From NCBI RefSeq assembly GCF_001422205.1, contig NZ_LMMJ01000009.1:248001-312000 (forward strand): a stretch of DNA of 64,000 nucleotides, read 5' to 3'. Shown in pieces: positions 1 to 64,000 of this stretch; position 1 is the first letter of the stretch, and every line of letters begins with the position of its first letter. The position numbers were made by a program, and so were the translations under genes. This stretch comes from Curtobacterium sp. Leaf261. GTDB taxonomy: Bacteria; Actinomycetota; Actinomycetes; Actinomycetales; Microbacteriaceae. The notes below the pieces were generated by a model that saw only the letters and a program-made list of their open reading frames with translations, was not told the origin of the DNA and did no database searches.

Positions 1-3000
1 CCGTGACCGGCCGGGTGACCGGTTCGGACACACCACCGCCGACGGTCTGCGTCGCGACGATGGTCCGGTCGCCGACGGGCACCCCGGGGATCGTGACCGA
101 CCACGTGCCGTTCGCCGCGACCGTCGTCGTCGCGGAGCGGCCGGAGCCGATCGCGACGTCGATCGTGGCACCGGACTGTGCGCTGCCGGAGACCCGGATG
201 GTCGCGGTCTGGTCGGCATCCGCGACGGTGATCGTCGCACCGGTGTCCGGGCTCGTGATCGCGAGGGCGGTCGCCGGTCGGACGGACAGGGTCTGCGTGA
301 CCGGCGACGACGTGGTGTCGCCGACGGTCTGGGTGACCGAGATCGAGTGCGCGCCGACGGCGACACCGGGGACCGACGTCGCCCAGCGGCCGTCACCGCC
401 CGCGGTCGTGGTCACCGGGGTGTTCCCGCTGATGGTCACGACGACCGCAGCCCCCGCCTGGGCAGAGCCGGAGACCGGGATGGAGGCGGTGGTGCCGGCA
501 TCGACGACGGTGACCGTGGCGCCGGGGGTCGGCGCGGCGATCGACAGCGCATCCCCCGGTGCGACGGTGAACGTGGTCGTGACGGCGGCGGAGGTCGACC
601 CCGCGACCGTCTGGGTCGCGGAGGCGCGGTGGTTCCCGACTGCGACACCGGTGAAGTCGGCGCTCCATGCACCGTCCCTCCCGGCCGTGACGGTCTGCGC
701 CGTCCCGTCGTCGAGCGTGACGCGGACGGCTGCGGCCGCCTCCGCGGCCCCGCTGACGGTCACGGTCGTGGCCGAGTCGCCCTGGGCGACCGCGATCGTC
801 GAGCCGTCACCCGGCCGCGCGATCGAGATCGGGTCGGCGACACCGACGCGGATCGGCACGTCGACGGCCGTCGAGACGGTGTCGCCGACGCGCTGGGTGA
901 CGCGCACCACCTGGTCGCCGGCGGTGACGCCGGCCACGTCCACGCTCCATGCGCCGTCGCGGTCCGCCTGCACCGAGGCCGAGTGGTCGCCACCGAGCTC
1001 GACCACGACGGTCGCGGTGGGCTCGGCGGTACCGGAGACCGTGACGGTCGTCGAGCTCGTGTCGTCCGCGACGGTGTACGCCTGGTTCCGCGCGGGAGCG
1101 GCGACGACGAGCGATGCACCGGCCGCGACGGTGAAGGTGGACCGGACGACCGACGAGGTCGACCCGTCGACGGTCTGGGTCGCGGCGAGGCGGTGGTCGC
1201 CGGTGCCGAGGCCCGGCACCTGGACGGACCAGCTGCCGCCGGCGTCCGCAGACGTCGTGACGGGGGTGCCGCCGTCGACCGTCAGCGTGACGGTCGCACC
1301 CGGCGCGGCGTCACCGGCCACGGTGGCCGTCGTCGTCGAGGAGTCCTCCGCCACGGTGATCGTGCTGCCGCCGGCGGGCTGGCGGACGTCGAGCGCCGGG
1401 GCGGCGATGATCGTCACGGTCCGGGCGACGGCGGTGCTCGTCGTGCCGCCGATCGACTGCACGACGGTCCCGACGTGTCGGCCGACCGGGACGCCGGGAA
1501 CGCTCGTCGACCATGCGCCGTCACCGTCGACGGTCGCCGTCGCGGTGAGACCGGACCCGAGGTCGACCCGGACGAGTGCGCCGACCTGTCCCGTCCCGGA
1601 GAAGGGCACGTCGCGCGTGGCGTCGACGTCGGCGACGGTGCGGGACACGTCCCCGGCGGGGTCGGTCACGACGAGCGGGGAGCCGGCCGTCACGGTCACC
1701 GTGCGCGTCACCGCCCGCCCGATGAGACCGTCGACGGTCTGCGTCGCGCTCACGGAGTACTCCCCGACCGGCAGACCGGCGAACGAGGTCGTCCAGGTCC
1801 CGTCGGTCGCGGTGACCGTCCGGGACGCACCGGTCGACAGCGTCACGGTGACGCTCGCCCCGACGGCGGCCGTGCCGGACACCGGGAGGTCGACGCTCGA
1901 CGCGGTGTCCGCGACGACGACGTCGGTGACGGGCTGCGCCGGGTCGGTGACGGCGAGCGGCGCGCTCGCGGCGACCGTGAGCGGCTGGTCCGGACTGGAG
2001 GCCGTGGTGCCGTTCACCGTCTGGGTCGCCGAGAGCGTGTGGGGACCGACGCCGACACCGACGAAGGTGACGGCCCAGGCGCCGTCCGGCGACGAGGTCG
2101 TCGAGCGGGTCGTGCCGTCGAGGGCGACCGTGACGGGGACGTTCGCCGCGCCGGTGCCCGTGACGACGACCGGGCGGGTGCCGTCGGCGTCCGGTACGGG
2201 CAGCGTGTCGCCGCTCGCGGGTGTGGTGATCCGGACGGAGGTGGCGGCCACGATCGAGAAGGTCCTCGTGGCAGGCGTGGCCGAGGTCTGGCCGCCGAGC
2301 GTCTGCGTGGCGCTGACCGTGTGCTGACCGACACCGAGTGCGGGGACGGTGACCGTCCACGTGCCGTCGTCGCCCGCCGTCGTGCGCTGCGGAGCGGCAC
2401 CCGGGGTCGTGACGTCCACGATCGCGCCCGGCGCCGCGGTCCCCGTGACGGGGACGTCGACCGCGGTGAGCGGTCCGGCGACCTGGATGGGCGGCGTGGT
2501 CGTCGGCCGCGTGATCGCGACGGGTGCCGCTGCCACGACGACGAAGGTCGTCGGGAGCGCGTTCGTGACGTCGCCGTCGACGTCCTGGGACGCACGGACG
2601 GTGTAGTCACCGGTGCCGACGGCGGGGAACGTCACCGTCCAGGTGCCGTCGGTCGCCGTCGTGGTCCTGGTCGTCCCGCCGGTGATCGTCACGGTCACCG
2701 GCGCGCCGACGGCCGCGGTACCGGTCACGACGACCGGGGTCGTGCCGTCGCCGTCGACCACGGTGTACCGCGCACCCGTCGGGGGCAGATCGATCGCCAC
2801 CGCACGGCCGGCGACCACGGCGAAGTCCCGGGTCACGGTGGCGGAGGTCGTGCCGTTCACGGTCTGCGTGGCGGTGACGCGGTGCGGACCGACGGCGAGT
2901 GCCACGGTCCCGCCCGCCGGAGCCGTCCAGCCACCGCGGGAGTCCGCGGTCACGAGCACCGGGGCGCCCTGGTCGAAGGAGACCGACACCGCGGCGCCGG

Positions 3001-6000
3001 GCTGTGCCGTGCCGCTCGTGACCACGTTCGCACTGCCGTTCGAGGCTGCGGGGATCTGCTGGTCGGCGGTCGGGGTCGTGATCGCGAGCGATGCACCCGC
3101 CGCGACCGTGAACCCCCGGTCGATCGCGTCGGACGCCGCACCGGCCACGACCTGGGTCACGCGTGCGGTGTGCGCGCCGACGCCGACGCCGACGAGGTCG
3201 ATCGACCAGGTGCCGTCACCGGCCGCGGTCGTCGTCACCGGGGAGCCGCCGTCGAGCGCGACCCGCACGGTGGCGGACGACTGCGCGGTCCCGGAGACCG
3301 TGACCGTCGCCGTCGAGGTGCTCTCGGCGACCGCGATGGTGCTGCCCTGGACCGGGGCGGTCACGGCGAGCGGAGCACCCGCGTCGACGGTGATCGACCG
3401 CGTCTGGACCGGCGAGACCGTCCCGCCGACCGTCTGCGTGACGGACAGGGTGCGCGTCCCGACCGGGACACCACTGATCGAGGTCGACCACGCGCCGGTC
3501 GTACCGTCCGCGGGGACGGAGCTGACGAATGCGCCGCCGAGCGAGACGAGTACGTCGGCCCCGGGCTGCGCGGTGCCGGTCACCGTGACCGAGGCGGTGG
3601 CGTCCCGGTCGACGACGATGACCGTGCTGCCGTCGGTCGGCGCGGTGACGACGAGCGGAGCTCCCGCCGAGACGCTGAACGCGGCGGTGACCGGCGCCGA
3701 GGTGGTCCCCGCGACGGTCTGGGTCGCGGTGGCCGTCCGGGCACCGACGGGCACACCTGCGAAGGTCGTCGTCCAGGCGCCGTCGAAGCCCGCCGTCACG
3801 GTCGCGGCGAACGACCCGCCGATCGACACGTCGACGGTGGCGTTCGGAGCTGCGGTGCCACTGACCGTCACGGGGACGGTCGACCCGGCGTCGGCGACGG
3901 TGTAGGCGGTCCCCGGAGTCGGGGTCGTGATGCGGAGCGCGGCGCCCGGCGTCACGGAGACGGTGCGGGTGACCGGGGTCGAGACGACACCGCCGACGGT
4001 CTGGGTGACCGATGCGGTGCGGCTCCCGACGGGGACGCTCCGCACCGTGGCGGACCAGGAGCCGTCGCCGGCTGCGGTCGTCGTCGCGGTGAGGCCGGTC
4101 CCGAGGTCGACGGTCACGGTCGCACCCGGCTGCGCGCTGCCGGTGACGGGCACGTCCCGGGTGCCGGAGGCGTCGGCGACCGGGTAGTCGGTGCCGTTCG
4201 CGGGCGAGGTCACGGTGAGTGCTGCTGCGGCCGCGACCGAGAACGCACGGGTCACCGGCGCCGACGTGGTGTCGCCGACGGTCTGCGTGACGCTCGCCGT
4301 GGCGGGTCCGACCGGGACGTTCGCCACGACGATGCTGTACGTGCCGTCGGAGGCCGCGGTGCCGGTCCCCGTGCGGCCGCCGCCGAGGTCGACCACGACG
4401 GTCGAGTTCGCCGTCGCCGTCCCGGTGACGGTGATCGGGGTGGTCGCTCCCGGTGTGATCACCGTGAAGGTCTGGCCGACGCTCGGGCTCGTGATCGTGA
4501 GCACCGCCTGGGCCACGACGGAGAAGGGCTGTGTCGCCGTGCCAGCGGCCTGCCCGCCGATGGTCTGGGTCGCGGTCGCCGTGAACGAACCGACCGGGAC
4601 GCCGCCGATCGACGTCGTCCACCGACCGTTCGCCGCGACGGTCGCGGTTCCCGTGCGGCCGGCGCCGATCGTGACGGAGATCTGCGCACCCGGCTCTCCC
4701 GCGCCGCCGATCGTCACGGAGCGCGTCGAGGAGGCACCCGGCACGCTGAAGGGCTGGTTCGCGGTCGGCGTCGTGATGGTCGGGGCGACGAAGGTCGTGG
4801 CGCGGACCGTCGAGGTGCCGAGGTCGACCGTGGCGACGTTCGCGCCGGGCAGGATCGCGAGTCGGAGCGCGTGCACGCTGGTGGCACCGGCGTCGGTGCC
4901 CCTGGGGTCCCGGAACCCGGTCGAGGTGTCCTGCGCGTTCACGGTGACGTCGATGACCTGTCGGAGGATCGACGTGATCGGTGTGGTCGTCGTGACGAGC
5001 GTGTCGACCGCGGTCGTGACGGTGGTGAGCGTCGTCCCGAGGGTCGTCAGCGCAGCCGGCCCCGCGACGGGGCTGAGCACGCCCCGGACGGTCGTCAGGA
5101 GGCCGGGCACGACGTCGCGGGTGACCGCCGTGAGTGCACTCGACAGCAGTGCGCCCGTGAGTCCGAGGCCGCTCAGGGAGACCGTCGGTGCGGCGGCGCC
5201 CTGGACACCGAGGATGCCACCGACGGAGGTCCCGACGGTGACGGTGAGCGGCGCGAGCGGGATGCCGGCGAGTCGCGCGGTCGCGGTGACCTTGAGCGTG
5301 ACCGTCGTGGCGTTGACCGCGGTCGTGATCGCGGCACGGAGGGTGTTCGGTACGTCGTCCGTGAGGATCTTCGTGATCGCGGTGTTGATCGTCGTGACGG
5401 CTCCGGTGGTCAGGACCGAGGTGTTCGGGTCCTTGCCGTTCAGGTCGGAGATCTTGCCCAGGTCGATCACGACGCTGCCGGTCGAGGGCACGATCGTCAC
5501 CGGGCCCTCGGTGTACGACGCGGCGAGGGTCGAGGTCAGCACGGGGGCGAGATCGACGTTCGCCGTCCCCGTCACCTGGGTCCCGGAGAGGCTGAGCACC
5601 CCGCCGAGGATCGGCCCGAGCGCCTGTTCGAGCGGACCCTGCACGGAGGCACCGGCACCCGCGATGGTGCCGTTCAGCGCGCTGTTCACCCCCGTCTGGA
5701 GCTGCGTGACCGACGGCCGGAGGCTCGTGGAGAGTCCCGCGACGGCCGGGCTCTGGAGCCGGAGCTTGGCACTCGCGATCTGGTAGGACGTCGCCGTCGA
5801 GACGGTCGCGCCCCGCGTGGCGGTGATCGAGGACCCGAGTGCGCCGACCTGGAGCTGCCCCGTGCCGAGCACGGCGGACGCCCCGGGAACCGTCGCGAGC
5901 AGCGGGCCGAGGTCCAGCGTCGCGCCCTCGCCGTCGGTGCCGTTCCCGACGCCGAGCGCACCGTTCGCGCCGAGGGTGCCCGAGGACGCCGTCGCCCCGG

Positions 6001-6430
6001 TCGAGGAGGAGTTCGCGTACTGGCCGGCCGCGCCGAGGGTCAGGATGCCGTTCGCACCGAGGAGGGAGATGTCGTTGCCGAGACGGAGCGTGATCGCGTT
6101 GACGACGGCGAGCGACAGCGGGTCGTCCACGGCGCCACCCGCGTCCGTGCCACCCGAGCCGGAGTACGCGGTGCCGAGCTGTGCGATGCCGTCGAGTCCG
6201 ACGAGGCCGGTGCCGCTCAGCAGTGAGCCCTCCGCCTCCGTCGTGTCCATCGTGGCCGCCTGCGCGGGCGTGGTGACGAAGAACGCGGAGACGAGCGCGG
6301 CCACCACGGACACGGCGCCGATGCGGAGCGCTCCGGAGCGGTACCGGTCGTGCGGGCGACGAGGGGTCGTGGAGGCGTTCGGGTTCGTCGAACGGGCGAT
6401 GCGTCCCGTCGACGTCACATGGCTGCGCAT
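1..6430 (-). CDS. Giant secreted surface protein, choice-of-anchor G-like N-terminus plus Ig-like repeats (3' end outside window)
   Basis: The reading frame is open from ATG at 6430 to base 2 with no stop, so about 2143 residues are visible and the C-terminus is missing. A GGAAAAGAG ribosome site precedes the ATG. Residues 1-58 form a long signal peptide: a basic Thr/Arg-rich stretch, a hydrophobic core at about 35-52, then a TPAQA-A cleavage site. Residues about 60-545 resemble actinobacterial choice-of-anchor G proteins (repeated LG/NG motifs, Thr/Val-rich). From about residue 545 there are 17 tandem Ig-like domains of about 90-95 residues. Each starts like 'PLxVTxPxxGxxxxV', has 'VxVxGTAxPGAxVxV' in the middle and ends 'GTWSxxxxGVPVGxxTxxxTQTVxG'. 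It is probably a cell-surface or adhesive protein; ligand and anchor are unknown. The long Arg-rich ORFs on the other strand and in the other frames are shadows. Confidence 0.85.
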   Translation of the reverse strand, partial: MRSHVTSTGRIARSTNPNASTTPRRPHDRYRSGALRIGAVSVVAALVSAFFVTTPAQAATMDTTEAEGSLLSGTGLVGLDGIAQLGTAYSGSGGTDAGGAVDDPLSLAVVNAITLRLGNDISLLGANGILTLGAAGQYANSSSTGATASSGTLGANGALGVGNGTDGEGATLDLGPLLATVPGASAVLGTGQLQVGALGSSITATRGATVSTATSYQIASAKLRLQSPAVAGLSTSLRPSVTQLQTGVNSALNGTIAGAGASVQGPLEQALGPILGGVLSLSGTQVTGTANVDLAPVLTSTLAASYTEGPVTIVPSTGSVVIDLGKISDLNGKDPNTSVLTTGAVTTINTAITKILTDDVPNTLRAAITTAVNATTVTLKVTATARLAGIPLAPLTVTVGTSVGGILGVQGAAAPTVSLSGLGLTGALLSSALTAVTRDVVPGLLTTVRGVLSPVAGPAALTTLGTTLTTVTTAVDTLVTTTTPITSILRQVIDVTVNAQDTSTGFRDPRGTDAGATSVHALRLAILPGANVATVDLGTSTVRATTFVAPTITTPTANQPFSVPGASSTRSVTIGGAGEPGAQISVTIGAGRTGTATVAANGRWTTSIGGVPVGSFTATATQTIGGQAAGTATQPFSVVAQAVLTITSPSVGQTFTVITPGATTPITVTGTATANSTVVVDLGGGRTGTGTAASDGTYSIVVANVPVGPATASVTQTVGDTTSAPVTRAFSVAAAAALTVTSPANGTDYPVADASGTRDVPVTGSAQPGATVTVDLGTGLTATTTAAGDGSWSATVRSVPVGSRTASVTQTVGGVVSTPVTRTVSVTPGAALRITTPTPGTAYTVADAGSTVPVTVSGTAAPNATVDVSIGGSFAATVTAGFDGAWTTTFAGVPVGARTATATQTVAGTTSAPVTAAFSVSAGAPLVVTAPTDGSTVIVVDRDATASVTVTGTAQPGADVLVSLGGAFVSSVPADGTTGAWSTSISGVPVGTRTLSVTQTVGGTVSPVQTRSITVDAGAPLAVTAPVQGSTIAVAESTSTATVTVSGTAQSSATVRVALDGGSPVTTTAAGDGTWSIDLVGVGVGAHTARVTQVVAGAASDAIDRGFTVAAGASLAITTPTADQQIPAASNGSANVVTSGTAQPGAAVSVSFDQGAPVLVTADSRGGWTAPAGGTVALAVGPHRVTATQTVNGTTSATVTRDFAVVAGRAVAIDLPPTGARYTVVDGDGTTPVVVTGTAAVGAPVTVTITGGTTRTTTATDGTWTVTFPAVGTGDYTVRASQDVDGDVTNALPTTFVVVAAAPVAITRPTTTPPIQVAGPLTAVDVPVTGTAAPGAIVDVTTPGAAPQRTTAGDDGTWTVTVPALGVGQHTVSATQTLGGQTSATPATRTFSIVAATSVRITTPASGDTLPVPDADGTRPVVVTGTGAANVPVTVALDGTTRSTTSSPDGAWAVTFVGVGVGPHTLSATQTVNGTTASSPDQPLTVAASAPLAVTDPAQPVTDVVVADTASSVDLPVSGTAAVGASVTVTLSTGASRTVTATDGTWTTSFAGLPVGEYSVSATQTVDGLIGRAVTRTVTVTAGSPLVVTDPAGDVSRTVADVDATRDVPFSGTGQVGALVRVDLGSGLTATATVDGDGAWSTSVPGVPVGRHVGTVVQSIGGTTSTAVARTVTIIAAPALDVRQPAGGSTITVAEDSSTTTATVAGDAAPGATVTLTVDGGTPVTTSADAGGSWSVQVPGLGTGDHRLAATQTVDGSTSSVVRSTFTVAAGASLVVAAPARNQAYTVADDTSSTTVTVSGTAEPTATVVVELGGDHSASVQADRDGAWSVDVAGVTAGDQVVRVTQRVGDTVSTAVDVPIRVGVADPISIARPGDGSTIAVAQGDSATTVTVSGAAEAAAAVRVTLDDGTAQTVTAGRDGAWSADFTGVAVGNHRASATQTVAGSTSAAVTTTFTVAPGDALSIAAPTPGATVTVVDAGTTASIPVSGSAQAGAAVVVTISGNTPVTTTAGGDGRWATSVPGVAVGAHSISVTQTVGDTTSSPVTQTLSVRPATALAITSPDTGATITVADADQTATIRVSGSAQSGATIDVAIGSGRSATTTVAANGTWSVTIPGVPVGDRTIVATQTVGGGVSEPVTRPVT

Positions 6431-6740
6431 GTGCGTCTCTTTTCCTGGCGAGCACGCTCGCCACCTGATCCATGGACTCCCCCGGTGGTTGGCCGGAGGA
6501 GCGGGCTGTGTTCGGTTGTGCGATCGGTGCCGGTGCGGGGTGGTGGTCCGCGAGCCGGCGCTGATCGGTTCGAGCTGGTGAGGCTCGGGGAACCGTGGTT
6601 GGGGGTTCCTGGGTCAGATACTGACACATGTTCAGGGGCAGCGGTGCTCCCGGCACGAAGATCGCACACACCCCGTTCGAGGGGCATCGCGACCGCGGAC
6701 GTCGTCGTCGGCGGTGTCGGCCCGGGGTCCCGACGTCCGG
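6431..6740. other. Gene-free leader and upstream region of the surface protein
   Basis: About 310 bases hold no credible gene. On the minus strand the last 150 bases before the surface-protein start are C-rich and could fold, including a perfect short hairpin GGCGAGCGTGCTCGCC just upstream of the ribosome site. A TATCTG hexamer at about 6615-6620 (minus) could be a -10 element, which would give a leader of roughly 180 bases. No known riboswitch class is recognised with confidence. Confidence 0.4.
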
Positions 6741-6746
6741 TAGACT
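6741..6746 (+). promoter_or_regulatory. -10 element of the SRP RNA gene
   Basis: TAGACT lies 6 bases before the first paired base of the SRP RNA. No convincing -35 hexamer is visible. Confidence 0.5.
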
Positions 6747-6752
6747 TTCGGC

Positions 6753-6840
6753 GGCTCCTCACGTGACGCCATCCAGGCCAACTCCCCCAGGGCGGAAACG
6801 CAGCAAGGGTAACCGGGCTCTGGCGGGTGCGTGAGGAGTC
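6753..6840 (+). ncRNA. ffs: Signal recognition particle RNA (small bacterial 4.5S type)
   Basis: The core GCCATCCAGGCCAACTC...AGGGCGGAAACGCAGCAAGGGTAACCGGGCTCTGGCGGGTG is the standard actinobacterial SRP RNA, including the GGAAACGCAGCAAGG apical loop region that binds Ffh. The ends pair perfectly: GGCTCCTCACG at 6754 with CGTGAGGAGTC ending at 6840 (one G-U). It acts with Ffh in co-translational targeting of membrane and secreted proteins. Confidence 0.95.
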
Positions 6841-6903
6841 TTCTTCGTTCCGGCGGCCAACCGGGGCTGCCATCGCCCAGCGGCCCCGAGTTGACTGGCC
6901 GCC

Positions 6904-7578
6904 ATGAAGATCGCCATCGCCGGTGGACACGGCCAGATCGCCCTGCTGCTCACCCGCCTCATCACGGATGCCGGCCACGATGCCGTCGGCATCGTCCGGA
7001 ACCCGAGCCACGTCGGCGACGTCGAGACCGCGGGCGGCACCGCCCTCGTCATCGACCTCGAGCAGATGGACGACGACGACCTCGCCCTGCGGCTCCGCGG
7101 CGTCGACGCCGTAGTGTTCGCCGCGGGTGGCGGCCCGAACAGCGGCGCGGACCGGAAGCTGTCCGTCGACCGGGACGGCGCGATCCTCCTCGCCGACGCC
7201 GCCGAGCGCATGGGCATCCGCCGCTACGTGATGATCTCCGCGATGGCTGCCGACACCTACGACCCCGAGCTCGCCCAGCTCCCCGCGAAGAACGAGGACG
7301 CGGTCTTCCAGATCTACCTCCGCGCCAAGTCCGAGGCCGACGCGAACATCCGCGCCCGCTCCCTTCGCTGGACCATCGTCCGCCCGGGTGCGCTCCTCGA
7401 CACCCCGCCCCAGGGCACCGTCGTCGTCGGGCGCACGGTCCCCCGGGGCTCGATCCCACGGGCGGACGTCGCTGCCGTCGTGCTGGATGCCCTCGTCAAC
7501 GACTCCGCGATCGGCCGGCAGTTCGAGGTCACGAGCGGCAGCACCCCGATCCCGGCAGCCCTGGCCGCCCTGGGCTGA
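6904..7578 (+). CDS. NAD(P)-binding SDR-like protein (NmrA/YwnB type)
   Basis: 224 residues. The N-terminus MKIAIAGGHGQIALLL is a Rossmann GxxGxxG nucleotide-binding loop, followed by 'VFAAGGG' and 'YVMISAMAA' strands and a 'WTIVRPGAL' segment, as in atypical short-chain dehydrogenases of the NAD(P)H-binding family (PF13460). The YxxxK catalytic pair is not obvious, as is usual for this group, so the substrate cannot be told. The ribosome site is weak. It stands alone, with the SRP RNA upstream, and converges on ackA across a long hairpin. Confidence 0.85.
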   Translation: MKIAIAGGHGQIALLLTRLITDAGHDAVGIVRNPSHVGDVETAGGTALVIDLEQMDDDDLALRLRGVDAVVFAAGGGPNSGADRKLSVDRDGAILLADAAERMGIRRYVMISAMAADTYDPELAQLPAKNEDAVFQIYLRAKSEADANIRARSLRWTIVRPGALLDTPPQGTVVVGRTVPRGSIPRADVAAVVLDALVNDSAIGRQFEVTSGSTPIPAALAALG

Positions 7579-7601
7579 CCCCCGGCCCTCGCCCCGCCGC
7601 A

Positions 7602-7665
7602 GAACACCAGGTTGGCCGCTTCTCGCAGGGACATTCCTCTGCGAGAAGCGGCCGACTTCGTGTTC
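7602..7665. terminator. Long palindrome between convergent genes
   Basis: Two 27-base arms (7602-7628 and 7639-7665) match at 24 positions around a 10-base loop. They start GAACAC and end GTGTTC, with core GGCCGCTTCTCGCAG. The placement between convergent genes fits a bidirectional terminator, although there is no T-tract. Confidence 0.5.
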
Positions 7666-7686
7666 CGCGGAAGGAGACGACGGCGC

Positions 7687-8883
7687 CTACAGTGCGACCG
7701 CGGCCGACTGCCGGGCGATCTCGAGCTCCTCGTTCGTCGGGATGACGAGGACCGCCACGCGCGACCCGTCCGTCGAGATCCGACGGGCTCCGCGCGACGA
7801 CAGCTCGTTCCGGTCGGCGTCGACCTCGATCCCGAGGTGTTCGAGTCCCGCGAGCACCCGCCGCCGCAGCAGCGCGTTGTTCTCACCGACACCGGCCGTG
7901 AACACGACGGCGTCGAGCCCGCCGAGCTGCGCCGTGTACGCCCCGACGTAGCGGCGGATCCGGTGGCGGTACACGGCGAGCGCCGCGTCGGCCACGTCGT
8001 CGCCGTCGGACGCCTGCTGCTGCACGTCCCGCATGTCGCCGCTCCCGGTCAGCCCGAGGAGCCCGGACCGCTTGTTGAGCATGGTGTCGAGGTCGTCGAA
8101 GGACATGCCGGCCTCGCGGTGCAGGTGCACGAGGATCGCGGGGTCGAGGTCACCGGACCGCGTCCCCATCACGAGCCCCTCGAGCGGCGTGAGCCCCATG
8201 GACGTCTCGATGCTCCTCCCGCCGTCGATGGCCGCCGCGGACGCCCCGTTGCCGAGGTGCAGCACGATGGTCTTCAGCGACTCCAGCGGCCGCTCCAGGA
8301 ACAGGGCGGTCTGCTCGGACACGTACTTGTGCGAGGTCCCGTGCGCCCCGTAGCGACGGATGGCGAACCGCGAGGCGAGGTCGGCCGGGATCGCGTACGT
8401 GTATGCCTCGGGCGGCATGGTCTGGTGGAACGCGGTGTCGAACACGGCGACGTGCGGCACGGCGTCGAACACCTTCTTCGCCGCGCGGATGCCCTCGAGG
8501 TTCGCCGGGTTGTGCAGCGGCGCGAGGCTCGAGAGGTCGTCGATCTGCTGCTCGACCTCGGGCGTGATCACCGTCGCGGTGTCGAACAGGGTCCCGCCGT
8601 GCACCACCCGGTGCCCGACGACGGCGGGCGGGTGCTCGTCGAACGACGGCCCGACCGAGTCGAACGCGTCGAGCATCGCCTGGAACCCGGCCGCGTGGTC
8701 GGGGACGTCGGCGTGGTCGCTCGACGAGGACTCCCCCGTGATCGCGTTGGTGTGCTTCCACGCGCCGGTGTCCTCGCCGATGCGCTCGACGAGTCCCGAC
8801 GCGAGCTCGCGCTCGCTCTCGAGCTCGATGAGCTGGTACTTGAACGAGCTGGATCCGGAGTTGACGACGAGTGCGGCGGGCAC
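7687..8883 (-). CDS. ackA: Acetate kinase
   Basis: 398 residues from the GTG at 8883; an in-frame GTG at 8910 would add nine residues, but the family begins a few residues before VVNSGSSSFK and AGCAGGGA precedes the inner start. It interconverts acetyl phosphate + ADP and acetate + ATP in the cytoplasm. Family motifs are all present: NSGSSSFK (nucleotide/phosphate), GHRVVHGG, FDTAFHQTMP, GAHGTSHKYV, HLGNGAS, GTRSGDLDP and FTAGVGENN. It lies 126 bases downstream of pta on the same strand, the classical Pta-AckA overflow and acetate-assimilation pair. The gap between them holds a degenerate copy of the GC-rich palindrome family. Confidence 0.97.
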   Translation of the reverse strand: MPAALVVNSGSSSFKYQLIELESERELASGLVERIGEDTGAWKHTNAITGESSSSDHADVPDHAAGFQAMLDAFDSVGPSFDEHPPAVVGHRVVHGGTLFDTATVITPEVEQQIDDLSSLAPLHNPANLEGIRAAKKVFDAVPHVAVFDTAFHQTMPPEAYTYAIPADLASRFAIRRYGAHGTSHKYVSEQTALFLERPLESLKTIVLHLGNGASAAAIDGGRSIETSMGLTPLEGLVMGTRSGDLDPAILVHLHREAGMSFDDLDTMLNKRSGLLGLTGSGDMRDVQQQASDGDDVADAALAVYRHRIRRYVGAYTAQLGGLDAVVFTAGVGENNALLRRRVLAGLEHLGIEVDADRNELSSRGARRISTDGSRVAVLVIPTNEELEIARQSAAVAL

Positions 8884-9009
8884 GGTTCCCTGCTTTCGGT
8901 CTGGAGGCACGACCCGCCTCGATCGGTCGGGTCGCGGTGCGGAGATGGTCGGGTGAGCGCCGGACGGCGCGATGGTCGAGGCGGGGCCGAGCCGCGCCTC
9001 CCCACCGGA

Positions 9010-11127
9010 TCAGGCGGACGGTGCCGGTGTGGCGGCGGTGCCCGCCTGGATGGCGGTGATCGCGACGGTGTTCACGATGTCACTGACGAGCGCGCCCCGC
9101 GAGAGGTCGTTGATCGGCTTCCGAAGTCCCTGCAGGACCGGGCCGATCGCGACCGCACCGGCCGAGCGCTGGACGGCCTTGTACGTGTTGTTGCCGGTGT
9201 TGAGGTCCGGGAAGATGAAGACCGTCGCGTGGCCGGCGACCGGCGAGTCGGGCATCTTCGTGCTCGCGACCGTCGGGTCGGCCGCAGCGTCGTACTGGAT
9301 CGGCCCCTCGACGAGCAGGTCCGGACGACGCTCCCGGACGAAGGCGGTGCCGGCGCGGACCTTGTCGACGTCCGCTCCCGAGCCGCTGTCGCCGGTCGAG
9401 TAGCTGAGCATCGCGATCCGCGGGTCGATGCCGAACTGGGTCGCGGTCTCGGCGGACGAGATCGCGATGTCCGCCAGCTGCTCGCTCGTCGGGTCCGGGA
9501 TGACCGCGCAGTCGCCGTAGACGAGGACCCGGTCGGCGAGCGCCATCAGGAACACGCTCGACACGACGGAGGTGTCCGGACGGGTCTTGATGATCTCGAA
9601 CGACGGCCGGATCGTGTGCGCCGTGGTGTGCTTCGCGCCGGAGACCATGCCGTCGGCGATCCCGAGGTGCACCATCATCGTGCCGAAGTAGGACACGTCG
9701 GTGACCATGTCCCGCGCGAGCTCGACGGTCATGCCCTTGTGCGCGCGGACCTGCGCGTACTCCACGGCGAAGCGCTCGCGGAGGGCCTCGTCGAAGGGGC
9801 TCACGACGTCCGCGGCGTCGAGGTCGAGTCCGAGTTCCACACCGCGCGCGCGGACGGCGGCGGGGTCGCCGAGGATCGTCAGCGCGCAGACGTCGCGCTG
9901 CAGGAGTGTCGACGCCGCGCGGAGGATGCGGTCGTCGTCGCCCTCCGGCAGGACGATGCGCTTGCGGGTCTCACGGGCGCGGTCGAGCAGCAGGTGCTCG
10001 AACATCAGCGGGGTGACGACACCGGACGGGCTGACCTGCAGCCGTTCGAGCAGGGCTGCACCGTCGACGTGCTTCTCGAACAGGGACAGCGCCAGGTCGT
10101 ACTTCCGCGGGGAGTCCGCCGCGAGCCGTCCGCGGGTCTGGGTGATCCGGAGCGCCGTGTCGTACGTGCCGAGGTCGCTCGTCGCGATCGGCAGGGTGCT
10201 CGACAGACCGTCGAGGAGGCGGGAGATCTGCGGCAGCATCTCGAACCCGCCGTTGAGGATGACGCCGGCGACCGACGGGAACGTGTCGGAGTCGTTCGCG
10301 AGCAGGGTGGCGATGAGGACGTCGTTCCGGTCCCCGGGCACGACGACGATCCCGCCCTCGATGAGCCGGGGCAGCACGTTCTCCATGCTCATGCCGGCGA
10401 CGACGGTGCCGAGCGCCTCACGGTCGAGCAGGGCGTCGTCGCCACGCACCAGCGTGGCGTTCGTCGCCTGGAGCAGCGCGCGGACGGTCGGTGCGACGAG
10501 CACGGCGTCCTCGGGGATCGCCCAGACCGGCGTCTCGGGGTGACTGTCGTGCACGGCGTGCTCCACACGTTCGACGATCTCCGGCAGGGCTGCGGGGTCG
10601 GCACGGTTCACGACGACACCGACCAGGGCCGCGTGCGCCGCTCGGAGCTCGCTCGTGGTGAGCTCGGCGACCTGGCCCATGTCCTCCGGTGACCGCGCGG
10701 CACGGTCGGCGCTGTTCCGGCCGCCGAGGACGAGGAGTACCGGGGCGCCGAGGTTCGCGGCGACCCTGGCGTTGAAGGACAGCTCCGTCGGGCTCCCGAC
10801 GTCGGTGTAGTCCGAGCCGACGATGACGACGGCGTCGCACTGCCGCTCGACGTGCGCGAACCGGTTCACGATGCTCGACAGTGCGGCGTCCGGGTCGCCG
10901 TGCAGGTCGTCGTACGTGACGCCGATGCAGTCCTCGTACGGGATGTCCGCGACGCTCTGCTCCAGGATGAGGTCGAGGACGTAGTCGCGCTCGGTCGTCG
11001 AGCGCGCGATCGGGCGGAACACCCCCACCCGGCCGACGGTGCGCGCGAGGGTCTCGAGGACCCCGAGGGCGACGGTGCTCTTGCCGGTGTGTCCTTCTGC
11101 TGACGTGATGTAGATGCGGGTCGACAC
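9010..11127 (-). CDS. pta: Phosphate acetyltransferase
   Basis: 705 residues, the long form of the enzyme. The N-terminal part is a BioD-like P-loop domain (ITSAEGHTGKSTVALG), the middle a DRTGG-like domain, and the last about 330 residues the catalytic PTA domain (VLPEGDDDRILRAA, DGMVSGAKHTTAHTIRPSF, EGPIQYDAA). It makes acetyl phosphate from acetyl-CoA. The start is GTG at 11127; the ORF extends 50 codons further upstream, but that extension is low-complexity and unlike the family. TACGCT sits 7 bases before the GTG, so the mRNA may be leaderless, although GGAG is also present. Confidence 0.95.
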   Translation of the reverse strand: MSTRIYITSAEGHTGKSTVALGVLETLARTVGRVGVFRPIARSTTERDYVLDLILEQSVADIPYEDCIGVTYDDLHGDPDAALSSIVNRFAHVERQCDAVVIVGSDYTDVGSPTELSFNARVAANLGAPVLLVLGGRNSADRAARSPEDMGQVAELTTSELRAAHAALVGVVVNRADPAALPEIVERVEHAVHDSHPETPVWAIPEDAVLVAPTVRALLQATNATLVRGDDALLDREALGTVVAGMSMENVLPRLIEGGIVVVPGDRNDVLIATLLANDSDTFPSVAGVILNGGFEMLPQISRLLDGLSSTLPIATSDLGTYDTALRITQTRGRLAADSPRKYDLALSLFEKHVDGAALLERLQVSPSGVVTPLMFEHLLLDRARETRKRIVLPEGDDDRILRAASTLLQRDVCALTILGDPAAVRARGVELGLDLDAADVVSPFDEALRERFAVEYAQVRAHKGMTVELARDMVTDVSYFGTMMVHLGIADGMVSGAKHTTAHTIRPSFEIIKTRPDTSVVSSVFLMALADRVLVYGDCAVIPDPTSEQLADIAISSAETATQFGIDPRIAMLSYSTGDSGSGADVDKVRAGTAFVRERRPDLLVEGPIQYDAAADPTVASTKMPDSPVAGHATVFIFPDLNTGNNTYKAVQRSAGAVAIGPVLQGLRKPINDLSRGALVSDIVNTVAITAIQAGTAATPAPSA

Positions 11128-11134
11128 GACTCCG

Positions 11135-11140
11135 AGCGTA
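11135..11140 (-). promoter_or_regulatory. -10 element of pta (leaderless start)
   Basis: Minus-strand TACGCT, 7 bases before the GTG at 11127. Confidence 0.4.
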
Positions 11141-11210
11141 GCCCGGGCCGTCCGACGGAAGCTGGGCGGGCCGGCTGTCCGAGGGCTGTCCGTGCCTGTC
11201 GGGGGTGGGG

Positions 11211-11226
11211 CGTGCCTCCCGTCCGG
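11211..11226. repeat. Half-copy of the GGACGGGAGGC palindrome family
   Basis: CGTGCCTCCCGTCCGG matches the right arm of the dispersed palindrome; a left arm is not evident. It lies upstream of pta and before tRNA-Ser. Confidence 0.5.
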
Positions 11227-11293
11227 AGCGGACGGTCGTGAGCATGCGCCGCGACCTGTACCATTGGGTGTCGCCATCCCCGGATGGCGATCC

Positions 11294-11378
11294 GGAGGAT
11301 TCGCCTAGTGGCCTATGGCGCACGCTTGGAAAGCGTGTTGGGTGCAAGCCCTCAGGGGTTCGAATCCCCTATCCTCCG
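11294..11378 (+). tRNA. tRNA-Ser (anticodon GGA)
   Basis: The acceptor arm GGAGGAT pairs with ATCCTCC, with discriminator G at 11378. There is a D-loop with AGTGG, anticodon stem ACGCTTGGAAAGCGT with GGA at 11328-11330, a long class II variable arm, and the T arm GGGGTTCGAATCCCC. CCA is not encoded. TACCAT at 11259-11264 is a candidate -10 element. Confidence 0.95.
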
Positions 11379-11471
11379 CCGACAGGCCCTCGGGTCTCCA
11401 CCGACAGGCCCTCGGGTCTCCACCGACAGGCCCTCGGGTCTCCGCCAGCAGGCCCTCGGGTCTCCACCAGC
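11379..11471 (+). repeat. Four 22-bp tandem repeats downstream of tRNA-Ser
   Basis: The unit CCGACAGGCCCTCGGGTCTC plus CA recurs about four times with a few changes between the tRNA 3' end and the terminator. No coding potential is seen. Confidence 0.9.
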
Positions 11472-11497
11472 AAGCCCCCCGCCTCGCCGGGGGGCTT
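11472..11497 (+). terminator. Intrinsic-type terminator after tRNA-Ser
   Basis: AAGCCCCCCG and CGGGGGGCTT pair around a short loop, forming a very strong GC hairpin followed by CCTC. Confidence 0.75.
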
Positions 11498-11609
11498 CCT
11501 CGTCGGCACGAACGGTCGTTCCACCCGGGGTCCCCCTTGTGCCGGACACCCCTGAACCCCGCCGATGTCGGCTCGCCGTGAGCGCTGTTCCGGACCCGCT
11601 CCGGTGTCC

Positions 11610-11615
11610 TATGCT
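11610..11615 (+). promoter_or_regulatory. -10 element of the PH-like membrane protein gene
   Basis: TATGCT with a weak TTCCGG 16 bases upstream. It implies a leader of about 115 bases before the GTG at 11738. The remaining bases 11500-11737 show no gene. Confidence 0.4.
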
Positions 11616-11737
11616 GACCCCAGGAACGACCGGTCCACCCGGTTCGTCCCAGGTGTGACACGCGGCAGGGGCGCCGCGGGAGGATCCGATCGCGCAGCCG
11701 TCGGACCGCTGCACCGTTGATCGCGAGGAGACCTGCC

Positions 11738-12376
11738 GTGGGGGGAACGACGGCACGAGCACGGCCGGTGGCGGCCGCCTACGACCTCGTGGTGCGCCCG
11801 CGCACGACGCTGCTCCGGAGCACCGCGCTCAGCATCGCCTTCTCCGCAGCCCCCCTCGCCGTCGCGCTCATGTGGGTCTCGCTCCCGCCGCGCCTGTGGG
11901 CCCTCGTCGCCTCCGTCGTCGTCGTGCTCGCCCTCGCGACGACCGTGGTGCTCGTGCGCCTCGGGACGGCGTTCGTCGGGATCGGACCGGAGCGCTTCGA
12001 CCTCCGTCGGGTGATGAGCCCGAACGTGACGCTCGACCGCTCCGACGTCGACCGGATCGTCCTCGCCACGACGTACGGCGGGTCGGTCGACCGGACGACC
12101 AGGGAGCTGGTGGCGCTGTCGACCTCCGGGACGGTGCTCTTCCGGATGCGGAGCGACCTCTGGGACGAGACGACCATCGCGCGCGTGGCGAACGTGTTCG
12201 GGGTGCAGATCACGGAGCTCCGCAAGCCGATGCCGATCCGTGCGTTCGCGCGACGGTTCCCGACCGGGCGGGCCTGGCACGAGGGACGTCGCGGCCTCGT
12301 CGCCGTCGGCACGATCGCCGCCGTGTTCGTGCTCGGTGTGCTCATCGCGGAGACGACCGGCCTGCTCGTCGGATGA
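11738..12376 (+). CDS. Small membrane protein with a PH-like domain, function unknown
   Basis: 212 residues from GTG 11738, chosen because GAGGAG lies 7 bases upstream; an in-frame TTG at 11717 lacks such a site. Two membrane segments follow the N-terminus (about residues 27-45 and 48-66), then a soluble part of about 100 residues starting 'VGIGPERFDLRRV' that looks like a bacterial PH/YdbT-like domain, then a C-terminal membrane segment (VGTIAAVFVLGVLIAE). This layout is common in actinobacterial conserved membrane proteins of unknown function. It converges on the HerA-like gene. Confidence 0.7.
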   Translation: MGGTTARARPVAAAYDLVVRPRTTLLRSTALSIAFSAAPLAVALMWVSLPPRLWALVASVVVVLALATTVVLVRLGTAFVGIGPERFDLRRVMSPNVTLDRSDVDRIVLATTYGGSVDRTTRELVALSTSGTVLFRMRSDLWDETTIARVANVFGVQITELRKPMPIRAFARRFPTGRAWHEGRRGLVAVGTIAAVFVLGVLIAETTGLLVG

Positions 12377-12456
12377 TCGCGCGAGGCGCCGCGGGCTGGT
12401 CCTGCGGCGCCGCGGGCTGATCCCGGGGCGCCGGAGCTGATCGCGAGGCGCCGCGG
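12377..12456. repeat. GC-rich repeats between convergent genes
   Basis: Three to four imperfect copies of GGCGCCGCGGGCTGATC lie between the stop codons of the membrane-protein and HerA-like genes. Each centres on GGCGCC, so they can fold as hairpins. Confidence 0.6.
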
Positions 12457-14667
12457 TCAGCGCCGCCGCAGCGTCGAGAAGATCCCCTTCACGACCTCCT
12501 TGGCGATGGTGCCGCCGAGCCCGCCGCCGAGCATGTCCGACAGCGCGTCGCCCCCGCCGCGCGAGCTGCGGGTGGTCCGCGTCGTGCGCGTCGACGTCGT
12601 CCGTGACCGCTTGGCCTCCGCCGCCCGCTCGGCCTTCTCGAACTCGCGCTGGGTCCGCTCGTACTCGCGCTGCGCCGCGGCCCGCTCGCGCTCCTCGGTC
12701 TTGGCGTCACGCGCCGCAGCCGCAGCCGCCTCCTTCGCCTGCTTGGCTGCCGCGACCTCCGCATCGGCCTGTCGCGCCGCCGCCTCCTCCTCCGCCGCTG
12801 CCGCGTTCGCGGAGGCAGCCGCCGCCTCGAGCTTCCGCGCGAGGATCTCGTGCGCCGAGTCCGGGTCGACGGGCGTCCCGTAGGTCGCGAAGAGCGGGGA
12901 GGCCTCGACCGCCGCGCTCATCGCCGCCGCGGGCATCGGGTCCATCGAGCCCCGGGGTGCCCGGAGCCGGGTCCACGCGACGGGCGTCGGCGCACCCTTC
13001 TCGTTCATCACGGTGACGATCGCCTCCCCGGTGGCCAGGGAGGTCAGCACCTCGCCCAGGTCGTACTCGCTCGTCGGGTAGGTCGACACGGTCGCCCGGA
13101 GCGCCTTCGCGTCGTCCGGGGTGTGCGCACGGAGCTGGTGCTGGATGCGCGAGCCGAGCTGCGCCAGGACGTCGTTCGGCACGTCCTTCGGGGTCTGCGT
13201 CACGAAGAACACCCCGACGCCCTTCGACCGGATGAGCCGGACCGTCCGCGTGATCTGCTCGAGGAAGTCCTTCGACGCGCCGCTGAAGAGCAGGTGCGCC
13301 TCGTCGAAGAAGAACACGAGCTTCGGCTTGTCCTGGTCACCCACCTCGGGGAGCTCGTTGAACAGGTCGGCGAGCATCCACATCAGGAAGGTGGAGAACA
13401 CCGCGGGCTTGTCCTGCACACCGGGGACCTCGAGGAGGCTGACGATGCCGGTGCCGTCCGCGGCAGTGCGGAGGAACGCCTGCGTGTCGATCTCGGGCAC
13501 CCCGAAGAACGTGTCCGCACCCTGGTCGGCGAACGTGATGAGCTCACGGAGGATCACCCCGACGGTCTGCTTGCTGAGACCACCGAGGTCCGCGAGCTCG
13601 CCCTTGCCGGCGTCCGAGGTGAGGTAGGTGAGCACGCTCCGGAGGTCCGTGAGGTCGACGAGCGGGAGCCCGGCCTGTTCGGCGTAGTGGAACACGAGGC
13701 CGAGCGAGGACTCCTGGGTGTCGTTGAGGCCGAGGACCTTCGCCATCAGGAGCGGGCCGAACCCGGACACCGTCGCGCGGACGGGCACGCCGGTCCCGGT
13801 CCCGCCGAGGGAGAAGAACTCCGTCGTGCTCGCGGCCGGGGTCCAGTCCTGGCCGATCCCCTCGGTACGGGCGAGCAGTTTGGGGTTGGCGCTCCCCGCC
13901 ACGGCGAGCCCGGAGAGGTCGCCCTTGACGTCGGCGGCGAACACCGGGACACCGGCCGCGGCGATCTGTTCGGCCAGCACCTGCAGCGTCTTCGTCTTGC
14001 CGGTCCCGGTCGCCCCGGCGACGAGCCCGTGGCGGTTGAGCATGCCGAGCGGGATCCGGACCTGCACGTCGGGCAGGGCCTCGCCGTTGACGAGGGCCCC
14101 GACCTCGACGGCGGTCCCCTCGACGGCGTAGCCGGTGCGGACGGCGTCGACGCCGGTCGCGCTGAGCGGCCCGGCGGGCGTCGGCCCGGCGGGCGTCGGA
14201 GCGGTGGGTGTCGGAGCGGCGGGCGTCGGCCCGGCGCCGTCAGCCGGGTTCCCGTCGGTCGCGCCCTCGGCGGGCCGGTCGGGAGGCACGGTGCCGGTGC
14301 CCGTGTCGGCTGTCGGGACCGACGTGGTCGCCTCGGCAGGCCCCGTCGGAGCCGAGTCCTCGGCGACCGCGGGCTCCGTGGCGGGCGCGGGCGGTGCCTC
14401 CCGGCCGGCCGCAGGCTCACCCGAGGTGACCGTCTCGGCGACCGCGGGCTCCGTGGCGGGCGCGGGCGGTGCCTCCCGGCCGACTGGTGAGGCCGTGTCG
14501 GGCGCGGGCGGTGCGGCGGCGGCCTGTGTGGCGACGGCCTGCGCCTCGAGCGCGTCGGCGAGCACTTCGGCGCGGGCGGCGGCCTCGTCCGCGAGGCGCC
14601 GGGCCTCGTCAGCGGCGGTGCGGGCTGCTGCGGCAGCGGCGCGGGCTTCCTCGACGGGATCCGACAT
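12457..14667 (-). CDS. HerA-like DUF853 ATPase/helicase-family protein
   Basis: 736 residues. The N-terminus is an Ala/Glu/Arg coiled coil (1-50), followed by a Pro/Ala/Thr-rich linker (about 50-170) that contains a 47-bp direct repeat, giving APPAPATEPAVAE twice. The ATPase domain follows: Walker A GATGTGKTK, 'FAADVKGDLSGLA', and Walker B 'KLVFFFDEAHLLF' with 'FVTQTPKDVPNDVLAQLGSRIQHQLRA', typical of DUF853 (YjgR-type, HerA/FtsK relatives). The C-terminus is a long Ala-rich coiled coil ending in a Gly-rich tail and basic end. The substrate is unknown. TAGGCT lies 6 bases before the ATG, so the mRNA is probably leaderless. Confidence 0.9.
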   Translation of the reverse strand: MSDPVEEARAAAAAARTAADEARRLADEAAARAEVLADALEAQAVATQAAAAPPAPDTASPVGREAPPAPATEPAVAETVTSGEPAAGREAPPAPATEPAVAEDSAPTGPAEATTSVPTADTGTGTVPPDRPAEGATDGNPADGAGPTPAAPTPTAPTPAGPTPAGPLSATGVDAVRTGYAVEGTAVEVGALVNGEALPDVQVRIPLGMLNRHGLVAGATGTGKTKTLQVLAEQIAAAGVPVFAADVKGDLSGLAVAGSANPKLLARTEGIGQDWTPAASTTEFFSLGGTGTGVPVRATVSGFGPLLMAKVLGLNDTQESSLGLVFHYAEQAGLPLVDLTDLRSVLTYLTSDAGKGELADLGGLSKQTVGVILRELITFADQGADTFFGVPEIDTQAFLRTAADGTGIVSLLEVPGVQDKPAVFSTFLMWMLADLFNELPEVGDQDKPKLVFFFDEAHLLFSGASKDFLEQITRTVRLIRSKGVGVFFVTQTPKDVPNDVLAQLGSRIQHQLRAHTPDDAKALRATVSTYPTSEYDLGEVLTSLATGEAIVTVMNEKGAPTPVAWTRLRAPRGSMDPMPAAAMSAAVEASPLFATYGTPVDPDSAHEILARKLEAAAASANAAAAEEEAAARQADAEVAAAKQAKEAAAAAARDAKTEERERAAAQREYERTQREFEKAERAAEAKRSRTTSTRTTRTTRSSRGGGDALSDMLGGGLGGTIAKEVVKGIFSTLRRR

Positions 14668-14673
14668 GTGCTC

Positions 14674-14679
14674 AGCCTA
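14674..14679 (-). promoter_or_regulatory. -10 element of the HerA-like gene (leaderless start)
   Basis: Minus-strand TAGGCT, 6 bases before the ATG at 14667. Confidence 0.5.
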
Positions 14680-14711
14680 GAGACCGGGCGGCCTCGTGGG
14701 GAGTCCTCGGC

Positions 14712-14880
14712 CGCCGGGTGTCGCTCCATGCTCCCGCATCAGGCGACACCCCTCGTGCGAAACGACGTCGCGAACCGCTCGTGACGTCGCTCGATGCCCT
14801 CGCATCGGATGCGTGGGCATCGGACGACGACTTTCGCGCGAGACGACGTCGCGAACCGGCGGGGTTGTCGCTCCATGCGA
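14712..14880. repeat. Repeat-rich intergenic region, GTCGCTCCATGC family
   Basis: Three modules of the form GTCGCTCNATGCNNNNGCAT...GCGACA/ACGACG alternate with ACGACGTCGCGAACCG (two copies). Each can fold on itself. The same motifs recur at 33340-33510. The whole 14680-15001 stretch has no credible gene; bases 14940-15000 hold short tandem CCGTCCGCCAG repeats. Confidence 0.75.
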
Positions 14881-15001
14881 GCGAACAGAATTACATCGCC
14901 GGCCGGGACAGCCGACGCGACCGACCGCGCGAGCCGAGACCCGTCCGCCAGCCGAGGCCCGTCCGCCAGGGACCAGGCCCGTCCGCCAGGGACCAGGCGC
15001 G

Positions 15002-16261
15002 TCAGTGCGTCAGTGCGGGCACGGACCTCGGGCGCACCACGAACCACAGCAGCAGGATCGCCACCGCCGCCGTGCACGCCATCACGGCAGCCATCGGTGT
15101 CGCGCTCGACACCCCGATGATCCCGACGACGGGCGAGATGATCCCCGCGACCCCGAAGTTGAGCGCGCCGAGGAGCGATGCGGCGGTCCCGGCCTCTTTC
15201 CCGTGCGCCGCGAGCCCGAGCACCTGCACGAGCGGGAACCCGAACCCGCACGCCGCGATGAAGAACCACAGCGGGACGAGCACCCCCGCGAGGCCGCCGA
15301 TGTGCAGCGTGTCGAGCGTCATGATCGTCAGCGCGGACAGCAGGAGCACGGCCGTCGAGCAGGCGAGGATCCACTGCGGACCGACGCGCCTGGCGAGCCG
15401 CGACGAGATCTGCACCCCGACCACGACACCGACCGAGTTCACCGCGAAGAGCAGCCCGTACGCCTGGGTCGACAGGCCGTAGACCTGCTGGAAGAGGAAC
15501 GGCGAGCTCGACAGGTACGAGAACAGCCCGCTGAACGTCATCGCACCGATCAGGGCCACCCCCACGAACACCCGGTCCGAGAACAGTGCCTTGTACCGTG
15601 CCCGGATCGTCGAGTGCCCCGCTTCGTGGCGTCGTGCCGGCGGGAGCGTCTCGACGATCAGGGTGAACGCCGCGACGACCACGAACGCGCCGTAGCAGGC
15701 CAGGAACACGAAGATGCCGCGCCAGTCGACGAACCGGAGCATCTGCGATCCGATCAGCGGGGCGAGGATCGGCGCGAGTCCGTTCACCATCGCGAGTCGC
15801 GACAGCATCCGGACGAGCGGGATCCCACCGAACAGGTCGCGGACCATCGCCATCGCGACGACACCGCCCGCCGCGGCACCCATGCCCTGCAGGAACCGGA
15901 ACAGCCCGAGGACCTCGACGTTCGGTGCCAGCGCGGCCGAGACCGACGCGATGACGTGCAGCGTGGTGGCGAGGATGAGCGGCAGGCGGCGCCCGACCTT
16001 GTCGCTCCACGGTCCGACGAGCAGCTGTCCGACCGCGAAACCGATCGTCGTCGCGGTGAGGGTCAGCTGCACCGTGCTGGCCTGCACGCCGAGGTCGTTC
16101 TCGAGCGACGGGAACGCCGGCAGGTAGAGGTCGATGGTGAACGGGCCGAGCGCCGTGAGCATCCCGAGCACGAGGACGTAGACGAGGCGCTGGCGACGGG
16201 TGAGCGAGTCACCCGGGTGGACGATGACGGTGAGCGAACCGGTGGTCGCGGGGGCGGACAC
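15002..16261 (-). CDS. Multidrug efflux MFS transporter, Bcr/CflA type
   Basis: 419 residues with 12 predicted membrane segments. It has the Bcr/CflA/DHA1 signatures 'TIDLYLPAFPSL' at the start of helix 1, 'VGQLLVGPWSDKVGRR' (motif A) and 'RFLQGMGAAAGGVVAMA' (helix 4-5). It is expected to expel small drugs by proton antiport. The start is GTG 16261 with GAAGGG upstream; the longer ORF to 16447 is a low-complexity extension through the regulatory region. It is divergent from a TetR regulator 200 bases away, which probably represses it. Confidence 0.9.
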   Translation of the reverse strand: MSAPATTGSLTVIVHPGDSLTRRQRLVYVLVLGMLTALGPFTIDLYLPAFPSLENDLGVQASTVQLTLTATTIGFAVGQLLVGPWSDKVGRRLPLILATTLHVIASVSAALAPNVEVLGLFRFLQGMGAAAGGVVAMAMVRDLFGGIPLVRMLSRLAMVNGLAPILAPLIGSQMLRFVDWRGIFVFLACYGAFVVVAAFTLIVETLPPARRHEAGHSTIRARYKALFSDRVFVGVALIGAMTFSGLFSYLSSSPFLFQQVYGLSTQAYGLLFAVNSVGVVVGVQISSRLARRVGPQWILACSTAVLLLSALTIMTLDTLHIGGLAGVLVPLWFFIAACGFGFPLVQVLGLAAHGKEAGTAASLLGALNFGVAGIISPVVGIIGVSSATPMAAVMACTAAVAILLLWFVVRPRSVPALTH

Positions 16262-16310
16262 GTCGTGGGGCCCTTCGGAGAGGAGGCGGGAGCGGAATCG
16301 GGAGCGTGGT

Positions 16311-16322
16311 CGAATCGATTCG
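16311..16322. promoter_or_regulatory. Candidate TetR operator
   Basis: CGAATCGATTCG is a perfect palindrome between the divergent MFS and TetR genes. It lies just downstream of a minus-strand TAGCAT (16336-16341) that can serve as the exporter's -10, so bound repressor would block the exporter transcript. Confidence 0.4.
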
Positions 16323-16461
16323 GGTCGAGGTGTCAATGCTACGGGACCTCGCACCTCCACGACACCCGTCGGCCCGTCGTCTCCGCCCGGTCCCTGCTCC
16401 GCGTCCGCGTCCGCTCCGGCGACTGGTACCTTCGTGGTGTTCCACACAAGGGGTGAGTTCC

Positions 16462-17028
16462 ATGGTCGATGCGCGGATCCTGCACACGACTGCGGCGCTG
16501 CGCGAAGCGATCCTCCGTCTGGCAGCCGACCGACCCGTCTCCGCGATCACGGTCGCCGACGTCACCCGCGCGGCCGGCATCAACCGCGCGACCTTCTACT
16601 CGCACGCGGTGTCGCCGGGGTCGCTCCTCGCGGACGTCCTCACCCCGGAACTCGACCGCATCCGCGAGGACGACGCCGAGCTCCGGAGGACACCGGGGAC
16701 CGCCGACCCGCTGTCGATCACGCGCAAGGGCATCGACGCCGTCGTCGACCACGTCGTCGCGCACCGGGCGATCTACCGCAACGCGCTCCCGGACAGCGAG
16801 GACGCGTCCCTGCACCGTCTGCTCGTCGACCACTTCACCGTCTCCAGCCTCGCGCACATCGCGCACATGGACCCGGGGCAGCGTCCGGACGTGCTCGACG
16901 ACGTCGCTGCGGGATTCGTGGCACAGGGCCTGCTCGGAGCGATCGAGGCGTGGCTCGCCGGGCCCCGGCGGTCCCGCAGGGCGCTCGTCGACACCATCGC
17001 GACGACGTTCCCCGCGTGGTGGCACTGA
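16462..17028 (+). CDS. TetR/AcrR family transcriptional regulator
   Basis: 188 residues. The N-terminal helix-turn-helix is 'VSAITVADVTRAAGINRATFYSHA' in pattern, the strongest family signature; the C-terminal part is an all-helical ligand domain of the kind annotated as TetR_C. The start at ATG 16462 has AAGGGGTG 5 bases upstream; ORF extension to 16306 would enter the intergenic region. It is divergent from the drug exporter, so it is probably its local repressor responding to an exporter substrate. Confidence 0.88.
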   Translation: MVDARILHTTAALREAILRLAADRPVSAITVADVTRAAGINRATFYSHAVSPGSLLADVLTPELDRIREDDAELRRTPGTADPLSITRKGIDAVVDHVVAHRAIYRNALPDSEDASLHRLLVDHFTVSSLAHIAHMDPGQRPDVLDDVAAGFVAQGLLGAIEAWLAGPRRSRRALVDTIATTFPAWWH

Positions 17029-17060
17029 GCCGCCTGCCTCCGCGCGTGGAGCCCACGCCC

Positions 17061-17151
17061 GCAGCAACTGTCGCTCTGCCCGCACACCGACAGCGAGGTC
17101 CCCGACTTCGCGGGCATCCTGTCGCTTCGGGCGCGAACCGACAGACGCAGG
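17061..17151. repeat. Intergenic repeat, TGTCGCTT...AACCGACAG family
   Basis: Two adjacent modules read TGTCGCTCTGCCCGCA-N-ACCGACAG and CTGTCGCTTCGGGCGCGAAC-CGACAG. Each is an inverted repeat. Related copies occur at 32205 and 60223-60460. Confidence 0.7.
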
Positions 17152-17228
17152 CCCTGAACTGCGCGGGCTGACCGCAGACCGCAGACCGCGGCCCGAGCAG
17201 GACGCCGCGAGTGCGGACCGCACGGACA

Positions 17229-17277
17229 GACGGACGGGAGGCCCGTGGCGAACTCCGCCACGGGCCTCCCGTCCGTC
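17229..17277. terminator. Perfect 22-bp-arm palindrome between TetR and peptidase genes
   Basis: Arms 17229-17250 and 17256-17277 are perfectly complementary around AACTC. The arms start GACGGACGGGAGGC, the consensus of the dispersed palindrome family. It sits between convergent stop codons, 15 bases from the peptidase stop, and would work as a bidirectional terminator. Confidence 0.75.
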
Positions 17278-17291
17278 ATCCGGTGCGCTGG

Positions 17292-19295
17292 CTACCGGTG
17301 GCTCGCCACCGCGGACAGGGCACTGAACGACACCGCACCGAGCCCGGTCACGTCGTCGTAGCCGACGGCCGTCGTGAGCGACGTGTCCGTGTTCGTCGTG
17401 ACGAGGTAGGACTTGCCGGACACGGCACCCGTGTACGCCAAGGCGACCGGGGACGCGGGCGGGACGACGTCGCTGAACGCCGACGGCGCCGCCTTGTCCA
17501 CGGCGTACAGCGTCGGGTTCGCGAACCCGATCGTGGACTTCGTGGACTGCTGGACGAGGGCCATGAGGCCGGCCGTGATCGGCGACGCCAGCGAGGTGCC
17601 GCCGTACGTCTCGGTCTGGTACTCACCCGCCGCGAGCGTCGTGTCGTCCTTGATCGGACGGATGCCGATCGAGAACCCGGTGTACGGGTCCGCGAGGGCC
17701 GCGAGGTCCGGCGAGACGCGCTTGCCGGCCGCCGCGAGGTTCGCCGGGACGACGCCCTTCTGGTACGAGGGCTCGGCGAAGTACGTGCTCACGCCACCGC
17801 CGGCGCCACCGCCGTAGATCGTGCCCGGGAGCGGCGAGGTGTAGACGTTCCGGCCGGTGCCCTGGACGATCTGGTCGAGGGTGTCGCCCCAGCCCGTCTC
17901 GAAGGTCTTCTTGCCGTCCTTGCCGATCCCGAGGCTCGTGCCGCCGACGGCCGTCACCCACGGGGACGACGCCGGGTAGTCCGGCTCGGCGCTGCCGAGG
18001 TTGACCGACTCGTCGCCGGAGTCCCCGCTCGAGAAGTACAGGCCGATGCCGGTGCCGGCCGCCTGGATGTGCAGGTTCTCGTCGCCCTGGATCGTGGCGA
18101 ACGGGACGTCCTCGCCGACGTTGCCGTAGCTGTTGCTGACGATGTTCGCCAGGCCACCGTCGAGCACCTTGGACAGCGCGACGTCGAGGCCGCCACCGCA
18201 GTTCGTGCCGCCGACGTAGAGGATCGACGCTGCCGGGGCAACCGCGTGCACGGACTGCACGTCGAGGGTCTCCTCGCCCTGCCATCCGCTCGGGTACTGG
18301 CAGGCCGCCTCGTCGGTGAACTGCGAGGACGCCGGGATCTTCTGCGAGAAGGTCGCGCTCGTCAGCTGCGGCTCACCGTGGCTCGCGGAGTAGGTGTTCG
18401 TGTCGTGGATGATCGTCGGCGAGGCGTAGGCGTCGATGATCGCGACCTTCTGCCCCTGCCCCTGGACCCCGGACGCGGCGAGCTTGTCGACGCCGTACGC
18501 GGACCGGAGCTGCGACGGGACGTACCCGCAGTTGAACGTCGGCACGGAGGTGGTGCCGTAGGCCTGCGGCACGGTCCCGAGGTGCTCACCCGTGTAGTTC
18601 GAGCAGGGGTAGTTCACCGCGGCGGGTGCCGCGGTCGTGGTCTTCTGCAGCGCGTGCGTCGGGGTCTGCACCGTCGGCGTCTGCCCCTGCAGGACGTTGT
18701 CCGGCCGGGTCTGCAGACGGCTCTGGTCGATGCTGACGCCGGACACCTTCGCCGCGATGTCCGCCGGCAGCGTCGGGGTCGACGACGGTCCGATGAGCGT
18801 CCGGCTGTCGTGCCGGTAGGCGTGCAGCGGCGTGCCGAGGACCCCGGAGACGACCGATGCGTCCCCGCGGAACACGACGTACTCGTGGCTCGCCGGGACG
18901 GCCGTGATGGTCAGTCCGTGCGCCCGGAGGTACCCGGTGACCTGGTCGGCGTCGGCCTTCGTCGGGGCGTACTTCGCGATCCACGCCGCGGGCGTCAGGG
19001 GGTGCCGGTACTGCGACGTGCCGGGCGTGGAGACCGCCGTGGCGAGCGCGGTGGCACCCGCCTGGTCGCGGAGCGGGAGGTAGATCTCGCCCTCGACGCT
19101 CGTGTCGGCGGGCGCGGCACCGGCGTCGTTCGCGGCGGTGGCCCACGCGGGGACGGAGCCCGACAGGGCCTGGGCGGGCACGGCGGCGTTCGCGGGGGCG
19201 ACCACGAACGCACTCGTGCCGACGACGCAGGCCGCGGCGGCGATGGTCACGGCGACGCGGCGCCGACTGAGGAGGAGCTTGGGACGTGGCTGCAC
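17292..19295 (-). CDS. Secreted S53 family peptidase (sedolisin) with propeptide
   Basis: 667 residues. The signal peptide is at 1-37 (RRR, hydrophobic core, APANA-A). Residues about 65-195 form the pro-kumamolisin activation domain ('YLPLRDQAG', 'SQYRHPLTPAAW', 'HEYVVFRGDA'). The catalytic domain follows: Glu341 and Asp345 in 'GEETLDVQ', the oxyanion Asp in 'FSSGDSGD', and the nucleophile Ser in 'YGGTSLASP' (about residue 568). The C-terminal 'DDVTGLGAV' fits the calcium site. These make an acid-type serine-carboxyl endopeptidase acting outside the cell. Four to five cysteines may form disulfides. The start is GTG with AGAGGA upstream. The gene is monocistronic and ends at a perfect hairpin. 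Confidence 0.93.
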   Translation of the reverse strand: MQPRPKLLLSRRRVAVTIAAAACVVGTSAFVVAPANAAVPAQALSGSVPAWATAANDAGAAPADTSVEGEIYLPLRDQAGATALATAVSTPGTSQYRHPLTPAAWIAKYAPTKADADQVTGYLRAHGLTITAVPASHEYVVFRGDASVVSGVLGTPLHAYRHDSRTLIGPSSTPTLPADIAAKVSGVSIDQSRLQTRPDNVLQGQTPTVQTPTHALQKTTTAAPAAVNYPCSNYTGEHLGTVPQAYGTTSVPTFNCGYVPSQLRSAYGVDKLAASGVQGQGQKVAIIDAYASPTIIHDTNTYSASHGEPQLTSATFSQKIPASSQFTDEAACQYPSGWQGEETLDVQSVHAVAPAASILYVGGTNCGGGLDVALSKVLDGGLANIVSNSYGNVGEDVPFATIQGDENLHIQAAGTGIGLYFSSGDSGDESVNLGSAEPDYPASSPWVTAVGGTSLGIGKDGKKTFETGWGDTLDQIVQGTGRNVYTSPLPGTIYGGGAGGGVSTYFAEPSYQKGVVPANLAAAGKRVSPDLAALADPYTGFSIGIRPIKDDTTLAAGEYQTETYGGTSLASPITAGLMALVQQSTKSTIGFANPTLYAVDKAAPSAFSDVVPPASPVALAYTGAVSGKSYLVTTNTDTSLTTAVGYDDVTGLGAVSFSALSAVASHR

Positions 19296-19577
19296 TGGGA
19301 GTCCTCTCGCGATGACACCCGTGCGCTCCGCCCGGGGACGAGGTTCAGGGAACGACGTGGTCCGGGGAACGCAGGGGCGGTGGTGAGGCGACAGTAGTGA
19401 GCGGCGAGGACCGTGGGACAGTCAGCGAAAGCACCCACTCGGCACGTCCCCCGTTCGAGGGACAGGGGCTGAGTGTCCACTCACCCGCGGATCGGCATGG
19501 TTACGGGTCGGAACCCCCCGGGGACTGCACCGTTCTGGGGATCGCCCGACAATCGACGCGCCGCGACCACGGGCCCG

Positions 19578-20204
19578 TCAGAGTCCGGACGGCCGTTTCC
19601 CGCGCTGCAGGTCGTCCACGACGCCGAGCGCATCGGACACGAGCGTGGCGTCGGACTCCCCGGCGGAGTCGTCGAGTCGGTAGTCCGCGCCGGTGCGCTG
19701 CTCGCCCGTTCCGGGGATCGCGGTGCCGAGCGCGACGACGATCGCCCCGGCGTCGTGTGCGTACCGGATCTGCGCGGTGATCCCCTCCGGGTCGACCGCC
19801 TGGACGAAGACGACCTTCGCCCCGGCCTTGACGACGTCGTGGATGGCGCCCTGCTGGCTGGCCACGGGTGTCGCGGCGTCGGTCACGCGGACCTCGGGCA
19901 TGTACCCGGCGGCGCTGATCGCGCTCCGGAACCGGACGTCGAGCGCCTGCGACGGTGTCTCGACGTGGCCGGGAGCGACCGGTGTCCCGGTCTTCACGGC
20001 ACCGGATCCGGAGCCGTCGACGGGGGCCAGCACGACACCGATGACGGCCTGCTCGTCGAACCCGCCGTCCGAGCTCGTGAGGTCGGAGCTCCGCACCGGG
20101 GTGGGCGCCGGGGTGGTCGAGCCGCCGGAACACCCGGCGATCCCGAGCACGGCGGTGCCGAGGATCGCGGCCGCGGTGAGCGCGGCGAGCCGGTTCCGGA
20201 GCAC
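19578..20204 (-). CDS. Lipoprotein with short periplasmic-binding-protein-like domain
   Basis: 208 residues from GTG 20204 (AAGGGGA upstream; further in-frame codons belong to tandem repeats). The lipobox is 'LGIAGCSGG', so mature residue 1 is Cys. The rest resembles the N-lobe of sugar-binding type 1 periplasmic proteins: 'VIGVVLAPVDG', 'RFRSAISAAGYMPEVRVTDA', 'QQGAIHDVVKAGAKVVFVQAVDPEG', 'AHDAGAIVVALGTAIPG'. It is much shorter than the usual 320-350 residues and no permease or ATPase lies nearby. It is either a sensor-type single-lobe protein or a truncated relic; which is undecided. Confidence 0.7.
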   Translation of the reverse strand: MLRNRLAALTAAAILGTAVLGIAGCSGGSTTPAPTPVRSSDLTSSDGGFDEQAVIGVVLAPVDGSGSGAVKTGTPVAPGHVETPSQALDVRFRSAISAAGYMPEVRVTDAATPVASQQGAIHDVVKAGAKVVFVQAVDPEGITAQIRYAHDAGAIVVALGTAIPGTGEQRTGADYRLDDSAGESDATLVSDALGVVDDLQRGKRPSGL

Positions 20205-20229
20205 GGTTCCCCTTCTGGTTGTCGGTCTG

Positions 20230-20394
20230 CCACGGTACACGCGCGACTCGCGGGGGTGCCGGACGCGGCGGTGCCGGACGCGGCGGTGCCGGACGGGAGG
20301 CGCGGGTCGGCCTGGCACCGTCCCTCCCGTCCGACGGCGGCGCGAGCACGTCAGCGCAGCCGTGCGGGCGCGTCAGCCCAGCCGTGCGGGCGCG
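20230..20394. repeat. Tandem repeats and a GGACGGGAGGC palindrome
   Basis: GGTGCCGGACGCGGC repeats about 2.5 times (20264-20300), running into a palindrome copy at 20291-20333 (GGACGGGAGGCGCGGG ... CCGTCCCTCCCGTCC). Two to three copies of CAGCCGTGCGGGCGCGTCAG then lead to the MFS stop. No gene is seen. Confidence 0.8.
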
Positions 20395-21777
20395 TCAGCT
20401 CCGCGGCGCGGGGATCGGGCCGAGCCGCCGGACGAGCAACAGCCCGAGCACCGCGACGACCGTCATGGCCGCGAACACCACGGCGAACGACACCGTCGCG
20501 TCCTTGCCGCCGAAGGCCGCGAACACGATGCCGGTGACCGCGAGGCCGATCACCGTCCCGGAGGAGTCCGCGATCGTCAGCGCCGAACTCGCGAACCCCT
20601 GGTCCGCCTCGTCGCTCAGCCGCAGCGTCAGCATCGACGTCCGCGGGAACACGATGCCCATCCCACCACCCGCGACCATCCACCCGATGATCATGATCGC
20701 CGGCGATGCCGTGGTCGCCGCCACGAACAGCGCCGACAGGAGCCCGACGACGACGAGTGCGAACCCGATCGAGAACGTCCGCCGCGCGGTGAGGACCGTC
20801 TCCGGCAACCGACCGTGCAGCCAACTCGCCGCAGCCCAGCTGATCGCAGCGGTCGTCAGCGTGATCCCGGCGAACGCGGCGCTGAACCCGTGGTGTGCCT
20901 GCAGGAGGTAGGGCAGGTAGACCTCGCTCCCGAGGAACGCCGCACCCGAGACGGCGCGGATGATGACGACGACCGGGAGGCCCGGTGCGGCTCGGAAGGT
21001 CCCCTGCGGCAGGAGCGGACGGAGCGCGATCCCCGCGGCGACGAGCCCGACGACGAGCAGGGCGACCCCGGCTGCGAGTGGCAGGTCCGGCGCGAGGTTC
21101 AGCACGAGCACCGCAACCGCCGCGAGCGCCGACCACGCGATGCGTCTGGTCTGCCACGCGGGTCGCGACGCCGGCGCCGGGACGGGCAGTCGGGCGAGGC
21201 TCGGCAGCAGGACGAGGAACGCACCGACGGCGATGACGACGGCGCCGACGAACACCCAGTGCCAGCTCCACGTGTCGGTGACGATGCCCGCGATCGCCGG
21301 TCCGACGAGCCCCGGGACGACCCAGGCGGCCGCGAACCCGGCGAAGATCGAGCCGTGCAGGTGCTCGGGGTAGATCCGCGACACGATGACGTAGAGGACG
21401 ACCGTGACGGCGCCGGCGCCGAAGCCCTCGACGAGACGGCCGACGAGGAACACCGGCATGGTCCACGCGACCGCGACGAGGACGGTGCCGAGCGCGAAGC
21501 AGATGGTGCTCGCCCAGGTGACGACGCGAGGGCCGGCACGGTCGGCCCAGTTGCCCGCGAGCACCATGCCCGGCACGCCGGCGGCGAGCGGTGCCGCGAA
21601 GGCCAGCGAGTACAGGGTCTCGCCGTCGAGGTCCTCGCTGATCTCCGGCATGATCGTGGCCATCGCGAGGTTCTGGAACGCCGCGACCGCCACGATCGCG
21701 ACCATGCCGATCGTGGCGAGCAGGTACCCCCGGCCGAGCACGCCCGTCCGGGCTGCCGACCCGGGGGCGGCGCTCAC
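20395..21777 (-). CDS. MFS transporter coupled to metB
   Basis: 460 residues with about 12-14 membrane segments. Family signatures are 'FQNLAMATIMPEISEDL' in helix 1, 'AGNWADRAGPR' (motif A) and 'GRLVEGFGAGAVTVVLYVIVSRIYP' (helix 4-5, motif C-like). It is a drug- or metabolite-exporter type of the DHA2-like group. The GTG start overlaps the metB stop in GTGA, so it is translated from the metB transcript. This suggests a link to sulfur amino-acid metabolism, for example export of an intermediate, but that is inference from position only. Confidence 0.85.
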   Translation of the reverse strand: MSAAPGSAARTGVLGRGYLLATIGMVAIVAVAAFQNLAMATIMPEISEDLDGETLYSLAFAAPLAAGVPGMVLAGNWADRAGPRVVTWASTICFALGTVLVAVAWTMPVFLVGRLVEGFGAGAVTVVLYVIVSRIYPEHLHGSIFAGFAAAWVVPGLVGPAIAGIVTDTWSWHWVFVGAVVIAVGAFLVLLPSLARLPVPAPASRPAWQTRRIAWSALAAVAVLVLNLAPDLPLAAGVALLVVGLVAAGIALRPLLPQGTFRAAPGLPVVVIIRAVSGAAFLGSEVYLPYLLQAHHGFSAAFAGITLTTAAISWAAASWLHGRLPETVLTARRTFSIGFALVVVGLLSALFVAATTASPAIMIIGWMVAGGGMGIVFPRTSMLTLRLSDEADQGFASSALTIADSSGTVIGLAVTGIVFAAFGGKDATVSFAVVFAAMTVVAVLGLLLVRRLGPIPAPRS

Positions 21778-23003
21778 CGGGTCAGCGCCTGTTCGACGTC
21801 GGCGACGAGGTCACCGGCGTCCTCGATGCCGACTGACAGCCGGACGACGTTCTCCGGCACCGCGAGCTCGGTGCCCTTGACGGACGCGTGGGTCATCTCG
21901 GACGGGTAGCCGATGAGGGACTCGACGCCGCCGAGCGACTCCGCGAGCGCGAAGATCTCTGTGGACTCGGCGAAGGACCGCGCGGCTGCCGGACCGCCCG
22001 CGAGCGCGACGGAGAGCATGCCGCCGAACGACCGCATCTGGCGCTGGGCGATGTCGTGGCCGGGGTGCTCCGGGAGTCCCGGGTAGTACACGCGCTCGAC
22101 GGCGGGGTGTCCGACGAGTGCCTCGGCGACCCGCTGGGCGTTCGCGGAGTGCCGCTCCATCCGGACGGCGAGGGTCTTGATCCCCCGGACCGTCAGCCAC
22201 GCGTCGAGCGGGCCGGAGACCGCTCCGGCGGAGTTCTGCAGGAACTGGACGTCCGCGGCGACCTGCTCGTCCTGCACCACGAGTGCGCCGCCGACGACGT
22301 CGGAGTGGCCGCCGAGGTACTTCGTCGTGGAGTAGACGACGACGTCGGCACCGAGCGACAGGGGCTGCTGGAGGTAGGGCGAGGCGAAGGTGTTGTCCAC
22401 GACGACGAGGGCGCCGGCGGCGTGGCCGATCTCGGCGAGCGCGGCGATGTCGACGATCTTCATGAGGGGGTTCGTCGGCGTCTCGATCCAGAGCACGGTC
22501 TTCGCGGCGGCGGCGGCGTCGGTGCTCCCGCCGGTCCCGGTGCTGCTGCCGGACCGGGTGCTGCTGCCGGACCGGGTGCTGCTGCCGGACCGGGTCTGGG
22601 CAAGCGCCGCCCGCACGGCGTCGAGGTCACTCATCTCCACAGTGCTGAGCCGGACGCCCCACGGCACGTGGACCTTGCTCGCGAGCCGGTACGTCCCGCC
22701 GTAGACGTCGTTGCCCATCACGATCGACGCACCGGGTGCGAGGTACGAGCGGAGCAGGACGTCCTCGGCGGCGAGCCCCGATGCGAACGAGAACGCCGCG
22801 CGACCGCCGTCGAGGTCAGCGAGGAGCTCCTGGAGCGAGTCCCGCGTCGGGTTCGCCGACCGGGAGTACTCGTACCCGTTCCGCATCCCGCCGATGCCGT
22901 CCTGGATGTAGGTGGACGTCAGGTACAACGGGGGCACGACGGCACCGGTCGTGGCGTCGGGAGCCTGCCCGGAGTGGATCGCGCGGGTGGGGAACTCGGC
23001 CAT
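21774..23003 (-). CDS. metB: Cystathionine gamma-synthase / Cys-Met PLP enzyme
   Basis: 409 residues. This PLP fold-type I enzyme joins an activated homoserine with cysteine to give cystathionine; the group also includes gamma-lyases. Motifs: 'TRAIHSGQ', 'YEYSRSANPTRDSLQ', 'FASGLAAEDVLL', 'VWIETPTNP'-like 'LWIETPTNPL', 'VVDNTFASPYLQQPL', and Schiff-base Lys228 in 'YSTTKYLGGHSD'. Residues about 137-161 are an inserted Ser/Gly/Thr/Arg stretch made by three exact 18-bp tandem units (22539-22592), in the surface loop before 'KTVLWIETPTNP'. The ATG at 23003 is followed by family sequence. It lies 55 bases downstream of the cystathionine beta-synthase gene. Confidence 0.93.
   Translation of the reverse strand: MAEFPTRAIHSGQAPDATTGAVVPPLYLTSTYIQDGIGGMRNGYEYSRSANPTRDSLQELLADLDGGRAAFSFASGLAAEDVLLRSYLAPGASIVMGNDVYGGTYRLASKVHVPWGVRLSTVEMSDLDAVRAALAQTRSGSSTRSGSSTRSGSSTGTGGSTDAAAAAKTVLWIETPTNPLMKIVDIAALAEIGHAAGALVVVDNTFASPYLQQPLSLGADVVVYSTTKYLGGHSDVVGGALVVQDEQVAADVQFLQNSAGAVSGPLDAWLTVRGIKTLAVRMERHSANAQRVAEALVGHPAVERVYYPGLPEHPGHDIAQRQMRSFGGMLSVALAGGPAAARSFAESTEIFALAESLGGVESLIGYPSEMTHASVKGTELAVPENVVRLSVGIEDAGDLVADVEQALTR
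22539..22592 (-). repeat. Three exact 18-bp repeats inside metB
   Basis: The plus-strand unit GGTGCTGCTGCCGGACCG occurs three times without change and is in frame, encoding RSGSST-like hexapeptides in a loop of the enzyme. Confidence 0.9.
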
Positions 23004-23058
23004 GGGGATGTCTCCTGGTGGTGGGTGGATCAGGTCCGACGGTGCTGTTCTGACCGCG

Positions 23059-24429
23059 TCACTCGGACAGGAACGCGAGCAGGTCGTGCCGGGCGACGAC
23101 CGTCACGGGCTTGCCGTCCTCGACGACGAGCAGGGCGTTCGCCGTCTCGAGGGACCGGCGGGCGGCGGAGACGGACTCCCCCATGCCGACGAGCGGCAGG
23201 GGGTCGCCGACGAACGACGCGAGCGAGTCGGTCATCTTCGCGGCCCCGGTGAAGACGGCCTCGAGGAGTTCCTTCTCCTCGATCGCGCCGACGACCTCGC
23301 CGATGACGACGGGCGGCTCGGCGGAGAGCACCGGCATCTGCGAGACGCCGTAGGTCTTCATGATCTCGATGACGTCGCGCACGGTGTCAGACGGGTGCGC
23401 GTGCACGAGGTCCGGCAGCGAGCCGTCCTTGCCGGCGATGAGCGACCCGACAGTCCTGGCGTTGTCGTCCGCGTTCTCGAGGAACCCGTAGGACCGCATC
23501 CAGCGCTCGTTGAAGATCTTGCCGAGGTACCCGCGACCGCCGTCCGGCAGGAGCACCACGACGGTGTCGTCCGGGCCGAGCGTCTTCGCGTGCTCCAGGG
23601 CCGCGACGACCGCCATCCCGCTCGAGCCGCCGACGAGGAGACCCTCCTCCCGCGCCAGCCGCCGGGTCATCGCGAAGGACTCGGCGTCCGTCACGGCGAT
23701 GATCTCGTCGACGACGCTGCCGTCGTACGCGGCCGGCCAGAAGTCCTCGCCGACGCCCTCGACGAGGTACGGACGACCGGACCCGCCCGAGTAGACACTG
23801 CCCTCGGGGTCGGCGCCGACGATGCGGACCGCGCCGTCGGAGACCTCCTTGAGGTACCTGCCGACGCCGGAGATCGTCCCGCCGGTGCCGACGCCCGCGA
23901 CGAACGTGGTCAACCCGCCGTCGGTGTCGCGCCAGATCTCCGGACCGGTGGTCTCGTAGTGGCTCCGCGGTCCGTTCGGGTTCGCGTACTGGTTCGGCTT
24001 GAAGGCGCCGGGGATCTCGGTGACGAGGCGGTCGGACACCGAGTAGTAGGACTCCGGGTGCTCCGGCGGCACCGCGGTCGGCGTGACGACGATCTCGGCG
24101 CCGTAGGCCGTGAGGACGTTCCGCTTGTCCTCGCCGACCTTGTCCGGCAGGACGAAGACGCAGCGGTACCCGCGCTGCTGGGCGACGAGGGCGAGGCCGA
24201 CGCCGGTGTTGCCGCTCGTCGGTTCGACGATCGTGCCGCCCGGTCGGAGCTGCCCCTTCGCCTCGGCGTCGTCGATGATCCGCGTGGCGATCCGGTCCTT
24301 GGAGGACCCACCGGGGTTCAGGTACTCGACCTTGACGAGGACCGTGGCCTCGATGCCCTCGGTGACGGCGTTCAGCCGGACGAGCGGGGTGTTGCCGACC
24401 AGGTCGATGACGGAGTTCGCGTAGCGCAC
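23059..24429 (-). CDS. Cystathionine beta-synthase with C-terminal CBS domain pair
   Basis: 456 residues. The catalytic part (about 1-320) is a fold-type II PLP enzyme: 'LVGNTPLVRL', Schiff-base Lys44 in 'NPGGSSKDR', 'VEPTSGNTGVGLA', 'GVGTGGTISGVGRYL', 'GGSSGMA'. The C-terminal part (about 330-456) is a tandem CBS pair ('TVRDVIEIMKTYGVSQMPVL', 'VGAIEEKELLEAV'), usually a nucleotide- or SAM-sensing module. It condenses serine (or acetylserine) with homocysteine in reverse transsulfuration. TAGACT lies 8 bases before the GTG, suggesting a leaderless start, and four CCCGGGTGAC-type repeats lie upstream. It forms an operon with metB and the MFS gene. Confidence 0.92.
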   Translation of the reverse strand: MRYANSVIDLVGNTPLVRLNAVTEGIEATVLVKVEYLNPGGSSKDRIATRIIDDAEAKGQLRPGGTIVEPTSGNTGVGLALVAQQRGYRCVFVLPDKVGEDKRNVLTAYGAEIVVTPTAVPPEHPESYYSVSDRLVTEIPGAFKPNQYANPNGPRSHYETTGPEIWRDTDGGLTTFVAGVGTGGTISGVGRYLKEVSDGAVRIVGADPEGSVYSGGSGRPYLVEGVGEDFWPAAYDGSVVDEIIAVTDAESFAMTRRLAREEGLLVGGSSGMAVVAALEHAKTLGPDDTVVVLLPDGGRGYLGKIFNERWMRSYGFLENADDNARTVGSLIAGKDGSLPDLVHAHPSDTVRDVIEIMKTYGVSQMPVLSAEPPVVIGEVVGAIEEKELLEAVFTGAAKMTDSLASFVGDPLPLVGMGESVSAARRSLETANALLVVEDGKPVTVVARHDLLAFLSE

Positions 24430-24437
24430 GGTCGATG

Positions 24438-24443
24438 AGTCTA
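24438..24443 (-). promoter_or_regulatory. -10 element of the cystathionine beta-synthase operon
   Basis: Minus-strand TAGACT, 8 bases before the GTG at 24429. Confidence 0.45.
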
Positions 24444-24460
24444 CGTTGCGACCACCGACA

Positions 24461-24517
24461 TCACCCCGGGTGACAGCGCCCCGGGTGACGCGCCCCGGGT
24501 GACGTCATCCCGGATGA
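24461..24517. promoter_or_regulatory. Four 14-bp repeats upstream of the transsulfuration operon
   Basis: Units of 14 bases read CACCCCGGGTGACA, then GCGCCCCGGGTGAC twice, then GTCATCCCGGATGA. The outer ones are palindromes (TCACCCCGGGTGA, TCATCCCGGATGA). They cover the expected -35 position and upstream of the -10, so they look like an operator array. Confidence 0.5.
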
Positions 24518-24551
24518 TCCGCGCATCCCACGGTCGCGGGACGGTGCGGGA

Positions 24552-24599
24552 GACGGACGGGAGGCGCGGTGCGGGGCTGCACCGTGCCTCCCGTCCGTC
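24552..24599. terminator. GGACGGGAGGC palindrome 3' of the MscS-like gene
   Basis: 21-base arms (GACGGACGGGAGGCGCGGTGC and its complement with one G-U) around a 6-base loop. It lies 23 bases after the stop of the channel gene, so it is the likely terminator of the cyclase-channel transcript. Confidence 0.75.
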
Positions 24600-24622
24600 A
24601 GGTGGTCACGCAGTGACCGCGC

Positions 24623-26044
24623 TCAGGACCGGACCGCGAGCGTCGACTGCGCGGTGACGACCTCGGTGATCTCGGACCGTCGGCGTTCGATGACGTCCCC
24701 GATGTCCCGCGCGAGCTTCGGCGACCGGCGCACGATCGCGTCGAGCACGTCGACCGGCACGACGAGCACCGCGACCTCGGTGAGGGCGTGCGCCGAGGTC
24801 ATCAGCGCCTCGCGCGTGAGCGCGGTCTGTCCGACGTAGTCGCCGGCCTCCACACGGCCGACCGGCAGCGCTGCGTCGTCGAGCGGCACACGGAGCTCGA
24901 CGCTGCCGGCGAGCACGAACCGGACCGCGTTGGGGATGTTCCCCACGCGGATGATCGTCTCGCCCGCCGCGTAGCGCTCGAGGCGCACGACCGGTTCGAG
25001 CGCCGAGGCGTCGTCACCGGTGAGGTACAGCGTCGGTGCCACCGCGGCCACCGAGGCGCTGATCCGCTCCGGGGTGATGAAGTCGTCGGTGGTGTCGCCG
25101 TCGAGGCCGAGGCCGGCGCGACGGGCGGCGTACCAGAGCCACAGGCGGAAGGTGGCGAGCGCGTCGGCCTCGATCGCGGGGCCGCGCACCTCGAAGGTCA
25201 GCTCGAAGGTCGGACCCCCGACGGGCACCGCGGTCGGCGTCGTCCCCGGGTAGCGCTGCGGGAGCTCGTTCGCGACGCGCTGCAGGAGTGCGATCACGGC
25301 GGCCGGCGGGTCGTCGGTGGTGAACGTCACGCTCGTCGTGACCGAGAACGTCCCACCGCCGCGGCTGAGGTTGGTGAACGATGCCCCGGCGAGCGAGGAG
25401 TTCGGCATGATCAGGATGCCGTTGCCGGTGTCGATGTGCACGGCACGCCAGTTCACCTCGACGACCCGGCCGCGCGCGCCGCCGGCGTCGAGCCAGTCAC
25501 CGAGTCGGAACGGCTGCTCGAACAGCAGGAAGAGCCCGGCGATGACGGGACCCACGGCGGACTGCAGCGCGAGACCGATGACGAGCGACCCGACCCCGAG
25601 CGCCGTGAAGATCCCGCCGACGTCGGCGCCCCACACGAGCTTGAAGACGAGCGCCAGGCCGAGCGCGATGAGCACGATGCGGCCGATGTCGACGAAGATC
25701 GACGGCAGCTTCTCGCGCCAGGACCCCTGTCGGGCGTTCGTGAACAGCGCCACGTTGACACCGTTCAGCACGAACACGATCACCAGGAAGCCGAGCACCG
25801 TCGCGATGATCTGGCTCACCACGGGCTGCTTCGGCTGGACCGCCTGGGTGACCTGGACGCTCAGGATGAGGATCGCGACGAGCGGCACGATCATGTTCCG
25901 GAGCAGGCTGATGATCTTCCAGACGGCGTTGCCGCGGCGCTGGAGGTTCGACTGCAGCTCGGTGAGGACGAGCAGGACGACCGGCAGGCCGATGACGACG
26001 ATGAGCGCCGGCCAGAACCAGGACTGCTGCCAGAACGGGGTCAT
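24623..26044 (-). CDS. MscS-family ion channel with C-terminal cyclic-nucleotide-binding domain
   Basis: 473 residues. Membrane segments lie at about 10-28, 45-65, 77-100 and 120-137, and the pore helix TM3 at about 143-178 ('LGVGSLVIGLALQSAVGPVIAG', then 'EQPFRLGDW'). The MscS beta domain follows ('GRVVEVNWRAVHIDTGNGILIMPNS'). Residues about 350-440 form a cNMP-binding fold ('RYAAGETIIRVG', 'VRFVLAGSVELRV', 'GDYVGQTALT'). This is the architecture of bacterial cyclic-nucleotide-gated MscS channels. At the phosphate-binding cassette the usual Gly-Glu is Gly-Gln406 and the usual Arg before Ser-Ala is Thr416, so ligand or affinity may differ. Its ATG overlaps the cyclase stop in ATGA. Confidence 0.9.
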   Translation of the reverse strand: MTPFWQQSWFWPALIVVIGLPVVLLVLTELQSNLQRRGNAVWKIISLLRNMIVPLVAILILSVQVTQAVQPKQPVVSQIIATVLGFLVIVFVLNGVNVALFTNARQGSWREKLPSIFVDIGRIVLIALGLALVFKLVWGADVGGIFTALGVGSLVIGLALQSAVGPVIAGLFLLFEQPFRLGDWLDAGGARGRVVEVNWRAVHIDTGNGILIMPNSSLAGASFTNLSRGGGTFSVTTSVTFTTDDPPAAVIALLQRVANELPQRYPGTTPTAVPVGGPTFELTFEVRGPAIEADALATFRLWLWYAARRAGLGLDGDTTDDFITPERISASVAAVAPTLYLTGDDASALEPVVRLERYAAGETIIRVGNIPNAVRFVLAGSVELRVPLDDAALPVGRVEAGDYVGQTALTREALMTSAHALTEVAVLVVPVDVLDAIVRRSPKLARDIGDVIERRRSEITEVVTAQSTLAVRS

Positions 26045-28338
26045 GATGCCCGCCGATCGAGCTTCCACACGCGCTGCGGACCGCCCTGCGTCTCGACGGT
26101 GCCCTCCTCGTGCATCGGGACGGTGTCGCCGAGCTGGTCGACGACCCGCTGCGTCGCGAACACCCCCGGTGTCGGCGCGATGCCCTGCACCCGGTAGGCG
26201 AGGTTCACCGCGTCGCCCCACATGTCGTAGACCGCACGCGAGGGGCCGACGAGGCCGCTCGTGACCCGACCGGTGTCGAGGCCGGCGCGGAGACCGACCG
26301 AGGAACCGTGCTGGGCGTTGAAACGCTCGAGGATCGTCTGCAGCTCGTTCGTGAACTCGACCATCCTCCGGGCGTAGTCGACCCTCGGGACCGTCAGCCC
26401 ACAGCTCGCGAGGTACCCGCTCCTGGTGGACCGGACCCGCTCGATGCCGATGCGGGCGGCGGCCTCGTCGAACGACCGCCAGATGCCGTTCACCAGCTGC
26501 AGACCGTCGGACGCCCCGAAGCCCTTCGAGAAGTCGTCGATCCCGATGATGTCGGCGAAGATCACCGCCACGTCCTGGTGCTCCTCGGCGATGTTCTCGT
26601 CGCCCTGCTTGTACCGCTTCGCGACCTCCACGGGCATCATCGTCAGCAGCAGCTGGTCGTTCTGCCGACGCTGGTCGTCGAGCAGGTCCTGCTTGATCTT
26701 CAGGCTGCGGCTCATGTCGTTGAACGCGAGGCCGAGGTCGCCGATCTCGTCGCCCGGCTTGGCCGCCACCTCGACCCCGATGTCGCCCGCGGACACCCGG
26801 TTGACCGCGGTCTGCAGCCGTCGGATCGGTCGCACGAACACCTGGGCGAGCAGGAGTGCGAGCAGACAGACGAGCACGATGATGCCGACGAGCGACAGCC
26901 CGAGGGTCCTGGTGAACGTGTCCACCGGCTGGAACGCCTCGCTCGTGTCGACCTGCGCGACGATCACCCAGTGCAGGCCGTCGACCTCGACCGGGGCGTA
27001 CGCCGACAGCGTCTCCCTGCCGCGGTAGTCCGACGTGATGACGGTGCCGGTCTTCCCCTGCAGTGCCCTCGTGACCGGCGTCGTGGTGACCGACTGCCGG
27101 AGGATGCTGCTCTTGTCGCGCACCTGTTCACGGGCGTCCGCCGGGGCCTCCCCCGCGCTGATGACGTCCTGCTGGTACTGCTTCGGGTGCTCGACGAGCT
27201 GGCGCGACGTCGACCGCATCGTGCGGTCGCGGCCGACCAGGTAGGACTCGCCGGTGTTGCCGAGCCCGTCGGACTTCCACCCCTGGTTCCCGGTCATCAC
27301 CGCGTTGATGGTCTCTGTCGGGACCTGCACCGCCAGCACGCCGATGATCTGCCCGTTGTCGCCCACCGGCGAGAACACCCAGGCGGTCGGGGCCCCGAGC
27401 GACGGGGTGTACGCCTCGAAGTCGGTCGCGGCGTAGGCGTCCGTGCTCGTCAGCTGCAGTGCCTTCTGGTAGCCGGACGCCAGGTTCGAGTCCCGGTAGG
27501 GCCCGGTCTCCACGTTCGTGCCGAGGTCGGGGCCGGAGTACGCCGAGTAGACCACGTCACCGGTGGTGTTGAGGAGCAGGACGTCCTCGTAGCCGAGCTG
27601 ATCGACCTGCTCCCGGAAGTAGTCCTGGTACTCCGCGTGCGCTGCGGACCACGCGCTGCCGTCTCCGGCGTCGTCGGTCGCGAGGGACTTGTCGTAGTCG
27701 TCGAACGGCGCGGTGTACTTGCTCTGCAGGTAGGTCTGGGCGTTCGAGGTCGGGGTGAACTGCTTCGGGTCGGCGGTCGAGGCGGTCGCCTTGTCGAGCT
27801 GCGGGACGAACTGGTCCGAGTAGTAGTTCGCGACGCTGCGTTGCTCGGCGGCCGTCGGGTTCTCGTCCTGCAGCGCGGCGAACCCGCTCGTGAACGCCTT
27901 CGTCGCACCGATCGCGGACTGGTTGCGGCTGTCGAGCACGATCGCGCCGCTGATGTCCGAGAAGGTGCGCTCGATCTCGCGCGCCCGGGACTCGCGGAGG
28001 CTCGTGACCTGCTGGAACGCCGCGTCCTGCAGGGAGTTGCGGCCGTTGACGTAGCCCACCGCACCGACGACGAGTGCCGCGAGGATGCTCACCGCCAGGA
28101 GCATGATCAGGAGCTTCGACTGGATGTCGAGCACGCCGGTCGTCCGGAACGCACGCCAGCGGCCGGTGCGGCGCGGTGCGTCCTCGATGACCCGGGGGCC
28201 GGACTGCTGTCCGTCAGAGCCGGATGTGGGCGGGATGGGGTCGGTCTGGCCGACCGCGGTGCGGAGGTCGTCGCCTCCCGGTGCTGGTGCGGGACCGGAG
28301 GCGGGCTGGTGTTGCGGCTGCTGCGGGGGGACGGTCAC
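26041..28338 (-). CDS. Membrane sensor nucleotide cyclase (Cache-HAMP-class III cyclase)
   Basis: 765 residues from GTG 28338 (GGGAGC upstream; the ORF to 28455 is a Cys/Arg-rich extension). The Pro/Gln-rich N-terminus is cytoplasmic. TM1 is at about 77-97, an extracellular double-Cache-type sensor at about 98-475, TM2 at 478-502, HAMP at 503-552 ('RPIRRLQTAVNRV', 'DEIGDLGLAFNDM') and a class III cyclase domain at about 585-750. Metal Asp596 is in 'VIFADI', and the transition-state Asn712 and Arg716 are in 'WGDAVNLAYR'. The second metal Asp of the usual 'KTIGD' is Ser640 in 'RVRSTRSGY', and the purine-binding Lys is Arg. Activity is therefore uncertain. It is translationally coupled to the cNMP-binding channel, its likely target. 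Confidence 0.88.
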   Translation of the reverse strand: MTVPPQQPQHQPASGPAPAPGGDDLRTAVGQTDPIPPTSGSDGQQSGPRVIEDAPRRTGRWRAFRTTGVLDIQSKLLIMLLAVSILAALVVGAVGYVNGRNSLQDAAFQQVTSLRESRAREIERTFSDISGAIVLDSRNQSAIGATKAFTSGFAALQDENPTAAEQRSVANYYSDQFVPQLDKATASTADPKQFTPTSNAQTYLQSKYTAPFDDYDKSLATDDAGDGSAWSAAHAEYQDYFREQVDQLGYEDVLLLNTTGDVVYSAYSGPDLGTNVETGPYRDSNLASGYQKALQLTSTDAYAATDFEAYTPSLGAPTAWVFSPVGDNGQIIGVLAVQVPTETINAVMTGNQGWKSDGLGNTGESYLVGRDRTMRSTSRQLVEHPKQYQQDVISAGEAPADAREQVRDKSSILRQSVTTTPVTRALQGKTGTVITSDYRGRETLSAYAPVEVDGLHWVIVAQVDTSEAFQPVDTFTRTLGLSLVGIIVLVCLLALLLAQVFVRPIRRLQTAVNRVSAGDIGVEVAAKPGDEIGDLGLAFNDMSRSLKIKQDLLDDQRRQNDQLLLTMMPVEVAKRYKQGDENIAEEHQDVAVIFADIIGIDDFSKGFGASDGLQLVNGIWRSFDEAAARIGIERVRSTRSGYLASCGLTVPRVDYARRMVEFTNELQTILERFNAQHGSSVGLRAGLDTGRVTSGLVGPSRAVYDMWGDAVNLAYRVQGIAPTPGVFATQRVVDQLGDTVPMHEEGTVETQGGPQRVWKLDRRAS

Positions 28339-28491
28339 GGGAGCTCCCGATCTCGGGCACGGAGTGCGGTCGGACCAAAGACGCGCCTCGGGTGGCGTTG
28401 CACCACAGTAATCACACTTGCATCGTCTGCAACAGAGGGAGTCTCGGGATTTCACATCACCGTGACACAGCCTGTGACCGTTCGGTGCTGC

Positions 28492-28640
28492 GAGCAGCTC
28501 CGTCCGCGGGCAGCTCGGTCCCGCAGGCAGCTCGGTCCCGCAGGCAGCTCGGTCCCGCAGGCAGCTCGGTCCCGCGGGCAGCTCGGTCCCGCAGGCAGCT
28601 CGGTCCCGCGCGCAGTTCGGTCCCGCAGGCAGTTTCGTCC
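28492..28640. repeat. Eight to nine 17-bp tandem repeats
   Basis: GGCAGCTCGGTCCCGCA repeats from 28509 to 28627 with single-base changes and with degenerate copies at each edge. The block lies between the ABC-exporter stop and the cyclase start. The whole 28339-28676 stretch has no gene. A CATCAC-rich segment at 28440-28480 may hold the cyclase promoter, but no clear pair of hexamers is seen. Confidence 0.9.
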
Positions 28641-28676
28641 TTGGGTCAGCGGCAGTGCCTCGGTCTCGCGGCCGCC

Positions 28677-30590
28677 TCAGACGCCCAAGCTCCCCGCGCT
28701 CTCGGCCGGCACGTTCTGCTGTCGATGGAGCGACGCGTAGACCCCGTCGAGCGACAGCAGCTCCCCGTGTGTTCCCCGCTCCACGATCCGACCACGATCC
28801 ACCACGAAGATGACGTCCGCATCCCGGACCGTCGAGAGGCGATGCGCGATCGAGATCGTCGTCCGACCACGTGAGGCTTCGTCGAGCGCGTCCTGCACCA
28901 CGCGCTCCGAGATCGAGTCCAAAGCACTCGTGGCCTCGTCGAGGATGAGCACCGGCGGGTCCTTCAGCATCACCCTGGCGATCGCGATGCGCTGTTTCTC
29001 ACCGCCGGACAGTCGGTAACCACGCTCGCCGACCACGGTGTCGTACCCCTCGGGGAACGATGCGATGGTGGCGTGGATGTTCGCCGCACGGGCCGCTGCC
29101 TCGAGCTCCGCATCGGTCGCGCCGGGCTTGGCGTACCGGAGGTTCTCGCCGATCGTGGCGTGGAAGAGGTACGTCTCCTGGCTGACGATCCCGATGTGCG
29201 CGACGAGGTCGTCCTGCGTGAGGTCCCGGACGTCCGTGCCGGCGAACCGGACCGTGCCGCTCGTCGCCTCGTACAGGCGGGGCACCAGGTAGGAGACCGT
29301 CGTCTTGCCCGCGCCCGAGGGTCCGACGAACGCGCCGAACTGTCCGGGCTCGAGACGGAAGTCCATGCCGCGGAGCGTCGGCTTGTCGGGCTCGCCGTCC
29401 GGGTAGACGAAGGTGACGTCCTCGAACGAGACCTGCCCGACCTTCCGCTCGTCCACCGGGACCGCGTCCGGCGAGTCCTTGATCGCCGGGTCGAGGTCCA
29501 GGTACTCGAAGATCCTGGCGAACAGCGCCCCGGACGTCTGGAGGTCGAGCACGACCCGCAGGAGCCCCACGGTCGGGAACAGCAACCGCGACTGCACCGT
29601 GGTGAAGGCGACGATCGTTCCGGCCGTGATGTCGACACCGCCGCGGATCAGGTACGCGGCGACGAGGTAGATGATCGCCGGGATGATCGACAGGAAGATC
29701 TGCACGATCGCGAAGAACCACTGTCCGGACATCTGCTGCTTGACCTGGAGCCGGATCTGGTTCCGGTTCTCTGCGCTGTAGCGGTCGACCTCGGCCCGCT
29801 GCTGGTTGAAGCTCTTCGCGAGCAGGATGCCGGACACGCTCAGCGTCTCCTGCGTGATCGCCGTCATGTCCGACAGCGACTCCTGCGTCTCGCCCGCGAT
29901 CTTCGCCCGCACGCGCCCCACCCGACGCTGCGCGATGACGAGCAGCGGGAGCAGCACCACCGCGACGATCGTCATCTGCCAGCTGAGCAGCAGCATCGCG
30001 ACGACCGCGGCGATCACGGTGACGGTGTTGCCGAGCACCGAGGAGATGGTGTTGTTAAGGACGCTCGCGACGCCCCCGACGTCGTTCTGGAGTCGCGACT
30101 GGATGATGCCGGTCTTGGTGCGGGTGAAGAAGGCGAGCTCCATGCGCTGGAGGTGGCCGAACAGCCGCATCCGCATGGCTCCCATGACCTTGTTGCCGAC
30201 GGTGGCCGTCAGGTAGGTCTGCCAGACACCCACACCCGCTGACGCGATCCACAGCCCGACCATCGCCCCGACGAGCACGAAGAGCACCGGGAGGTCGGGT
30301 CCGCCGGACTTCGGGAAGAGTCCCTGGTCGAAGGCCCGCTGGGTGAGGAGCGGCGGGATGACGCTGATGGCCGCACCGACGAGGACGAGGACCATCGTGA
30401 CGATGATCGCGTTCCGGTGTGGGGAGAAGAGCCCGGAGATCCGCCGCACCAGGTGCGGGATCTTCGGCGCGTCGGCGTTCGCTGCCTTCTGGGCGTCCGT
30501 GTCGGCGCTCGAGATGCGGCCGCCGCGACCCCCGCCACCACCACCGCCCCGCATGCCGCCGCCACTCGCGACCGAGTCCATCCTGCTCAT
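28677..30590 (-). CDS. ABC exporter, fused permease-ATPase half-transporter
   Basis: 637 residues. After a Gly/Arg-rich N-terminus there is a type 1 exporter membrane domain with six helices (about 60-350), then the nucleotide-binding domain: Walker A 'GPSGAGKTT', Q-loop 'SQETYLF', signature 'LSGGEKQRIAIARV', Walker B 'LILDEATSALD', and H-loop 'SIAHRLSTV'. It acts as a homodimer or heterodimer expelling lipids, drugs or peptides; the substrate is unknown. Start ATG 30590: TAGCCT lies 7 bases upstream and no ribosome site is visible, so a leaderless mRNA is likely. Confidence 0.93.
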   Translation of the reverse strand: MSRMDSVASGGGMRGGGGGGGRGGRISSADTDAQKAANADAPKIPHLVRRISGLFSPHRNAIIVTMVLVLVGAAISVIPPLLTQRAFDQGLFPKSGGPDLPVLFVLVGAMVGLWIASAGVGVWQTYLTATVGNKVMGAMRMRLFGHLQRMELAFFTRTKTGIIQSRLQNDVGGVASVLNNTISSVLGNTVTVIAAVVAMLLLSWQMTIVAVVLLPLLVIAQRRVGRVRAKIAGETQESLSDMTAITQETLSVSGILLAKSFNQQRAEVDRYSAENRNQIRLQVKQQMSGQWFFAIVQIFLSIIPAIIYLVAAYLIRGGVDITAGTIVAFTTVQSRLLFPTVGLLRVVLDLQTSGALFARIFEYLDLDPAIKDSPDAVPVDERKVGQVSFEDVTFVYPDGEPDKPTLRGMDFRLEPGQFGAFVGPSGAGKTTVSYLVPRLYEATSGTVRFAGTDVRDLTQDDLVAHIGIVSQETYLFHATIGENLRYAKPGATDAELEAAARAANIHATIASFPEGYDTVVGERGYRLSGGEKQRIAIARVMLKDPPVLILDEATSALDSISERVVQDALDEASRGRTTISIAHRLSTVRDADVIFVVDRGRIVERGTHGELLSLDGVYASLHRQQNVPAESAGSLGV

Positions 30591-30597
30591 GACCGTC

Positions 30598-30603
30598 AGG
30601 CTA
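30598..30603 (-). promoter_or_regulatory. -10 element of the ABC exporter gene (leaderless start)
   Basis: Minus-strand TAGCCT, 7 bases before the ATG at 30590. Confidence 0.45.
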
Positions 30604-30742
30604 GCCCGCGGGGAGCGCCGGCGGCAGACCCGGGACGCACCTGTGGAGAACGTGCCCGCTGCCGGTTTGACCGGGCCGCGGCGGCCCTGCCACCATGATC
30701 CGTCCGCCATCTCGACGACCGTACCGACCTCTGGAGGTCTCC

Positions 30743-32170
30743 ATGTCCGCGCCGACGCCCACCCGGCCCGCAACCCTCGGAGCGCAACTCGCGCGCCGGA
30801 AGCCGGTGGAGCGCCTCCAGGCCGAGGCCGCGGAAGGTGTGGACGGGACGCCGTTGCGTCGATCGCTCGGTGTCTGGCAGCTGACCATGATCAGCGTCGG
30901 GGCGACGCTCGGGACCGGCATCCTGGTGGTCCTCGGGACCGCGGTGCCGCTCGCCGGGCCGGCGGTCTGGATCGCGTTCGTGCTCGCCGGTGTCGCGGCG
31001 CTGCTGTCCGCGCTCTCCTACGCCGAGATGGCCGGCGCGGTGCCGACGTCCGGGTCGAGCTACTCCTACGCCTACGCCACGATGGGCGAGGGGATCGCCT
31101 GGGTCTGCGGCTGGTGCCTCGTGCTGGAGTACGCCGTGTCCGTCGCCGCGGTCGCGGTCGGGGCCGGGCAGTACGTCGACGAGACCCTCCGGGTGTTCGG
31201 ACTGCATCTGCCCGAGGCCATCGCCGCACCGCCGGGAGCCGGCGGGCTGGTCAACCTCCCCGCGGCGGTCATCGTCGTCGTCGCGACGCTCGTGCTCGTC
31301 CCGGGTGCGAAGGAGAGCGCGTGGGTGAACACCGCGATGGTCGTGGTGAAGATCGCCCTGCTCGTCTTCTTCGTGGTCGTCGCGTTCACGGCGTTCAGCA
31401 CGCAGCACTTCTCGCCGCTCGCACCCATGGGCGCCGCCGGGGTGAGTGCCGCCGCTTCGAGGCTGTTCTTCTCGTACATCGGGTTCGACGCCGCGTCCAC
31501 GGCCGGCGAAGAGGCGAAGGACCCCCGACGGGACCTCCCGCGCGCGATCATCGGCTCCATCGCGATCATCACTGTGCTCTACATCCTGGTGGCCGTGGCG
31601 GCCATCGGCGCTCGTCCATGGGAGCGGTTCTCCGCCGATGAGGCCTCGCTCGTGCGGATCGTGACCCAGGTGACCGGGCAGCCGTGGCTCGCCGTGGTGT
31701 TCTCGGTCGGTGCGGTGATCGCGATCGCGAGCGTCGTCCTCACGGTCCTGTACGGCCAGACGCGGATCCTCCTCACGATGGCGCGCGACGGACTCGTGCC
31801 CCGGATGTTCGGGCGGGTCTCCCCTCGGACCGGGACCCCGGTGGTCGGGACCCTGGTCGTCGGGGGTGTCGTGGCCGTCGCCGCGGCGCTCGTCCCGCTC
31901 GGAGCGCTCGCGGACGCCACGAGCATCGGCACCCTGGTGGCGTTCGCGCTCGTCAACGCGTCCGTGATCGTCCTCCGGCGGTCCCGCCCCGATCTCGAGC
32001 GTTCCTACCGGGTGCCGCTGTACCCGGTCACGCCGCTGCTCGGCATCGCGTTCTGCCTGTACCTCGTCGCCTCGCTCGGGTGGATCACGTGGCTCGCGTT
32101 CGGCATCTGGATGGCCGTCGGCATCGCGCTCTACCTGCTCTGGGGACGTCGACACAGCGCACTCGCCTGA
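30743..32170 (+). CDS. APC family amino acid permease (cationic amino acid transporter type)
   Basis: 475 residues. About 12 membrane segments. 'LGVWQLTMISVGATLGTGILVVLG' is the helix 1 unwound substrate site of APC permeases, with 'SALSYAEMAGAVPTSGSSYSYAY' (helix 2-3) and 'FFSYIGFDAASTAGEEAKDPRRDLP' (helix 6), which match the CAT/YfnA subgroup. It imports or exchanges amino acids at the cytoplasmic membrane; specificity is not readable. Start ATG 30743 with GGAGG 6 bases upstream. It is divergent from the ABC exporter and appears monocistronic. Confidence 0.9.
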   Translation: MSAPTPTRPATLGAQLARRKPVERLQAEAAEGVDGTPLRRSLGVWQLTMISVGATLGTGILVVLGTAVPLAGPAVWIAFVLAGVAALLSALSYAEMAGAVPTSGSSYSYAYATMGEGIAWVCGWCLVLEYAVSVAAVAVGAGQYVDETLRVFGLHLPEAIAAPPGAGGLVNLPAAVIVVVATLVLVPGAKESAWVNTAMVVVKIALLVFFVVVAFTAFSTQHFSPLAPMGAAGVSAAASRLFFSYIGFDAASTAGEEAKDPRRDLPRAIIGSIAIITVLYILVAVAAIGARPWERFSADEASLVRIVTQVTGQPWLAVVFSVGAVIAIASVVLTVLYGQTRILLTMARDGLVPRMFGRVSPRTGTPVVGTLVVGGVVAVAAALVPLGALADATSIGTLVAFALVNASVIVLRRSRPDLERSYRVPLYPVTPLLGIAFCLYLVASLGWITWLAFGIWMAVGIALYLLWGRRHSALA

Positions 32171-32204
32171 GTCCACTCCGCGCGACGGCTCCCCGGTCGC
32201 ATCC

Positions 32205-32284
32205 ACCTGTCGCTTCCACGGCAAACCGACCGATTCCTGCCCACAACACGGGCACCCCGTGCTCACGGAAAGGCGCCTGGCTCC
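32205..32284. repeat. Intergenic repeat, TGTCGCTT family
   Basis: CTGTCGCTTCCACGGCAAAC-CGACCG matches the family at 17061 and 60223. It is followed by CGGGCACCCCGTGCTCACGG, which duplicates the 3' end of the neighbouring gene (CGGGCACGCCGTGCTCGCGG at 32296), so the C-terminal coding end is part of a repeat. Confidence 0.6.
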
Positions 32285-33220
32285 TCACCGCGTCACGGGC
32301 ACGCCGTGCTCGCGGAAGAGCGCCCGGAGCCGATCGGGGTCGACGAGATGCCACCACCGCACCCGGATGACCCCGCACACGTCGGGGTGAGCGCGGAGAC
32401 GGTCCTCGCGACGCTTCTCGTCCCACAGCACGTCCGCCCCGCTCCGCCCGTGTCGCATCGCAGGGTCGACGTACTTCTGTCGGCCATCGAACTCGACCAC
32501 GACGCCGAACTCGGGCAGCCAGAAATCCACACGGTCGACGGTGCCGTCGGCAGAACGGAACTCGTGCTGCTCCTCGAACCTCGGCGCACCGATCTCGATC
32601 ATCCGTGCCGCCGCGAAGGACTCCCCCACCGACTCCCGGCGGCCGCTCGCCCGCAGGACTGCGAGTTCGGCCGTTCCGCGACCCCTCGCTGAGCTCCACG
32701 CCACCCTCTCGACGAGTCGGTCGAGCGTCGTGATTCCGGACCGGAGGACATGGTCGAGGATCACGAGTGCTTGTGAGAACGGCACGGTCCGGGCAGTCTC
32801 CACCGCTGTGGCTGTCGGCGGGAGCACCATCCGACCCTCGAACACGTGGGTCGCTGGCTCGACCGGACCGTCGAGCGATCGGTGCAGCGTCACGGCGTCC
32901 CGATGGATCTCACGAGACGCGGCGGTGTCGACGGCATGGACTCGACTCGGCCATGCTCCGATGTGCGGCCACCCGTACAGAGCCACCGCGGAGAGGTGCG
33001 ACAGCATGCTGGTCGACGGGGTCTTCGGGAGGGCCGCACGGATCGCGAGGACGTGGCGGCCGCGCAGGTCGAGACCCGCAACGGCAGCGGTGTCGGCGAA
33101 CACCCCCGGTCGGATGCGCGAGAGGGTGCCGGTCTGCGCCAGTCTCTGGAGCGCACGTGCCTCGGCCCGGGTCGACGAACTCGTCCGTGACAGCGGGATG
33201 TCTTCTGCGCGACTGCTCAT
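32285..33220 (-). CDS. AbiEi/DUF559-like protein (putative type IV antitoxin-like with nuclease-like C-terminus)
   Basis: 311 residues. The N-terminal part ('EARALQRLAQTGTLSRIRPGVFAD') is the winged-helix start seen in AbiEi-type antitoxin-like proteins; the middle holds 'SHLSAVALYGWPHIG' and 'VTLHRS'. The C-terminal part resembles DUF559/Vsr-type PD-(D/E)XK folds: 'VDRVDFWLPEFGVVVEFDG', 'RQKYVDP', 'DEKRREDRLRA'. Such proteins are common and multicopy in Microbacteriaceae. No toxin partner lies next to it, so antitoxin activity is doubtful. The start ATG 33220 has GGGATG upstream. It ends beside a repeat. Confidence 0.75.
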   Translation of the reverse strand: MSSRAEDIPLSRTSSSTRAEARALQRLAQTGTLSRIRPGVFADTAAVAGLDLRGRHVLAIRAALPKTPSTSMLSHLSAVALYGWPHIGAWPSRVHAVDTAASREIHRDAVTLHRSLDGPVEPATHVFEGRMVLPPTATAVETARTVPFSQALVILDHVLRSGITTLDRLVERVAWSSARGRGTAELAVLRASGRRESVGESFAAARMIEIGAPRFEEQHEFRSADGTVDRVDFWLPEFGVVVEFDGRQKYVDPAMRHGRSGADVLWDEKRREDRLRAHPDVCGVIRVRWWHLVDPDRLRALFREHGVPVTR

Positions 33221-33647
33221 CGGCCGAGCATCCCGGATCGATGAACTCAGCGGCGCACCGCCGGACGACCTGTGGAGAGCAGCCGCGGGTGTGCTCGTTG
33301 TGCAGGACGGATCATCCTGCGGTACGGGGTCGTTGCGCGCGCATGGGGCGACGTTCCCGGGCGAACACGACGTCGCTTCCGCGGTGCTTCGTCGCTCTGT
33401 GCGCACGTACTGGGTGCAAGGGCATCATGCGACGGAGCGCGCGGTCTACGACGGCGCAAACTCCCGGAGATGTCGCTCCATGCGTGCTCATGAGGCGACG
33501 CACGATGGACCCACGGGGAAAGCGCCGCCACCACACCCACACGCACACCCACACGCACACCCACACGCACGCGCGCTCACGAACCGCCGCCGGGCACCCA
33601 CCGCGCACGACGAAGGCCACCGCCGCCGGGCACCCACCGCGCACGAC
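33221..33647. repeat. Repeat-filled region between the AbiEi-like gene and rplL
   Basis: No credible gene in about 430 bases. It holds GTCGCTCCATGC-family modules (33340-33510; GGCGACGTTC, ACGACGTCGCTTCC, GTCGCTCCATGCGTGC TCATGAGGCGAC), then a CACACCCACACG microsatellite (about 33530-33570), then a 36-bp unit (CCGCCGCCGGGCACCCACCG...) present twice, the second copy running into the rplL terminator. Confidence 0.8.
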
Positions 33648-33679
33648 GAAGGCCGCCGCCCCGAGGGGCGACGGCCTTC
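33648..33679 (-). terminator. Terminator of rplJ-rplL
   Basis: Minus-strand GAAGGCCGTCGCCCC pairs with GGGGCGGCGGCCTTC around TC. It lies 18 bases after the rplL stop. Confidence 0.8.
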
Positions 33680-33696
33680 GACCAGTACAGGGGTAC

Positions 33697-34080
33697 TTAC
33701 TTGACGGTGACGGTGGCACCGGCGCCCTTGAGCGCGTCGGCAGCCTTGTCAGCGGTCTCCTTGTTGACACCCTCGAGGACGTTCGCCGGGGCGCCGTCCA
33801 CGAGTGCCTTCGCCTCACCGAGGCCGAGCGAGGTGAGACCACGCACCTCCTTGATGACCTGGATCTTCTTGTCACCGGCGGACTCGAGCACGACGTCGAA
33901 CTCGGTCTGCTCCTCGACCTCTTCGGCCGGGGCGGCGGGGCCAGCGGCACCGGCAGCGGCCACGGGGGCAGCAGCGGTGACCTCGAAGACCTCCTCGAAC
34001 TTCTTCACGAAGTCCGAGAGCTCGATGAGCGTGAGCTCCTTGAACGCGTCGATGAGCTCGTCCTGCGACAGCTTTGCCAT
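33697..34080 (-). CDS. rplL: 50S ribosomal protein L7/L12
   Basis: 127 residues, standard length. The N-terminal dimerisation domain ([20 protein letters not shown]) is followed by an Ala/Pro/Gly hinge (about 38-55) and the C-terminal factor-binding domain ('[21 protein letters not shown]', '[14 protein letters not shown]'). It forms the multimeric stalk that recruits translation GTPases. An AAGGAGAA ribosome site precedes the ATG. It lies 63 bases downstream of rplJ on the same transcript. Confidence 0.98.
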
Positions 34081-34143
34081 GATGTTCTCCTTGTTGCTAG
34101 ATGATGCAGTGCTGAGTGTTGGGGGGTGTCACCGCGAGCCGGT

Positions 34144-34659
34144 TCAGGCTGCGGAGGACTGCTTCTCGCGGAGGGCTTCGACCGTGCGGACGGCCTGCGA
34201 GAGGGGTGCGTTGAACAGGTACGCGGCACCGAACAGCGAGGCCTTGAAGGCGCCGGCCAGCTTGCCGAGCAGCACCTCCCGGGACTCGAGGTCGGCGAGC
34301 TTGTCCACCTCGGTCGCGGAGAGCGGGTTACCGTCGAAGTAACCGCCCTTCACCACGAGCTGGGGGTTCACCTTGGCGAATGCACGCATGGACTTCGCGA
34401 CGGCGACGGGGTCACCGTGCACGAAGGCGATCGCAGACGGGCCGGCGAGCTCGTCGTCGAACGACGAGATGCCTGCCTCGTTGGCAGCGATCTTGGTCAG
34501 CGTGTTCTTCACCACGGCGTACGTTGCGTGCTCACGGATGTCGTTGCGCAGCGTCTTGAGCTGCGCAACCGTGAGACCGCGGTACTCGGTCAGCAGGACG
34601 GCGTTCGAGTTGCGGAATGAATCCGTCAGCTCGGCGACCGCAGCTTCCTTGTTCGCCAT
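34144..34659 (-). CDS. rplJ: 50S ribosomal protein L10
   Basis: 171 residues. '[18 protein letters not shown]', '[17 protein letters not shown]' and '[11 protein letters not shown]' are the rRNA-binding L10 domain; the C-terminal helix ('[17 protein letters not shown]') binds L7/L12 dimers. It is the stalk base of the large subunit. Start ATG 34659 with AAGGAG 5 bases upstream; the ORF continues upstream through the leader RNA but that is not coding. It is controlled by the L10 leader and attenuator in front of it. Confidence 0.98.
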
Positions 34660-34845
34660 GGTTCTCCTTGTGGGTCGTGTGCCGGGTGCCCCCGGTCCAC
34701 ACACGAAAAAAGCTCCGGCGCAGAGGCTCGGAGCTGACCCACGACCATCACGGTCTGGAACGATCTGAACACCTGCGCGGGCTGCCTCGTGATGAGGACC
34801 TTCGGACTGCACGCAAGCGCGCAGTCGACCGGCGGTCTTTGGCTC
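34660..34845 (-). ncRNA. Ribosomal protein L10 leader
   Basis: The transcribed leader has the conserved actinobacterial L10-leader blocks 'CAAAGACCGCCGGTC', 'AGTCCGAAGGTCCTC' and 'GAGGCAGCCCGCGCAGGTGT', the last being the L10(L12)4 binding region of autoregulation. A terminator-like hairpin with six T follows (34706-34735). Binding of L10 is known in this family to reduce expression of rplJL; here attenuation of transcription is the likely mode. Confidence 0.85.
34706..34735 (-). terminator. Attenuator in the L10 leader
   Basis: Minus-strand AGCTCCG...CGGAGCTTTTTT is a hairpin directly followed by a T-run, about 47 bases before the rplJ start. It is the only classic U-tract terminator noticed in the window. 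Confidence 0.8.
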
Positions 34846-34850
34846 CGAGA

Positions 34851-34880
34851 ACCATAGCAGCCCGACCCGGCGTCCGGCAA
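34851..34880 (-). promoter_or_regulatory. Promoter of rplJ-rplL
   Basis: Minus strand: -35 TTGCCG (34875-34880), 18-base spacer, -10 TATGGT (34851-34856). The start of transcription is expected near 34844, which gives a leader of about 185 bases. Confidence 0.75.
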
Positions 34881-34892
34881 ACCGAACCGATC

Positions 34893-34967
34893 GGACGGGA
34901 GGCACGGCGCGCGCCCGCCTCAGGAACGCGCGTCGACCTGTGGGTCGCGACCCACGGCCTCCAGTCC
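34893..34967. repeat. GGACGGGAGGC palindrome spanning the histidine-kinase stop codon
   Basis: The left arm GGACGGGAGGCACGG (34893) and right arm CACGGCCTCCAGTCC (ending 34967) are imperfectly complementary. The stop codon of the kinase (34920-34922) lies inside, so about the last 15 residues of the kinase are encoded by the element. Confidence 0.65.
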
Positions 34968-36419
34968 GGTCGCGTCGCCCGCCTGCGCGAGGAGCGCCCG
35001 CGCGGGCAGGTGCACCGTGAACACCGTGTTCCCCGGCGCACTCGCCACCGACACCGATCCGCCGTGCGCCTGCACGACCGCGTCGACGATCGCGAGCCCG
35101 AGCCCCGTCGACCCCGCGGTCCGCGACCGCGAACTGTCCGCCCGGGCGAACCGCTCGAACAGCTTCGGCAGGAACTCGGCGGGGATCCCCTGCCCGGTGT
35201 CCGCGACGACGAGGTCCACGCTCCGCCCGTCGGGAGCCCGGCCGATCCCGACCCGGATGCGCGTGCCGTCCGGGGTGTGCGTCCGCGCGTTCGTGACGAG
35301 GTTGACGATGACCTGGTGGAGCCTCGCGGCGTCCCCGACGACCACGACGGGCTCCGAGGGCACGTCCACTTCGATGGGGTGCTCGGGGCTCGCGGCGTGC
35401 GCGTCGTTCACCGCGTCGAACACCAGCCCCGTCAGGTCGACGTCGGCGAGCTGGATCTCGCGGCCCTCGTCGAGTCGTGCCAGGAGCAGCAGGTCCTCGA
35501 CCATCCCGGTCATCCGCACCGACTCCGCCTCGACACGGCCCATCGCGTAGACGACGTCCTCGGGCAGGTCGAGGTTCATCCGGCGCGTGAGCTCGGCGTA
35601 CCCGCGGATCGAGGCGAGGGGCGTCCGCAGCTCGTGCGAGGCGTCGGCGACGAACTGCCGCACCTTCTCCTCGCTCCTGGCGCGGGCTCGCATGGCCTCG
35701 CCGATGTGTCCGAGCATCCGGTTGAACGCGGCGCCGACGCGACCGACCTCGGTGCGCGGGTCGGTGTCCTCCGCCGGGACCCGCACGTCCGCGAGGGCGT
35801 CTCCGCGTTCGAGGGGCATCCGGGCGACGGCAGTGGCGGTCTCCGCGACGCGCTCGAGCGGCCGGAGGGAGCGTCGGACGGCGAGCGCGGCGACGATGGA
35901 CGCGGCGAGCAGCGCCACGAGCATCACGACGACGACGACCCAGACGAGGTTCCAGACGCTCGCGTAGACGGACGCCATCGGCAGTCCGACCACGAGCACG
36001 CCGACGGAGGTGGCGACGGCGGCGACCCGGTAGTCGCCGGCCGCCCCGCCGAGGTGCACGGTCTGCGCGCCGGTGCCGACGGTCGCCTGTCCGAGGACCT
36101 GGGCCTGCGACGTCGTGATCTGCCCGAGCGACCCGTCATCGTGCAGGATCGTCCCGGTGACCCGGTTGCCGCTGATGAAGTAGGCGGTCAGCGTCCCGGC
36201 ACCCTGCCCCGCCGGGCGGCCGAGGTCGTCGCCGGGGCTGCTGCCGAACCCGGGGCGCTTCAGGTAGTCCTGTGCCCGGTTGGTCGCGTTCTCGAGCTGC
36301 CCGTCGATGCTGGTCGTCTGGATCGAGGCGAGCGCGATGATGCTGCCCGCGCCGATCACCGCGCTGACGGCGACGACGAGCGCGACGATGCTCAGGACGA
36401 GACGGCGGCGGAGCGTCAT
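34920..36419 (-). CDS. Sensor histidine kinase (OmpR-partner type)
   Basis: 499 residues. TM1 is at about 8-30, an extracytoplasmic sensor at about 31-150, TM2 at about 152-180, HAMP at about 181-240, a HisKA with His262 in '[16 protein letters not shown]', then HATPase_c with the N box '[16 protein letters not shown]', G1 'VADTGQGIP', F box 'LFERFARAD' and G2 '[10 protein letters not shown]'. It phosphorylates the response regulator encoded 52 bases upstream. The C-terminal tail ([15 protein letters not shown]) is encoded by a dispersed palindrome and is unlikely to be functional. The domain layout is like mycobacterial TcrY-type kinases; the signal is unknown. Confidence 0.93.
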
Positions 36420-36471
36420 GGAGCGACTCCAGGGGGTCGGGACGAGGCGGGTGGAACGGACGCGACGGGCG

Positions 36472-37212
36472 TCAGGAGGTGGGCTTGATGACGTAGCCGA
36501 CGCCGCGCACGGTGTGGATCATCGGATCCTCGCCGGCGTCGATCTTCTTGCGCAGGTACGAGATGTAGATCTCCACGACACTCGACTTGCCGCCGAAGTC
36601 GTAGCTCCAGACCCGGTCGAGGATCTGCGCCTTCGACAGGACACGGCGCGGGTTCCGCATCAGGAACCGGAGGAGCTCGAACTCGGTCGCGGTGAGCTCG
36701 ATCGACCGGCCGGCGCGGTGCACCTCGTACGACTCCTCGTCGAGCACGAGGTCGCCGACGGTGATCCGCGAGTCGCCGGCCTCGGAGACGCTGATCTGGG
36801 AGCGGCGGATGAGCCCGCGGAGTCGCGCCACCACCTCCTCGAGCGAGAACGGCTTGGTGACGTAGTCGTCGCCGCCGGCGGTGAGCCCGGTGACGCGGTC
36901 CTCGACGCTGTCCTTCGCGGTGAGGAACAGCACGGGGGTGTCGTCGTTGTTCTGTCGGAGCCTGCTGAGCACCTGCAGGCCGTCGAGGTCGGGCATCATC
37001 ACGTCGAGGACCATGGCGTCGGGCTTGAACTCCCTGGCCTTCGCGAGGGCGTCCTGCCCGCCGTTGGCGCTCTTGACCTCCCAGCCCTCGTAGCGGAGCG
37101 CCATCGAGAGCAGGTCGGTGAGGCTGGCCTCGTCGTCGACGACCAGGATGCGGAGGGGCGTGCCGTCGGCGCGGGTGAGACGCGGTGCGGTGGAGGTCTG
37201 GGAGATGGTCAC
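36472..37212 (-). CDS. OmpR/PhoB-family response regulator
   Basis: 246 residues from GTG 37212; the much longer ORF upstream is antisense to the next gene and is not coding. The receiver domain (20-135) has 'VVDDE', phospho-acceptor Asp70 in 'AMVLDVMMPDLDG', 'LTAKD' and 'TKPFSLEEV'. The C-terminal winged helix (about 155-245) has 'LTATEFELLRFLMRNPRRVLSK', 'VVEIYISYLRKK' and 'IHTVRGVGYVIK'. It is expected to bind DNA when phosphorylated by the kinase downstream in the same operon. Confidence 0.95.
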   Translation of the reverse strand: MTISQTSTAPRLTRADGTPLRILVVDDEASLTDLLSMALRYEGWEVKSANGGQDALAKAREFKPDAMVLDVMMPDLDGLQVLSRLRQNNDDTPVLFLTAKDSVEDRVTGLTAGGDDYVTKPFSLEEVVARLRGLIRRSQISVSEAGDSRITVGDLVLDEESYEVHRAGRSIELTATEFELLRFLMRNPRRVLSKAQILDRVWSYDFGGKSSVVEIYISYLRKKIDAGEDPMIHTVRGVGYVIKPTS

Positions 37213-37360
37213 GTCTTCGAGTATCGAGACTTTCCTATGAGCCGTCTGAGCAATGCCGAAGCGACGTCTGTGGAAGATCGATCCGTCGACCGTGCAGGGC
37301 CACGGTGCGGACACGGGACACCCTGTGCGGTGGGCGGCGGCGCGTCCGTAGGTTGGCGGC

Positions 37361-38446
37361 ATGCTCGCCTCCCCCGCATGGCCGCCGTCGACGACGGACG
37401 TCGCGTTCCACGAACTCGCGGACACGGCCGGGAGGGTCGGTGCGGCCCCGGTGGACCGCCTCGCCTTCGCGACGTGGCTGGGCGGGCACACCGCGCGGCT
37501 CGCTCCGGGGACGGCCGGGGCGTTCCTCGCGACGCTCGTCGCGGTCGGTGACGTCGACGTCGCCCTGGCGCGGACGGTCGAGCCACACCTCGACGCACTC
37601 GGCATCCTGGCGCAGGCGGGCGTGCACGTCCCCGCGGACGCGGTGCTCGGGGTGTTCGCGGCCGAGGCGCCCGGACTGGCCCTCACCGCGACCGCCGTCG
37701 ACGGCGCGACGGGCGCGGACGACGCGACCCCGGTCCTCCTGGCCGGGACGAAACCGTGGTGTTCGCTGGCCTCGTCGTTGACGCACGCCCTCGTCACGGC
37801 ACACGTGGGTTCGGCGGGCGGTGCCGCTCGCGGGTTGTTCCTCGTCGACCTCCGGCACCCCGGCGTGACCACGCACGACGACCGCTGGGTCGCACGCGGC
37901 ATGCCGGACGTGCCGAGCGCGCCGGTGGACTTCGACGACGTCCCCGCGACCCCGGTCGGGGACCCCGGTTGGTACCTGTCGCGGCCGGGCTTCGCGTGGG
38001 GCGGCATCGGGGTCGCCGCGTGCTGGTACGGCGGTGCGCTCGGGCTCGCCCGGACGCTCCGGACCTGGGCAGCGGCGCACGCCGACTCCGAGCTCGCGCA
38101 GCACGCACTCGGGGCGACAGTGCTCGACCTGCAGGACGCCGAGGACGCCCTCGCCGGCGCGGCCGCACTGATCGACGGCCACGCGGATGCCGGGACCGGG
38201 GCTGGGGCTGGGGCCGAGGTGGACTGGTCGCTCGTCGCGCAGACGGTCCGGTCGCGGGTCCGTGCCGCATGTGACCGGATCCGCACCCGAACGGTGTCGA
38301 CCATCGGTCCCGCGCCCCTCACAACCGACCCCGTCGTCGCCGCCCGCGTCGCCGACCTCGAGCTCTACCTGCTGCAGGACCACGGCGACCGTGACGTCGC
38401 GCGCGTCGGCCGCATCGTCCTCGATCGTGGCGGTCTCGCGTGGTGA
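37361..38446 (+). CDS. Acyl-CoA dehydrogenase-like protein
   Basis: 361 residues. The sequence has the overall acyl-CoA dehydrogenase layout with an N-terminal helical part, a beta domain with 'LTATAVDGA' and 'LLAGTKPWCSLA', and a C-terminal helical bundle, but it is divergent and shorter than the usual 380 or so residues; the catalytic base is not obvious. It is the first gene of three that overlap (the stop TGA at 38446 overlaps the next start), so its function is probably tied to the deacetylase-methyltransferase and glycosyltransferase that follow. A redox role on an acyl or amine intermediate is possible. Confidence 0.7.
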   Translation: MLASPAWPPSTTDVAFHELADTAGRVGAAPVDRLAFATWLGGHTARLAPGTAGAFLATLVAVGDVDVALARTVEPHLDALGILAQAGVHVPADAVLGVFAAEAPGLALTATAVDGATGADDATPVLLAGTKPWCSLASSLTHALVTAHVGSAGGAARGLFLVDLRHPGVTTHDDRWVARGMPDVPSAPVDFDDVPATPVGDPGWYLSRPGFAWGGIGVAACWYGGALGLARTLRTWAAAHADSELAQHALGATVLDLQDAEDALAGAAALIDGHADAGTGAGAGAEVDWSLVAQTVRSRVRAACDRIRTRTVSTIGPAPLTTDPVVAARVADLELYLLQDHGDRDVARVGRIVLDRGGLAW

Positions 38447-39852
38447 CCTTCGACCACCGCGAGCCGGGCACCGACCCCGACGCGTGGACCGTGTTCCTGG
38501 GACAGCTCGACGCCCCCGACCTCGACCCGACGGTCTTCGGGTCGGTCGTCGTCGTGAGTCCCCATCCCGACGACGAGACCCTGGCGGCCGGCGGGTTGAT
38601 CGCGCGCGCGGCCGACGCCGGCGTGCCGGTCCGGCTCGTGCTCGCCACCGACGGCGAGAACTCCCACGCGGGCTCCCCCACCGTGTCCCCGGCCCGCATG
38701 GCGGCCCTCCGCGAGACCGAGACCGTCGCGGCGATGTACAGCCTGCACGCCGCCATCACGACGACGCGGCTCAGGATCCCGGACGGCGGGCTGCGCGAGC
38801 ACCGGGACGCGCTGACCACCGGTCTCGTCGAGGTCCTCACCGCGATGCCGTCGCCCGTGCTGCTCGTCGCGCCGTGGGCCGGCGACGGACACCGGGACCA
38901 CCGCATCGCCGGCGAGGTGGCCCGCGAGATCGCCGTCCGCAGCGCGACCGCGGACGCGCACGCGGACGCGGACGTCACGCTCGCCGAGTACCCGATCTGG
39001 CTCTGGCACTGGGGGACCCCCGGCGCTGCCGATGCGCCCTGGGACCGCGCCCGCGCCGTGCACCTGACGACGGAGGTCCGGGAACGGCGGTCCCGGGCGC
39101 TCGACGCCTACCGGTCGCAGCTCGAACCGCTGTCCGGTGCCCCCGGGGACGAACCCGTCGTCGATGCCCGGCACCGACGGCACTTCGAGCGGCCCGTCGA
39201 GCTCTTCTTCACCGGCGGGACACCTCCGGCGACGTCCGCGCAGGCGCGCGAGGACTCCTCGCGCACCCGGGAGTCCTTCGACGCGCACTACGCCAGGAAG
39301 CCCGGCGGCTGGGACTTCGAGGGCAGCTGGTACGAGCAGCGGAAGCGGGCCGTCACGGTGTCGGCGCTCCCGAGGGCTCGGTTCCGGTCCGCGCTCGAAC
39401 TCGGCTGCGCGACGGGCGTGCTGACGAGGGCGATCACCGAGCGCGCCGACCACGTGCTCGGCATCGACATCGCCGAGGCGCCACTCGACGCGGCCCGGGC
39501 GAACGCCCCCGCCGCGACCTTCGCCCGGATGACCGTGCCCGACGAATGGCCCACCGGGACCTTCGAGCTCGTCGTGCTCTCCGAGATCGGCTACTACCTG
39601 TCCCCCGACGACCTCGACCGGACGATCGACCGGATCGCCACGTCGCTCGACCCGGACGGCGTGCTCCTCGCCTGCCACTGGCGGCACCCCGACACCGAGG
39701 CGGTCTCGTCGGGCGACGCGGTGCACGCCCGTCTGCGCGAACGGTGGCCGCGCGGCGCGACGGTGACCCACGTCGAGGAGGACTTCGTGCTCGAGGTGTT
39801 CCCCGGCCCGGCCGCCGCCTCGGTCGCGCACGAGACCGGACTGCTCGGATGA
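38440..39852 (+). CDS. Bifunctional PIG-L deacetylase / NodS-like SAM methyltransferase
   Basis: 470 residues. The N-terminal domain is a LmbE/PIG-L zinc N-deacetylase: 'VSPHPDDETLAAGG' (His42-Asp45) and 'GDGHRDHRIAGE' (His151, His154). From about residue 275 a class I methyltransferase begins with 'SFDAHYARKPGGWDF', 'SWYEQRKRAVTV' and SAM loop 'ALELGCATGVLTRAI', the signature of the NodS family, which methylates free amines of chitooligosaccharides. The logical reaction is removal of an N-acetyl group followed by N-methylation of the same sugar. It is translated by overlap with the preceding gene and is followed by a glycosyltransferase overlapping in ATGA. Confidence 0.88.
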   Translation: MVTFDHREPGTDPDAWTVFLGQLDAPDLDPTVFGSVVVVSPHPDDETLAAGGLIARAADAGVPVRLVLATDGENSHAGSPTVSPARMAALRETETVAAMYSLHAAITTTRLRIPDGGLREHRDALTTGLVEVLTAMPSPVLLVAPWAGDGHRDHRIAGEVAREIAVRSATADAHADADVTLAEYPIWLWHWGTPGAADAPWDRARAVHLTTEVRERRSRALDAYRSQLEPLSGAPGDEPVVDARHRRHFERPVELFFTGGTPPATSAQAREDSSRTRESFDAHYARKPGGWDFEGSWYEQRKRAVTVSALPRARFRSALELGCATGVLTRAITERADHVLGIDIAEAPLDAARANAPAATFARMTVPDEWPTGTFELVVLSEIGYYLSPDDLDRTIDRIATSLDPDGVLLACHWRHPDTEAVSSGDAVHARLRERWPRGATVTHVEEDFVLEVFPGPAAASVAHETGLLG

Positions 39853-40625
39853 CCGCGCCCGGCGACGGCACCGGACCGCGGGTCGACGTGGTCGTGCCGG
39901 CGCGGAACGAGGCGGACCTGCTCCTCCGGTGTCTCGAGGCGCTCGCGACGGCGGAACGCGTGCTCCACCGCGAACGACCGTCGGTCGCGCTCGGCATCGT
40001 CCTCGTCGTCGACGACGGCGGCGAGGGGCACGGGGACGGGACCCTCGCCATCGCGACGGCCGCGGCCCGCGAGCAGCGTTCGCTCGTCGTCCTGGAGGCG
40101 CGGCTCGGCGCCGTCGGACCGGCTCGCGCACTCGGCGTGCGGACCGCGCTCGACCTGGCCCCGATCCTCCCGGCCGCGGAACGGTGGATCGCGAACACGG
40201 ACGCGGACTCGCAGGTCGACCCGCGGTGGCTCGTCCAGCAGGCGGACGCCCTGGCGTCCGGCGCGGACGTCCTCGTCGGTGCGGTCGTCCCCGATCCGGA
40301 CGACCTGGCGCCCGACGTCCTCGACCGGTGGCGACGTGCGCACCCCGCCGGGGCGACCCTCGGGCACGTGCACGGCGCGAACCTCGGGATCCGGGCAGAC
40401 GCGTACCTGGCCCTCGGCGGGTTCGCCGCGGTGCCCGAGCACGAGGACGTGCTGCTCGTCGAGCGGGCGCGTGACACGGGGCTCGTGGTCGAGGAGACCG
40501 AGGAGCTGCCGGTCACGACGAGCGGGCGGTTCGTCGGACGGACCCCGGGCGGGTACGCCGAGCACCTCCGGGCGACGTACGCCGAGGGTCCCGTCGCGCC
40601 GGTCGAGCCCTCCCGCATCGCATAG
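39849..40625 (+). CDS. Family 2 glycosyltransferase
   Basis: 258 residues from ATG 39849, which overlaps the stop of the deacetylase-methyltransferase gene (ATGA); a longer in-frame ORF to 38187 is antisense/alternate-frame shadow. The GT-A fold signatures are 'VDVVVPARNEADLLLRCL', 'RWIANTDADSQVDPRW' (metal-binding DxD-like) and 'HGANLGIRADAYLALGGF' followed by 'EHEDVLL'. It should transfer a sugar from a nucleotide donor. No membrane segment is present. It is the last gene of the three-gene operon. Confidence 0.87.
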   Translation: MTAPGDGTGPRVDVVVPARNEADLLLRCLEALATAERVLHRERPSVALGIVLVVDDGGEGHGDGTLAIATAAAREQRSLVVLEARLGAVGPARALGVRTALDLAPILPAAERWIANTDADSQVDPRWLVQQADALASGADVLVGAVVPDPDDLAPDVLDRWRRAHPAGATLGHVHGANLGIRADAYLALGGFAAVPEHEDVLLVERARDTGLVVEETEELPVTTSGRFVGRTPGGYAEHLRATYAEGPVAPVEPSRIA

Positions 40626-40742
40626 GGAGCTCATGGGCGCCCCAGACGATCGCCACTGGAAGCGTTCGTAGTTTCTCCTCGTCGGCCCCGTCGTGTCCCC
40701 TGCACGGCGGCGACCACCAGCCGGCCGCAGCAGAGGAGAACC

Positions 40743-42398
40743 ATGTTCCTGACCTATCTCAGGCGCGAGTTGACGAACCGGAAGAAGCAGTCCGTCATCA
40801 TCGCCATCGGCATGGGGCTGGCGATCGCGCTGGTCATCATCGTGTCGTCGATCTCGAGCGGTGTGAAGTCCGCGCAGTCCACCGTCCTCCAGTCGGTCTA
40901 CGGCGTCGGGACGGACATCACCGTCACGAAGGCCGCGGCGGCCGGCGCTGGCGGTCGGCCGAACTTCGACTTCGGCGGCTCGGACTCCGGGAGCGCGGAC
41001 GGCAGCGGGTCGACCGACCTCTCGCAGTCGCGGCTCTCCGTCGCCAGGGGGTCCTCGACGCTCGCGTCCTCCGCACTCGCGAAGGTCACCGCGACCGACG
41101 GCGTCTCCGCGGCCACCGGCGTCCTCACGCTGAGCAACAGCACGTTCTCCGGGACGGTGCAGCAGGGGTCCGGGACGTCCGGGTCCGGGTCCTCCGGGTC
41201 CGGGACGTCCGGGACCGACTCCGGGACTTCCGGGACTTCGGAAACTTCCGGGACTTCCGGGACTTCCGGGACTTCCGGAACTTCCGGAACTTCCGGGACT
41301 TCCGGGACGCAGCAGGCTCCGGGGCAGGGCGGCGGCGGCTTCGGCGGCGGCAACTTCAGCGTCGACGAGTTCTCGGTGACCGGCATCCCGGTGTCCGGCG
41401 ATGCGGTCGGTCCGCTGACGAGCGCCGAGCTGACGAAGGGCCGGAGCTTCACGTCGGCCGACAGCGGCAAGGACGTCGTCGTGCTCGACAAGTCCTACGC
41501 CAAGAGCGAGTCGAAGGCCGTCGGTGACACCGTCTCGATCGGCGGGAAGGACTTCACCGTGATCGGCATCGTCGCGTCGACGTCGTCCGACTCCAGCACG
41601 GCCTCGAACACCTACATCCCGCTCGACACCGCCCAGACGCTCGCCGACCTGGACGGCAAGGTCACCTCGATCTACGTCTCCGCGACCTCCTCCTCCGACG
41701 TCGACACGATCAAGACGGCACTCGAGCAGAAGCTCTCCGGAGCCACCGTGTCCACCGAGGCCGACCTCGCGTCGAGCGTCTCCGGATCCCTGTCGACGGC
41801 GTCCTCGCTCGTGTCGAACCTCGGCACGTGGCTCTCGATCCTCGTCCTCGCAGCGGCGTTCCTCATCGCCATCCTGTTCACGATCTCGGGCGTCTCCCGA
41901 CGGACCCGGGAGTTCGGCACCCTCAAGGCGATCGGCTGGTCGAACGGCAGGATCACCCGACAGGTCGCCGGCGAGTCCCTCGTGCAGGGCGTCATCGGCG
42001 GCATCGTGGGTGCGGCCGCGGGGCTCATCGGCATCCTCGTGATCAACGTCATCGCGCCGACGATCTCCGCGAGTGCGACCACTGCGAACGGTGGCGGTGC
42101 GGGTGGGCCCGGTGGCACGGGCGGGGCCCCGGGGGCTGCGGCGAGCGCGGCGGCCGGCAGTGCGGCGAGCAGTGCTGCGCAGGCCGGGTCGGCCGCGGCC
42201 GGCGGTGCGGCGCCCGGCGGGTTCGGTGCGCAGGCGGCGGCCACGACGACCGACGTGGTGCTGCACGCCCCCGTCACGGTCGAGATCATCCTCGTGGCGA
42301 TCGGCCTCGCGATCGTCGGTGGGCTCCTGGCCGGCGCCCTCGGCGGTTGGCGCGCGTCGCGGCTCCGTCCGGCCGAGGCCCTGCGGAGTGTCGCCTGA
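40743..42398 (+). CDS. ABC transporter permease, MacB/FtsX type, with Gly-Ser-Thr repeat
   Basis: 551 residues. TM1 is at about 17-38, a MacB-like extracytoplasmic domain follows, and three helices at about 365-390, 415-440 and 515-535 form the FtsX domain ('SRRTREFGTLKAIGWSNG', 'GGWRASRLRPAEALR'). Residues about 142-190 are a run of Gly-Thr-Ser/Gly-Ser tripeptides encoded by 9-bp tandem repeats (ACTTCCGGG), and residues about 448-500 are Gly/Ala-rich. Both are unusual expansions in this family. The start has GAGGAGAACC just upstream. The stop overlaps with or abuts the ATPase gene. Confidence 0.88.
   Translation: MFLTYLRRELTNRKKQSVIIAIGMGLAIALVIIVSSISSGVKSAQSTVLQSVYGVGTDITVTKAAAAGAGGRPNFDFGGSDSGSADGSGSTDLSQSRLSVARGSSTLASSALAKVTATDGVSAATGVLTLSNSTFSGTVQQGSGTSGSGSSGSGTSGTDSGTSGTSETSGTSGTSGTSGTSGTSGTSGTQQAPGQGGGGFGGGNFSVDEFSVTGIPVSGDAVGPLTSAELTKGRSFTSADSGKDVVVLDKSYAKSESKAVGDTVSIGGKDFTVIGIVASTSSDSSTASNTYIPLDTAQTLADLDGKVTSIYVSATSSSDVDTIKTALEQKLSGATVSTEADLASSVSGSLSTASSLVSNLGTWLSILVLAAAFLIAILFTISGVSRRTREFGTLKAIGWSNGRITRQVAGESLVQGVIGGIVGAAAGLIGILVINVIAPTISASATTANGGGAGGPGGTGGAPGAAASAAAGSAASSAAQAGSAAAGGAAPGGFGAQAAATTTDVVLHAPVTVEIILVAIGLAIVGGLLAGALGGWRASRLRPAEALRSVA
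41166..41310 (+). repeat. 9-bp tandem repeats inside the ABC permease
   Basis: TCCGGGACT/TTCCGGGAC-type 9-mers repeat about 15 times in frame, with small changes (GGGTCC, GGAACT). They encode the Gly-Thr-Ser run. Confidence 0.9.
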
Positions 42399-42538
42399 TG
42401 CCCGCCACGACCGGGTCGGTCCCTCCGGGCACACCAGCGATCCCCGACCCCGTGTCCGACGGCTCCCTCGATCCCAGGACCCCCGCTCCCTCACACTCCG
42501 AATCCCACTCGCTCTCCCCGAACGGAACGGCAGCGCCC

Positions 42539-43270
42539 ATGTCCACCACAGCACCGACCACCCGCGCCATCGACGGAGGGTCAGCCTCCACCCCGATGTA
42601 CCGCCTCAGCGGGGTCACGAAGACCTACGCGCAGAAGAACCGCGAGGTCACGGCCCTCGGCGGCATCGACCTCGAGATCCCGTCCGGGCAGCTCGTCGCG
42701 GTCCAGGGCCCGACCGGTGGCGGCAAGTCGACCCTCCTCCAGATGCTCGGGGCCCTCGACCGGCCGTCGTCCGGGTCGATCTCGCTCGGCGACCACGACA
42801 TCACCAGGCTCGGCGATCGTGCGCTCACCGACATCCGCGCGACCGAAATCGGCTTCGTGTTCCAGAGCTTCAACCTCATCCCGACGCTCACCGCGCTCGA
42901 GAACGTCGAGACGGCGTTCAGCGGCACGCTCGCGAACCGGACCCGCGAGGAGCTCGTCCGCCGCTCGACCGAGGCACTGGAGTCCGTCGGCCTCGGCGAG
43001 CGGCTCGACCACCTGCCGGCAGAACTGTCGGGCGGGCAGCAGCAGCGCGTCGCGATCGCCCGCGCCCTCGTCAAGAACCCGAGCGTCCTGCTCGCCGACG
43101 AACCGACCGGGGCGCTCGACGAGTCCACCCGCGACGAGATCATGACGATCATCGAGCGGCAGTGGCAGGACCGCGGTCTGACGGTCGTCATCGTGACGCA
43201 CGACTCCTGGGTGGCGAAGCGTGCCGAGCGCCGCCTGCACATCAAGCAGGGCCAGGTGCAGGAGATGTAG
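42539..43270 (+). CDS. ABC transporter ATP-binding protein, MacB/LolD type
   Basis: 243 residues from ATG 42539. An in-frame ATG at 42398 overlaps the permease stop (TGATG) and has GGAG 10 bases upstream; it would add a 47-residue Pro/Ser-rich tail, and I cannot decide between them. Motifs: Walker A 'GPTGGGKSTLL' (Thr and Gly replace the usual Ser-Gly-Ser), Q-loop 'FVFQSFNLIPTLTALENVE', signature 'LSGGQQQRVAIARAL', Walker B 'VLLADEPTGALD' and H-loop 'VTHD'. It pairs with the FtsX-type permease to form an efflux or lipoprotein-handling ABC system. Confidence 0.9.
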   Translation: MSTTAPTTRAIDGGSASTPMYRLSGVTKTYAQKNREVTALGGIDLEIPSGQLVAVQGPTGGGKSTLLQMLGALDRPSSGSISLGDHDITRLGDRALTDIRATEIGFVFQSFNLIPTLTALENVETAFSGTLANRTREELVRRSTEALESVGLGERLDHLPAELSGGQQQRVAIARALVKNPSVLLADEPTGALDESTRDEIMTIIERQWQDRGLTVVIVTHDSWVAKRAERRLHIKQGQVQEM

Positions 43271-43361
43271 GCCGGCGCCCCGGGCGTCCGCGTCGCTGGT
43301 GGCCGGCGCACCGGGCGTCCGCGTCGCTGGTTGCCGGCGCCCCGGGCGTCCGCGTCGCGCG
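43271..43361. repeat. Three 31-bp tandem repeats between convergent genes
   Basis: GCCGGCGCCCCGGGCGTCCG followed by CGTCGCTGGTG repeats three times, fully filling the gap between the ABC ATPase stop and the TolB-like stop. Each unit holds the palindromes GCCGGC and CCCGGG. Confidence 0.9.
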
Positions 43362-44348
43362 TCAGGCTCCCTGGCGCGGGCGGGATCCGTGGCCGGCGTC
43401 CTCCACCACGGGGTAGTCGCACCACGCGAACCAGCGGCTGTCCGGGCTCCACGGCGGCACGTTGATCGTGCCCTGGCCACCCACCTCGATCGTCACGAGG
43501 GTCTCCGGCATCGGCGTCATCCGGGCCCCGCGGACGAGGGACCCCTGGAGCAGCCGCAGCTCGACCGGCTGGTCGGCCGGGTGCCCCTGCACGCCCGGCT
43601 CGAAGGACAGGTACAGCAGCCATGACCCGTCCGGCGACAGGTGCGGGAACCAGTTGACCCGCTCGTCGTTCGTCAGGCGCACCGGGTCCGTGCCCAGGTC
43701 CGGCCGCAGCACGGCGAGCTGCGCGGTACCCGGGGAGAACCGCTCGGTGTTGAACACCAGCACCGACCCGTCCGGGCCGAACGCGCAGCCGTCGTCGGCG
43801 TGCTCGTCCCGGGTCAGGAACGTCGGCTCCCCCGTCGCCGGGTCGACCAGCGCGACGTCGGTCGTCCAGACGTCGTCCGCGGACAGCTCGCCGACGATCG
43901 CCGCGAGCGATGAGGCGTCCGGTGCGATCCCGTGCAGGTAGTACTTACGGGCGACCGGGGCGACGGTCGCGTCGGTCACCCGGACAGCGGGCGCGACGTC
44001 TGTCCCGTCGGGCATCGGGACGCGGTACAGGTCGCCGTCCCGGGCCGAGACGACGATCGCGGTGCCGGAGGGCTCGAGCACGTGGTCGTTGTTGATCTCC
44101 GGGACGCCCTCGAGCGGCACGCGGACGAGGTCCGTCTCCGATGCGACGGTCCCGGCGGGCGGCACGGTCAGCAGGAACAGGTCGCCGTCGCCGTTCAGGA
44201 CGAGCCGGCCGTCCGGGAGCACGTTCGGCGCCTCGACGAGGACCGAGGCACTCTCGAACACGAGGCGGGATCTCCTCGCCTCGAGGTCGTACACGTGCAC
44301 GCGGCTCGTCTGGCCGGGTCGGAGCTGTCTGCCACGCTGGTCCGTCAT
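43362..44348 (-). CDS. TolB/PD40-like beta-propeller protein of the sugar operon
   Basis: 328 residues from ATG 44348 (AGGATGAGGG upstream). It is rich in Asp-Gly turns such as 'PDGRLVLNGDGDL', 'FGPDGSVLVFN', 'HLSPDGSWLLYLSFEP' and 'WSPDSRWFAWCDYP', the WD40/PD40 blades of TolB-like proteins. No signal peptide is visible, so it is cytoplasmic. The sequence resembles actinobacterial PD40-domain proteins linked to oligogalacturonate or sugar lyases in some genomes; a binding or lyase role is inference. It is the last gene of the sugar-uptake operon, separated by a palindrome region. Confidence 0.78.
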   Translation of the reverse strand: MTDQRGRQLRPGQTSRVHVYDLEARRSRLVFESASVLVEAPNVLPDGRLVLNGDGDLFLLTVPPAGTVASETDLVRVPLEGVPEINNDHVLEPSGTAIVVSARDGDLYRVPMPDGTDVAPAVRVTDATVAPVARKYYLHGIAPDASSLAAIVGELSADDVWTTDVALVDPATGEPTFLTRDEHADDGCAFGPDGSVLVFNTERFSPGTAQLAVLRPDLGTDPVRLTNDERVNWFPHLSPDGSWLLYLSFEPGVQGHPADQPVELRLLQGSLVRGARMTPMPETLVTIEVGGQGTINVPPWSPDSRWFAWCDYPVVEDAGHGSRPRQGA

Positions 44349-44384
44349 GCCCTCATCCTGGCCCGTGCGGCTCGTGCGCTGCCA

Positions 44385-44458
44385 GTGTTCAGAACACGGG
44401 CGTCCGCCCTGAACACCCGGATCAGGGTGTTCAGGGCGGTCGAGCGTGTTCTGAACAC
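44385..44458. repeat. Palindrome cluster with GTGTTCTGAACAC
   Basis: GTGTTCAGAACAC (44385-44397) and GTGTTCTGAACAC (44446-44458) flank a perfect 14-bp-arm hairpin (CGCCCTGAACACCC / GGGTGTTCAGGGCG, 44405-44438). It separates the second permease gene from the TolB-like gene. A related copy is at 57249. Confidence 0.75.
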
Positions 44459-44487
44459 GCCGCCGGCGCGGCTCCGGCAGGTGCGGC

Positions 44488-45327
44488 CTACTTGACGGCA
44501 CCCGCCGTCAAACCCGCGACGAACTGCCGCTGCACGATGAGGAACGCGACCACGACCGGGATCGAGACCACGAGCGACGCGGCCATGATCTGGTTCCAGT
44601 ACACGTTCGTCTGCGTGGAGTACTGCTGCAGCCCGATCGCGAGCGTCTGCGAGTTGCCGTTCGTCAGCACCGAGGCGAAGAGCACCTCGCCCCAGCTCGT
44701 CATGAACGAGTAGATCCCGACGGCGACGATCCCGGGGCGAGCGGCGGGCAGGATCACCCGGAAGAGCGCTCCCATCGGGCCGGAGCCGTCGACCATCGCG
44801 GCCTCGTCGAGCTCGCGCGGGATGCTCTCGAAGTACCCCGCGAGCATCCAGATGGAGAACGGCAACACGAACGTCAGGTACGTGATGACGAGGCCGAGCT
44901 GGGTGCCGACGAGCTGGATGCCGAGCAGCTGGTCGAGGTTCACGAAGATGAGGTACAGCGGCAGCAGGAACAGCACGCCGGGGAACATCTGGGTCGACAG
45001 GATCGCGTTCGTGAACACGTTGCGCCCGCGGAACTTCCAGCGGGACACCGCGTACGCCGCGAGGATCGCGATGACGAGCGACAGCACGGTGGCGATGGTG
45101 CACACCACGAGGCTGTTCAGGAAGTACGTCGCGAGGGGGACGGTCTTCCAGATGTCGATGAACGGCTGGATGGTGAGGTTCCGCGGGATCCACGTGAACG
45201 GACCCTGCACGTCGCCGAGGTTCTTCAGCGACGAGGTGATCATCACGTAGAGCGGGACCACCGTGAAGAGCGTCAGCAGGACGATCGTGATGACGCGGAA
45301 GGACTTGGAGCCGGTTGTCTCACGCAC
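44488..45327 (-). CDS. Carbohydrate ABC transporter permease, MalG type
   Basis: 279 residues with six membrane segments. The EAA loop that contacts the ATPase is 'REL-DEAAMVDGSGPMGALFRVILP' in form (about residues 190-215). N-terminus 'LLTLFTVVPLYVMITSSLK' is typical of MalG-type permeases. It transports the sugar delivered by the binding protein encoded upstream. Its start overlaps the end of the MalF-type gene by 8 bases. No ATPase gene is present in the operon, as is common when a shared MsiK-type ATPase serves several importers. Confidence 0.92.
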   Translation of the reverse strand: MRETTGSKSFRVITIVLLTLFTVVPLYVMITSSLKNLGDVQGPFTWIPRNLTIQPFIDIWKTVPLATYFLNSLVVCTIATVLSLVIAILAAYAVSRWKFRGRNVFTNAILSTQMFPGVLFLLPLYLIFVNLDQLLGIQLVGTQLGLVITYLTFVLPFSIWMLAGYFESIPRELDEAAMVDGSGPMGALFRVILPAARPGIVAVGIYSFMTSWGEVLFASVLTNGNSQTLAIGLQQYSTQTNVYWNQIMAASLVVSIPVVVAFLIVQRQFVAGLTAGAVK

Positions 45328-46315
45328 GGACGGACCTCCGGTTGGTGAAGAGCAGGTACGCGCCCGTCACGACGAGCAGGAAGACGAGGAGCATGACGCT
45401 CATCGCGGCACCGGAGCCGAAGTTCCAGGTGATGAAGGACGCGTTGTAGATGTGGAACGAGATGAGGTCCGCGGCCGGGGGCTGTGCGGTCGACCCGAAC
45501 ATCACGTAGGGGGTGTTGAAGTCGTTGAACGTCCACAGGAACATGACGAGCACGAGCGTGACGTTGACCGAGCGCACCATGGGGAGCGTGATGCTCCGCC
45601 ACTGCCGGAACGGGCGGGCGCCGTCGACGGCCGAGGCCTCGTAGACCTCCGCCGGCACCGACTGCAGCCCGGCCATGAGCATGAGGAACGCGAACGGCCA
45701 GAGTCGCCAGATCGCGACGACGACGATCGCCACGAAGGCGTTGTTGCCGATGAGCCAGAACGGCGCGTTGTTCGTCAGGTGCAGCTGGTCGACCAGGATG
45801 TGGTTGATGGCACCCGTGTCGCGCTGGAACATGAACTTCCAGGCGATGATGCCGGCGTAGAGCGGCAGGGCGTACGGCACGAGGAACAGCGTGCGGAAGA
45901 TGCCCTGTCCGCGGAACGGTCGCTGCAGTGCGACCGCGGCCGCCATGCCGAAGACCCAGGACAGACCGACGACGAGCACCGTGAAGGCGAGCGTCACGAG
46001 GAACGAGTTGAGGAGGCCCTTGCCGATGGCCTGGTTGAAGTCGAGCGCGACGCTGTAGTTCCGGAACCCGGCCCACGGAGCGGCCGACCAGTTCGCGATG
46101 AAGTACTTGGTGAGCTGGACCAGGCTGATCCAGATGCCGGTGAGCATCGGGACGATGTGGATGAGCAGCTCGAACACGATGGCCGGCGCGAGGAGCACGT
46201 ACGGCAGCCACTGGACGGGGCGTCGGCGTTTCGGGGGCTTCCCGGCGGGCGTGGACCTGGTGTCGGTCGTCAGCTCGCCGGCCCGAGATGTCTCGGGGAG
46301 GACCGTCGTTGACAT
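45320..46315 (-). CDS. Carbohydrate ABC transporter permease, MalF type
   Basis: 331 residues with six membrane segments. 'WLPYVLLAPAIVFELLIHIVPML' is the first helix, and the EAA loop is 'VPAEVYEASAVDGARPFRQWRSITLP'-like around residue 230. It forms the heterodimeric translocation pore with the MalG-type protein. The ATG at 46315 is preceded by GGAAGG-type sequence (minus GTCCACCCCC...). It lies 110 bases downstream of the binding-protein gene. Confidence 0.92.
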   Translation of the reverse strand: MSTTVLPETSRAGELTTDTRSTPAGKPPKRRRPVQWLPYVLLAPAIVFELLIHIVPMLTGIWISLVQLTKYFIANWSAAPWAGFRNYSVALDFNQAIGKGLLNSFLVTLAFTVLVVGLSWVFGMAAAVALQRPFRGQGIFRTLFLVPYALPLYAGIIAWKFMFQRDTGAINHILVDQLHLTNNAPFWLIGNNAFVAIVVVAIWRLWPFAFLMLMAGLQSVPAEVYEASAVDGARPFRQWRSITLPMVRSVNVTLVLVMFLWTFNDFNTPYVMFGSTAQPPAADLISFHIYNASFITWNFGSGAAMSVMLLVFLLVVTGAYLLFTNRRSVRA

Positions 46316-46425
46316 GGGGGTGGACCTTCCGGCAGATGCGGAACTACAGCGGGGTACGGGGTGGAGTGATGACGGGCGGCGGCCGGAGTCCGGCCGCCGC
46401 CCGCCCTGTGGTCAGCTGGCGCTGA

Positions 46426-47733
46426 TCAACCGTTCGCCTGGGACACCTGGTCCTGGGCGGTCTGCAGTGCGGTCTTGATGTCGCTCGTCGAGACCGTGCC
46501 ACCGGTGGCGATCTTGGCGAACATGTCGTTCATCGCCTTGCCGACGGTCGACTCGAACTGGTCCTCGGCAGGGACGAGGGGCAGCGGCTTGGACTGCTCG
46601 TTGTAGATCTTGAGGAACGTCTTGGTCTCCTCGGACTGGCCGGACGTGTCCGACGCGGCGCTCTGCAGCACCGGGAGGGCCTTGTACGGGTCGTCCAGGG
46701 TCTTCTGCGTGTCAGCGCTCGTCATGTACTTGACGAACTTGAGCGCGCCGGCCTGGTTCTTCGTGTTCTTCATGATCGACAGGTTGATGCCGGCGACGTG
46801 GCTGGCGACCTGCTTGCCACCCTCGGGAGCCGGGAAGGGGACGACGCCGTACTCGTCGGCGGACATGCCGTTCGACTGGATGGACGCGTCGGCGTTGTTC
46901 TGCGACAGGATCATCGCGGCCTGCTTCTTGGCGAAGACGGCGATGGCCTGCGTGCCGTTGTCGAACTGAGCGTTCGACGGGTTGACGGCCTTCTGGGTCT
47001 GCATGAGGTCGAGGTAACGCTTGATGCCGTCGACGTTCGCGGACGAGGTGAAGGTCGGGTCGCCCTTGCTGTTGAACCAGGAGCCGCCGTTCTGCGCGGA
47101 GTTGATGAACGCGAAGTGCGCGTTCTCCGTGTACGAACCCGCTGCGAGCGAGAAGCCGTAGTTGCCACCGGTGGTGAGCTTCTGCGCGTCGGTCTCCAGC
47201 TGCTCCCACGTGGTGGGCGGGGTGAGGCCGGCGTCGGAGAACATCTGCTTGTTGTAGTACAGGCCGTACGCGAGGCCGTAGAGCGGGACGCTCGTCACGG
47301 TCTTGCCGGGCGCACCACCCGTGGCGAGGGCCGTCTCGACGAACTTGTCCTTGCCGCCGATCGCCTTCATCGCGGAGGCGTCGAACGGCAGGAACGCGCC
47401 GGTCGCCTGGAGCGAGGGTGCCCAGGTGTTGCCGATGTTCAGGACGTCGGGTCCCTGGCCGGAGGTGACCGCCGTCTGGATCTTCGTCTGGAGGTCGTTC
47501 CACCCGATGACCTGGAGGTTGACCTTGATCCCGGTCTGGTCGGTGAACTTCTTGAGGACGGGGGTCAGCACCTCCTTGTCGTTCTGCAGGCTGGTCCCCT
47601 GGTTGCTGGCCCAGTAGGTGAGGGTCTTGGAGTCCCCGGATGATCCGGAGGACCCCGAGGAGCATGCCGCCAGGCCGGTGACCGCCAGGCCTGCTGCTGC
47701 CACGATGGCGAGTGCGCGGAATGAGGTGCGCAT
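46426..47733 (-). CDS. Extracellular sugar-binding lipoprotein of an ABC importer
   Basis: 435 residues. The signal peptide ends in the lipobox 'VTGLAACSSG' (Cys24), followed by a Ser/Gly tether. The type 1 solute-binding fold shows 'LTYWASNQG', 'GQGPDVLNIGNTWAPSLQATGAFLPFD', 'LYGLAYGLYYNKQMF', 'GLTPPTTWEQLETDAQKL' and 'ALKFVKYMTSADTQ', all of family 1 sugar-binding proteins. It is anchored outside the membrane and delivers a mono- or oligosaccharide to the two permeases downstream. The gap to the oxidoreductase gene is 77 bases, and GAGAAAG precedes the ATG. Confidence 0.94.
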   Translation of the reverse strand: MRTSFRALAIVAAAGLAVTGLAACSSGSSGSSGDSKTLTYWASNQGTSLQNDKEVLTPVLKKFTDQTGIKVNLQVIGWNDLQTKIQTAVTSGQGPDVLNIGNTWAPSLQATGAFLPFDASAMKAIGGKDKFVETALATGGAPGKTVTSVPLYGLAYGLYYNKQMFSDAGLTPPTTWEQLETDAQKLTTGGNYGFSLAAGSYTENAHFAFINSAQNGGSWFNSKGDPTFTSSANVDGIKRYLDLMQTQKAVNPSNAQFDNGTQAIAVFAKKQAAMILSQNNADASIQSNGMSADEYGVVPFPAPEGGKQVASHVAGINLSIMKNTKNQAGALKFVKYMTSADTQKTLDDPYKALPVLQSAASDTSGQSEETKTFLKIYNEQSKPLPLVPAEDQFESTVGKAMNDMFAKIATGGTVSTSDIKTALQTAQDQVSQANG

Positions 47734-47810
47734 GACGCTCTACTTTCTCGTCGTTGAGAGTGGTGATTTGTGGTGGGAGGGAGTGCTGCTGCGGGGTGCG
47801 GGCGACGACG

Positions 47811-48923
47811 CTACGAGAGCGTCGACTCCGCGGGGTCCCAGCCCTCGGGGAGGGTCGGGCTCGGCGCGACGGTGCTCTCGACGAGCACCGCCTCGCCACG
47901 TTCGGCGGCCTCGGTGATCGAGACCATGACGTCGAGCACGTGGAAGGCGAGTTCGCCGGGGACGCGCTCGGGGACGTCGGCACGGATCGCACGAGCGAGC
48001 TCGACGACGCCGGTGCCGCGCGTGTAGGTGGAGCCGACCGCGTCGATCTCGACGCCGCCGTCCGGGTTGTTCGCCGTGTGGAGCGTGCTCGGGCCCTCGA
48101 AGTTGTTCGGGTCCGGGAACACGATGGTCCCCTTCTCGCCGGCGATCTCGACGAACCCGGCACGCTTCAGCTGCGACTCGAACGAGAACACCGTCTGCGC
48201 GCTCCCGCCGTCCTCGAACTCGATGAGCGCCGAGTAGTGCGTCGGGACCTCGACCGGGAACTCGGTGCCGGCCTTCGGGCCCGAGCCGATCGTGCGGGTG
48301 GAGAACGCCGTCGACGAGGTGGCACTGACGCGGGACACCGCACCGAAGGTCTGCACGAGGGTGGTCAGGTAGTACGGGCCGATGTCGAAGAGCGGGCCGC
48401 CGCCGAACGCGAACAGGAACTCCGGGCTCGGGTGCCAGGACTCCGGGCCAGGGCTCTGCAGCATCGCGATCGCGTTGAGCGGCGTTCCGATCGAGCCGTC
48501 GCCGATGGTGCGGAGTGCGGTCTGGAGCCCGGCACCGAGGAAGGTGTCCGGGGCGACGCAGACGCGCTTGCCCGCTGCCGCAGCCGCGTCGAGCAGCTTC
48601 TGCCCGGACGCCCGGTCGAGCGCGTAGGGCTTCTCGCCCCAGACGTGCTTGCCCGCGGCGACGGCCTGCAGCGCGACGTCGACGTGCGCCGCAGGGATCG
48701 TCAGGTTGATGACGATCTCGACCTCGTCGTCCGCGAGCAGCTCGGCGACCGAGCCTGAGCGCGGCACGTCCCACTTCGCGGCCTGGGCGGCGGCGCGGGG
48801 CTCGTCGAGGTCCGCGATGAACAGCACCCGGACGTCCGGGAACACCGTGAGGTTCGAGAGGTACTGGTCGGAGATGACCCCGGCACCGATGACGCCGATG
48901 CCGACGGGACCCGAGCCGGTCAT
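47811..48923 (-). CDS. Gfo/Idh/MocA family oxidoreductase
   Basis: 370 residues from ATG 48923, which overlaps the isomerase stop (ATGA). The Rossmann start is 'VGIGVIGAGVISDQYL', then 'LFIADLDEPRA', 'VAAGKHVWGEKPYALD' (the EKP active-site motif) and 'GGGPLFDIGPYYLTTLV' (GGGxxxDxGxY). It is an NAD(P)-dependent sugar or inositol dehydrogenase. With the TIM-barrel isomerase before it, it probably handles the first steps for the imported sugar. Confidence 0.93.
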   Translation of the reverse strand: MTGSGPVGIGVIGAGVISDQYLSNLTVFPDVRVLFIADLDEPRAAAQAAKWDVPRSGSVAELLADDEVEIVINLTIPAAHVDVALQAVAAGKHVWGEKPYALDRASGQKLLDAAAAAGKRVCVAPDTFLGAGLQTALRTIGDGSIGTPLNAIAMLQSPGPESWHPSPEFLFAFGGGPLFDIGPYYLTTLVQTFGAVSRVSATSSTAFSTRTIGSGPKAGTEFPVEVPTHYSALIEFEDGGSAQTVFSFESQLKRAGFVEIAGEKGTIVFPDPNNFEGPSTLHTANNPDGGVEIDAVGSTYTRGTGVVELARAIRADVPERVPGELAFHVLDVMVSITEAAERGEAVLVESTVAPSPTLPEGWDPAESTLS

Positions 48924-49657
48924 GCGCGCACCCCGTTCAGGAACGCGTAGGACTCGGTGACGGCCTGGAAGACGTCGCCGTCGTGGTCGTCGAGCTCGAT
49001 GACCCGGAGGGCGTTCGGCGCGGCGGCGAGGATCTCCTCGATCGGCATCGCACCGGCACCGACGGCCGTCTGCTCCTTGTCGTCCTTGGTCTTCGGCCCG
49101 TCCTTGACGTGCAGGAACTGCACGCGGTCGCCGAGGAGCTCGAGGAACGCCGCGGCGGGGACGCCACCGACCTCGGCCCAGTAGGTGTCGAGCTCGATGA
49201 CGACGTCGTCGTGCAGCGCGTCGGCGAACACCTGGAGCGCGGGGACGCCGTCGATGCGGTTCTCCAGCTCGAACGCGTGGTTGTGGTACCCGACCGCGAG
49301 CCCGTGGTCCGCGGCGCGGGTCGCGACGGCGGAGAGTTCGCGGGCGATCGCCTCGACGTCGGCGCGGGTGATCCAGCGCTCCTCGTCGATGTGCGGGTCG
49401 ATCACGGTGCCCATGCCGAGCGAGGCGGAGGCGGTGAGGATCTGCTCGACGTCGGTCCCGATGAGCTTCGCGTGGCCGCTCGGCGCCGTGAGTCCGGCGT
49501 CGGCGAGGGCGGTGACGTACTCGTCCGCACGGTCCGTGTAGCCGAACAGCTCGACCTGCTCGAACCCGATGTCCCGCAGACGCCGCAGCGTCCCCGGGAG
49601 ATCGGCCGCGATCGCGTCGCGGACGGTGTACAGCTGGACAGAAATCTGTGATGCCAC
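48920..49657 (-). CDS. Sugar phosphate isomerase/epimerase (xylose isomerase-like TIM barrel)
   Basis: 245 residues from GTG 49657 (AGGAG 5 bases upstream; the ORF runs 13 codons further upstream). 'ISVQLYTVRDAI', 'GFEQVELFGY', 'GLAVGYHNHAFELE', 'IELDTYWAEVGG', 'VQFLHVKDGPK' and 'IELDDHDGD' are the AP_endonuc_2 family strands with conserved metal ligands (Glu, Asp, His, Glu). It is expected to isomerise or epimerise a sugar or its keto form in the cytoplasm. It is the first gene of the operon, next to a strong promoter. Confidence 0.9.
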   Translation of the reverse strand: MASQISVQLYTVRDAIAADLPGTLRRLRDIGFEQVELFGYTDRADEYVTALADAGLTAPSGHAKLIGTDVEQILTASASLGMGTVIDPHIDEERWITRADVEAIARELSAVATRAADHGLAVGYHNHAFELENRIDGVPALQVFADALHDDVVIELDTYWAEVGGVPAAAFLELLGDRVQFLHVKDGPKTKDDKEQTAVGAGAMPIEEILAAAPNALRVIELDDHDGDVFQAVTESYAFLNGVRA

Positions 49658-49734
49658 GGTTCTCCTCGTCGAGTGGTGCAGGTGCCCTGGCGGCACGACC
49701 CCTGAACGGGAGCGGTCGCCGTCGGCCGAACGTC

Positions 49735-49763
49735 ACACTACGAGCACTTCTGCCGAGCGTCAA
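49735..49763 (-). promoter_or_regulatory. Promoter of the sugar operon
   Basis: Minus strand: -35 TTGACG (49758-49763), 17-base spacer, -10 TAGTGT (49735-49740). It is the best consensus sigma-70 promoter noticed in the window, about 80 bases before the isomerase GTG. Confidence 0.75.
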
Positions 49764-49794
49764 GCAGAAGATGTCCCCGAATCGACAGACTTCA

Positions 49795-49830
49795 TTGCCT
49801 CGGCCGACGGATGTGTGGTTCACTCCACAC
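49795..49830 (+). promoter_or_regulatory. Promoter and operator of the ROK regulator
   Basis: -35 TTGCCT (49795-49800), 18-base spacer, -10 TTCACT (49819-49824). The -10 is centred in the palindrome GTGTGG-TTCACT-CCACAC (49813-49830), and the ATG follows 7 bases later. This fits a leaderless, self-regulated gene. Confidence 0.55.
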
Positions 49831-49831
49831 C

Positions 49832-51046
49832 ATGGTCGACTTGACACGTGCGGCAGCGCCGCCTACGGTCGGGGCGAGCGAGCTCTTCCAGATCCTCCGC
49901 GACGGCGTCCCCCGCACCCGTGCCGAACTCGCGACGACGACCGGACTCTCCCGCTCCACCGTCTCAGTGCGCCTCGACGCGCTCCTCGAGATCGGCCTCG
50001 TCGGCCCCGTCGAGACCGCCGCCTCCACCGGAGGACGGCCGCCGGCACAGGTGGCCCTCCGCCCGACCGCCCGGATCGTGGTCGCCGCGGACATCGGCGC
50101 CTCGCACGGTCGCGTCGCGGTCACCGACCTCACCGGCACGCGGCTCGCGATGGCCGAGGCGAGGATCGAGATCGCCGAGGGTCCGGTCCCGATCCTCGAG
50201 TGGCTCATCGAGCGGGTCGACGAACTCCTCGTCGAGATCGGCCGGCACCGGGACGACGTCGTCGCGATCGGCATCGGCCTGCCGGGTCCCGTCGAGTTCT
50301 CCACAGGACGTCCGGCGAACCCCCCGATCATGCGCGGATGGGACGGCTTCGACGTCCCCGCGTGGATCCACCAGCACATCGAGGCGCACGTCCTCGTCGA
50401 CAACGACGTCAACATCGCGGCCCTCGGCGAGCGGGAGCACGCCTGGCAGCACGTCGACCACCTGCTCTTCGTCAAGGTCGCCACCGGCATCGGGTCCGGC
50501 ATCGTCTCCGAGGGGCGGCTGCAGCGCGGCGCCCAGGGCACGGCGGGCGACATCGGCCACGTCCGGGTCTCGAGCGCCGGCGACGTGCCGTGCCACTGCG
50601 GGAACACCGGCTGTCTCGAGGCCGTGGCCTCCGGCCCCGCGATCGCCCGGCGGCTCCGCGAGCGCGGTCACGACGTGCACTCGAGCGAGGACATCCTGGA
50701 GCTCGTCGCCCGGAGCGACATCGACGCCATCGGGGCCGTGCGGCAGGCCGGTCGGGACATCGGCGAGGTCCTCGCGACCTGCGTGTCCCTGATGAACCCG
50801 TCCGTGATCGCCCTCGGTGGGTCGATCGCGCAGGTCGGGGAGCACCTGCTGGCCGGCGTCCGCGAGGTCGTGTACTCCCGCTCGATGCCGCTCGCGACCG
50901 AGCACCTCGTCATCGCACAGTCCCGGGCGGGTTCCGCGGCCGCACTCCACGGGGCCTCCGCGCTGGCGATCGACTACGCGCTCTCACCCGCCGGCATCGA
51001 CGAGATGGTCGCGATGTCGGACGAACGGCGGCTCGTCGTCTCCTGA
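49832..51046 (+). CDS. ROK family transcriptional regulator
   Basis: 404 residues from ATG 49832, which follows a -10 and operator; an in-frame ATG at 49811 lies inside that operator. The N-terminal winged helix ('FQILRDGVPRTRAELATTTGLSRSTVSVRLDALLEIGLV') is followed by the ROK sugar-kinase-like domain: 'VAADIGASHGRVAVTDL', 'IGIGLPGPVE', 'VDNDVNIAALGE', 'VKVATGIGSGIV', 'GDIGHVRV' and the zinc motif 'CHCGNTGCLE'. It should sense a sugar and repress the divergent transport operon. The gene is 51 kb-side oriented, with a 175-base gap to the operon. Confidence 0.92.
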   Translation: MVDLTRAAAPPTVGASELFQILRDGVPRTRAELATTTGLSRSTVSVRLDALLEIGLVGPVETAASTGGRPPAQVALRPTARIVVAADIGASHGRVAVTDLTGTRLAMAEARIEIAEGPVPILEWLIERVDELLVEIGRHRDDVVAIGIGLPGPVEFSTGRPANPPIMRGWDGFDVPAWIHQHIEAHVLVDNDVNIAALGEREHAWQHVDHLLFVKVATGIGSGIVSEGRLQRGAQGTAGDIGHVRVSSAGDVPCHCGNTGCLEAVASGPAIARRLRERGHDVHSSEDILELVARSDIDAIGAVRQAGRDIGEVLATCVSLMNPSVIALGGSIAQVGEHLLAGVREVVYSRSMPLATEHLVIAQSRAGSAAALHGASALAIDYALSPAGIDEMVAMSDERRLVVS

Positions 51047-51074
51047 TGTCGCCCGGGTGGGAGACAATCGACGG

Positions 51075-51857
51075 GTGACCATCGTGCAGCCGACGCTCTC
51101 CCTGTGGGGGGACGACTCCCCCGGCTGGGACGACGACGCCGCGAGCACGCCGGCCGCGAGCAGCGCCACGCGCGCATCGAACGGACTGGAGGGACGGGGC
51201 GGCGCCGCACCGCGCCTCCCGTCCGGATCGGGTCAGGTGGGCACCCGCCGGGCCGGGTCCGACGCGTTCGTCGCGCTCCGCGCGCACACCGAGCGGATCC
51301 TCGCGCGGAGCGAGGACCGGGTCGCGTGGCTCCGCGCCCGCGCCATGGGGATCACCGCCACCGACGTCGCACGGCTCGCGTCCCTGCACGCGGTCGAGGC
51401 CGTCGTCACCGACAAGCGGTACGGCTCGCGGTTCAGCGGGAACGCGTACACCGAGCACGGCAAGGACCGCGAACCCGTGATCGCCGCGTGGGTCGCAGCG
51501 ACCCACGGCATCCAGCCCTCGGACGCGCTGTTCCACGCGTCGACGAACCGGGCGCACCTCGCCACCCCGGACGGTGTCGGCCACGACGCCTCCGGTCGCC
51601 TGGTCCTCGCGGAGATCAAGACGACGGGGTCGACGTGGCGTCGGATCCCCCGGCACTACCTGCGGCAGATGTGGTGGCAGCAGTACGTGCTCGGCGCGGA
51701 GCGGACGCTGTTCGTCTGGGAGCGGCACGACGGGTTCGTCCCGGTCGCCGATGAGCCCGAGTGCCGCTGGGTCGAGCGCGACGACGACCAGATCCGCGGG
51801 CTCATCGTCCTCGCCGACATGGTCCTCGACAAGCTGCGCGGCTTCCGCCAGGGCTGA
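51075..51857 (+). CDS. YqaJ-type exonuclease-like protein
   Basis: 260 residues from GTG 51075; GACAAT lies 6 bases upstream and may be a -10 of a leaderless mRNA. From about residue 65 it is the YqaJ/lambda-exonuclease fold: 'RTDRAHTERIL'-like start, 'MGITATDVARLAS', 'GNAYTEHGKDREPVIAAWVA', 'NRAHLATPDGVG', 'LVLAEIKTTG' (Glu-x-Lys catalytic) and 'YLRQMWWQQYVLGA'. YqaJ nucleases work with annealing proteins in phage recombination, but actinobacteria carry stand-alone chromosomal forms. About 15 residues of the N-terminal linker are encoded by a dispersed GGACTGGAGG...CCTCCCGTCC palindrome (51183-51224). Confidence 0.85.
   Translation: MTIVQPTLSLWGDDSPGWDDDAASTPAASSATRASNGLEGRGGAAPRLPSGSGQVGTRRAGSDAFVALRAHTERILARSEDRVAWLRARAMGITATDVARLASLHAVEAVVTDKRYGSRFSGNAYTEHGKDREPVIAAWVAATHGIQPSDALFHASTNRAHLATPDGVGHDASGRLVLAEIKTTGSTWRRIPRHYLRQMWWQQYVLGAERTLFVWERHDGFVPVADEPECRWVERDDDQIRGLIVLADMVLDKLRGFRQG
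51183..51224. repeat. GGACGGGAGGC-family palindrome inside the YqaJ gene
   Basis: The left arm GGACTGGAGGGACGGGGCG and right arm CGCACCGCGCCTCCCGTCC are imperfectly complementary and lie in the N-terminal linker of the reading frame. Confidence 0.6.
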
Positions 51858-51901
51858 CGCGCCCGCCGGCGGGGCCGCAGGCGCCTGCCCCGGTACGAAC
51901 C

Positions 51902-51960
51902 ACACCGGTTCGGGACATCCGACGCCGGTCGTTCGCCCCCGTGGTGTCCCGAACCGGTAT
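51902..51960. terminator. Palindrome between convergent YqaJ and Pr6Pr genes
   Basis: Arms ACACCGGTTCGGGACATC (51902-51919) and GTGTCCCGAACCGGTAT (ending 51960) match at 16 of 18 positions. It sits between stop codons, so a bidirectional terminator is likely. Confidence 0.55.
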
Positions 51961-51980
51961 GACCGCCGCGCATCGGCCGC

Positions 51981-52604
51981 CTAGACCTTGACGAGCCGGA
52001 GCCTGCTGAACCAGATCACCACGATGCTCAGCAGGGCGAAGAACACCGCGACCCCGACGCAGTACAGCGCGACCACGCCGTACCCGAGCGACGGGTCGAG
52101 GAACGGGTAGGGCACGAACCCGTCGGTGGCCCCGCGGATGAGGATCACGATCGTCCAGACGATCGGGTAGACCAGGAAGATCCAGATGCGCGACATCGTC
52201 AGACGGCCACGGTCCGAGAACAGCAGCCAGTCGAGGATCAGGTAGACCGGGCCGATCCGGTGCAGGATGTCGTTCGACCACTGGACGTTGAACGAGTTGT
52301 CCACCGTCCCGCCGACCAGCAGCGTGTTGTAGACCACGCCCGTGACGCCCATGTAGACCGTCGCCGCACCCCGCAGGAGCACCGTCCAGTCGGCCGATCC
52401 CCGACTCTGGCGGCGGCGTATCCCGACCACGACGGCCACCAGCAGCGCGACCGCGGCGATGATGTTCGACTGGATCGTGAAGTACCCGAAGAAGTTGAAG
52501 AAGTTGTACAGCGGGGACTGGACGGATCGGGCCCACTGCGCCGCGATCGCGATGATGATCGCGATGGCGACCACGAGCCGGAGGACGTTCACGACGGTGC
52601 GCAC
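51981..52604 (-). CDS. Pr6Pr family membrane protein
   Basis: 207 residues from GTG 52604. It has six predicted membrane segments, with 'NFFNFFGYFTIQSNIIAAV', 'YMGVTGVVYNTLL', 'HRIGPVYLILDWLLF' and 'YPIVWTIVILIRGATDGFVPYPFLDP', the pattern of the FAR-17a/AIG1-like Pr6Pr family of unknown function. TACTGT sits 6 bases before the GTG with no ribosome site, so the mRNA is probably leaderless. It runs toward the YqaJ gene and is separated from rplA by 102 bases. Confidence 0.87.
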   Translation of the reverse strand: MRTVVNVLRLVVAIAIIIAIAAQWARSVQSPLYNFFNFFGYFTIQSNIIAAVALLVAVVVGIRRRQSRGSADWTVLLRGAATVYMGVTGVVYNTLLVGGTVDNSFNVQWSNDILHRIGPVYLILDWLLFSDRGRLTMSRIWIFLVYPIVWTIVILIRGATDGFVPYPFLDPSLGYGVVALYCVGVAVFFALLSIVVIWFSRLRLVKV

Positions 52605-52610
52605 GGGCCA

Positions 52611-52616
52611 ACAGTA
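52611..52616 (-). promoter_or_regulatory. -10 element of the Pr6Pr gene (leaderless start)
   Basis: Minus-strand TACTGT, 6 bases before the GTG at 52604. Confidence 0.4.
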
Positions 52617-52636
52617 ACCGCACCCGGAAACACAGG

Positions 52637-52666
52637 AGGCCCGCACCGCCGAAGCGGTACGGGCCT
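52637..52666 (-). terminator. Terminator after rplA
   Basis: AGGCCCGNACCGC and GCGGTNCGGGCCT pair around CGAA, a UUCG/CGAA-type tetraloop, about 40 bases after the rplA stop. Confidence 0.75.
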
Positions 52667-52706
52667 GCCGTGGTGCGGTTGTCCGCCGCGCGGTGTCGAG
52701 CTGGTG

Positions 52707-53399
52707 CTAGCCGATGACGTTGACGTCGAGCGGGATGCCCGGGCCGAACGTGGTCGAGATGGCGCCCTTCATGACGTAGCGACCCTTCGAGGCGCTCGGC
52801 TTGAGGCGGACGACCTCGTCGAGTGCAGCGGTGAGGTTCTCGTCGAGCTGCTCCTCGGAGAACGAGGCCTTGCCCACGACGAAGTGCACGTTGGAGTGCT
52901 TGTCGACGCGGAACTCGATCTTGCCGCCCTTGATGTCGTTCACGGCCTGCGCGACGTTCGGGGTGACGGTGCCGGTCTTCGGGTTCGGCATGAGACCACG
53001 CGGGCCGAGGACCTTGCCGAGACGGCCGACCTTGCCCATGAGCTCCGGCGTCGAGACAGCCGAGTCGAAGGACGTGTAGCCGCCCGCGACCTTCTCGATG
53101 AGCTCGTCGCCACCGACCTCGTCGGCGCCGGCAGCGATCGCTGCCTCTGCCGCGGGGCCCGTCGCGAAGACGATGACACGGGCGGTCTTGCCGGTGCCGT
53201 GCGGGAGGATGACCGTGCCACGGACCATCTGGTCCGCCTTGCGCGGGTCGACGCCGAGCTTCAGTGCGACCTCGATGGTCGAGTCGAACTTGGCCGAACC
53301 CGTCTCGCGGGCCAGGTGCACGGCATCGGTCGGGGTGTAGAACGTGTCAGCCGCGATCTTCGCGGCCGCGGCCTGGTAGGCCTTGGACTTCTTCGCCAT
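52707..53399 (-). CDS. rplA: 50S ribosomal protein L1
   Basis: 230 residues, standard length. '[15 protein letters not shown]', '[27 protein letters not shown]', '[14 protein letters not shown]', '[19 protein letters not shown]' and '[15 protein letters not shown]' are L1 hallmarks. It binds 23S rRNA at the E-site stalk and can repress its own mRNA. The ATG at 53399 has AGGAGACACC upstream. It lies 71 bases downstream of rplK. Confidence 0.98.
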
Positions 53400-53470
53400 G
53401 GTGTCTCCTAAACGAGAGTGTGGTTGACGAGCCGGCGAGGCTCTCCCACAGAAGGAAGTGGAGGTCGCGC

Positions 53471-53902
53471 TTACGCTTCGACGGTGATGCCCATGGAACG
53501 GGCGGTGCCGGCGATGATCTTCGCCGCGGCGTCGATGTCGTTGGCGTTGAGGTCGGCCTGCTTGGTCTCGGCGATCTGACGGACCTGGTCCATCGAGATC
53601 TTGGCGACCTTGACCGTGTGGGGCGTGCCGGAGCCCTTCTGGACACCGGCGGCCTTCTTGATGAGCTCCGCGGCGGGCGGGGTCTTGAGGATGAACGTGA
53701 ACGAACGGTCCTCGTAGACGGTGATCTCGACCGGGATGACGTTGCCGCGCTGGGCCTCGGTCGCGGCGTTGTACGCCTTGCAGAACTCCATGATGTTGAC
53801 GCCGTGCTGACCGAGCGCGGGGCCGATCGGCGGTGCGGGGTTCGCGGCGCCGGCCTGGATCTGCAGCTTGATCAGACCCGTGACCTTCTTCTTCGCTGCC
53901 AT
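53471..53902 (-). CDS. rplK: 50S ribosomal protein L11
   Basis: 143 residues. '[35 protein letters not shown]' is the N-terminal proline-rich start, with 'FCKAYNAAT', '[25 protein letters not shown]' and the C-terminal rRNA-binding helices. It forms the GTPase-associated centre and is the target of thiopeptides. AGGAAGAGAC precedes the ATG. It follows nusG after 126 bases. Confidence 0.98.
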
Positions 53903-54028
53903 GTCTCTTCCTCACTTCTGGTGATCGAACGCACGGGGACCCGTGCACTCTCCCGCTCGCCGGGGGCCCCGGACGGCGGTGACGAGCCGCGCGCGCCGAA
54001 GCGTGCGGACCCAAACTCGAGAATCTTA

Positions 54029-55264
54029 CTACAGCTTGGTGACCTGGTCGAAGCTGAGCTCGACCGGGGTCTCACGCTCGAACAGCGACACGAGCACGGT
54101 GAGCTTGCCGCTCTCCGGCTTGATCTCCGAGATCGACCCGGGGAGACCCGCGAACGAGCCCTCCTTGATCGTGATCGTCTCGCCGACCTCGAAGTCGACC
54201 TCGGCCGGGGTGACGCGCTGTGCGGTCGCCCCGCCCTTGGCGCCGCCCTTGACCGGTGCCGGCTCGGCGACCTGGACGAGGGACTTCAGCATGCCGAACG
54301 CCTCGTCGAAGCGGAGCGGCGTCGGGTTGTGCGCGTTGCCCACGAAGCCCGTGACTCCGGGCGTGTGGCGGACGACCGACCAGCTGTCCTCGTTGAGGTC
54401 CATGCGGACGAGCACGTACCCGGGGATCCGGACGCGCGTGACGAGCTTGCGCTGCCCGTTCTTGATCTCGACGACGTCCTCCATCGGGACCTCGACCTGG
54501 TAGATGTAGTCCTCCATCGTGAGCGAGACCATCCGGTTCTCGATGTTGGACTTCACGCGGCGCTCGAAGCCCGCGTACGAGTGGATGACGTACCACTTGC
54601 CGGGCTTCATGCGGAGCTCGACCTTGAAGGCGTCGTACGGGTCGGCCTCGGGGGCGTCCTCGTCCTCGCCGACGACGTGCTCGACGACGGTCTGGCCCTC
54701 GGACAGGACGGTCTCGTCCTCGGGGGCGATCGCACCGGCGGGGGTGTCCTCGACCGGCTCGCCCACGGCGTCGAACGCGACGGGCCCGTCCTCGGTCGCC
54801 ACGGCACCGACGGCGTCGTCGAGCTCGGTGGCGTCCTCGTCGTCGAGCTCGGTGGTTCCGGCGGAGTCCGCGTCGTCGTCCAGGGCGTCCGCGGCCTCGT
54901 CGGCGGCGATGTCGGCGTCGGCGGCTGCTGCGTCGCCGTCGACCTGCTCCTGCTCGACCTCGAGCTCGTCCTCGTCCTCGACGGCCTCGACCGCGGCCTC
55001 CGCCTCGTCGGCGGTGTCGATCTCGAGGGCGTCGTCCACGATCGCGTCGGCCTCCGGGTCGTTCGACTCGGCGAGAGCGTCGAGCGTGGCGTCGAGGTCG
55101 TCGTCGCCGGAGGAGTCGGACTCGATGCCCATGGCGCGCTCCTCGGCCGACTCGACCGAGCGCTCGTCACCGGTCTCGACGTCGCCCTCCTGGTTCTCCT
55201 CGACCTCGGAGGACTGTTCTGCAGCGGTCGCGAGGTCGATGTCGTCGCGGGAGGTGTCAGACAC
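54029..55264 (-). CDS. nusG: Transcription termination/antitermination factor NusG with long acidic extension
   Basis: 411 residues from GTG 55264 (GGAAAG upstream). Residues 1 to about 222 are Asp/Glu/Ala-rich low-complexity sequence without a known fold. The NGN domain (about 223-335) starts '[22 protein letters not shown]' in pattern and has '[15 protein letters not shown]' and '[12 protein letters not shown]'; the KOW domain at the end has '[18 protein letters not shown]' and '[14 protein letters not shown]'. The usual length is 180-250; actinobacterial NusG often has an acidic N-terminus but this one is very long. It binds RNA polymerase and couples transcription with translation. Confidence 0.96.
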
Positions 55265-55376
55265 TGTCGGTACTTTCCGTTCGGTGTGGCGGTTCGGGCT
55301 GTCGGGTGAGATGGAGTCGGCCCCTGTCAGCACGCAGCGCCTCGGTCGAGGTCGGCGGGCTGCGCGCGGCCGGACG

Positions 55377-55655
55377 TCAGGAGGTCGGGCCGTTGCCGAA
55401 CACGTAGCCGACGCCGAGCCCGAACACGAAGTCGAGGACGGACACGAGCAGCATCATCACGAGGACGAACACCAGCACGACGCCCGTGTAGCTGAAGAGC
55501 TCCTTGCGCGTCGGCGTCACGACCTTGCGGAGTTCGCCGAGCACCTGGCGGATGAACAGCACGATCCCGGCGAACGGGCCACGACGCTTGTCACGGTCCT
55601 GCTTCGCCTGGGCGACGACGTCATCAGCCGTCGTCTCCATGTCTCGTCTCGCCAC
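55377..55655 (-). CDS. secE: Preprotein translocase subunit SecE
   Basis: 92 residues from GTG 55655 (AAAGG 7 bases upstream; an ATG five codons later is possible). The amphipathic helix '[20 protein letters not shown]' and the single membrane helix '[26 protein letters not shown]' are the SecE signature. It clamps SecY in the Sec translocon. It lies between tRNA-Trp and nusG, the conserved position in bacteria. Confidence 0.95.
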
Positions 55656-55696
55656 AACATGCCTTTCGTCGGCAGGAGATCTGCCATTCAGCAGGG

Positions 55697-55722
55697 CGGC
55701 CCGCACGGGTTCGTGCGGGCCG
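55697..55722 (-). terminator. Hairpin between tRNA-Trp and secE
   Basis: CGGCCCGCACG and CGTGCGGGCCG are perfect complements around a 4-base loop, 5 bases after the tRNA 3' end. It may terminate part of the tRNA transcripts or mark processing. Confidence 0.6.
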
Positions 55723-55727
55723 AGCTG

Positions 55728-55800
55728 CAGGGCGGACAGGACTTGAACCTGCAACCTGCGGTTTTGGAGACCGCTGCTCTACCAATTGAGCCACCGCCCT
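55728..55800 (-). tRNA. tRNA-Trp (anticodon CCA)
   Basis: The minus strand reads AGGGCGGTGGCTCAATTGGT...CTCCAAAACC...GGTTCAAGTCCTGTCCGCCCTG. The acceptor stem AGGGCGG/CCGCCCT, the anticodon loop CTCCAAA (CCA) and the T loop TTCAAGT are clear. CCA is not encoded. Confidence 0.95.
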
Positions 55801-55980
55801 TCGGGAGACGATCCGGCCTGCGTGAGCCGAACCTGTGTTCCCAGGGTGGGTGTGAAGCCCATCCCCGTCGGCGAACTAGCGCGCGACGACACGGCGGACT
55901 TCGACCACCGCAGATCAGTGTACGGGAGGGCGCGTGATGGTGTCCACTTGACGGACTGTCGCGTGTCCCGACCGGGCCTG

Positions 55981-55997
55981 TCGTGCCTCCAGTCCGC
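55981..55997. repeat. Half-copy of the GGACGGGAGGC palindrome family
   Basis: TCGTGCCTCCAGTCCGC lies just before the -10 of the aminotransferase gene. Confidence 0.4.
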
Positions 55998-56002
55998 TTC
56001 GC

Positions 56003-56008
56003 TAGGCT
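56003..56008 (+). promoter_or_regulatory. -10 element of the aminotransferase gene (leaderless start)
   Basis: TAGGCT, 7 bases before the GTG at 56016, with no ribosome site between. Confidence 0.5.
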
Positions 56009-56015
56009 GGCGGGC

Positions 56016-57227
56016 GTGAACCGAGAAGCCGCCTCGTCAGCCCGAATCGCCCGCCGCATCGCCGCCATCGCGGAGTCCGCCACCCTCAAGGTGGACGCGA
56101 AGGCCAAGGCGCTCAAGGCGGACGGGCGCGCGATCGTGTCGTTCGCGGCCGGTGAGCCCGACTTCGCGACCCCGGACCACGTGGTCGAGGCCGCCGTCTC
56201 GGCGGCCCGCGACCCGAAGAACCACCACTACACGCCGGCCGTCGGGCTCCCCGAGCTCCGACAGGCCATCGCGGACAAGACCGCCAGGGTGAGCGGTGCG
56301 ACCGTCGAGCCCTCGCAGGTCATCGTCACCAACGGCGGCAAGCAGGCGGTCTACGAGGCCTTCGCCACGATCGTCGACGAGGGCGACGAGGTCCTCCTCC
56401 CCGCGCCGTACTGGACGACCTACCCCGAGGCCATCCGGCTCGCGGGCGGCTCCCCCGTCGAGGTCTTCGCCGGCAGCGACCAGGGCTACCTCGTCACGGT
56501 CGAGCAGCTCGAGGCCGCCCGCACCCCGCGGACCAAGGCGCTGCTGTTCTGCTCGCCATCGAACCCGACCGGGGCGGTGTACTCCCCCGAGCAGACGAAG
56601 GCCATCGGCGAGTGGGCGCTCGAGCACGGCATCTGGGTGATCAGCGACGAGATCTACCAGGACCTCGTGTACGACGGCGTCGTCGCGACGGGCATCCTGG
56701 CCGCCGTCCCGGAGCTCGCGGACACGACGATCCTCGTCAACGGTGTGGCGAAGACCTACGCGATGACCGGCTGGCGCGTCGGGTGGTTCATCGGCCCGGC
56801 GGACGCCGTCGCCGCCGCGTCGAACCTGCAGTCGCACCTGTCGTCGAACGTGTCGAACGTGTCGCAGCGCGCCGCCATCGCCGCCCTGACCGGTCCGCAG
56901 GAGCCCGTCCTCGCGATGCGGGAGGCCTTCGACCGCCGTCGCAAGCTCATCGTCGAGGGCCTCAACGCGATCCCCGGGTTCGTCACACCGACGCCCGAGG
57001 GTGCCTTCTACGTCTACCCCGACGTCACGGCGCTGCTCGGCCGCGAGTGGAAGGGCCGGCAGGTCGACACGTCGCTCGAGCTCGCGGACCTGATCCTCGA
57101 GGAGGCCGAGGTCGCTGCGGTCCCCGGCGAGGCGTTCGGCCCGAGCGGGTACCTGCGGTTCTCGTACGCCCTGGGCGACGACGACATCCGCGAGGGCGTC
57201 GCGCGCCTGCAGCGCCTGTTCGGCTGA
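56016..57227 (+). CDS. Pyridoxal phosphate-dependent aminotransferase (aspartate aminotransferase type)
   Basis: 403 residues. Class I/II fold: '[21 protein letters not shown]', '[15 protein letters not shown]', '[16 protein letters not shown]', '[17 protein letters not shown]', '[15 protein letters not shown]', '[15 protein letters not shown]', Schiff-base Lys in '[16 protein letters not shown]', and C-terminal Arg in '[12 protein letters not shown]'. It is closest to the Ib-type aspartate/prephenate aminotransferases. The start is GTG 56016, probably leaderless. It stands beside tRNA-Trp and opposite murB, its conserved location in Microbacteriaceae-like genomes (inference). Confidence 0.93.
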
Positions 57228-57491
57228 CCCCGTTCCCTCGTTGGGGTGTTCTGAACACGGCGGTCCAGTGCGAACACGCGGATGTGGGTGTTCCGGATGG
57301 ACGCGCGTGTGCAGGACACGGCGCGTGTGCGGGACACGGACTGGAGGCGCGGCGCGGGTCCGCCCCGCCGGCCCGGCCGGGCGCGTGTGCAGGACACGAA
57401 CGGGAGGCTCGGCCCGGGTCCGCCTCGCAGGCCCGGCTCCGCAGTCGGCCCGGCCCGGCGCGGCCCGATGCATGTGCAGGGCCCGCGCGGG
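57228..57491. repeat. Repeat cluster between the aminotransferase and murB
   Basis: No gene. It holds GGTGTTCTGAACACG (57246, the 44385 family), CGCGTGTGCAGGACACG three times (57304, 57323, 57381), GGACTGGAGGCGCGG (57338) and GAACGGGAGGCTCGG (57398) of the palindrome family, and GGTCCGCC(C/T)CGC(C/A)GGCCCGGC twice. The genes on both sides end here, so it acts as a convergent-end spacer. Confidence 0.8.
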
Positions 57492-58670
57492 TCAGGCGCT
57501 GAAGTCGCCGACCAGGACCGGCTCCGGCACGAGGCTCACGCCGAAGCGGCTCAGCACCATCGCCTGCACGTAGCGGGCGAGCTCGGCGACCTCGGCCGCC
57601 GTGGCACCCCCGCGGTTCGTGAGCGCGAGGGTGTGCTTCGACGAGATCGCGGCGTGCGACCCCGCGACGGCGTACCCGCGATGGACACCGGCGTGCTCGA
57701 TGAGCCACGCTGCGCTCAGCTTCACGAGGTCGTCCTCGGGTGCGACGGGGGCGGGGGGTGCGGCCGGTGTGGTGCCGAGCGGGACGACGGACGGCGCTGC
57801 CTCCGGTCCGATCGGCCACTGCGGCGCCTCGGCCGGCAGGGTCGCGGCGAACGGCCTCGACACGATCGGGTTCGTGAAGAACGACCCGGCGCTCGAGGTG
57901 TCGGAATCGTCGGGGTCGAGGACCATGCCCTTCGACGCCCGGAGCGTGAGGACTGCTCGTCGGACGTCCTCCGGCGGCACCAGCGCACCGAGTTCGACCC
58001 CGAGCGATGACGCGAGCTGCGCGTAGCGGACCGGGACGCCGGCGCCGGCAGTGGTGCGACCGAGGGTGAACTCGACCGTGAGCACGACCCCGCGTCGACC
58101 GTGCTTCAGCGTGCTCGTGCGGTACCCGAGCTCGAGGTCGGTCGCCGGCAGCCAGGCGCGGACGCCCGTCTCGGCGTCGAGGAACTCGACCGCCGTCAGG
58201 ACGTCGGCGACCTCGGCGCCGTAGGCACCGATGTTCTGGACCGGGCTGGCACCGGTGCTTCCCGGGATGCCGGCCAGGGCCTCCAGTCCGGTCCATCCGT
58301 TCCGGACGGTCGTCGTGACCAGACCGTCCCAGGGTTCGCCGGCGGCGACGTGCACGCGGACCTCGTCCGCGGTCTCGGCGACCACGTCGATGCCACGGGT
58401 GCGGACGAGCACCGCGGCCCCGTCGAAGCCGTCGTCCGCGACGAGGAGGTTGCTCCCGCCACCGACGACCATCCAGTCCTCGCCGCCGGCCCAGAGGTCC
58501 TGCAGCACGGCGACGAGGTCGTCGGTGGATGCCGGGACGAGCACGCGGGCCGCCGGGCCGCCGACGCGGAGGGTCGTCAGGTCCGCGAAGGTCGGGGCGG
58601 TTGTCGGACCGGTGTCGGTTCCCGGATCGCTCCCCGGATGCGGGGCCGGACCGCGCTCTGGCGTGCTCAC
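57492..58670 (-). CDS. murB: UDP-N-acetylmuramate dehydrogenase
   Basis: 392 residues. The FAD domain has 'TTLRVGGPA', 'VGGGSNLLVADDGFDG', 'AGEPWDGLV' and 'GLEALAGIPGSTGASPVQNIGAYGAEV' (conserved Ser/Gly/Tyr of the active site), and the C-terminal part has 'LGYRTSTLKH', 'SAGSFFTNPIV', 'KLSAAWLIEHAGV' and 'SSKHTLALTNRG'. It reduces enolpyruvyl-UDP-GlcNAc with NADPH for peptidoglycan. A Pro-rich insert lies at about 290-320. The GTG start overlaps the MaoC stop (GTGA), so it is translated with the dehydratase genes. Confidence 0.96.
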   Translation of the reverse strand: MSTPERGPAPHPGSDPGTDTGPTTAPTFADLTTLRVGGPAARVLVPASTDDLVAVLQDLWAGGEDWMVVGGGSNLLVADDGFDGAAVLVRTRGIDVVAETADEVRVHVAAGEPWDGLVTTTVRNGWTGLEALAGIPGSTGASPVQNIGAYGAEVADVLTAVEFLDAETGVRAWLPATDLELGYRTSTLKHGRRGVVLTVEFTLGRTTAGAGVPVRYAQLASSLGVELGALVPPEDVRRAVLTLRASKGMVLDPDDSDTSSAGSFFTNPIVSRPFAATLPAEAPQWPIGPEAAPSVVPLGTTPAAPPAPVAPEDDLVKLSAAWLIEHAGVHRGYAVAGSHAAISSKHTLALTNRGGATAAEVAELARYVQAMVLSRFGVSLVPEPVLVGDFSA

Positions 58671-59152
58671 GCGGTGCGGAACCGGACCGTGACCTGGGCC
58701 TTGCCGAGCACCGTCTGGTCGGCGGCCTTGACGGTCAGGTCGATCCGCTCGGGGACGCCGTCGTCGCGGACGGTGCCGACCTTGGCGGAGACGGACACGG
58801 TCGCGCCGTGCTCGGGGTCGACGACCACGGGACGGGTGAAGCGCACGCCGTACTCGCTGACGAACCCGTCGGCGCCGAGCCAGTCCGCGACCGGCTGGAC
58901 CGCGAGGCCCATCGTGAGCATCCCGTGCGCGAGGACGCCGGGGAGACCGACCGACCGGGCGACGTCGTCGCGGTAGTGGATCGGGTTGAAGTCGCCGGAC
59001 GCCCCCGCGTAGCGGACGAGGGAGTCGCGGGTCAGGTGGACCTCACGCTCCGCGATGACGGTGCCGACGGCGAGCGGTGTGCCGGCGGTGTCGGTGGCGG
59101 TGGCGGTGTCGGCGGGAGCGGACGTGCCCGCGGGGACCTGTGACGCGCTCAT
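58667..59152 (-). CDS. MaoC-type (R)-specific dehydratase (HadB-like)
   Basis: 161 residues. The hot-dog fold hydratase 2 motif is 'YAGASGDFNPIHYRDDVARSVGLPGVLAHGMLTMGL', with the Asp-x-x-x-x-His pair of the active site. It is the catalytic partner of the hadA-like protein and may form the (3R)-hydroxyacyl dehydratase of lipid synthesis. The N-terminal 25 residues are Thr/Ala-rich. It starts in ATGA overlap with the upstream gene and stops in GTGA overlap with murB. Confidence 0.9.
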   Translation of the reverse strand: MSASQVPAGTSAPADTATATDTAGTPLAVGTVIAEREVHLTRDSLVRYAGASGDFNPIHYRDDVARSVGLPGVLAHGMLTMGLAVQPVADWLGADGFVSEYGVRFTRPVVVDPEHGATVSVSAKVGTVRDDGVPERIDLTVKAADQTVLGKAQVTVRFRTA

Positions 59153-59610
59153 GCTGCTGCCTCGTCGTCGTCGGCCCGCACGACCAGGGTGGAGACGGCG
59201 GTGACGACGTGCGCACCGTCCGCGTCGACGATCTCCGACTCCGCGGTCACCATCGCGTTGCCGCCGAGGGTCTTCACGCCGGTCACCGTGAGGGTCGCGG
59301 TGAGCTCGTCACCGGCGACGATCGGACGGTCGTAGCGGAACCGCTGCTCGCCGTGGACCACACGTGCGAAGTCGATCCCGGCGCTCGGCTCGGCGAGGAG
59401 CTGCGCGAGGGTCGCCTCCTGCACGACGACCGCGAACGTCGACGGCGCGACGACGTCGGCGTGGCCCGCGGCGCGAGCGGCCTCCGGGTCGAGGTGGACG
59501 GGGTTGGTCGCGAAGACGGCCGCGGCGAACTCGCGGACCTTCTCTCGACCGACGAGGTACGGTGCGGTCGGCGGGAACGTCCTGCCGACGAGCTCGGGGT
59601 TCACTGACAC
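59149..59610 (-). CDS. FAS1-type dehydratase N-terminal-like protein (HadA-like)
   Basis: 153 residues from GTG 59610; the longer ORF upstream is not coding. 'NPELVGRTFPPTAPYLVGREKVREFAAAVF' and 'APSTFAVVVQEATLAQLL' with 'ERFRYDRPIVAGDELTATLTV'-like text are the FAS1_DH/MaoC-N hot-dog family, usually the non-catalytic partner of a MaoC hydratase. In mycobacteria hadA-hadB also precede tRNA-Trp, secE and nusG, and the same order holds here with murB and an aminotransferase inserted. TAGACT lies 7 bases before the GTG (leaderless). Confidence 0.88.
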   Translation of the reverse strand: MSVNPELVGRTFPPTAPYLVGREKVREFAAAVFATNPVHLDPEAARAAGHADVVAPSTFAVVVQEATLAQLLAEPSAGIDFARVVHGEQRFRYDRPIVAGDELTATLTVTGVKTLGGNAMVTAESEIVDADGAHVVTAVSTLVVRADDDEAAA

Positions 59611-59617
59611 GACAGGC

Positions 59618-59623
59618 AGTCTA
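59618..59623 (-). promoter_or_regulatory. -10 element of the hadA-hadB-murB operon
   Basis: Minus-strand TAGACT, 7 bases before the GTG at 59610. Confidence 0.45.
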
Positions 59624-59785
59624 GCGAGCGGGACCCGGCGGAGGACGGTCGGACCGGCGCCGCCGCGATCGTTCCTTGCCTGAGTGGGGCCTCCCCCTGC
59701 TACGGTCATTTCCCTGAGAAAAGGTCGGCTATGCTCGGGGGTCACCGACGTCGTGGGGGCATCGGGCGAGGCGAGGGGGCGCGCG

Positions 59786-60193
59786 GTGCAGGTCGTGGAC
59801 TTCGTGGTGCACGGGAACTCGTCCGACGACGCCGTCCGGACCGCCCGCGCGATCCTCGCCGGACACGGGTTCTCGGTCGCCGGGACACCGGCGGGGCTGG
59901 TCGTCGCGACGCGCGGGAACCGCATGCTCACCGTGGCCCTCGGTGCGTTCGTCCCTGCTGACCGGCACTGGCAGCGGCTGATCCTGGAGCGCGTCGGGCC
60001 GGACCCTGTGGGCACGGCTCCGGGACGACACACGGTCACGCTCCGGCTCCGGGCGCACCACGGTGGCGCTGCCGTTGCGGCGGGGTCGGTGCAGCGCTCG
60101 CGGACCTCGAGCGTGTTCCGGCAGGTGGCCGACCGCATCGCGACGACCCTCATCGCCGGCGGGCAGCTCGTCGCGCGGCACGACCAGCACTGA
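59786..60193 (+). CDS. Small conserved-type protein of unknown function
   Basis: 135 residues from GTG 59786, chosen because GAGGGG lies 7 bases upstream; the ORF begins at 59684 but passes through a likely promoter (TATGCT at 59730-59735). The protein starts 'VQVVDFVVHGNSSDDAVRTAR', has 'ILAGHGFSVAGTPAGLVVATRGNRMLTVALGAF' and ends 'ADRIATTLIAGGQLVARHDQ'. It has no signal peptide, membrane segment or known motif that I recognise; alpha/beta composition suggests a small soluble fold. It is divergent from hadA. Confidence 0.65.
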   Translation: MQVVDFVVHGNSSDDAVRTARAILAGHGFSVAGTPAGLVVATRGNRMLTVALGAFVPADRHWQRLILERVGPDPVGTAPGRHTVTLRLRAHHGGAAVAAGSVQRSRTSSVFRQVADRIATTLIAGGQLVARHDQH

Positions 60194-60222
60194 GCGGGCC
60201 CGGGCGCGGGCGGCCGCGGGTG

Positions 60223-60460
60223 TCCGTTTGCCCGCAGAGCGACAAACTCGCGGTCAATCACCCCCGGATCGGTCGGTTCACGGCCAAACCGACAGCCCCA
60301 TGCCGGGCGGGCTCGGCCGGGCGGGCTCGGCCGGGGCGGGCTCGGCCGGGGCGGGCAGAGCAGCCGGGGCCGTTTGCCGGCAAAGCGACGAGATCACGGG
60401 GAAACGCGCGCCAAACGGTCGCTTTGCGGGCAAAGCGACAAACCCGGGGCGAGCGCGTGG
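60223..60460. repeat. Repeat-filled intergenic region, TTTGCCGGCAAAGCGAC family
   Basis: Several inverted repeats of one family: GTTTGCCCGCAGAGCGACAA (60226), CGGTTCACGGCCAAACCGACA (60273), CCGTTTGCCGGCAAAGCGAC (60370) and the perfect GTCGCTTTGC-GG-GCAAAGCGAC (60418-60439). Between them a 16-bp CGGGCTCGGCCGGGG unit repeats three times. The whole 60194-60522 stretch has no gene. Confidence 0.85.
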
Positions 60461-60522
60461 GTGGGCGGGTGGGTGAGCCGGCAGGGAGTGGGCAGGCGGA
60501 CAGGCGCCCACCCGGCCAGCCC

Positions 60523-61521
60523 TCACGACCGGGCGCGCACCCTCGGGTCGATCACGCCGTACACCAGGTCCACGAGCACGTTCGCGGTGACGATGAGGAA
60601 CGCCGAGAACAGCGTGAACCCGACGACGACCTGCAGGTCGAGCGAGTGCACCGCATCGATGAGCAGCGCACCGAGTCCCTGCATCGAGAACACCTTCTCG
60701 GTGATGACCGCCCCGCCGAGCAGACTGCCGAGGTCGAGCCCGAAGAGGGTCACCACCGGGAGCAGCGCCGTGCGGAGACCGTGACGGACGACGACCCTGG
60801 ACTCCGTGAGCCCCTTGGCCCGCGCCGTCCGGATGTAGTCCTGACCCATCACCTCGAGCATCTCGCCCCGCGTGAGCCTGGCGTAGATCGCCGCGCTGAT
60901 GAACGCGAGCACGCACCACGGCAGGACCAGGTGCAGCAGCCACTGCACGGGGTCGTCCGTGAACGCGACGTACCCGCCCGTCGGCAGGATCTTCAGGACG
61001 AAGCCGAAGAGCAGGATCCCGAGGAGCCCGACGAGGTAGGACGGCGCCGAGACACCGGCGACCGCGACCGTCATCACGCCCCGGTCGAGCAGCGATCCGC
61101 GACGGAGCGCCGACGCGGTCCCGCCCGCGACGCCGGCGACGAGCCACAGCACCGCGGCACCGATGGCGATGGACGCCGTGACGGGGAGCCGGGAGAGGAT
61201 CAGCGTCGTGACGCTCTCGTGCAGCTGGAACGAGTAGCCGAAGCACGGTGCCGCGCACTCGATCGCGGTCGACCCGCTGCCGAACGAGCGCCCGGCGAAG
61301 ATGCCTCCGAGGTACCCGGCGAACTGCTGCCACCAGGGAAGGTTCGTGCCGATGAACGCCTTCACCTGGTCGAGACGCTCGGGCGTGCACGGCTTGTCGC
61401 ACATCGAGCGCGCGGCGTTCGTCGGCAGGAGGGTGAAGAGCGCGTAGGTGATCGCGGCGACCACGAAGAGCACGACGACCGCGCCGAGCACGCGGAGCAG
61501 CACGAAGCGGGTGGTCCTCAT
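60523..61521 (-). CDS. Oligopeptide/dipeptide ABC permease, DppB type
   Basis: 332 residues with six membrane segments. 'FVLLRVLGAVVVLFVVAAITYALFTLLP' is the DppB start, an extracellular Cys-rich loop follows (four Cys at about 41-88), and the EAA region is 'RTARAKGLTESRVVVRHGLRTALLPVVTLFGL' in pattern. It forms the membrane pore with the DppC-type protein. Its ATG overlaps the DppC stop in ATGA; it is the last visible gene of the operon. Confidence 0.92.
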   Translation of the reverse strand: MRTTRFVLLRVLGAVVVLFVVAAITYALFTLLPTNAARSMCDKPCTPERLDQVKAFIGTNLPWWQQFAGYLGGIFAGRSFGSGSTAIECAAPCFGYSFQLHESVTTLILSRLPVTASIAIGAAVLWLVAGVAGGTASALRRGSLLDRGVMTVAVAGVSAPSYLVGLLGILLFGFVLKILPTGGYVAFTDDPVQWLLHLVLPWCVLAFISAAIYARLTRGEMLEVMGQDYIRTARAKGLTESRVVVRHGLRTALLPVVTLFGLDLGSLLGGAVITEKVFSMQGLGALLIDAVHSLDLQVVVGFTLFSAFLIVTANVLVDLVYGVIDPRVRARS

Positions 61522-62525
61522 CGGCCAGCCTCCTTCGACGCCGCGGCGCGAGCACCACCCGGCTTCGACGAGGCAGCCCGCCCCGGCCGCGCACTGTCCG
61601 CACGACGGGGGTCCAGCGCATCGCGGAGTGCGTCCCCGAGCAGGTTGAAGGCGAGGGTGATGACGAAGAGCGCCGCCCCGGGGAACACGAGGTACATCGG
61701 GTCGGTCTGCACCCACCCGACGGCGTCGCCGATCGTCCGGCCCCACGACGGCGTCGGCGGCGTGACCCCGACGCTCAGGAACGACAGCGCGGCCTCGGCC
61801 CCGATCATCGACGGGATCGAGATCGTCGCGTAGACGCTGATCGTCGCCGCCAGGTTCGGGAGCAGCTGCCGGACGATGACGTGCCAGGATCCGCCACCCA
61901 TCGCCGTGGAGGCGACGACGAAGTTCCGCTGCCGGAGCGACAGGGTCTGCCCGCGGATGACCCGGGCGACGGAGGGCCACCCGAAGAACCCGATGACCAG
62001 GACGACGAGCACGGGCTTCGGGAACCCACCCGGCACGATCGCGGTGAGGGCGATCATGAACACCAGCGACGGGAACCCGAACATCACGTCGATGACCCGG
62101 CTCATCCCGCGGTCGTACCAACCGCCGAAGAACCCGGTGGTGACGCCGACGAGCACCCCGATGGCGATCGACATGACGGTGGCGGCGAGCCCGATGCCGA
62201 GCGAGGTCCGGGCGCCGTACGTCACGATCGCGAAGAGGTCGCGCCCGGTCAGCGGCTCGACCCCGAACCAGTGCGTGCCGCTGATCCCGCCACCGGTGCC
62301 CTTCGGCGCCCCGAAGCCGTTCAGGGTGCCGAGGTGGTAGGTGTACGGGTCCTGGCCGCTCAGTCCGGCGACGAGCGGCGCACCGACGGCGACCACCGCG
62401 AACAGCACGATCGCGACGGCACTCGCCACCGCGGCACGGTCGCCGCGCACACGGCGGACGACGGCACGGAACCCGGTCGACCTCGGCGACGACGCGACGG
62501 GTCGGTCGATCACGTTCGCGGTCAT
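61518..62525 (-). CDS. Oligopeptide/dipeptide ABC permease, DppC type
   Basis: 335 residues. TM1 is at about 32-54, followed by a periplasmic segment with 'HWFGVEPLTGRDLFAIVTYGARTSLGIG' (DppC hallmark), then five helices and the EAA loop 'VIRGQTLSLRQRNFVVASTAMGGGSWHVIVRQLLPN'-like. The C-terminal 30 residues are Ala/Ser/Arg-rich. Its ATG overlaps the stop of the fused ATPase gene (ATGA) and its stop overlaps the DppB start, so the three genes are tightly coupled. Confidence 0.92.
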   Translation of the reverse strand: MTANVIDRPVASSPRSTGFRAVVRRVRGDRAAVASAVAIVLFAVVAVGAPLVAGLSGQDPYTYHLGTLNGFGAPKGTGGGISGTHWFGVEPLTGRDLFAIVTYGARTSLGIGLAATVMSIAIGVLVGVTTGFFGGWYDRGMSRVIDVMFGFPSLVFMIALTAIVPGGFPKPVLVVLVIGFFGWPSVARVIRGQTLSLRQRNFVVASTAMGGGSWHVIVRQLLPNLAATISVYATISIPSMIGAEAALSFLSVGVTPPTPSWGRTIGDAVGWVQTDPMYLVFPGAALFVITLAFNLLGDALRDALDPRRADSARPGRAASSKPGGARAAASKEAGR

Positions 62526-64000
62526 GCTGATGCCTCCGGGCGGTCGTCCTGCGCGGTCACCAGCGAGCGCCAGACGCGCCGCCGCTCGGCCTGTCGGACC
62601 GGGTCGGCGACGGGTGCGGCCGCGAGCAGCATGCGCGTGTACGGATCGGTCGGCGCGTGCAGCACCTGCTCGGCGGGCCCGCGCTCCACGACGTGGCCGG
62701 CGCGGAGCACCACGACCTCGTCGGCGAGCTGTCGGACGACCGCGAGGTCGTGGCTGACGAGCAGGCACGCGAACCCGAACTCCTGCTGCAGTGTCGACAG
62801 CAGCTCGAGCACCGTGCGCTGCACCGTGACGTCGAGGGCGCTCGTCGGCTCGTCCGCGATGAGCAGTACCGGTCGGAGCGCGAGGGCCCTCGCGACCGCG
62901 ACGCGCTGTCGCTGCCCACCGGAGAGCTGGTGCGGGAACCGCTCGGCGAGCGACGGGTCGAGACGCACCGCTTCGAGGAGCTCCGACACCCTGGCGCTCC
63001 GGGCGTCCTCGTCGAGATCGGTGTGCAGGCGGAGCGGTTCGCCGATGCTCCACCCGACGCTCGCCCGCGGGTTGAGCGACGACGCCGGGTCCTGGAACAC
63101 GTACCCGATGCGGGAGCGGATCGCGCGGAGTCGGCGGCGGCCGGCGTGCCGCAGGTCGGTCCCGGAGACTTCGACGGTCCCGGCGACGACCGGGACGAGG
63201 CCCGCGAGCGCCCGCCCGATGGTCGACTTGCCCGAACCGGACTCGCCGACGAGCCCGAGCACCTGGCCGGCACGGATCTCGAGGTCGATCCCCGACACCG
63301 CGGGACTCCCCCGCCGTCCGGCGTACGAGATGGCGACGTCCGACATCCGGACGACGACGTCGCCGGTCGCGACCGCCTGTGGGTCGGCATCCGACCGGGA
63401 GGCGCGGCCACGGTCCTCCAGTCCGGTCGCGACCACCTGTGGGTCGGCATCCGACCGGGAGGCGCGGCCACGGTCCTCCAGTCCGGGAACCGCGTCCAGG
63501 AGCTCGCGTGTGTACGCCTCGCGCGGCGACGCGAAGAGGTCGGGGGCGCTCCGCGCCTCGACCGCGACGCCCCGGCGCATGACGAGGACGTCGTCGGCGA
63601 CGTCCGCGACCACGCCCATGTCGTGGGTGATGAGGAGCACGGCGACGCCGCGGTCGCGGCACAGGGTCCGCAGCAGGTCGAGGATGCCGGCCTGCACCGT
63701 GACGTCGAGCGCGGTCGTCGGCTCGTCCGCGATGAGCGCGACCGGGTCGTCCGACAGTGCCATCGCGATCATCGCGCGCTGGAGCTGCCCGCCGGAGAGC
63801 TCGTGCGGGAACGCCCGGGCGATCCGCTCGGGGTCGTCGATGCCGGCCGCCGTGAGCAGCTCCGCGGTCCGCGCCGCGACCTGCCTCGTGGGGATGCGGC
63901 CGTGATGGGTCCGCACCGCCTCGCCGATCTGCGCGCCGATGCGGAGGACCGGGTTGAACGACCCCATCGGCTCCTGGAACACGGTGCCGATGCCGGCTCC
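62522..64000 (-). CDS. Fused double ATPase of an oligopeptide ABC importer (5' end outside window)
   Basis: About 492 residues are visible; the N-terminus with the first Walker A lies beyond 64000. Domain 1 shows the Q-loop 'TVFQEPMGSFNPVLRIG', signature 'LSGGQLQRAMIAMAL', Walker B 'ALIADEPTTALDVTVQ' and 'LLITHDMGVV'. Domain 2 is complete: Walker A 'GESGSGKSTIG', 'FQDPASSLNPR', 'LSGGQRQRVAVARALAL', 'LLIADEPTSALD', 'LVSHDLAVV' and the oligopeptide-type C-terminal 'DPYTRMLLAA'. It is a DppD-DppF fusion. The linker (63365-63484) contains a 60-bp exact tandem duplication carrying the GGACGGGAGGC-like palindrome. Confidence 0.93.
   Translation of the reverse strand, partial: GAGIGTVFQEPMGSFNPVLRIGAQIGEAVRTHHGRIPTRQVAARTAELLTAAGIDDPERIARAFPHELSGGQLQRAMIAMALSDDPVALIADEPTTALDVTVQAGILDLLRTLCRDRGVAVLLITHDMGVVADVADDVLVMRRGVAVEARSAPDLFASPREAYTRELLDAVPGLEDRGRASRSDADPQVVATGLEDRGRASRSDADPQAVATGDVVVRMSDVAISYAGRRGSPAVSGIDLEIRAGQVLGLVGESGSGKSTIGRALAGLVPVVAGTVEVSGTDLRHAGRRRLRAIRSRIGYVFQDPASSLNPRASVGWSIGEPLRLHTDLDEDARSARVSELLEAVRLDPSLAERFPHQLSGGQRQRVAVARALALRPVLLIADEPTSALDVTVQRTVLELLSTLQQEFGFACLLVSHDLAVVRQLADEVVVLRAGHVVERGPAEQVLHAPTDPYTRMLLAAAPVADPVRQAERRRVWRSLVTAQDDRPEASA
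63365..63484 (-). repeat. 60-bp in-frame tandem duplication in the ATPase linker
   Basis: Units 63365-63424 and 63425-63484 differ at a single base. Each contains GACCGGGAGGCGCGGCC...GGTCCTCCAGTCC of the dispersed palindrome family and adds 20 residues between the two ATPase domains. Confidence 0.9.

Follow-up and report, generated by a model that had tools for sequence, protein, structure and literature searches.

The locus lies in Curtobacterium sp. Leaf261, on contig NZ_LMMJ01000009.1. The stretch analysed, positions 248,001-312,000 of that contig (64,000 nt), is called the window, and window coordinates are used throughout (Table 1). It includes a Cache-HAMP-class III cyclase-like gene, P0001, overlapped by the gene for an MscS-family channel, P0002. 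The coordinates, gene order, strand, ATGA overlap and domain architecture given in an earlier sequence-only reading are borne out by the sequence and by Pfam. The folds of both window proteins are intact. P0001 contains a class III cyclase fold, and P0002 combines a C-terminal cNMP-binding fold with the MscS beta domain and TM helices that define membership of the MscS superfamily. P0002 matches YnaI and MscS, and its predicted structure has a mean pLDDT of 82. The hairpin that follows the channel gene (RNA fold of 24500-24622, z = -5.99, with 0 of 200 shuffles equally stable) is, from its sequence, a possible transcription end of the two-gene unit.

Table 1. Features of the cyclase/channel locus, in window coordinates.
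Feature	Position	Strand	Basis or detail
Cache-HAMP-class III cyclase-like gene	26041..28338	-	765 aa, GTG start, P0001
MscS-family channel gene with C-terminal cNMP-binding-like domain	24623..26044	-	473 aa, P0002; translation, Pfam, model
ATGA overlap of 4 bases, channel start and cyclase stop	26041..26044	-	sequence
dCache_1 extracytoplasmic sensor domain, cyclase residues 244-461	26956..27609	-	Pfam 46.9 bits, cut-off 45
HAMP domain, cyclase residues 496-546	26701..26853	-	Pfam 51.1 bits
Degenerate class III cyclase domain, residues 584-757	26068..26589	-	Pfam Guanylate_cyc 92 bits, cut-off 21.9
R636 codon at purine-recognising Lys position	26431..26433	-	alignment to Rv1625c
S640 codon at second metal Asp position	26419..26421	-	alignment to Rv1625c
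MscS beta domain, channel residues 167-228	25361..25546	-	Pfam MS_channel_2nd 66.5 bits
cNMP-binding-like domain, channel residues 356-440, without cassette Glu and Arg	24725..24979	-	Pfam cNMP_binding 42.2 bits, cut-off 27.5
Q406 codon at ribose-binding Glu position	24827..24829	-	Glu in 0/120 pairs
Strong hairpin 3' of channel gene (candidate transcription end)	24552..24599	-	RNA fold of 24500-24622

Class III cyclases require two metal-binding Asp. The window cyclase was aligned with the cyclase domain of Rv1625c, whose structure is solved and whose residues we assume to have their usual roles (purine Lys, metal Asp and so on). In this alignment, which has no gap in the region, R636 stands at the purine Lys and S640 at the second metal Asp, while D596, D705, N712 and R716 are kept; the sequence-only reading had named these two substitutions, and D596, N712 and R716 as retained, correctly. 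We then counted residues over 120 distinct cyclase/channel pairs, including one with a channel shortened in the cassette (L045) and one with a shortened cyclase frame (L093). The purine Lys is retained in none of them, column 636 being Arg in 117 and His in 3. Column 640 is Asp in only two, the second metal Asp being absent from the other 118, and no conserved Asp occupies a neighbouring position, where the earlier reading had allowed that one might lie. The first metal Asp is replaced in 27 pairs (Glu in 26, Asn in one). A single pair (L125) keeps both, which leaves the metal site incomplete in 119. The transition-state residues N712 and R716 are kept in 63 and 85 pairs, respectively, and all six catalytic residues never occur together (0/120). 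D705 and E633 are invariant (120/120 each), R636, Y642 and W707 are near-invariant, and in 42 of the 206 cyclase columns a single residue accounts for at least 95%.

Protein searches gave the best 120 of 1247, 2794 and 2503 matches. Among the matches listed, 5 of 121 cyclases keep both metal Asp, and column 716 is Gln in 105 of 120 mycobacterial homologues. In each of these five cyclases and in that of L125, Arg replaces the Lys and at least one of Asn712 and Arg716 is missing. The unlinked cyclase L139 keeps both metal Asp and yet has Arg at the purine Lys column, so Arg at this column is not diagnostic by itself. Three unlinked Microbacteriaceae cyclases keep both metal Asp. The same altered positions recur in Microbacteriaceae, mycobacteria and an Arthrobacter, which argues that they are more than chance.

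In cNMP-binding domains, the Glu and Arg of the cassette hold ribose and phosphate. Both are missing from the window channel, as the sequence-only reading had stated. Q406 takes the Glu position of the phosphate-binding cassette; across the pairs Glu is never found there (0/120), its place being filled by Q, L, S, V, I, H, M or T. A short gap decides whether the phosphate Arg aligns to column 414 or to column 416. Arg is found at column 416 in no pair and at column 414 in one, L045, whose channel is shortened exactly there. Scattered Arg residues occur within columns 413-418 in 31 pairs and none in the remaining 89; T, A, V, S and L predominate in the candidate columns. T410 and R411 are near-invariant, and segment 405-411 has a mean major-residue fraction of 0.84, versus 0.51 for the remaining domain. 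With a mean distance of 0.60, the domain as a whole varies more than any other part of the pair. The cassette Glu is kept in two of the 120 channels listed (P0163 and P0165), and three alphaproteobacterial MscS-cNMP channels without an adjacent cyclase also lack an obvious Arg.

The two genes are tightly coupled. The full-length channel (E < 1e-150) was found in 17 of 120 Microbacteriaceae genomes and PF00211 in 20, namely those 17, as a single copy adjoining the channel, and three without the channel. Channel and cyclase thus share the same 17 genomes and are always adjacent, in line with the co-occurrence that the earlier reading had proposed to look for. A genome scan confirmed 365 loci, 80 of which were read. 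All 46 further channel places have a cyclase immediately upstream, and one of the 80 cyclase loci, L030, shows no recognisable channel in the 0.7 kb that remain there. A start codon permitting a 4-base overlap is present in 61 of the 120 pairs and one at most 30 bases from the stop in 56 more; this spacing was measured from whichever possible start lies closest to the cyclase stop, a choice biased towards short distances, and the starts are predicted. We found no second class III cyclase in the 17 pair-bearing Microbacteriaceae genomes (PF00211, E <= 0.001), and in the window's genome no class III cyclase or cNMP domain beyond this pair, nor any GGDEF match. The suggestion of a locally closed circuit fits these results and the inseparability of the genes in 17/17 genomes.

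The altered pair is widespread, being present in many actinobacteria, mycobacteria included. Outside the host's class, the channel is flanked by two cyclase-like genes at two loci (L143 and L144), and at a third (L145), where the contig begins within the channel gene, one cyclase-like gene follows it. The first metal Asp is absent from all five of these cyclases, none of which has both Asp, and the three channels have no cassette Glu.

Omega ranged from 0.31 to 0.60 in 12 comparisons that covered both genes at 6 of the 80 loci, a rough estimate because synonymous sites are biased in GC-rich genomes. The mean distance of the cyclase domain is 0.445, versus 0.447 for HAMP and 0.525 for Cache. 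Decay of the pair was rejected on the strength of omega, the conserved columns, the near-invariant new residues and their recurrence over relatives. In a tree of 27 cyclases, the 18 pair members group together with full support; its root is a drawing midpoint, and one or several losses of catalysis both fit. The view that maker and reader had changed together stands as regards the residues, the second Asp being absent from 118 of the 120 pairs and Lys and Glu from all of them. It is not demonstrable as a timed event, because the tree root is a drawing midpoint and the three cyclase-less alphaproteobacterial channels also lack an obvious Arg.

Mutual information between the cyclase and cNMP domains gave 4 column pairs in the top 50, versus 3.9 expected, and 53 in the top 500, versus 38.9. 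This absence of a clear coevolution excess between the two domains was counted against direct contact. The largest excess in the top 50 is with the MscS beta domain (cyclase domain 12 versus 5.5, HAMP 6 versus 2.0). By partial correlation of distance matrices, the cyclase domain is the top partner of the cNMP domain in 4/4 sets, with a bootstrap agreement of only 73-117 of 150. Neither coevolution measure was taken as support for contact. A single frame running through both genes in Leifsonia aquatica (L026) was considered as a natural fusion and rejected; its cyclase end is unlike that of its relatives, a frameshift is likely, and it is therefore not evidence of contact.

We compared the pair with known systems. 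An M. tuberculosis homologue of 730 aa (P0303) is a Cache-HAMP-cyclase protein altered at the same positions as the window cyclase, with R at 636 and N at 640; we take it to be Rv2435c (730 aa), with Rv2434c as its channel partner. Identity to the window cyclase is 41-45% for eleven aligned mycobacterial homologues, a set that does not include P0303. Excerpts of the literature describe Rv2435c as an adenylate cyclase bearing a double Cache domain (PMC4822843) and assign it to the mammalian-type group (PMC3961136), and an excerpt of a 2004 survey mentions both names, Rv2435c and Rv2434c (PMC2447327). Full-length homologues of the same architecture are found among the Cache-HAMP-class III cyclases of the rhizobia Sinorhizobium, Ensifer and Pararhizobium (L085-L088). 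Their best segments are 30.6-33.2% identical to the query, of which they cover 87%, and they score 549-577 bits against the pair model. Unlike the pair members, all four have canonical catalytic residues, and none has a channel-model match (E <= 1e-5) within 5 kb.

On the channel side, the bCNG channels are reportedly MscS-superfamily channels with a cNMP-binding domain, and P0002 has the same order of MscS core and cNMP-binding domain. The pair channels differ in having no cassette Glu (0/120) and no fixed Arg, and in their cyclase-like partner at nearly all loci read. Pycsar requires a pyrimidine cyclase with an intact metal site. Like the present pair, it combines a cyclase gene with an adjoining effector that has a cNMP-binding domain (PMC11224242, in excerpt), but the window pair lacks a complete metal site and has a Cache-HAMP sensor and an MscS pore. 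Matches to Pycsar proteins are weak (PycC 15.7 bits over 54 residues; PycTIR 29.4 bits). Pycsar membership was rejected, since the second Asp is absent and the PycTM/PycTIR match is limited to the cNMP domain, the rest of the effector being an MscS channel. The KCNH channels (EAG/ERG/ELK), whose cNMP-like domain is contacted directly by a PAS domain according to an excerpt of PMC7515569, offer a precedent for regulation by domain contact; they are potassium channels with a PAS partner, and the likeness is one of working principle only. Within titles and abstract openings, subscription papers being outside the scope, no description of the pair as a non-catalytic receptor-channel system was found.

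The sequence-only reading had proposed either a different ligand or a pair working through direct contact while catalysis is reduced. We favour non-catalytic contact and keep a change of ligand as a rival. Judged from the sequences, it is about an even call that the cyclase domain is a non-catalytic module controlling the MscS channel, by contact rather than by cyclic nucleotide. The extracytoplasmic Cache domain would sense a signal, and HAMP would relay it to a cyclase-fold domain no longer making cyclic nucleotide. This domain would act on the channel, most probably by touching the cNMP-binding-like domain and/or the MscS beta domain, and the contact would raise or lower the probability of channel opening. 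This reading is favoured because the metal site is incomplete in nearly all pairs, with even the first Asp changed in 27, and because at loci outside the host's class the channel has a degenerate cyclase on one side or is flanked by two. The close gene coupling, the sequence constraint, the altered cassette and the contrast with the canonical rhizobial and the unlinked Microbacteriaceae cyclases also speak for it. The fuller account, somewhat short of even, is that a former sensor cyclase and a former cyclic-nucleotide-gated channel have both shed their messenger in favour of contact gating, actinobacteria-wide and with pseudo-cyclases flanking the channel outside the class. Counted against contact were the conservation of D705, E633, R636 and segment 405-411, as expected if the pockets still bind something, and a set of exceptions: L125 and the 5/121 listed cyclases with both Asp, the 2/120 listed channels with Glu, and L030 without a channel.

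The same pocket conservation (E633, R636, D705 and W707; T410 and R411 in the cassette) is what an altered small-molecule circuit would predict, in which another nucleotide or nucleoside is produced or bound by the cyclase domain and recognised by the altered pocket of the channel, maker and reader having switched ligand jointly. In trypanosome PKA regulatory domains, the phosphate Arg is replaced by V, T, A or N and nucleosides are bound (PMC6440977, in excerpt); the Arg columns of the channel hold mostly T, A, V, S or L, and Foldseek matches include trypanosome PKA regulatory structures. Such a circuit is nevertheless the less probable explanation, at perhaps half the weight we give to contact, with the metal site for class III chemistry so rarely complete, the cassette Glu replaced by varied residues rather than a single constant one, and the cNMP domain the most variable part of the pair. 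We rate lower still, as improbable, a residue of ordinary signalling with slow cAMP or cGMP synthesis and weak binding by the channel. The window cyclase does keep D596, D705, N712 and R716, a few relatives have both metal Asp (1/120 pairs, 5/121 listed proteins), public names read class 3 adenylate cyclase, and a mammalian PKA phosphate-Arg mutant is still activated by cAMP with only a 5-fold loss (same excerpt of PMC6440977). Set against this are the patchy retention of N712 and R716, the absence of the full six-residue set from every pair, the Gln at column 716 in most mycobacterial homologues listed, and the window's genome, where searches found neither another class III cyclase nor a further cNMP domain.

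Two further explanations are very unlikely. The second metal Asp is also missing from the C2 halves of mammalian cyclases, and the degenerate cyclase could likewise form one half of an active site to which another cyclase contributes the rest; the two cyclase-like genes at loci outside the host's class and the several cyclases of mycobacteria (PMC2447327, in excerpt) would agree with such a heterodimer. However, no other PF00211 protein (E <= 0.001) was found in the 17 pair-bearing Microbacteriaceae genomes, leaving no partner for a shared active site there and making activity with another host protein unlikely for the window's genome, and with the first metal Asp absent from all five cyclases outside the class, no chain supplies both metal ligands. 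The slimmest chance is given to a decaying pair or functionally unrelated neighbours, for which the variable cNMP domain, L030 and the shortened frames of L045 and L093 might speak, but all-or-none presence in 17/17 genomes, a cyclase directly upstream at every further channel place, intact folds of the window proteins and near-invariant new residues speak against it.

Public names label many of these proteins adenylate cyclases, and an excerpt of PMC4822843 places Rv2435c in the cAMP network; on the residues found here, most of the group is probably mislabelled. If contact is true, a class III cyclase fold has been reused as a channel regulator, and an extracytoplasmic Cache sensor is linked directly to a channel of the turgor type. 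With the pair's cyclase the sole class III cyclase found in each pair-bearing Microbacteriaceae genome (17/17), clean tests would be possible in non-pathogens. That both changes are kept in many actinobacteria suggests that an old messenger circuit now uses another route, perhaps direct touch.

The TGA stop of the cyclase-like gene overlaps the ATG of the channel gene. A strong hairpin, a candidate transcription end, comes after the channel gene at its 3' side, which gives the pair the look of a single transcription unit. Among the matches listed for the cyclase-like protein (best 120 of 1247), the closest is 90% identical and the nearest named relatives are mostly Curtobacterium (67-70% identity). 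Between the start of the cyclase gene and the ABC transporter gene upstream of it, a 17-base unit stands in 8.2 tandem copies; a 15-base piece of this unit was found in 0 of 145 fetched loci. The 12-base motif CGGGAGGCGCGG occurs five times in the window, against 0.21 expected from shuffles, and one copy sits inside the hairpin. Tandem-repeat rows across the window (1-64000) number 34.

Coordinates of the features in the window and in three fetched loci (L026, L143, L144)
Feature	Sequence	Position	Strand	Basis
Cyclase-like protein, 765 residues, Cache sensor, HAMP and class III cyclase domain	window	28338-26041	minus	translation, domain search
MscS channel, 473 residues, cNMP-binding-like domain at C-terminal end	window	24623-26044	minus	
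Tandem array, 17-base unit	window	28494-28632		
Motif CGGGAGGCGCGG	window	20294, 24558, 51210, 63396, 63456		
Tandem repeat, 60-base unit, 98% matches	window	63363-63486		
Further tandem repeat	window	57320-57437		
Single open frame spanning cyclase and channel, Leifsonia aquatica	L026	4815-8519		
Channel between two different degenerate Cache-HAMP-cyclase genes	L143	3872-9833		
Channel between two different degenerate Cache-HAMP-cyclase genes	L144	3034-9004		

Cyclase columns were assigned by alignment to the solved Rv1625c domain, which is gapless across the residue region. The window's cyclase domain carries R636 in the purine Lys column and S640 in the second metal Asp column; D596, D705, N712 and R716 are still present. 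The channel has Q406 in place of the cassette Glu. The cassette Arg position is column 414 or 416, depending on the placement of a short gap; Arg occupies column 416 in none of 120 pairs and column 414 in one, in a shortened channel. The cassette residues lost by the channel are those that usually hold the cyclic nucleotide.

Nearly all relatives examined share the loss of the canonical residues. R636 is present in all 121 proteins formed by the window's cyclase and the 120 relatives listed, and Asp at 640 in five of them; these five also keep the first Asp, have Arg in place of Lys, and each lack Asn712 or Arg716. Column 406 in the window's channel and 119 relatives among the matches listed reads Q 71, L 41, M 3, E 2, I 2 and H 1. 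We then considered a wider pair set of 80 named genome loci, 46 further genome places and the window. The channel lies directly downstream of the cyclase in 79 of the 80 named loci, and the cyclase directly upstream of the channel in 46/46 further places. The 126 pairs collapse to 120 distinct ones, on which column counts are based. Column 636 is Arg in 117, His in 3 and never Lys. The first metal Asp column holds Asp in 93, Glu in 26 and Asn in 1, and the second metal Asp is kept in 2/120; one pair (locus L125) keeps both. Asn712 is found in 63/120, Arg716 in 85/120 and D705 in 120/120, and no distinct pair combines all six catalytic residues. On the channel side the cassette Glu is absent from all 120, R411 is kept in 113 and T410 in 111, and columns 413-418 are free of Arg in 89 pairs, with a single Arg in 30 and two in 1. 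The single frame in L026, whose cyclase part ends unusually, is probably a frameshift, or else a real fusion. One Subtercola MAG contig (L030) has a pair-type cyclase, and no channel can be recognised in the 0.7 kb of contig that is left; the same MAG has a full pair on another contig (L028).

The window's genome (99.1% complete) contains one PF00211 protein, one PF00027 protein and two MscS-type proteins, and no GGDEF protein was found in it. Among 120 Microbacteriaceae genomes the channel model matches some sequence in 30; the match is full-length (E < 1e-150) in 17 and partial and weak in the other 13. PF00211 is found in 20 genomes, namely these 17, where it is single-copy and adjoins the channel, and 3 others. 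A second cNMP domain above the Pfam cut-off is absent in 14 of the 17 (exceptions G041, G075 and G079); genome G110 has a partial second match below the cut-off, and in G090 Pfam misses the channel's own cNMP domain. Across 394 genomes of the class, the channel is present at E <= 1e-25 in 30, comprising 9 Microbacteriaceae and 21 of a single genus, g102, identified from the named loci of the genome scan as presumably Mycobacterium sensu lato; all 33 channel places reach E < 1e-150.

A mycobacterial set was also compiled (120 homologues listed, best 120 of 2503 matches), in which all named members are mycobacterial. All 120 listed have R636; most carry Asn at column 640 (109, against 2 with Asp) and Gln at column 716 (105). 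Two are named for M. tuberculosis, P0318 and P0303 (730 aa), the latter presumably Rv2435c, judging from its length. A 2004 survey names both Rv2435c and Rv2434c (PMC2447327). Individual parts of the system are already known, and the M. tuberculosis homologue is already catalogued as a cyclase. Among the titles and abstract openings found by literature searches, none describes the two proteins as a receptor-channel system without catalysis; PMC2447327 may already have remarked on the pairing or the substitutions.

Outside the class, a phylum search of 296 genomes gave two further matches that stand out, G587 (219 bits) and G537 (183 bits). Their loci (L143, L144) were read together with that of a partial match, G652 (64 bits; L145). 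G587 and G537 carry a Cache-HAMP-cyclase homologue on either side of the channel gene; G652 has one downstream, its contig beginning within the channel gene. The first metal Asp is missing in all five cyclases. The second is kept in three (both of L143, and L145) and replaced in L144 by Ser upstream and Glu downstream, so no chain has both. None of the three channels has the cassette Glu.

Cyclases and channels that occur apart were examined for comparison. Four rhizobial cyclases share the full-length architecture, scoring 549-577 bits with the pair model, and their Lys, Asn, Arg and both Asp are intact; within 5 kb of any of the four, the channel model finds no match (E <= 1e-5), and neighbourhood annotation agrees at three of the four loci. 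Three Microbacteriaceae cyclases without a channel keep both Asp, with Arg at the Lys position in one and Asp in another. Three alphaproteobacterial MscS-cNMP channels have no pair-type cyclase nearby; two of them have Glu without an obvious Arg and the third lacks Glu. Loss of cassette residues alone is therefore not special to the pair. Plasmid matches H61-H69 (Vibrio, Salinivibrio; H68 Tritonibacter) cover the sensor-HAMP part only, at about 25-32% identity, and lack the cyclase domain. Since the Salinivibrio and Tritonibacter matches are annotated as methyl-accepting chemotaxis proteins, the Cache-HAMP sensor module seems to be shared with chemoreceptors.

Because the metal site is incomplete in 119/120 pairs, the purine Lys is gone in 120/120, and no other class III cyclase was found in the 17 pair-bearing Microbacteriaceae genomes, ordinary cAMP or cGMP synthesis by the pair cyclase is unlikely. 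The economical reading is that the cyclase domain may have been turned into an output module acting on the channel by contact. This would resemble KCNH channels, in which PAS domains act on cNMP-like domains by contact (PMC7515569). A serious rival to this reading is that a small ligand, other than the usual cyclic nucleotide, links the cyclase domain and the channel, since pocket residues remain conserved in the pair, coevolution tests did not settle the question of contact, and in trypanosome PKA a cNMP domain that lost the Arg has come to bind nucleosides instead (PMC6440977). In favour of contact, the loci outside the class, in which degenerate cyclases flank the channel, are more readily explained as a receptor assembly than as an enzyme.
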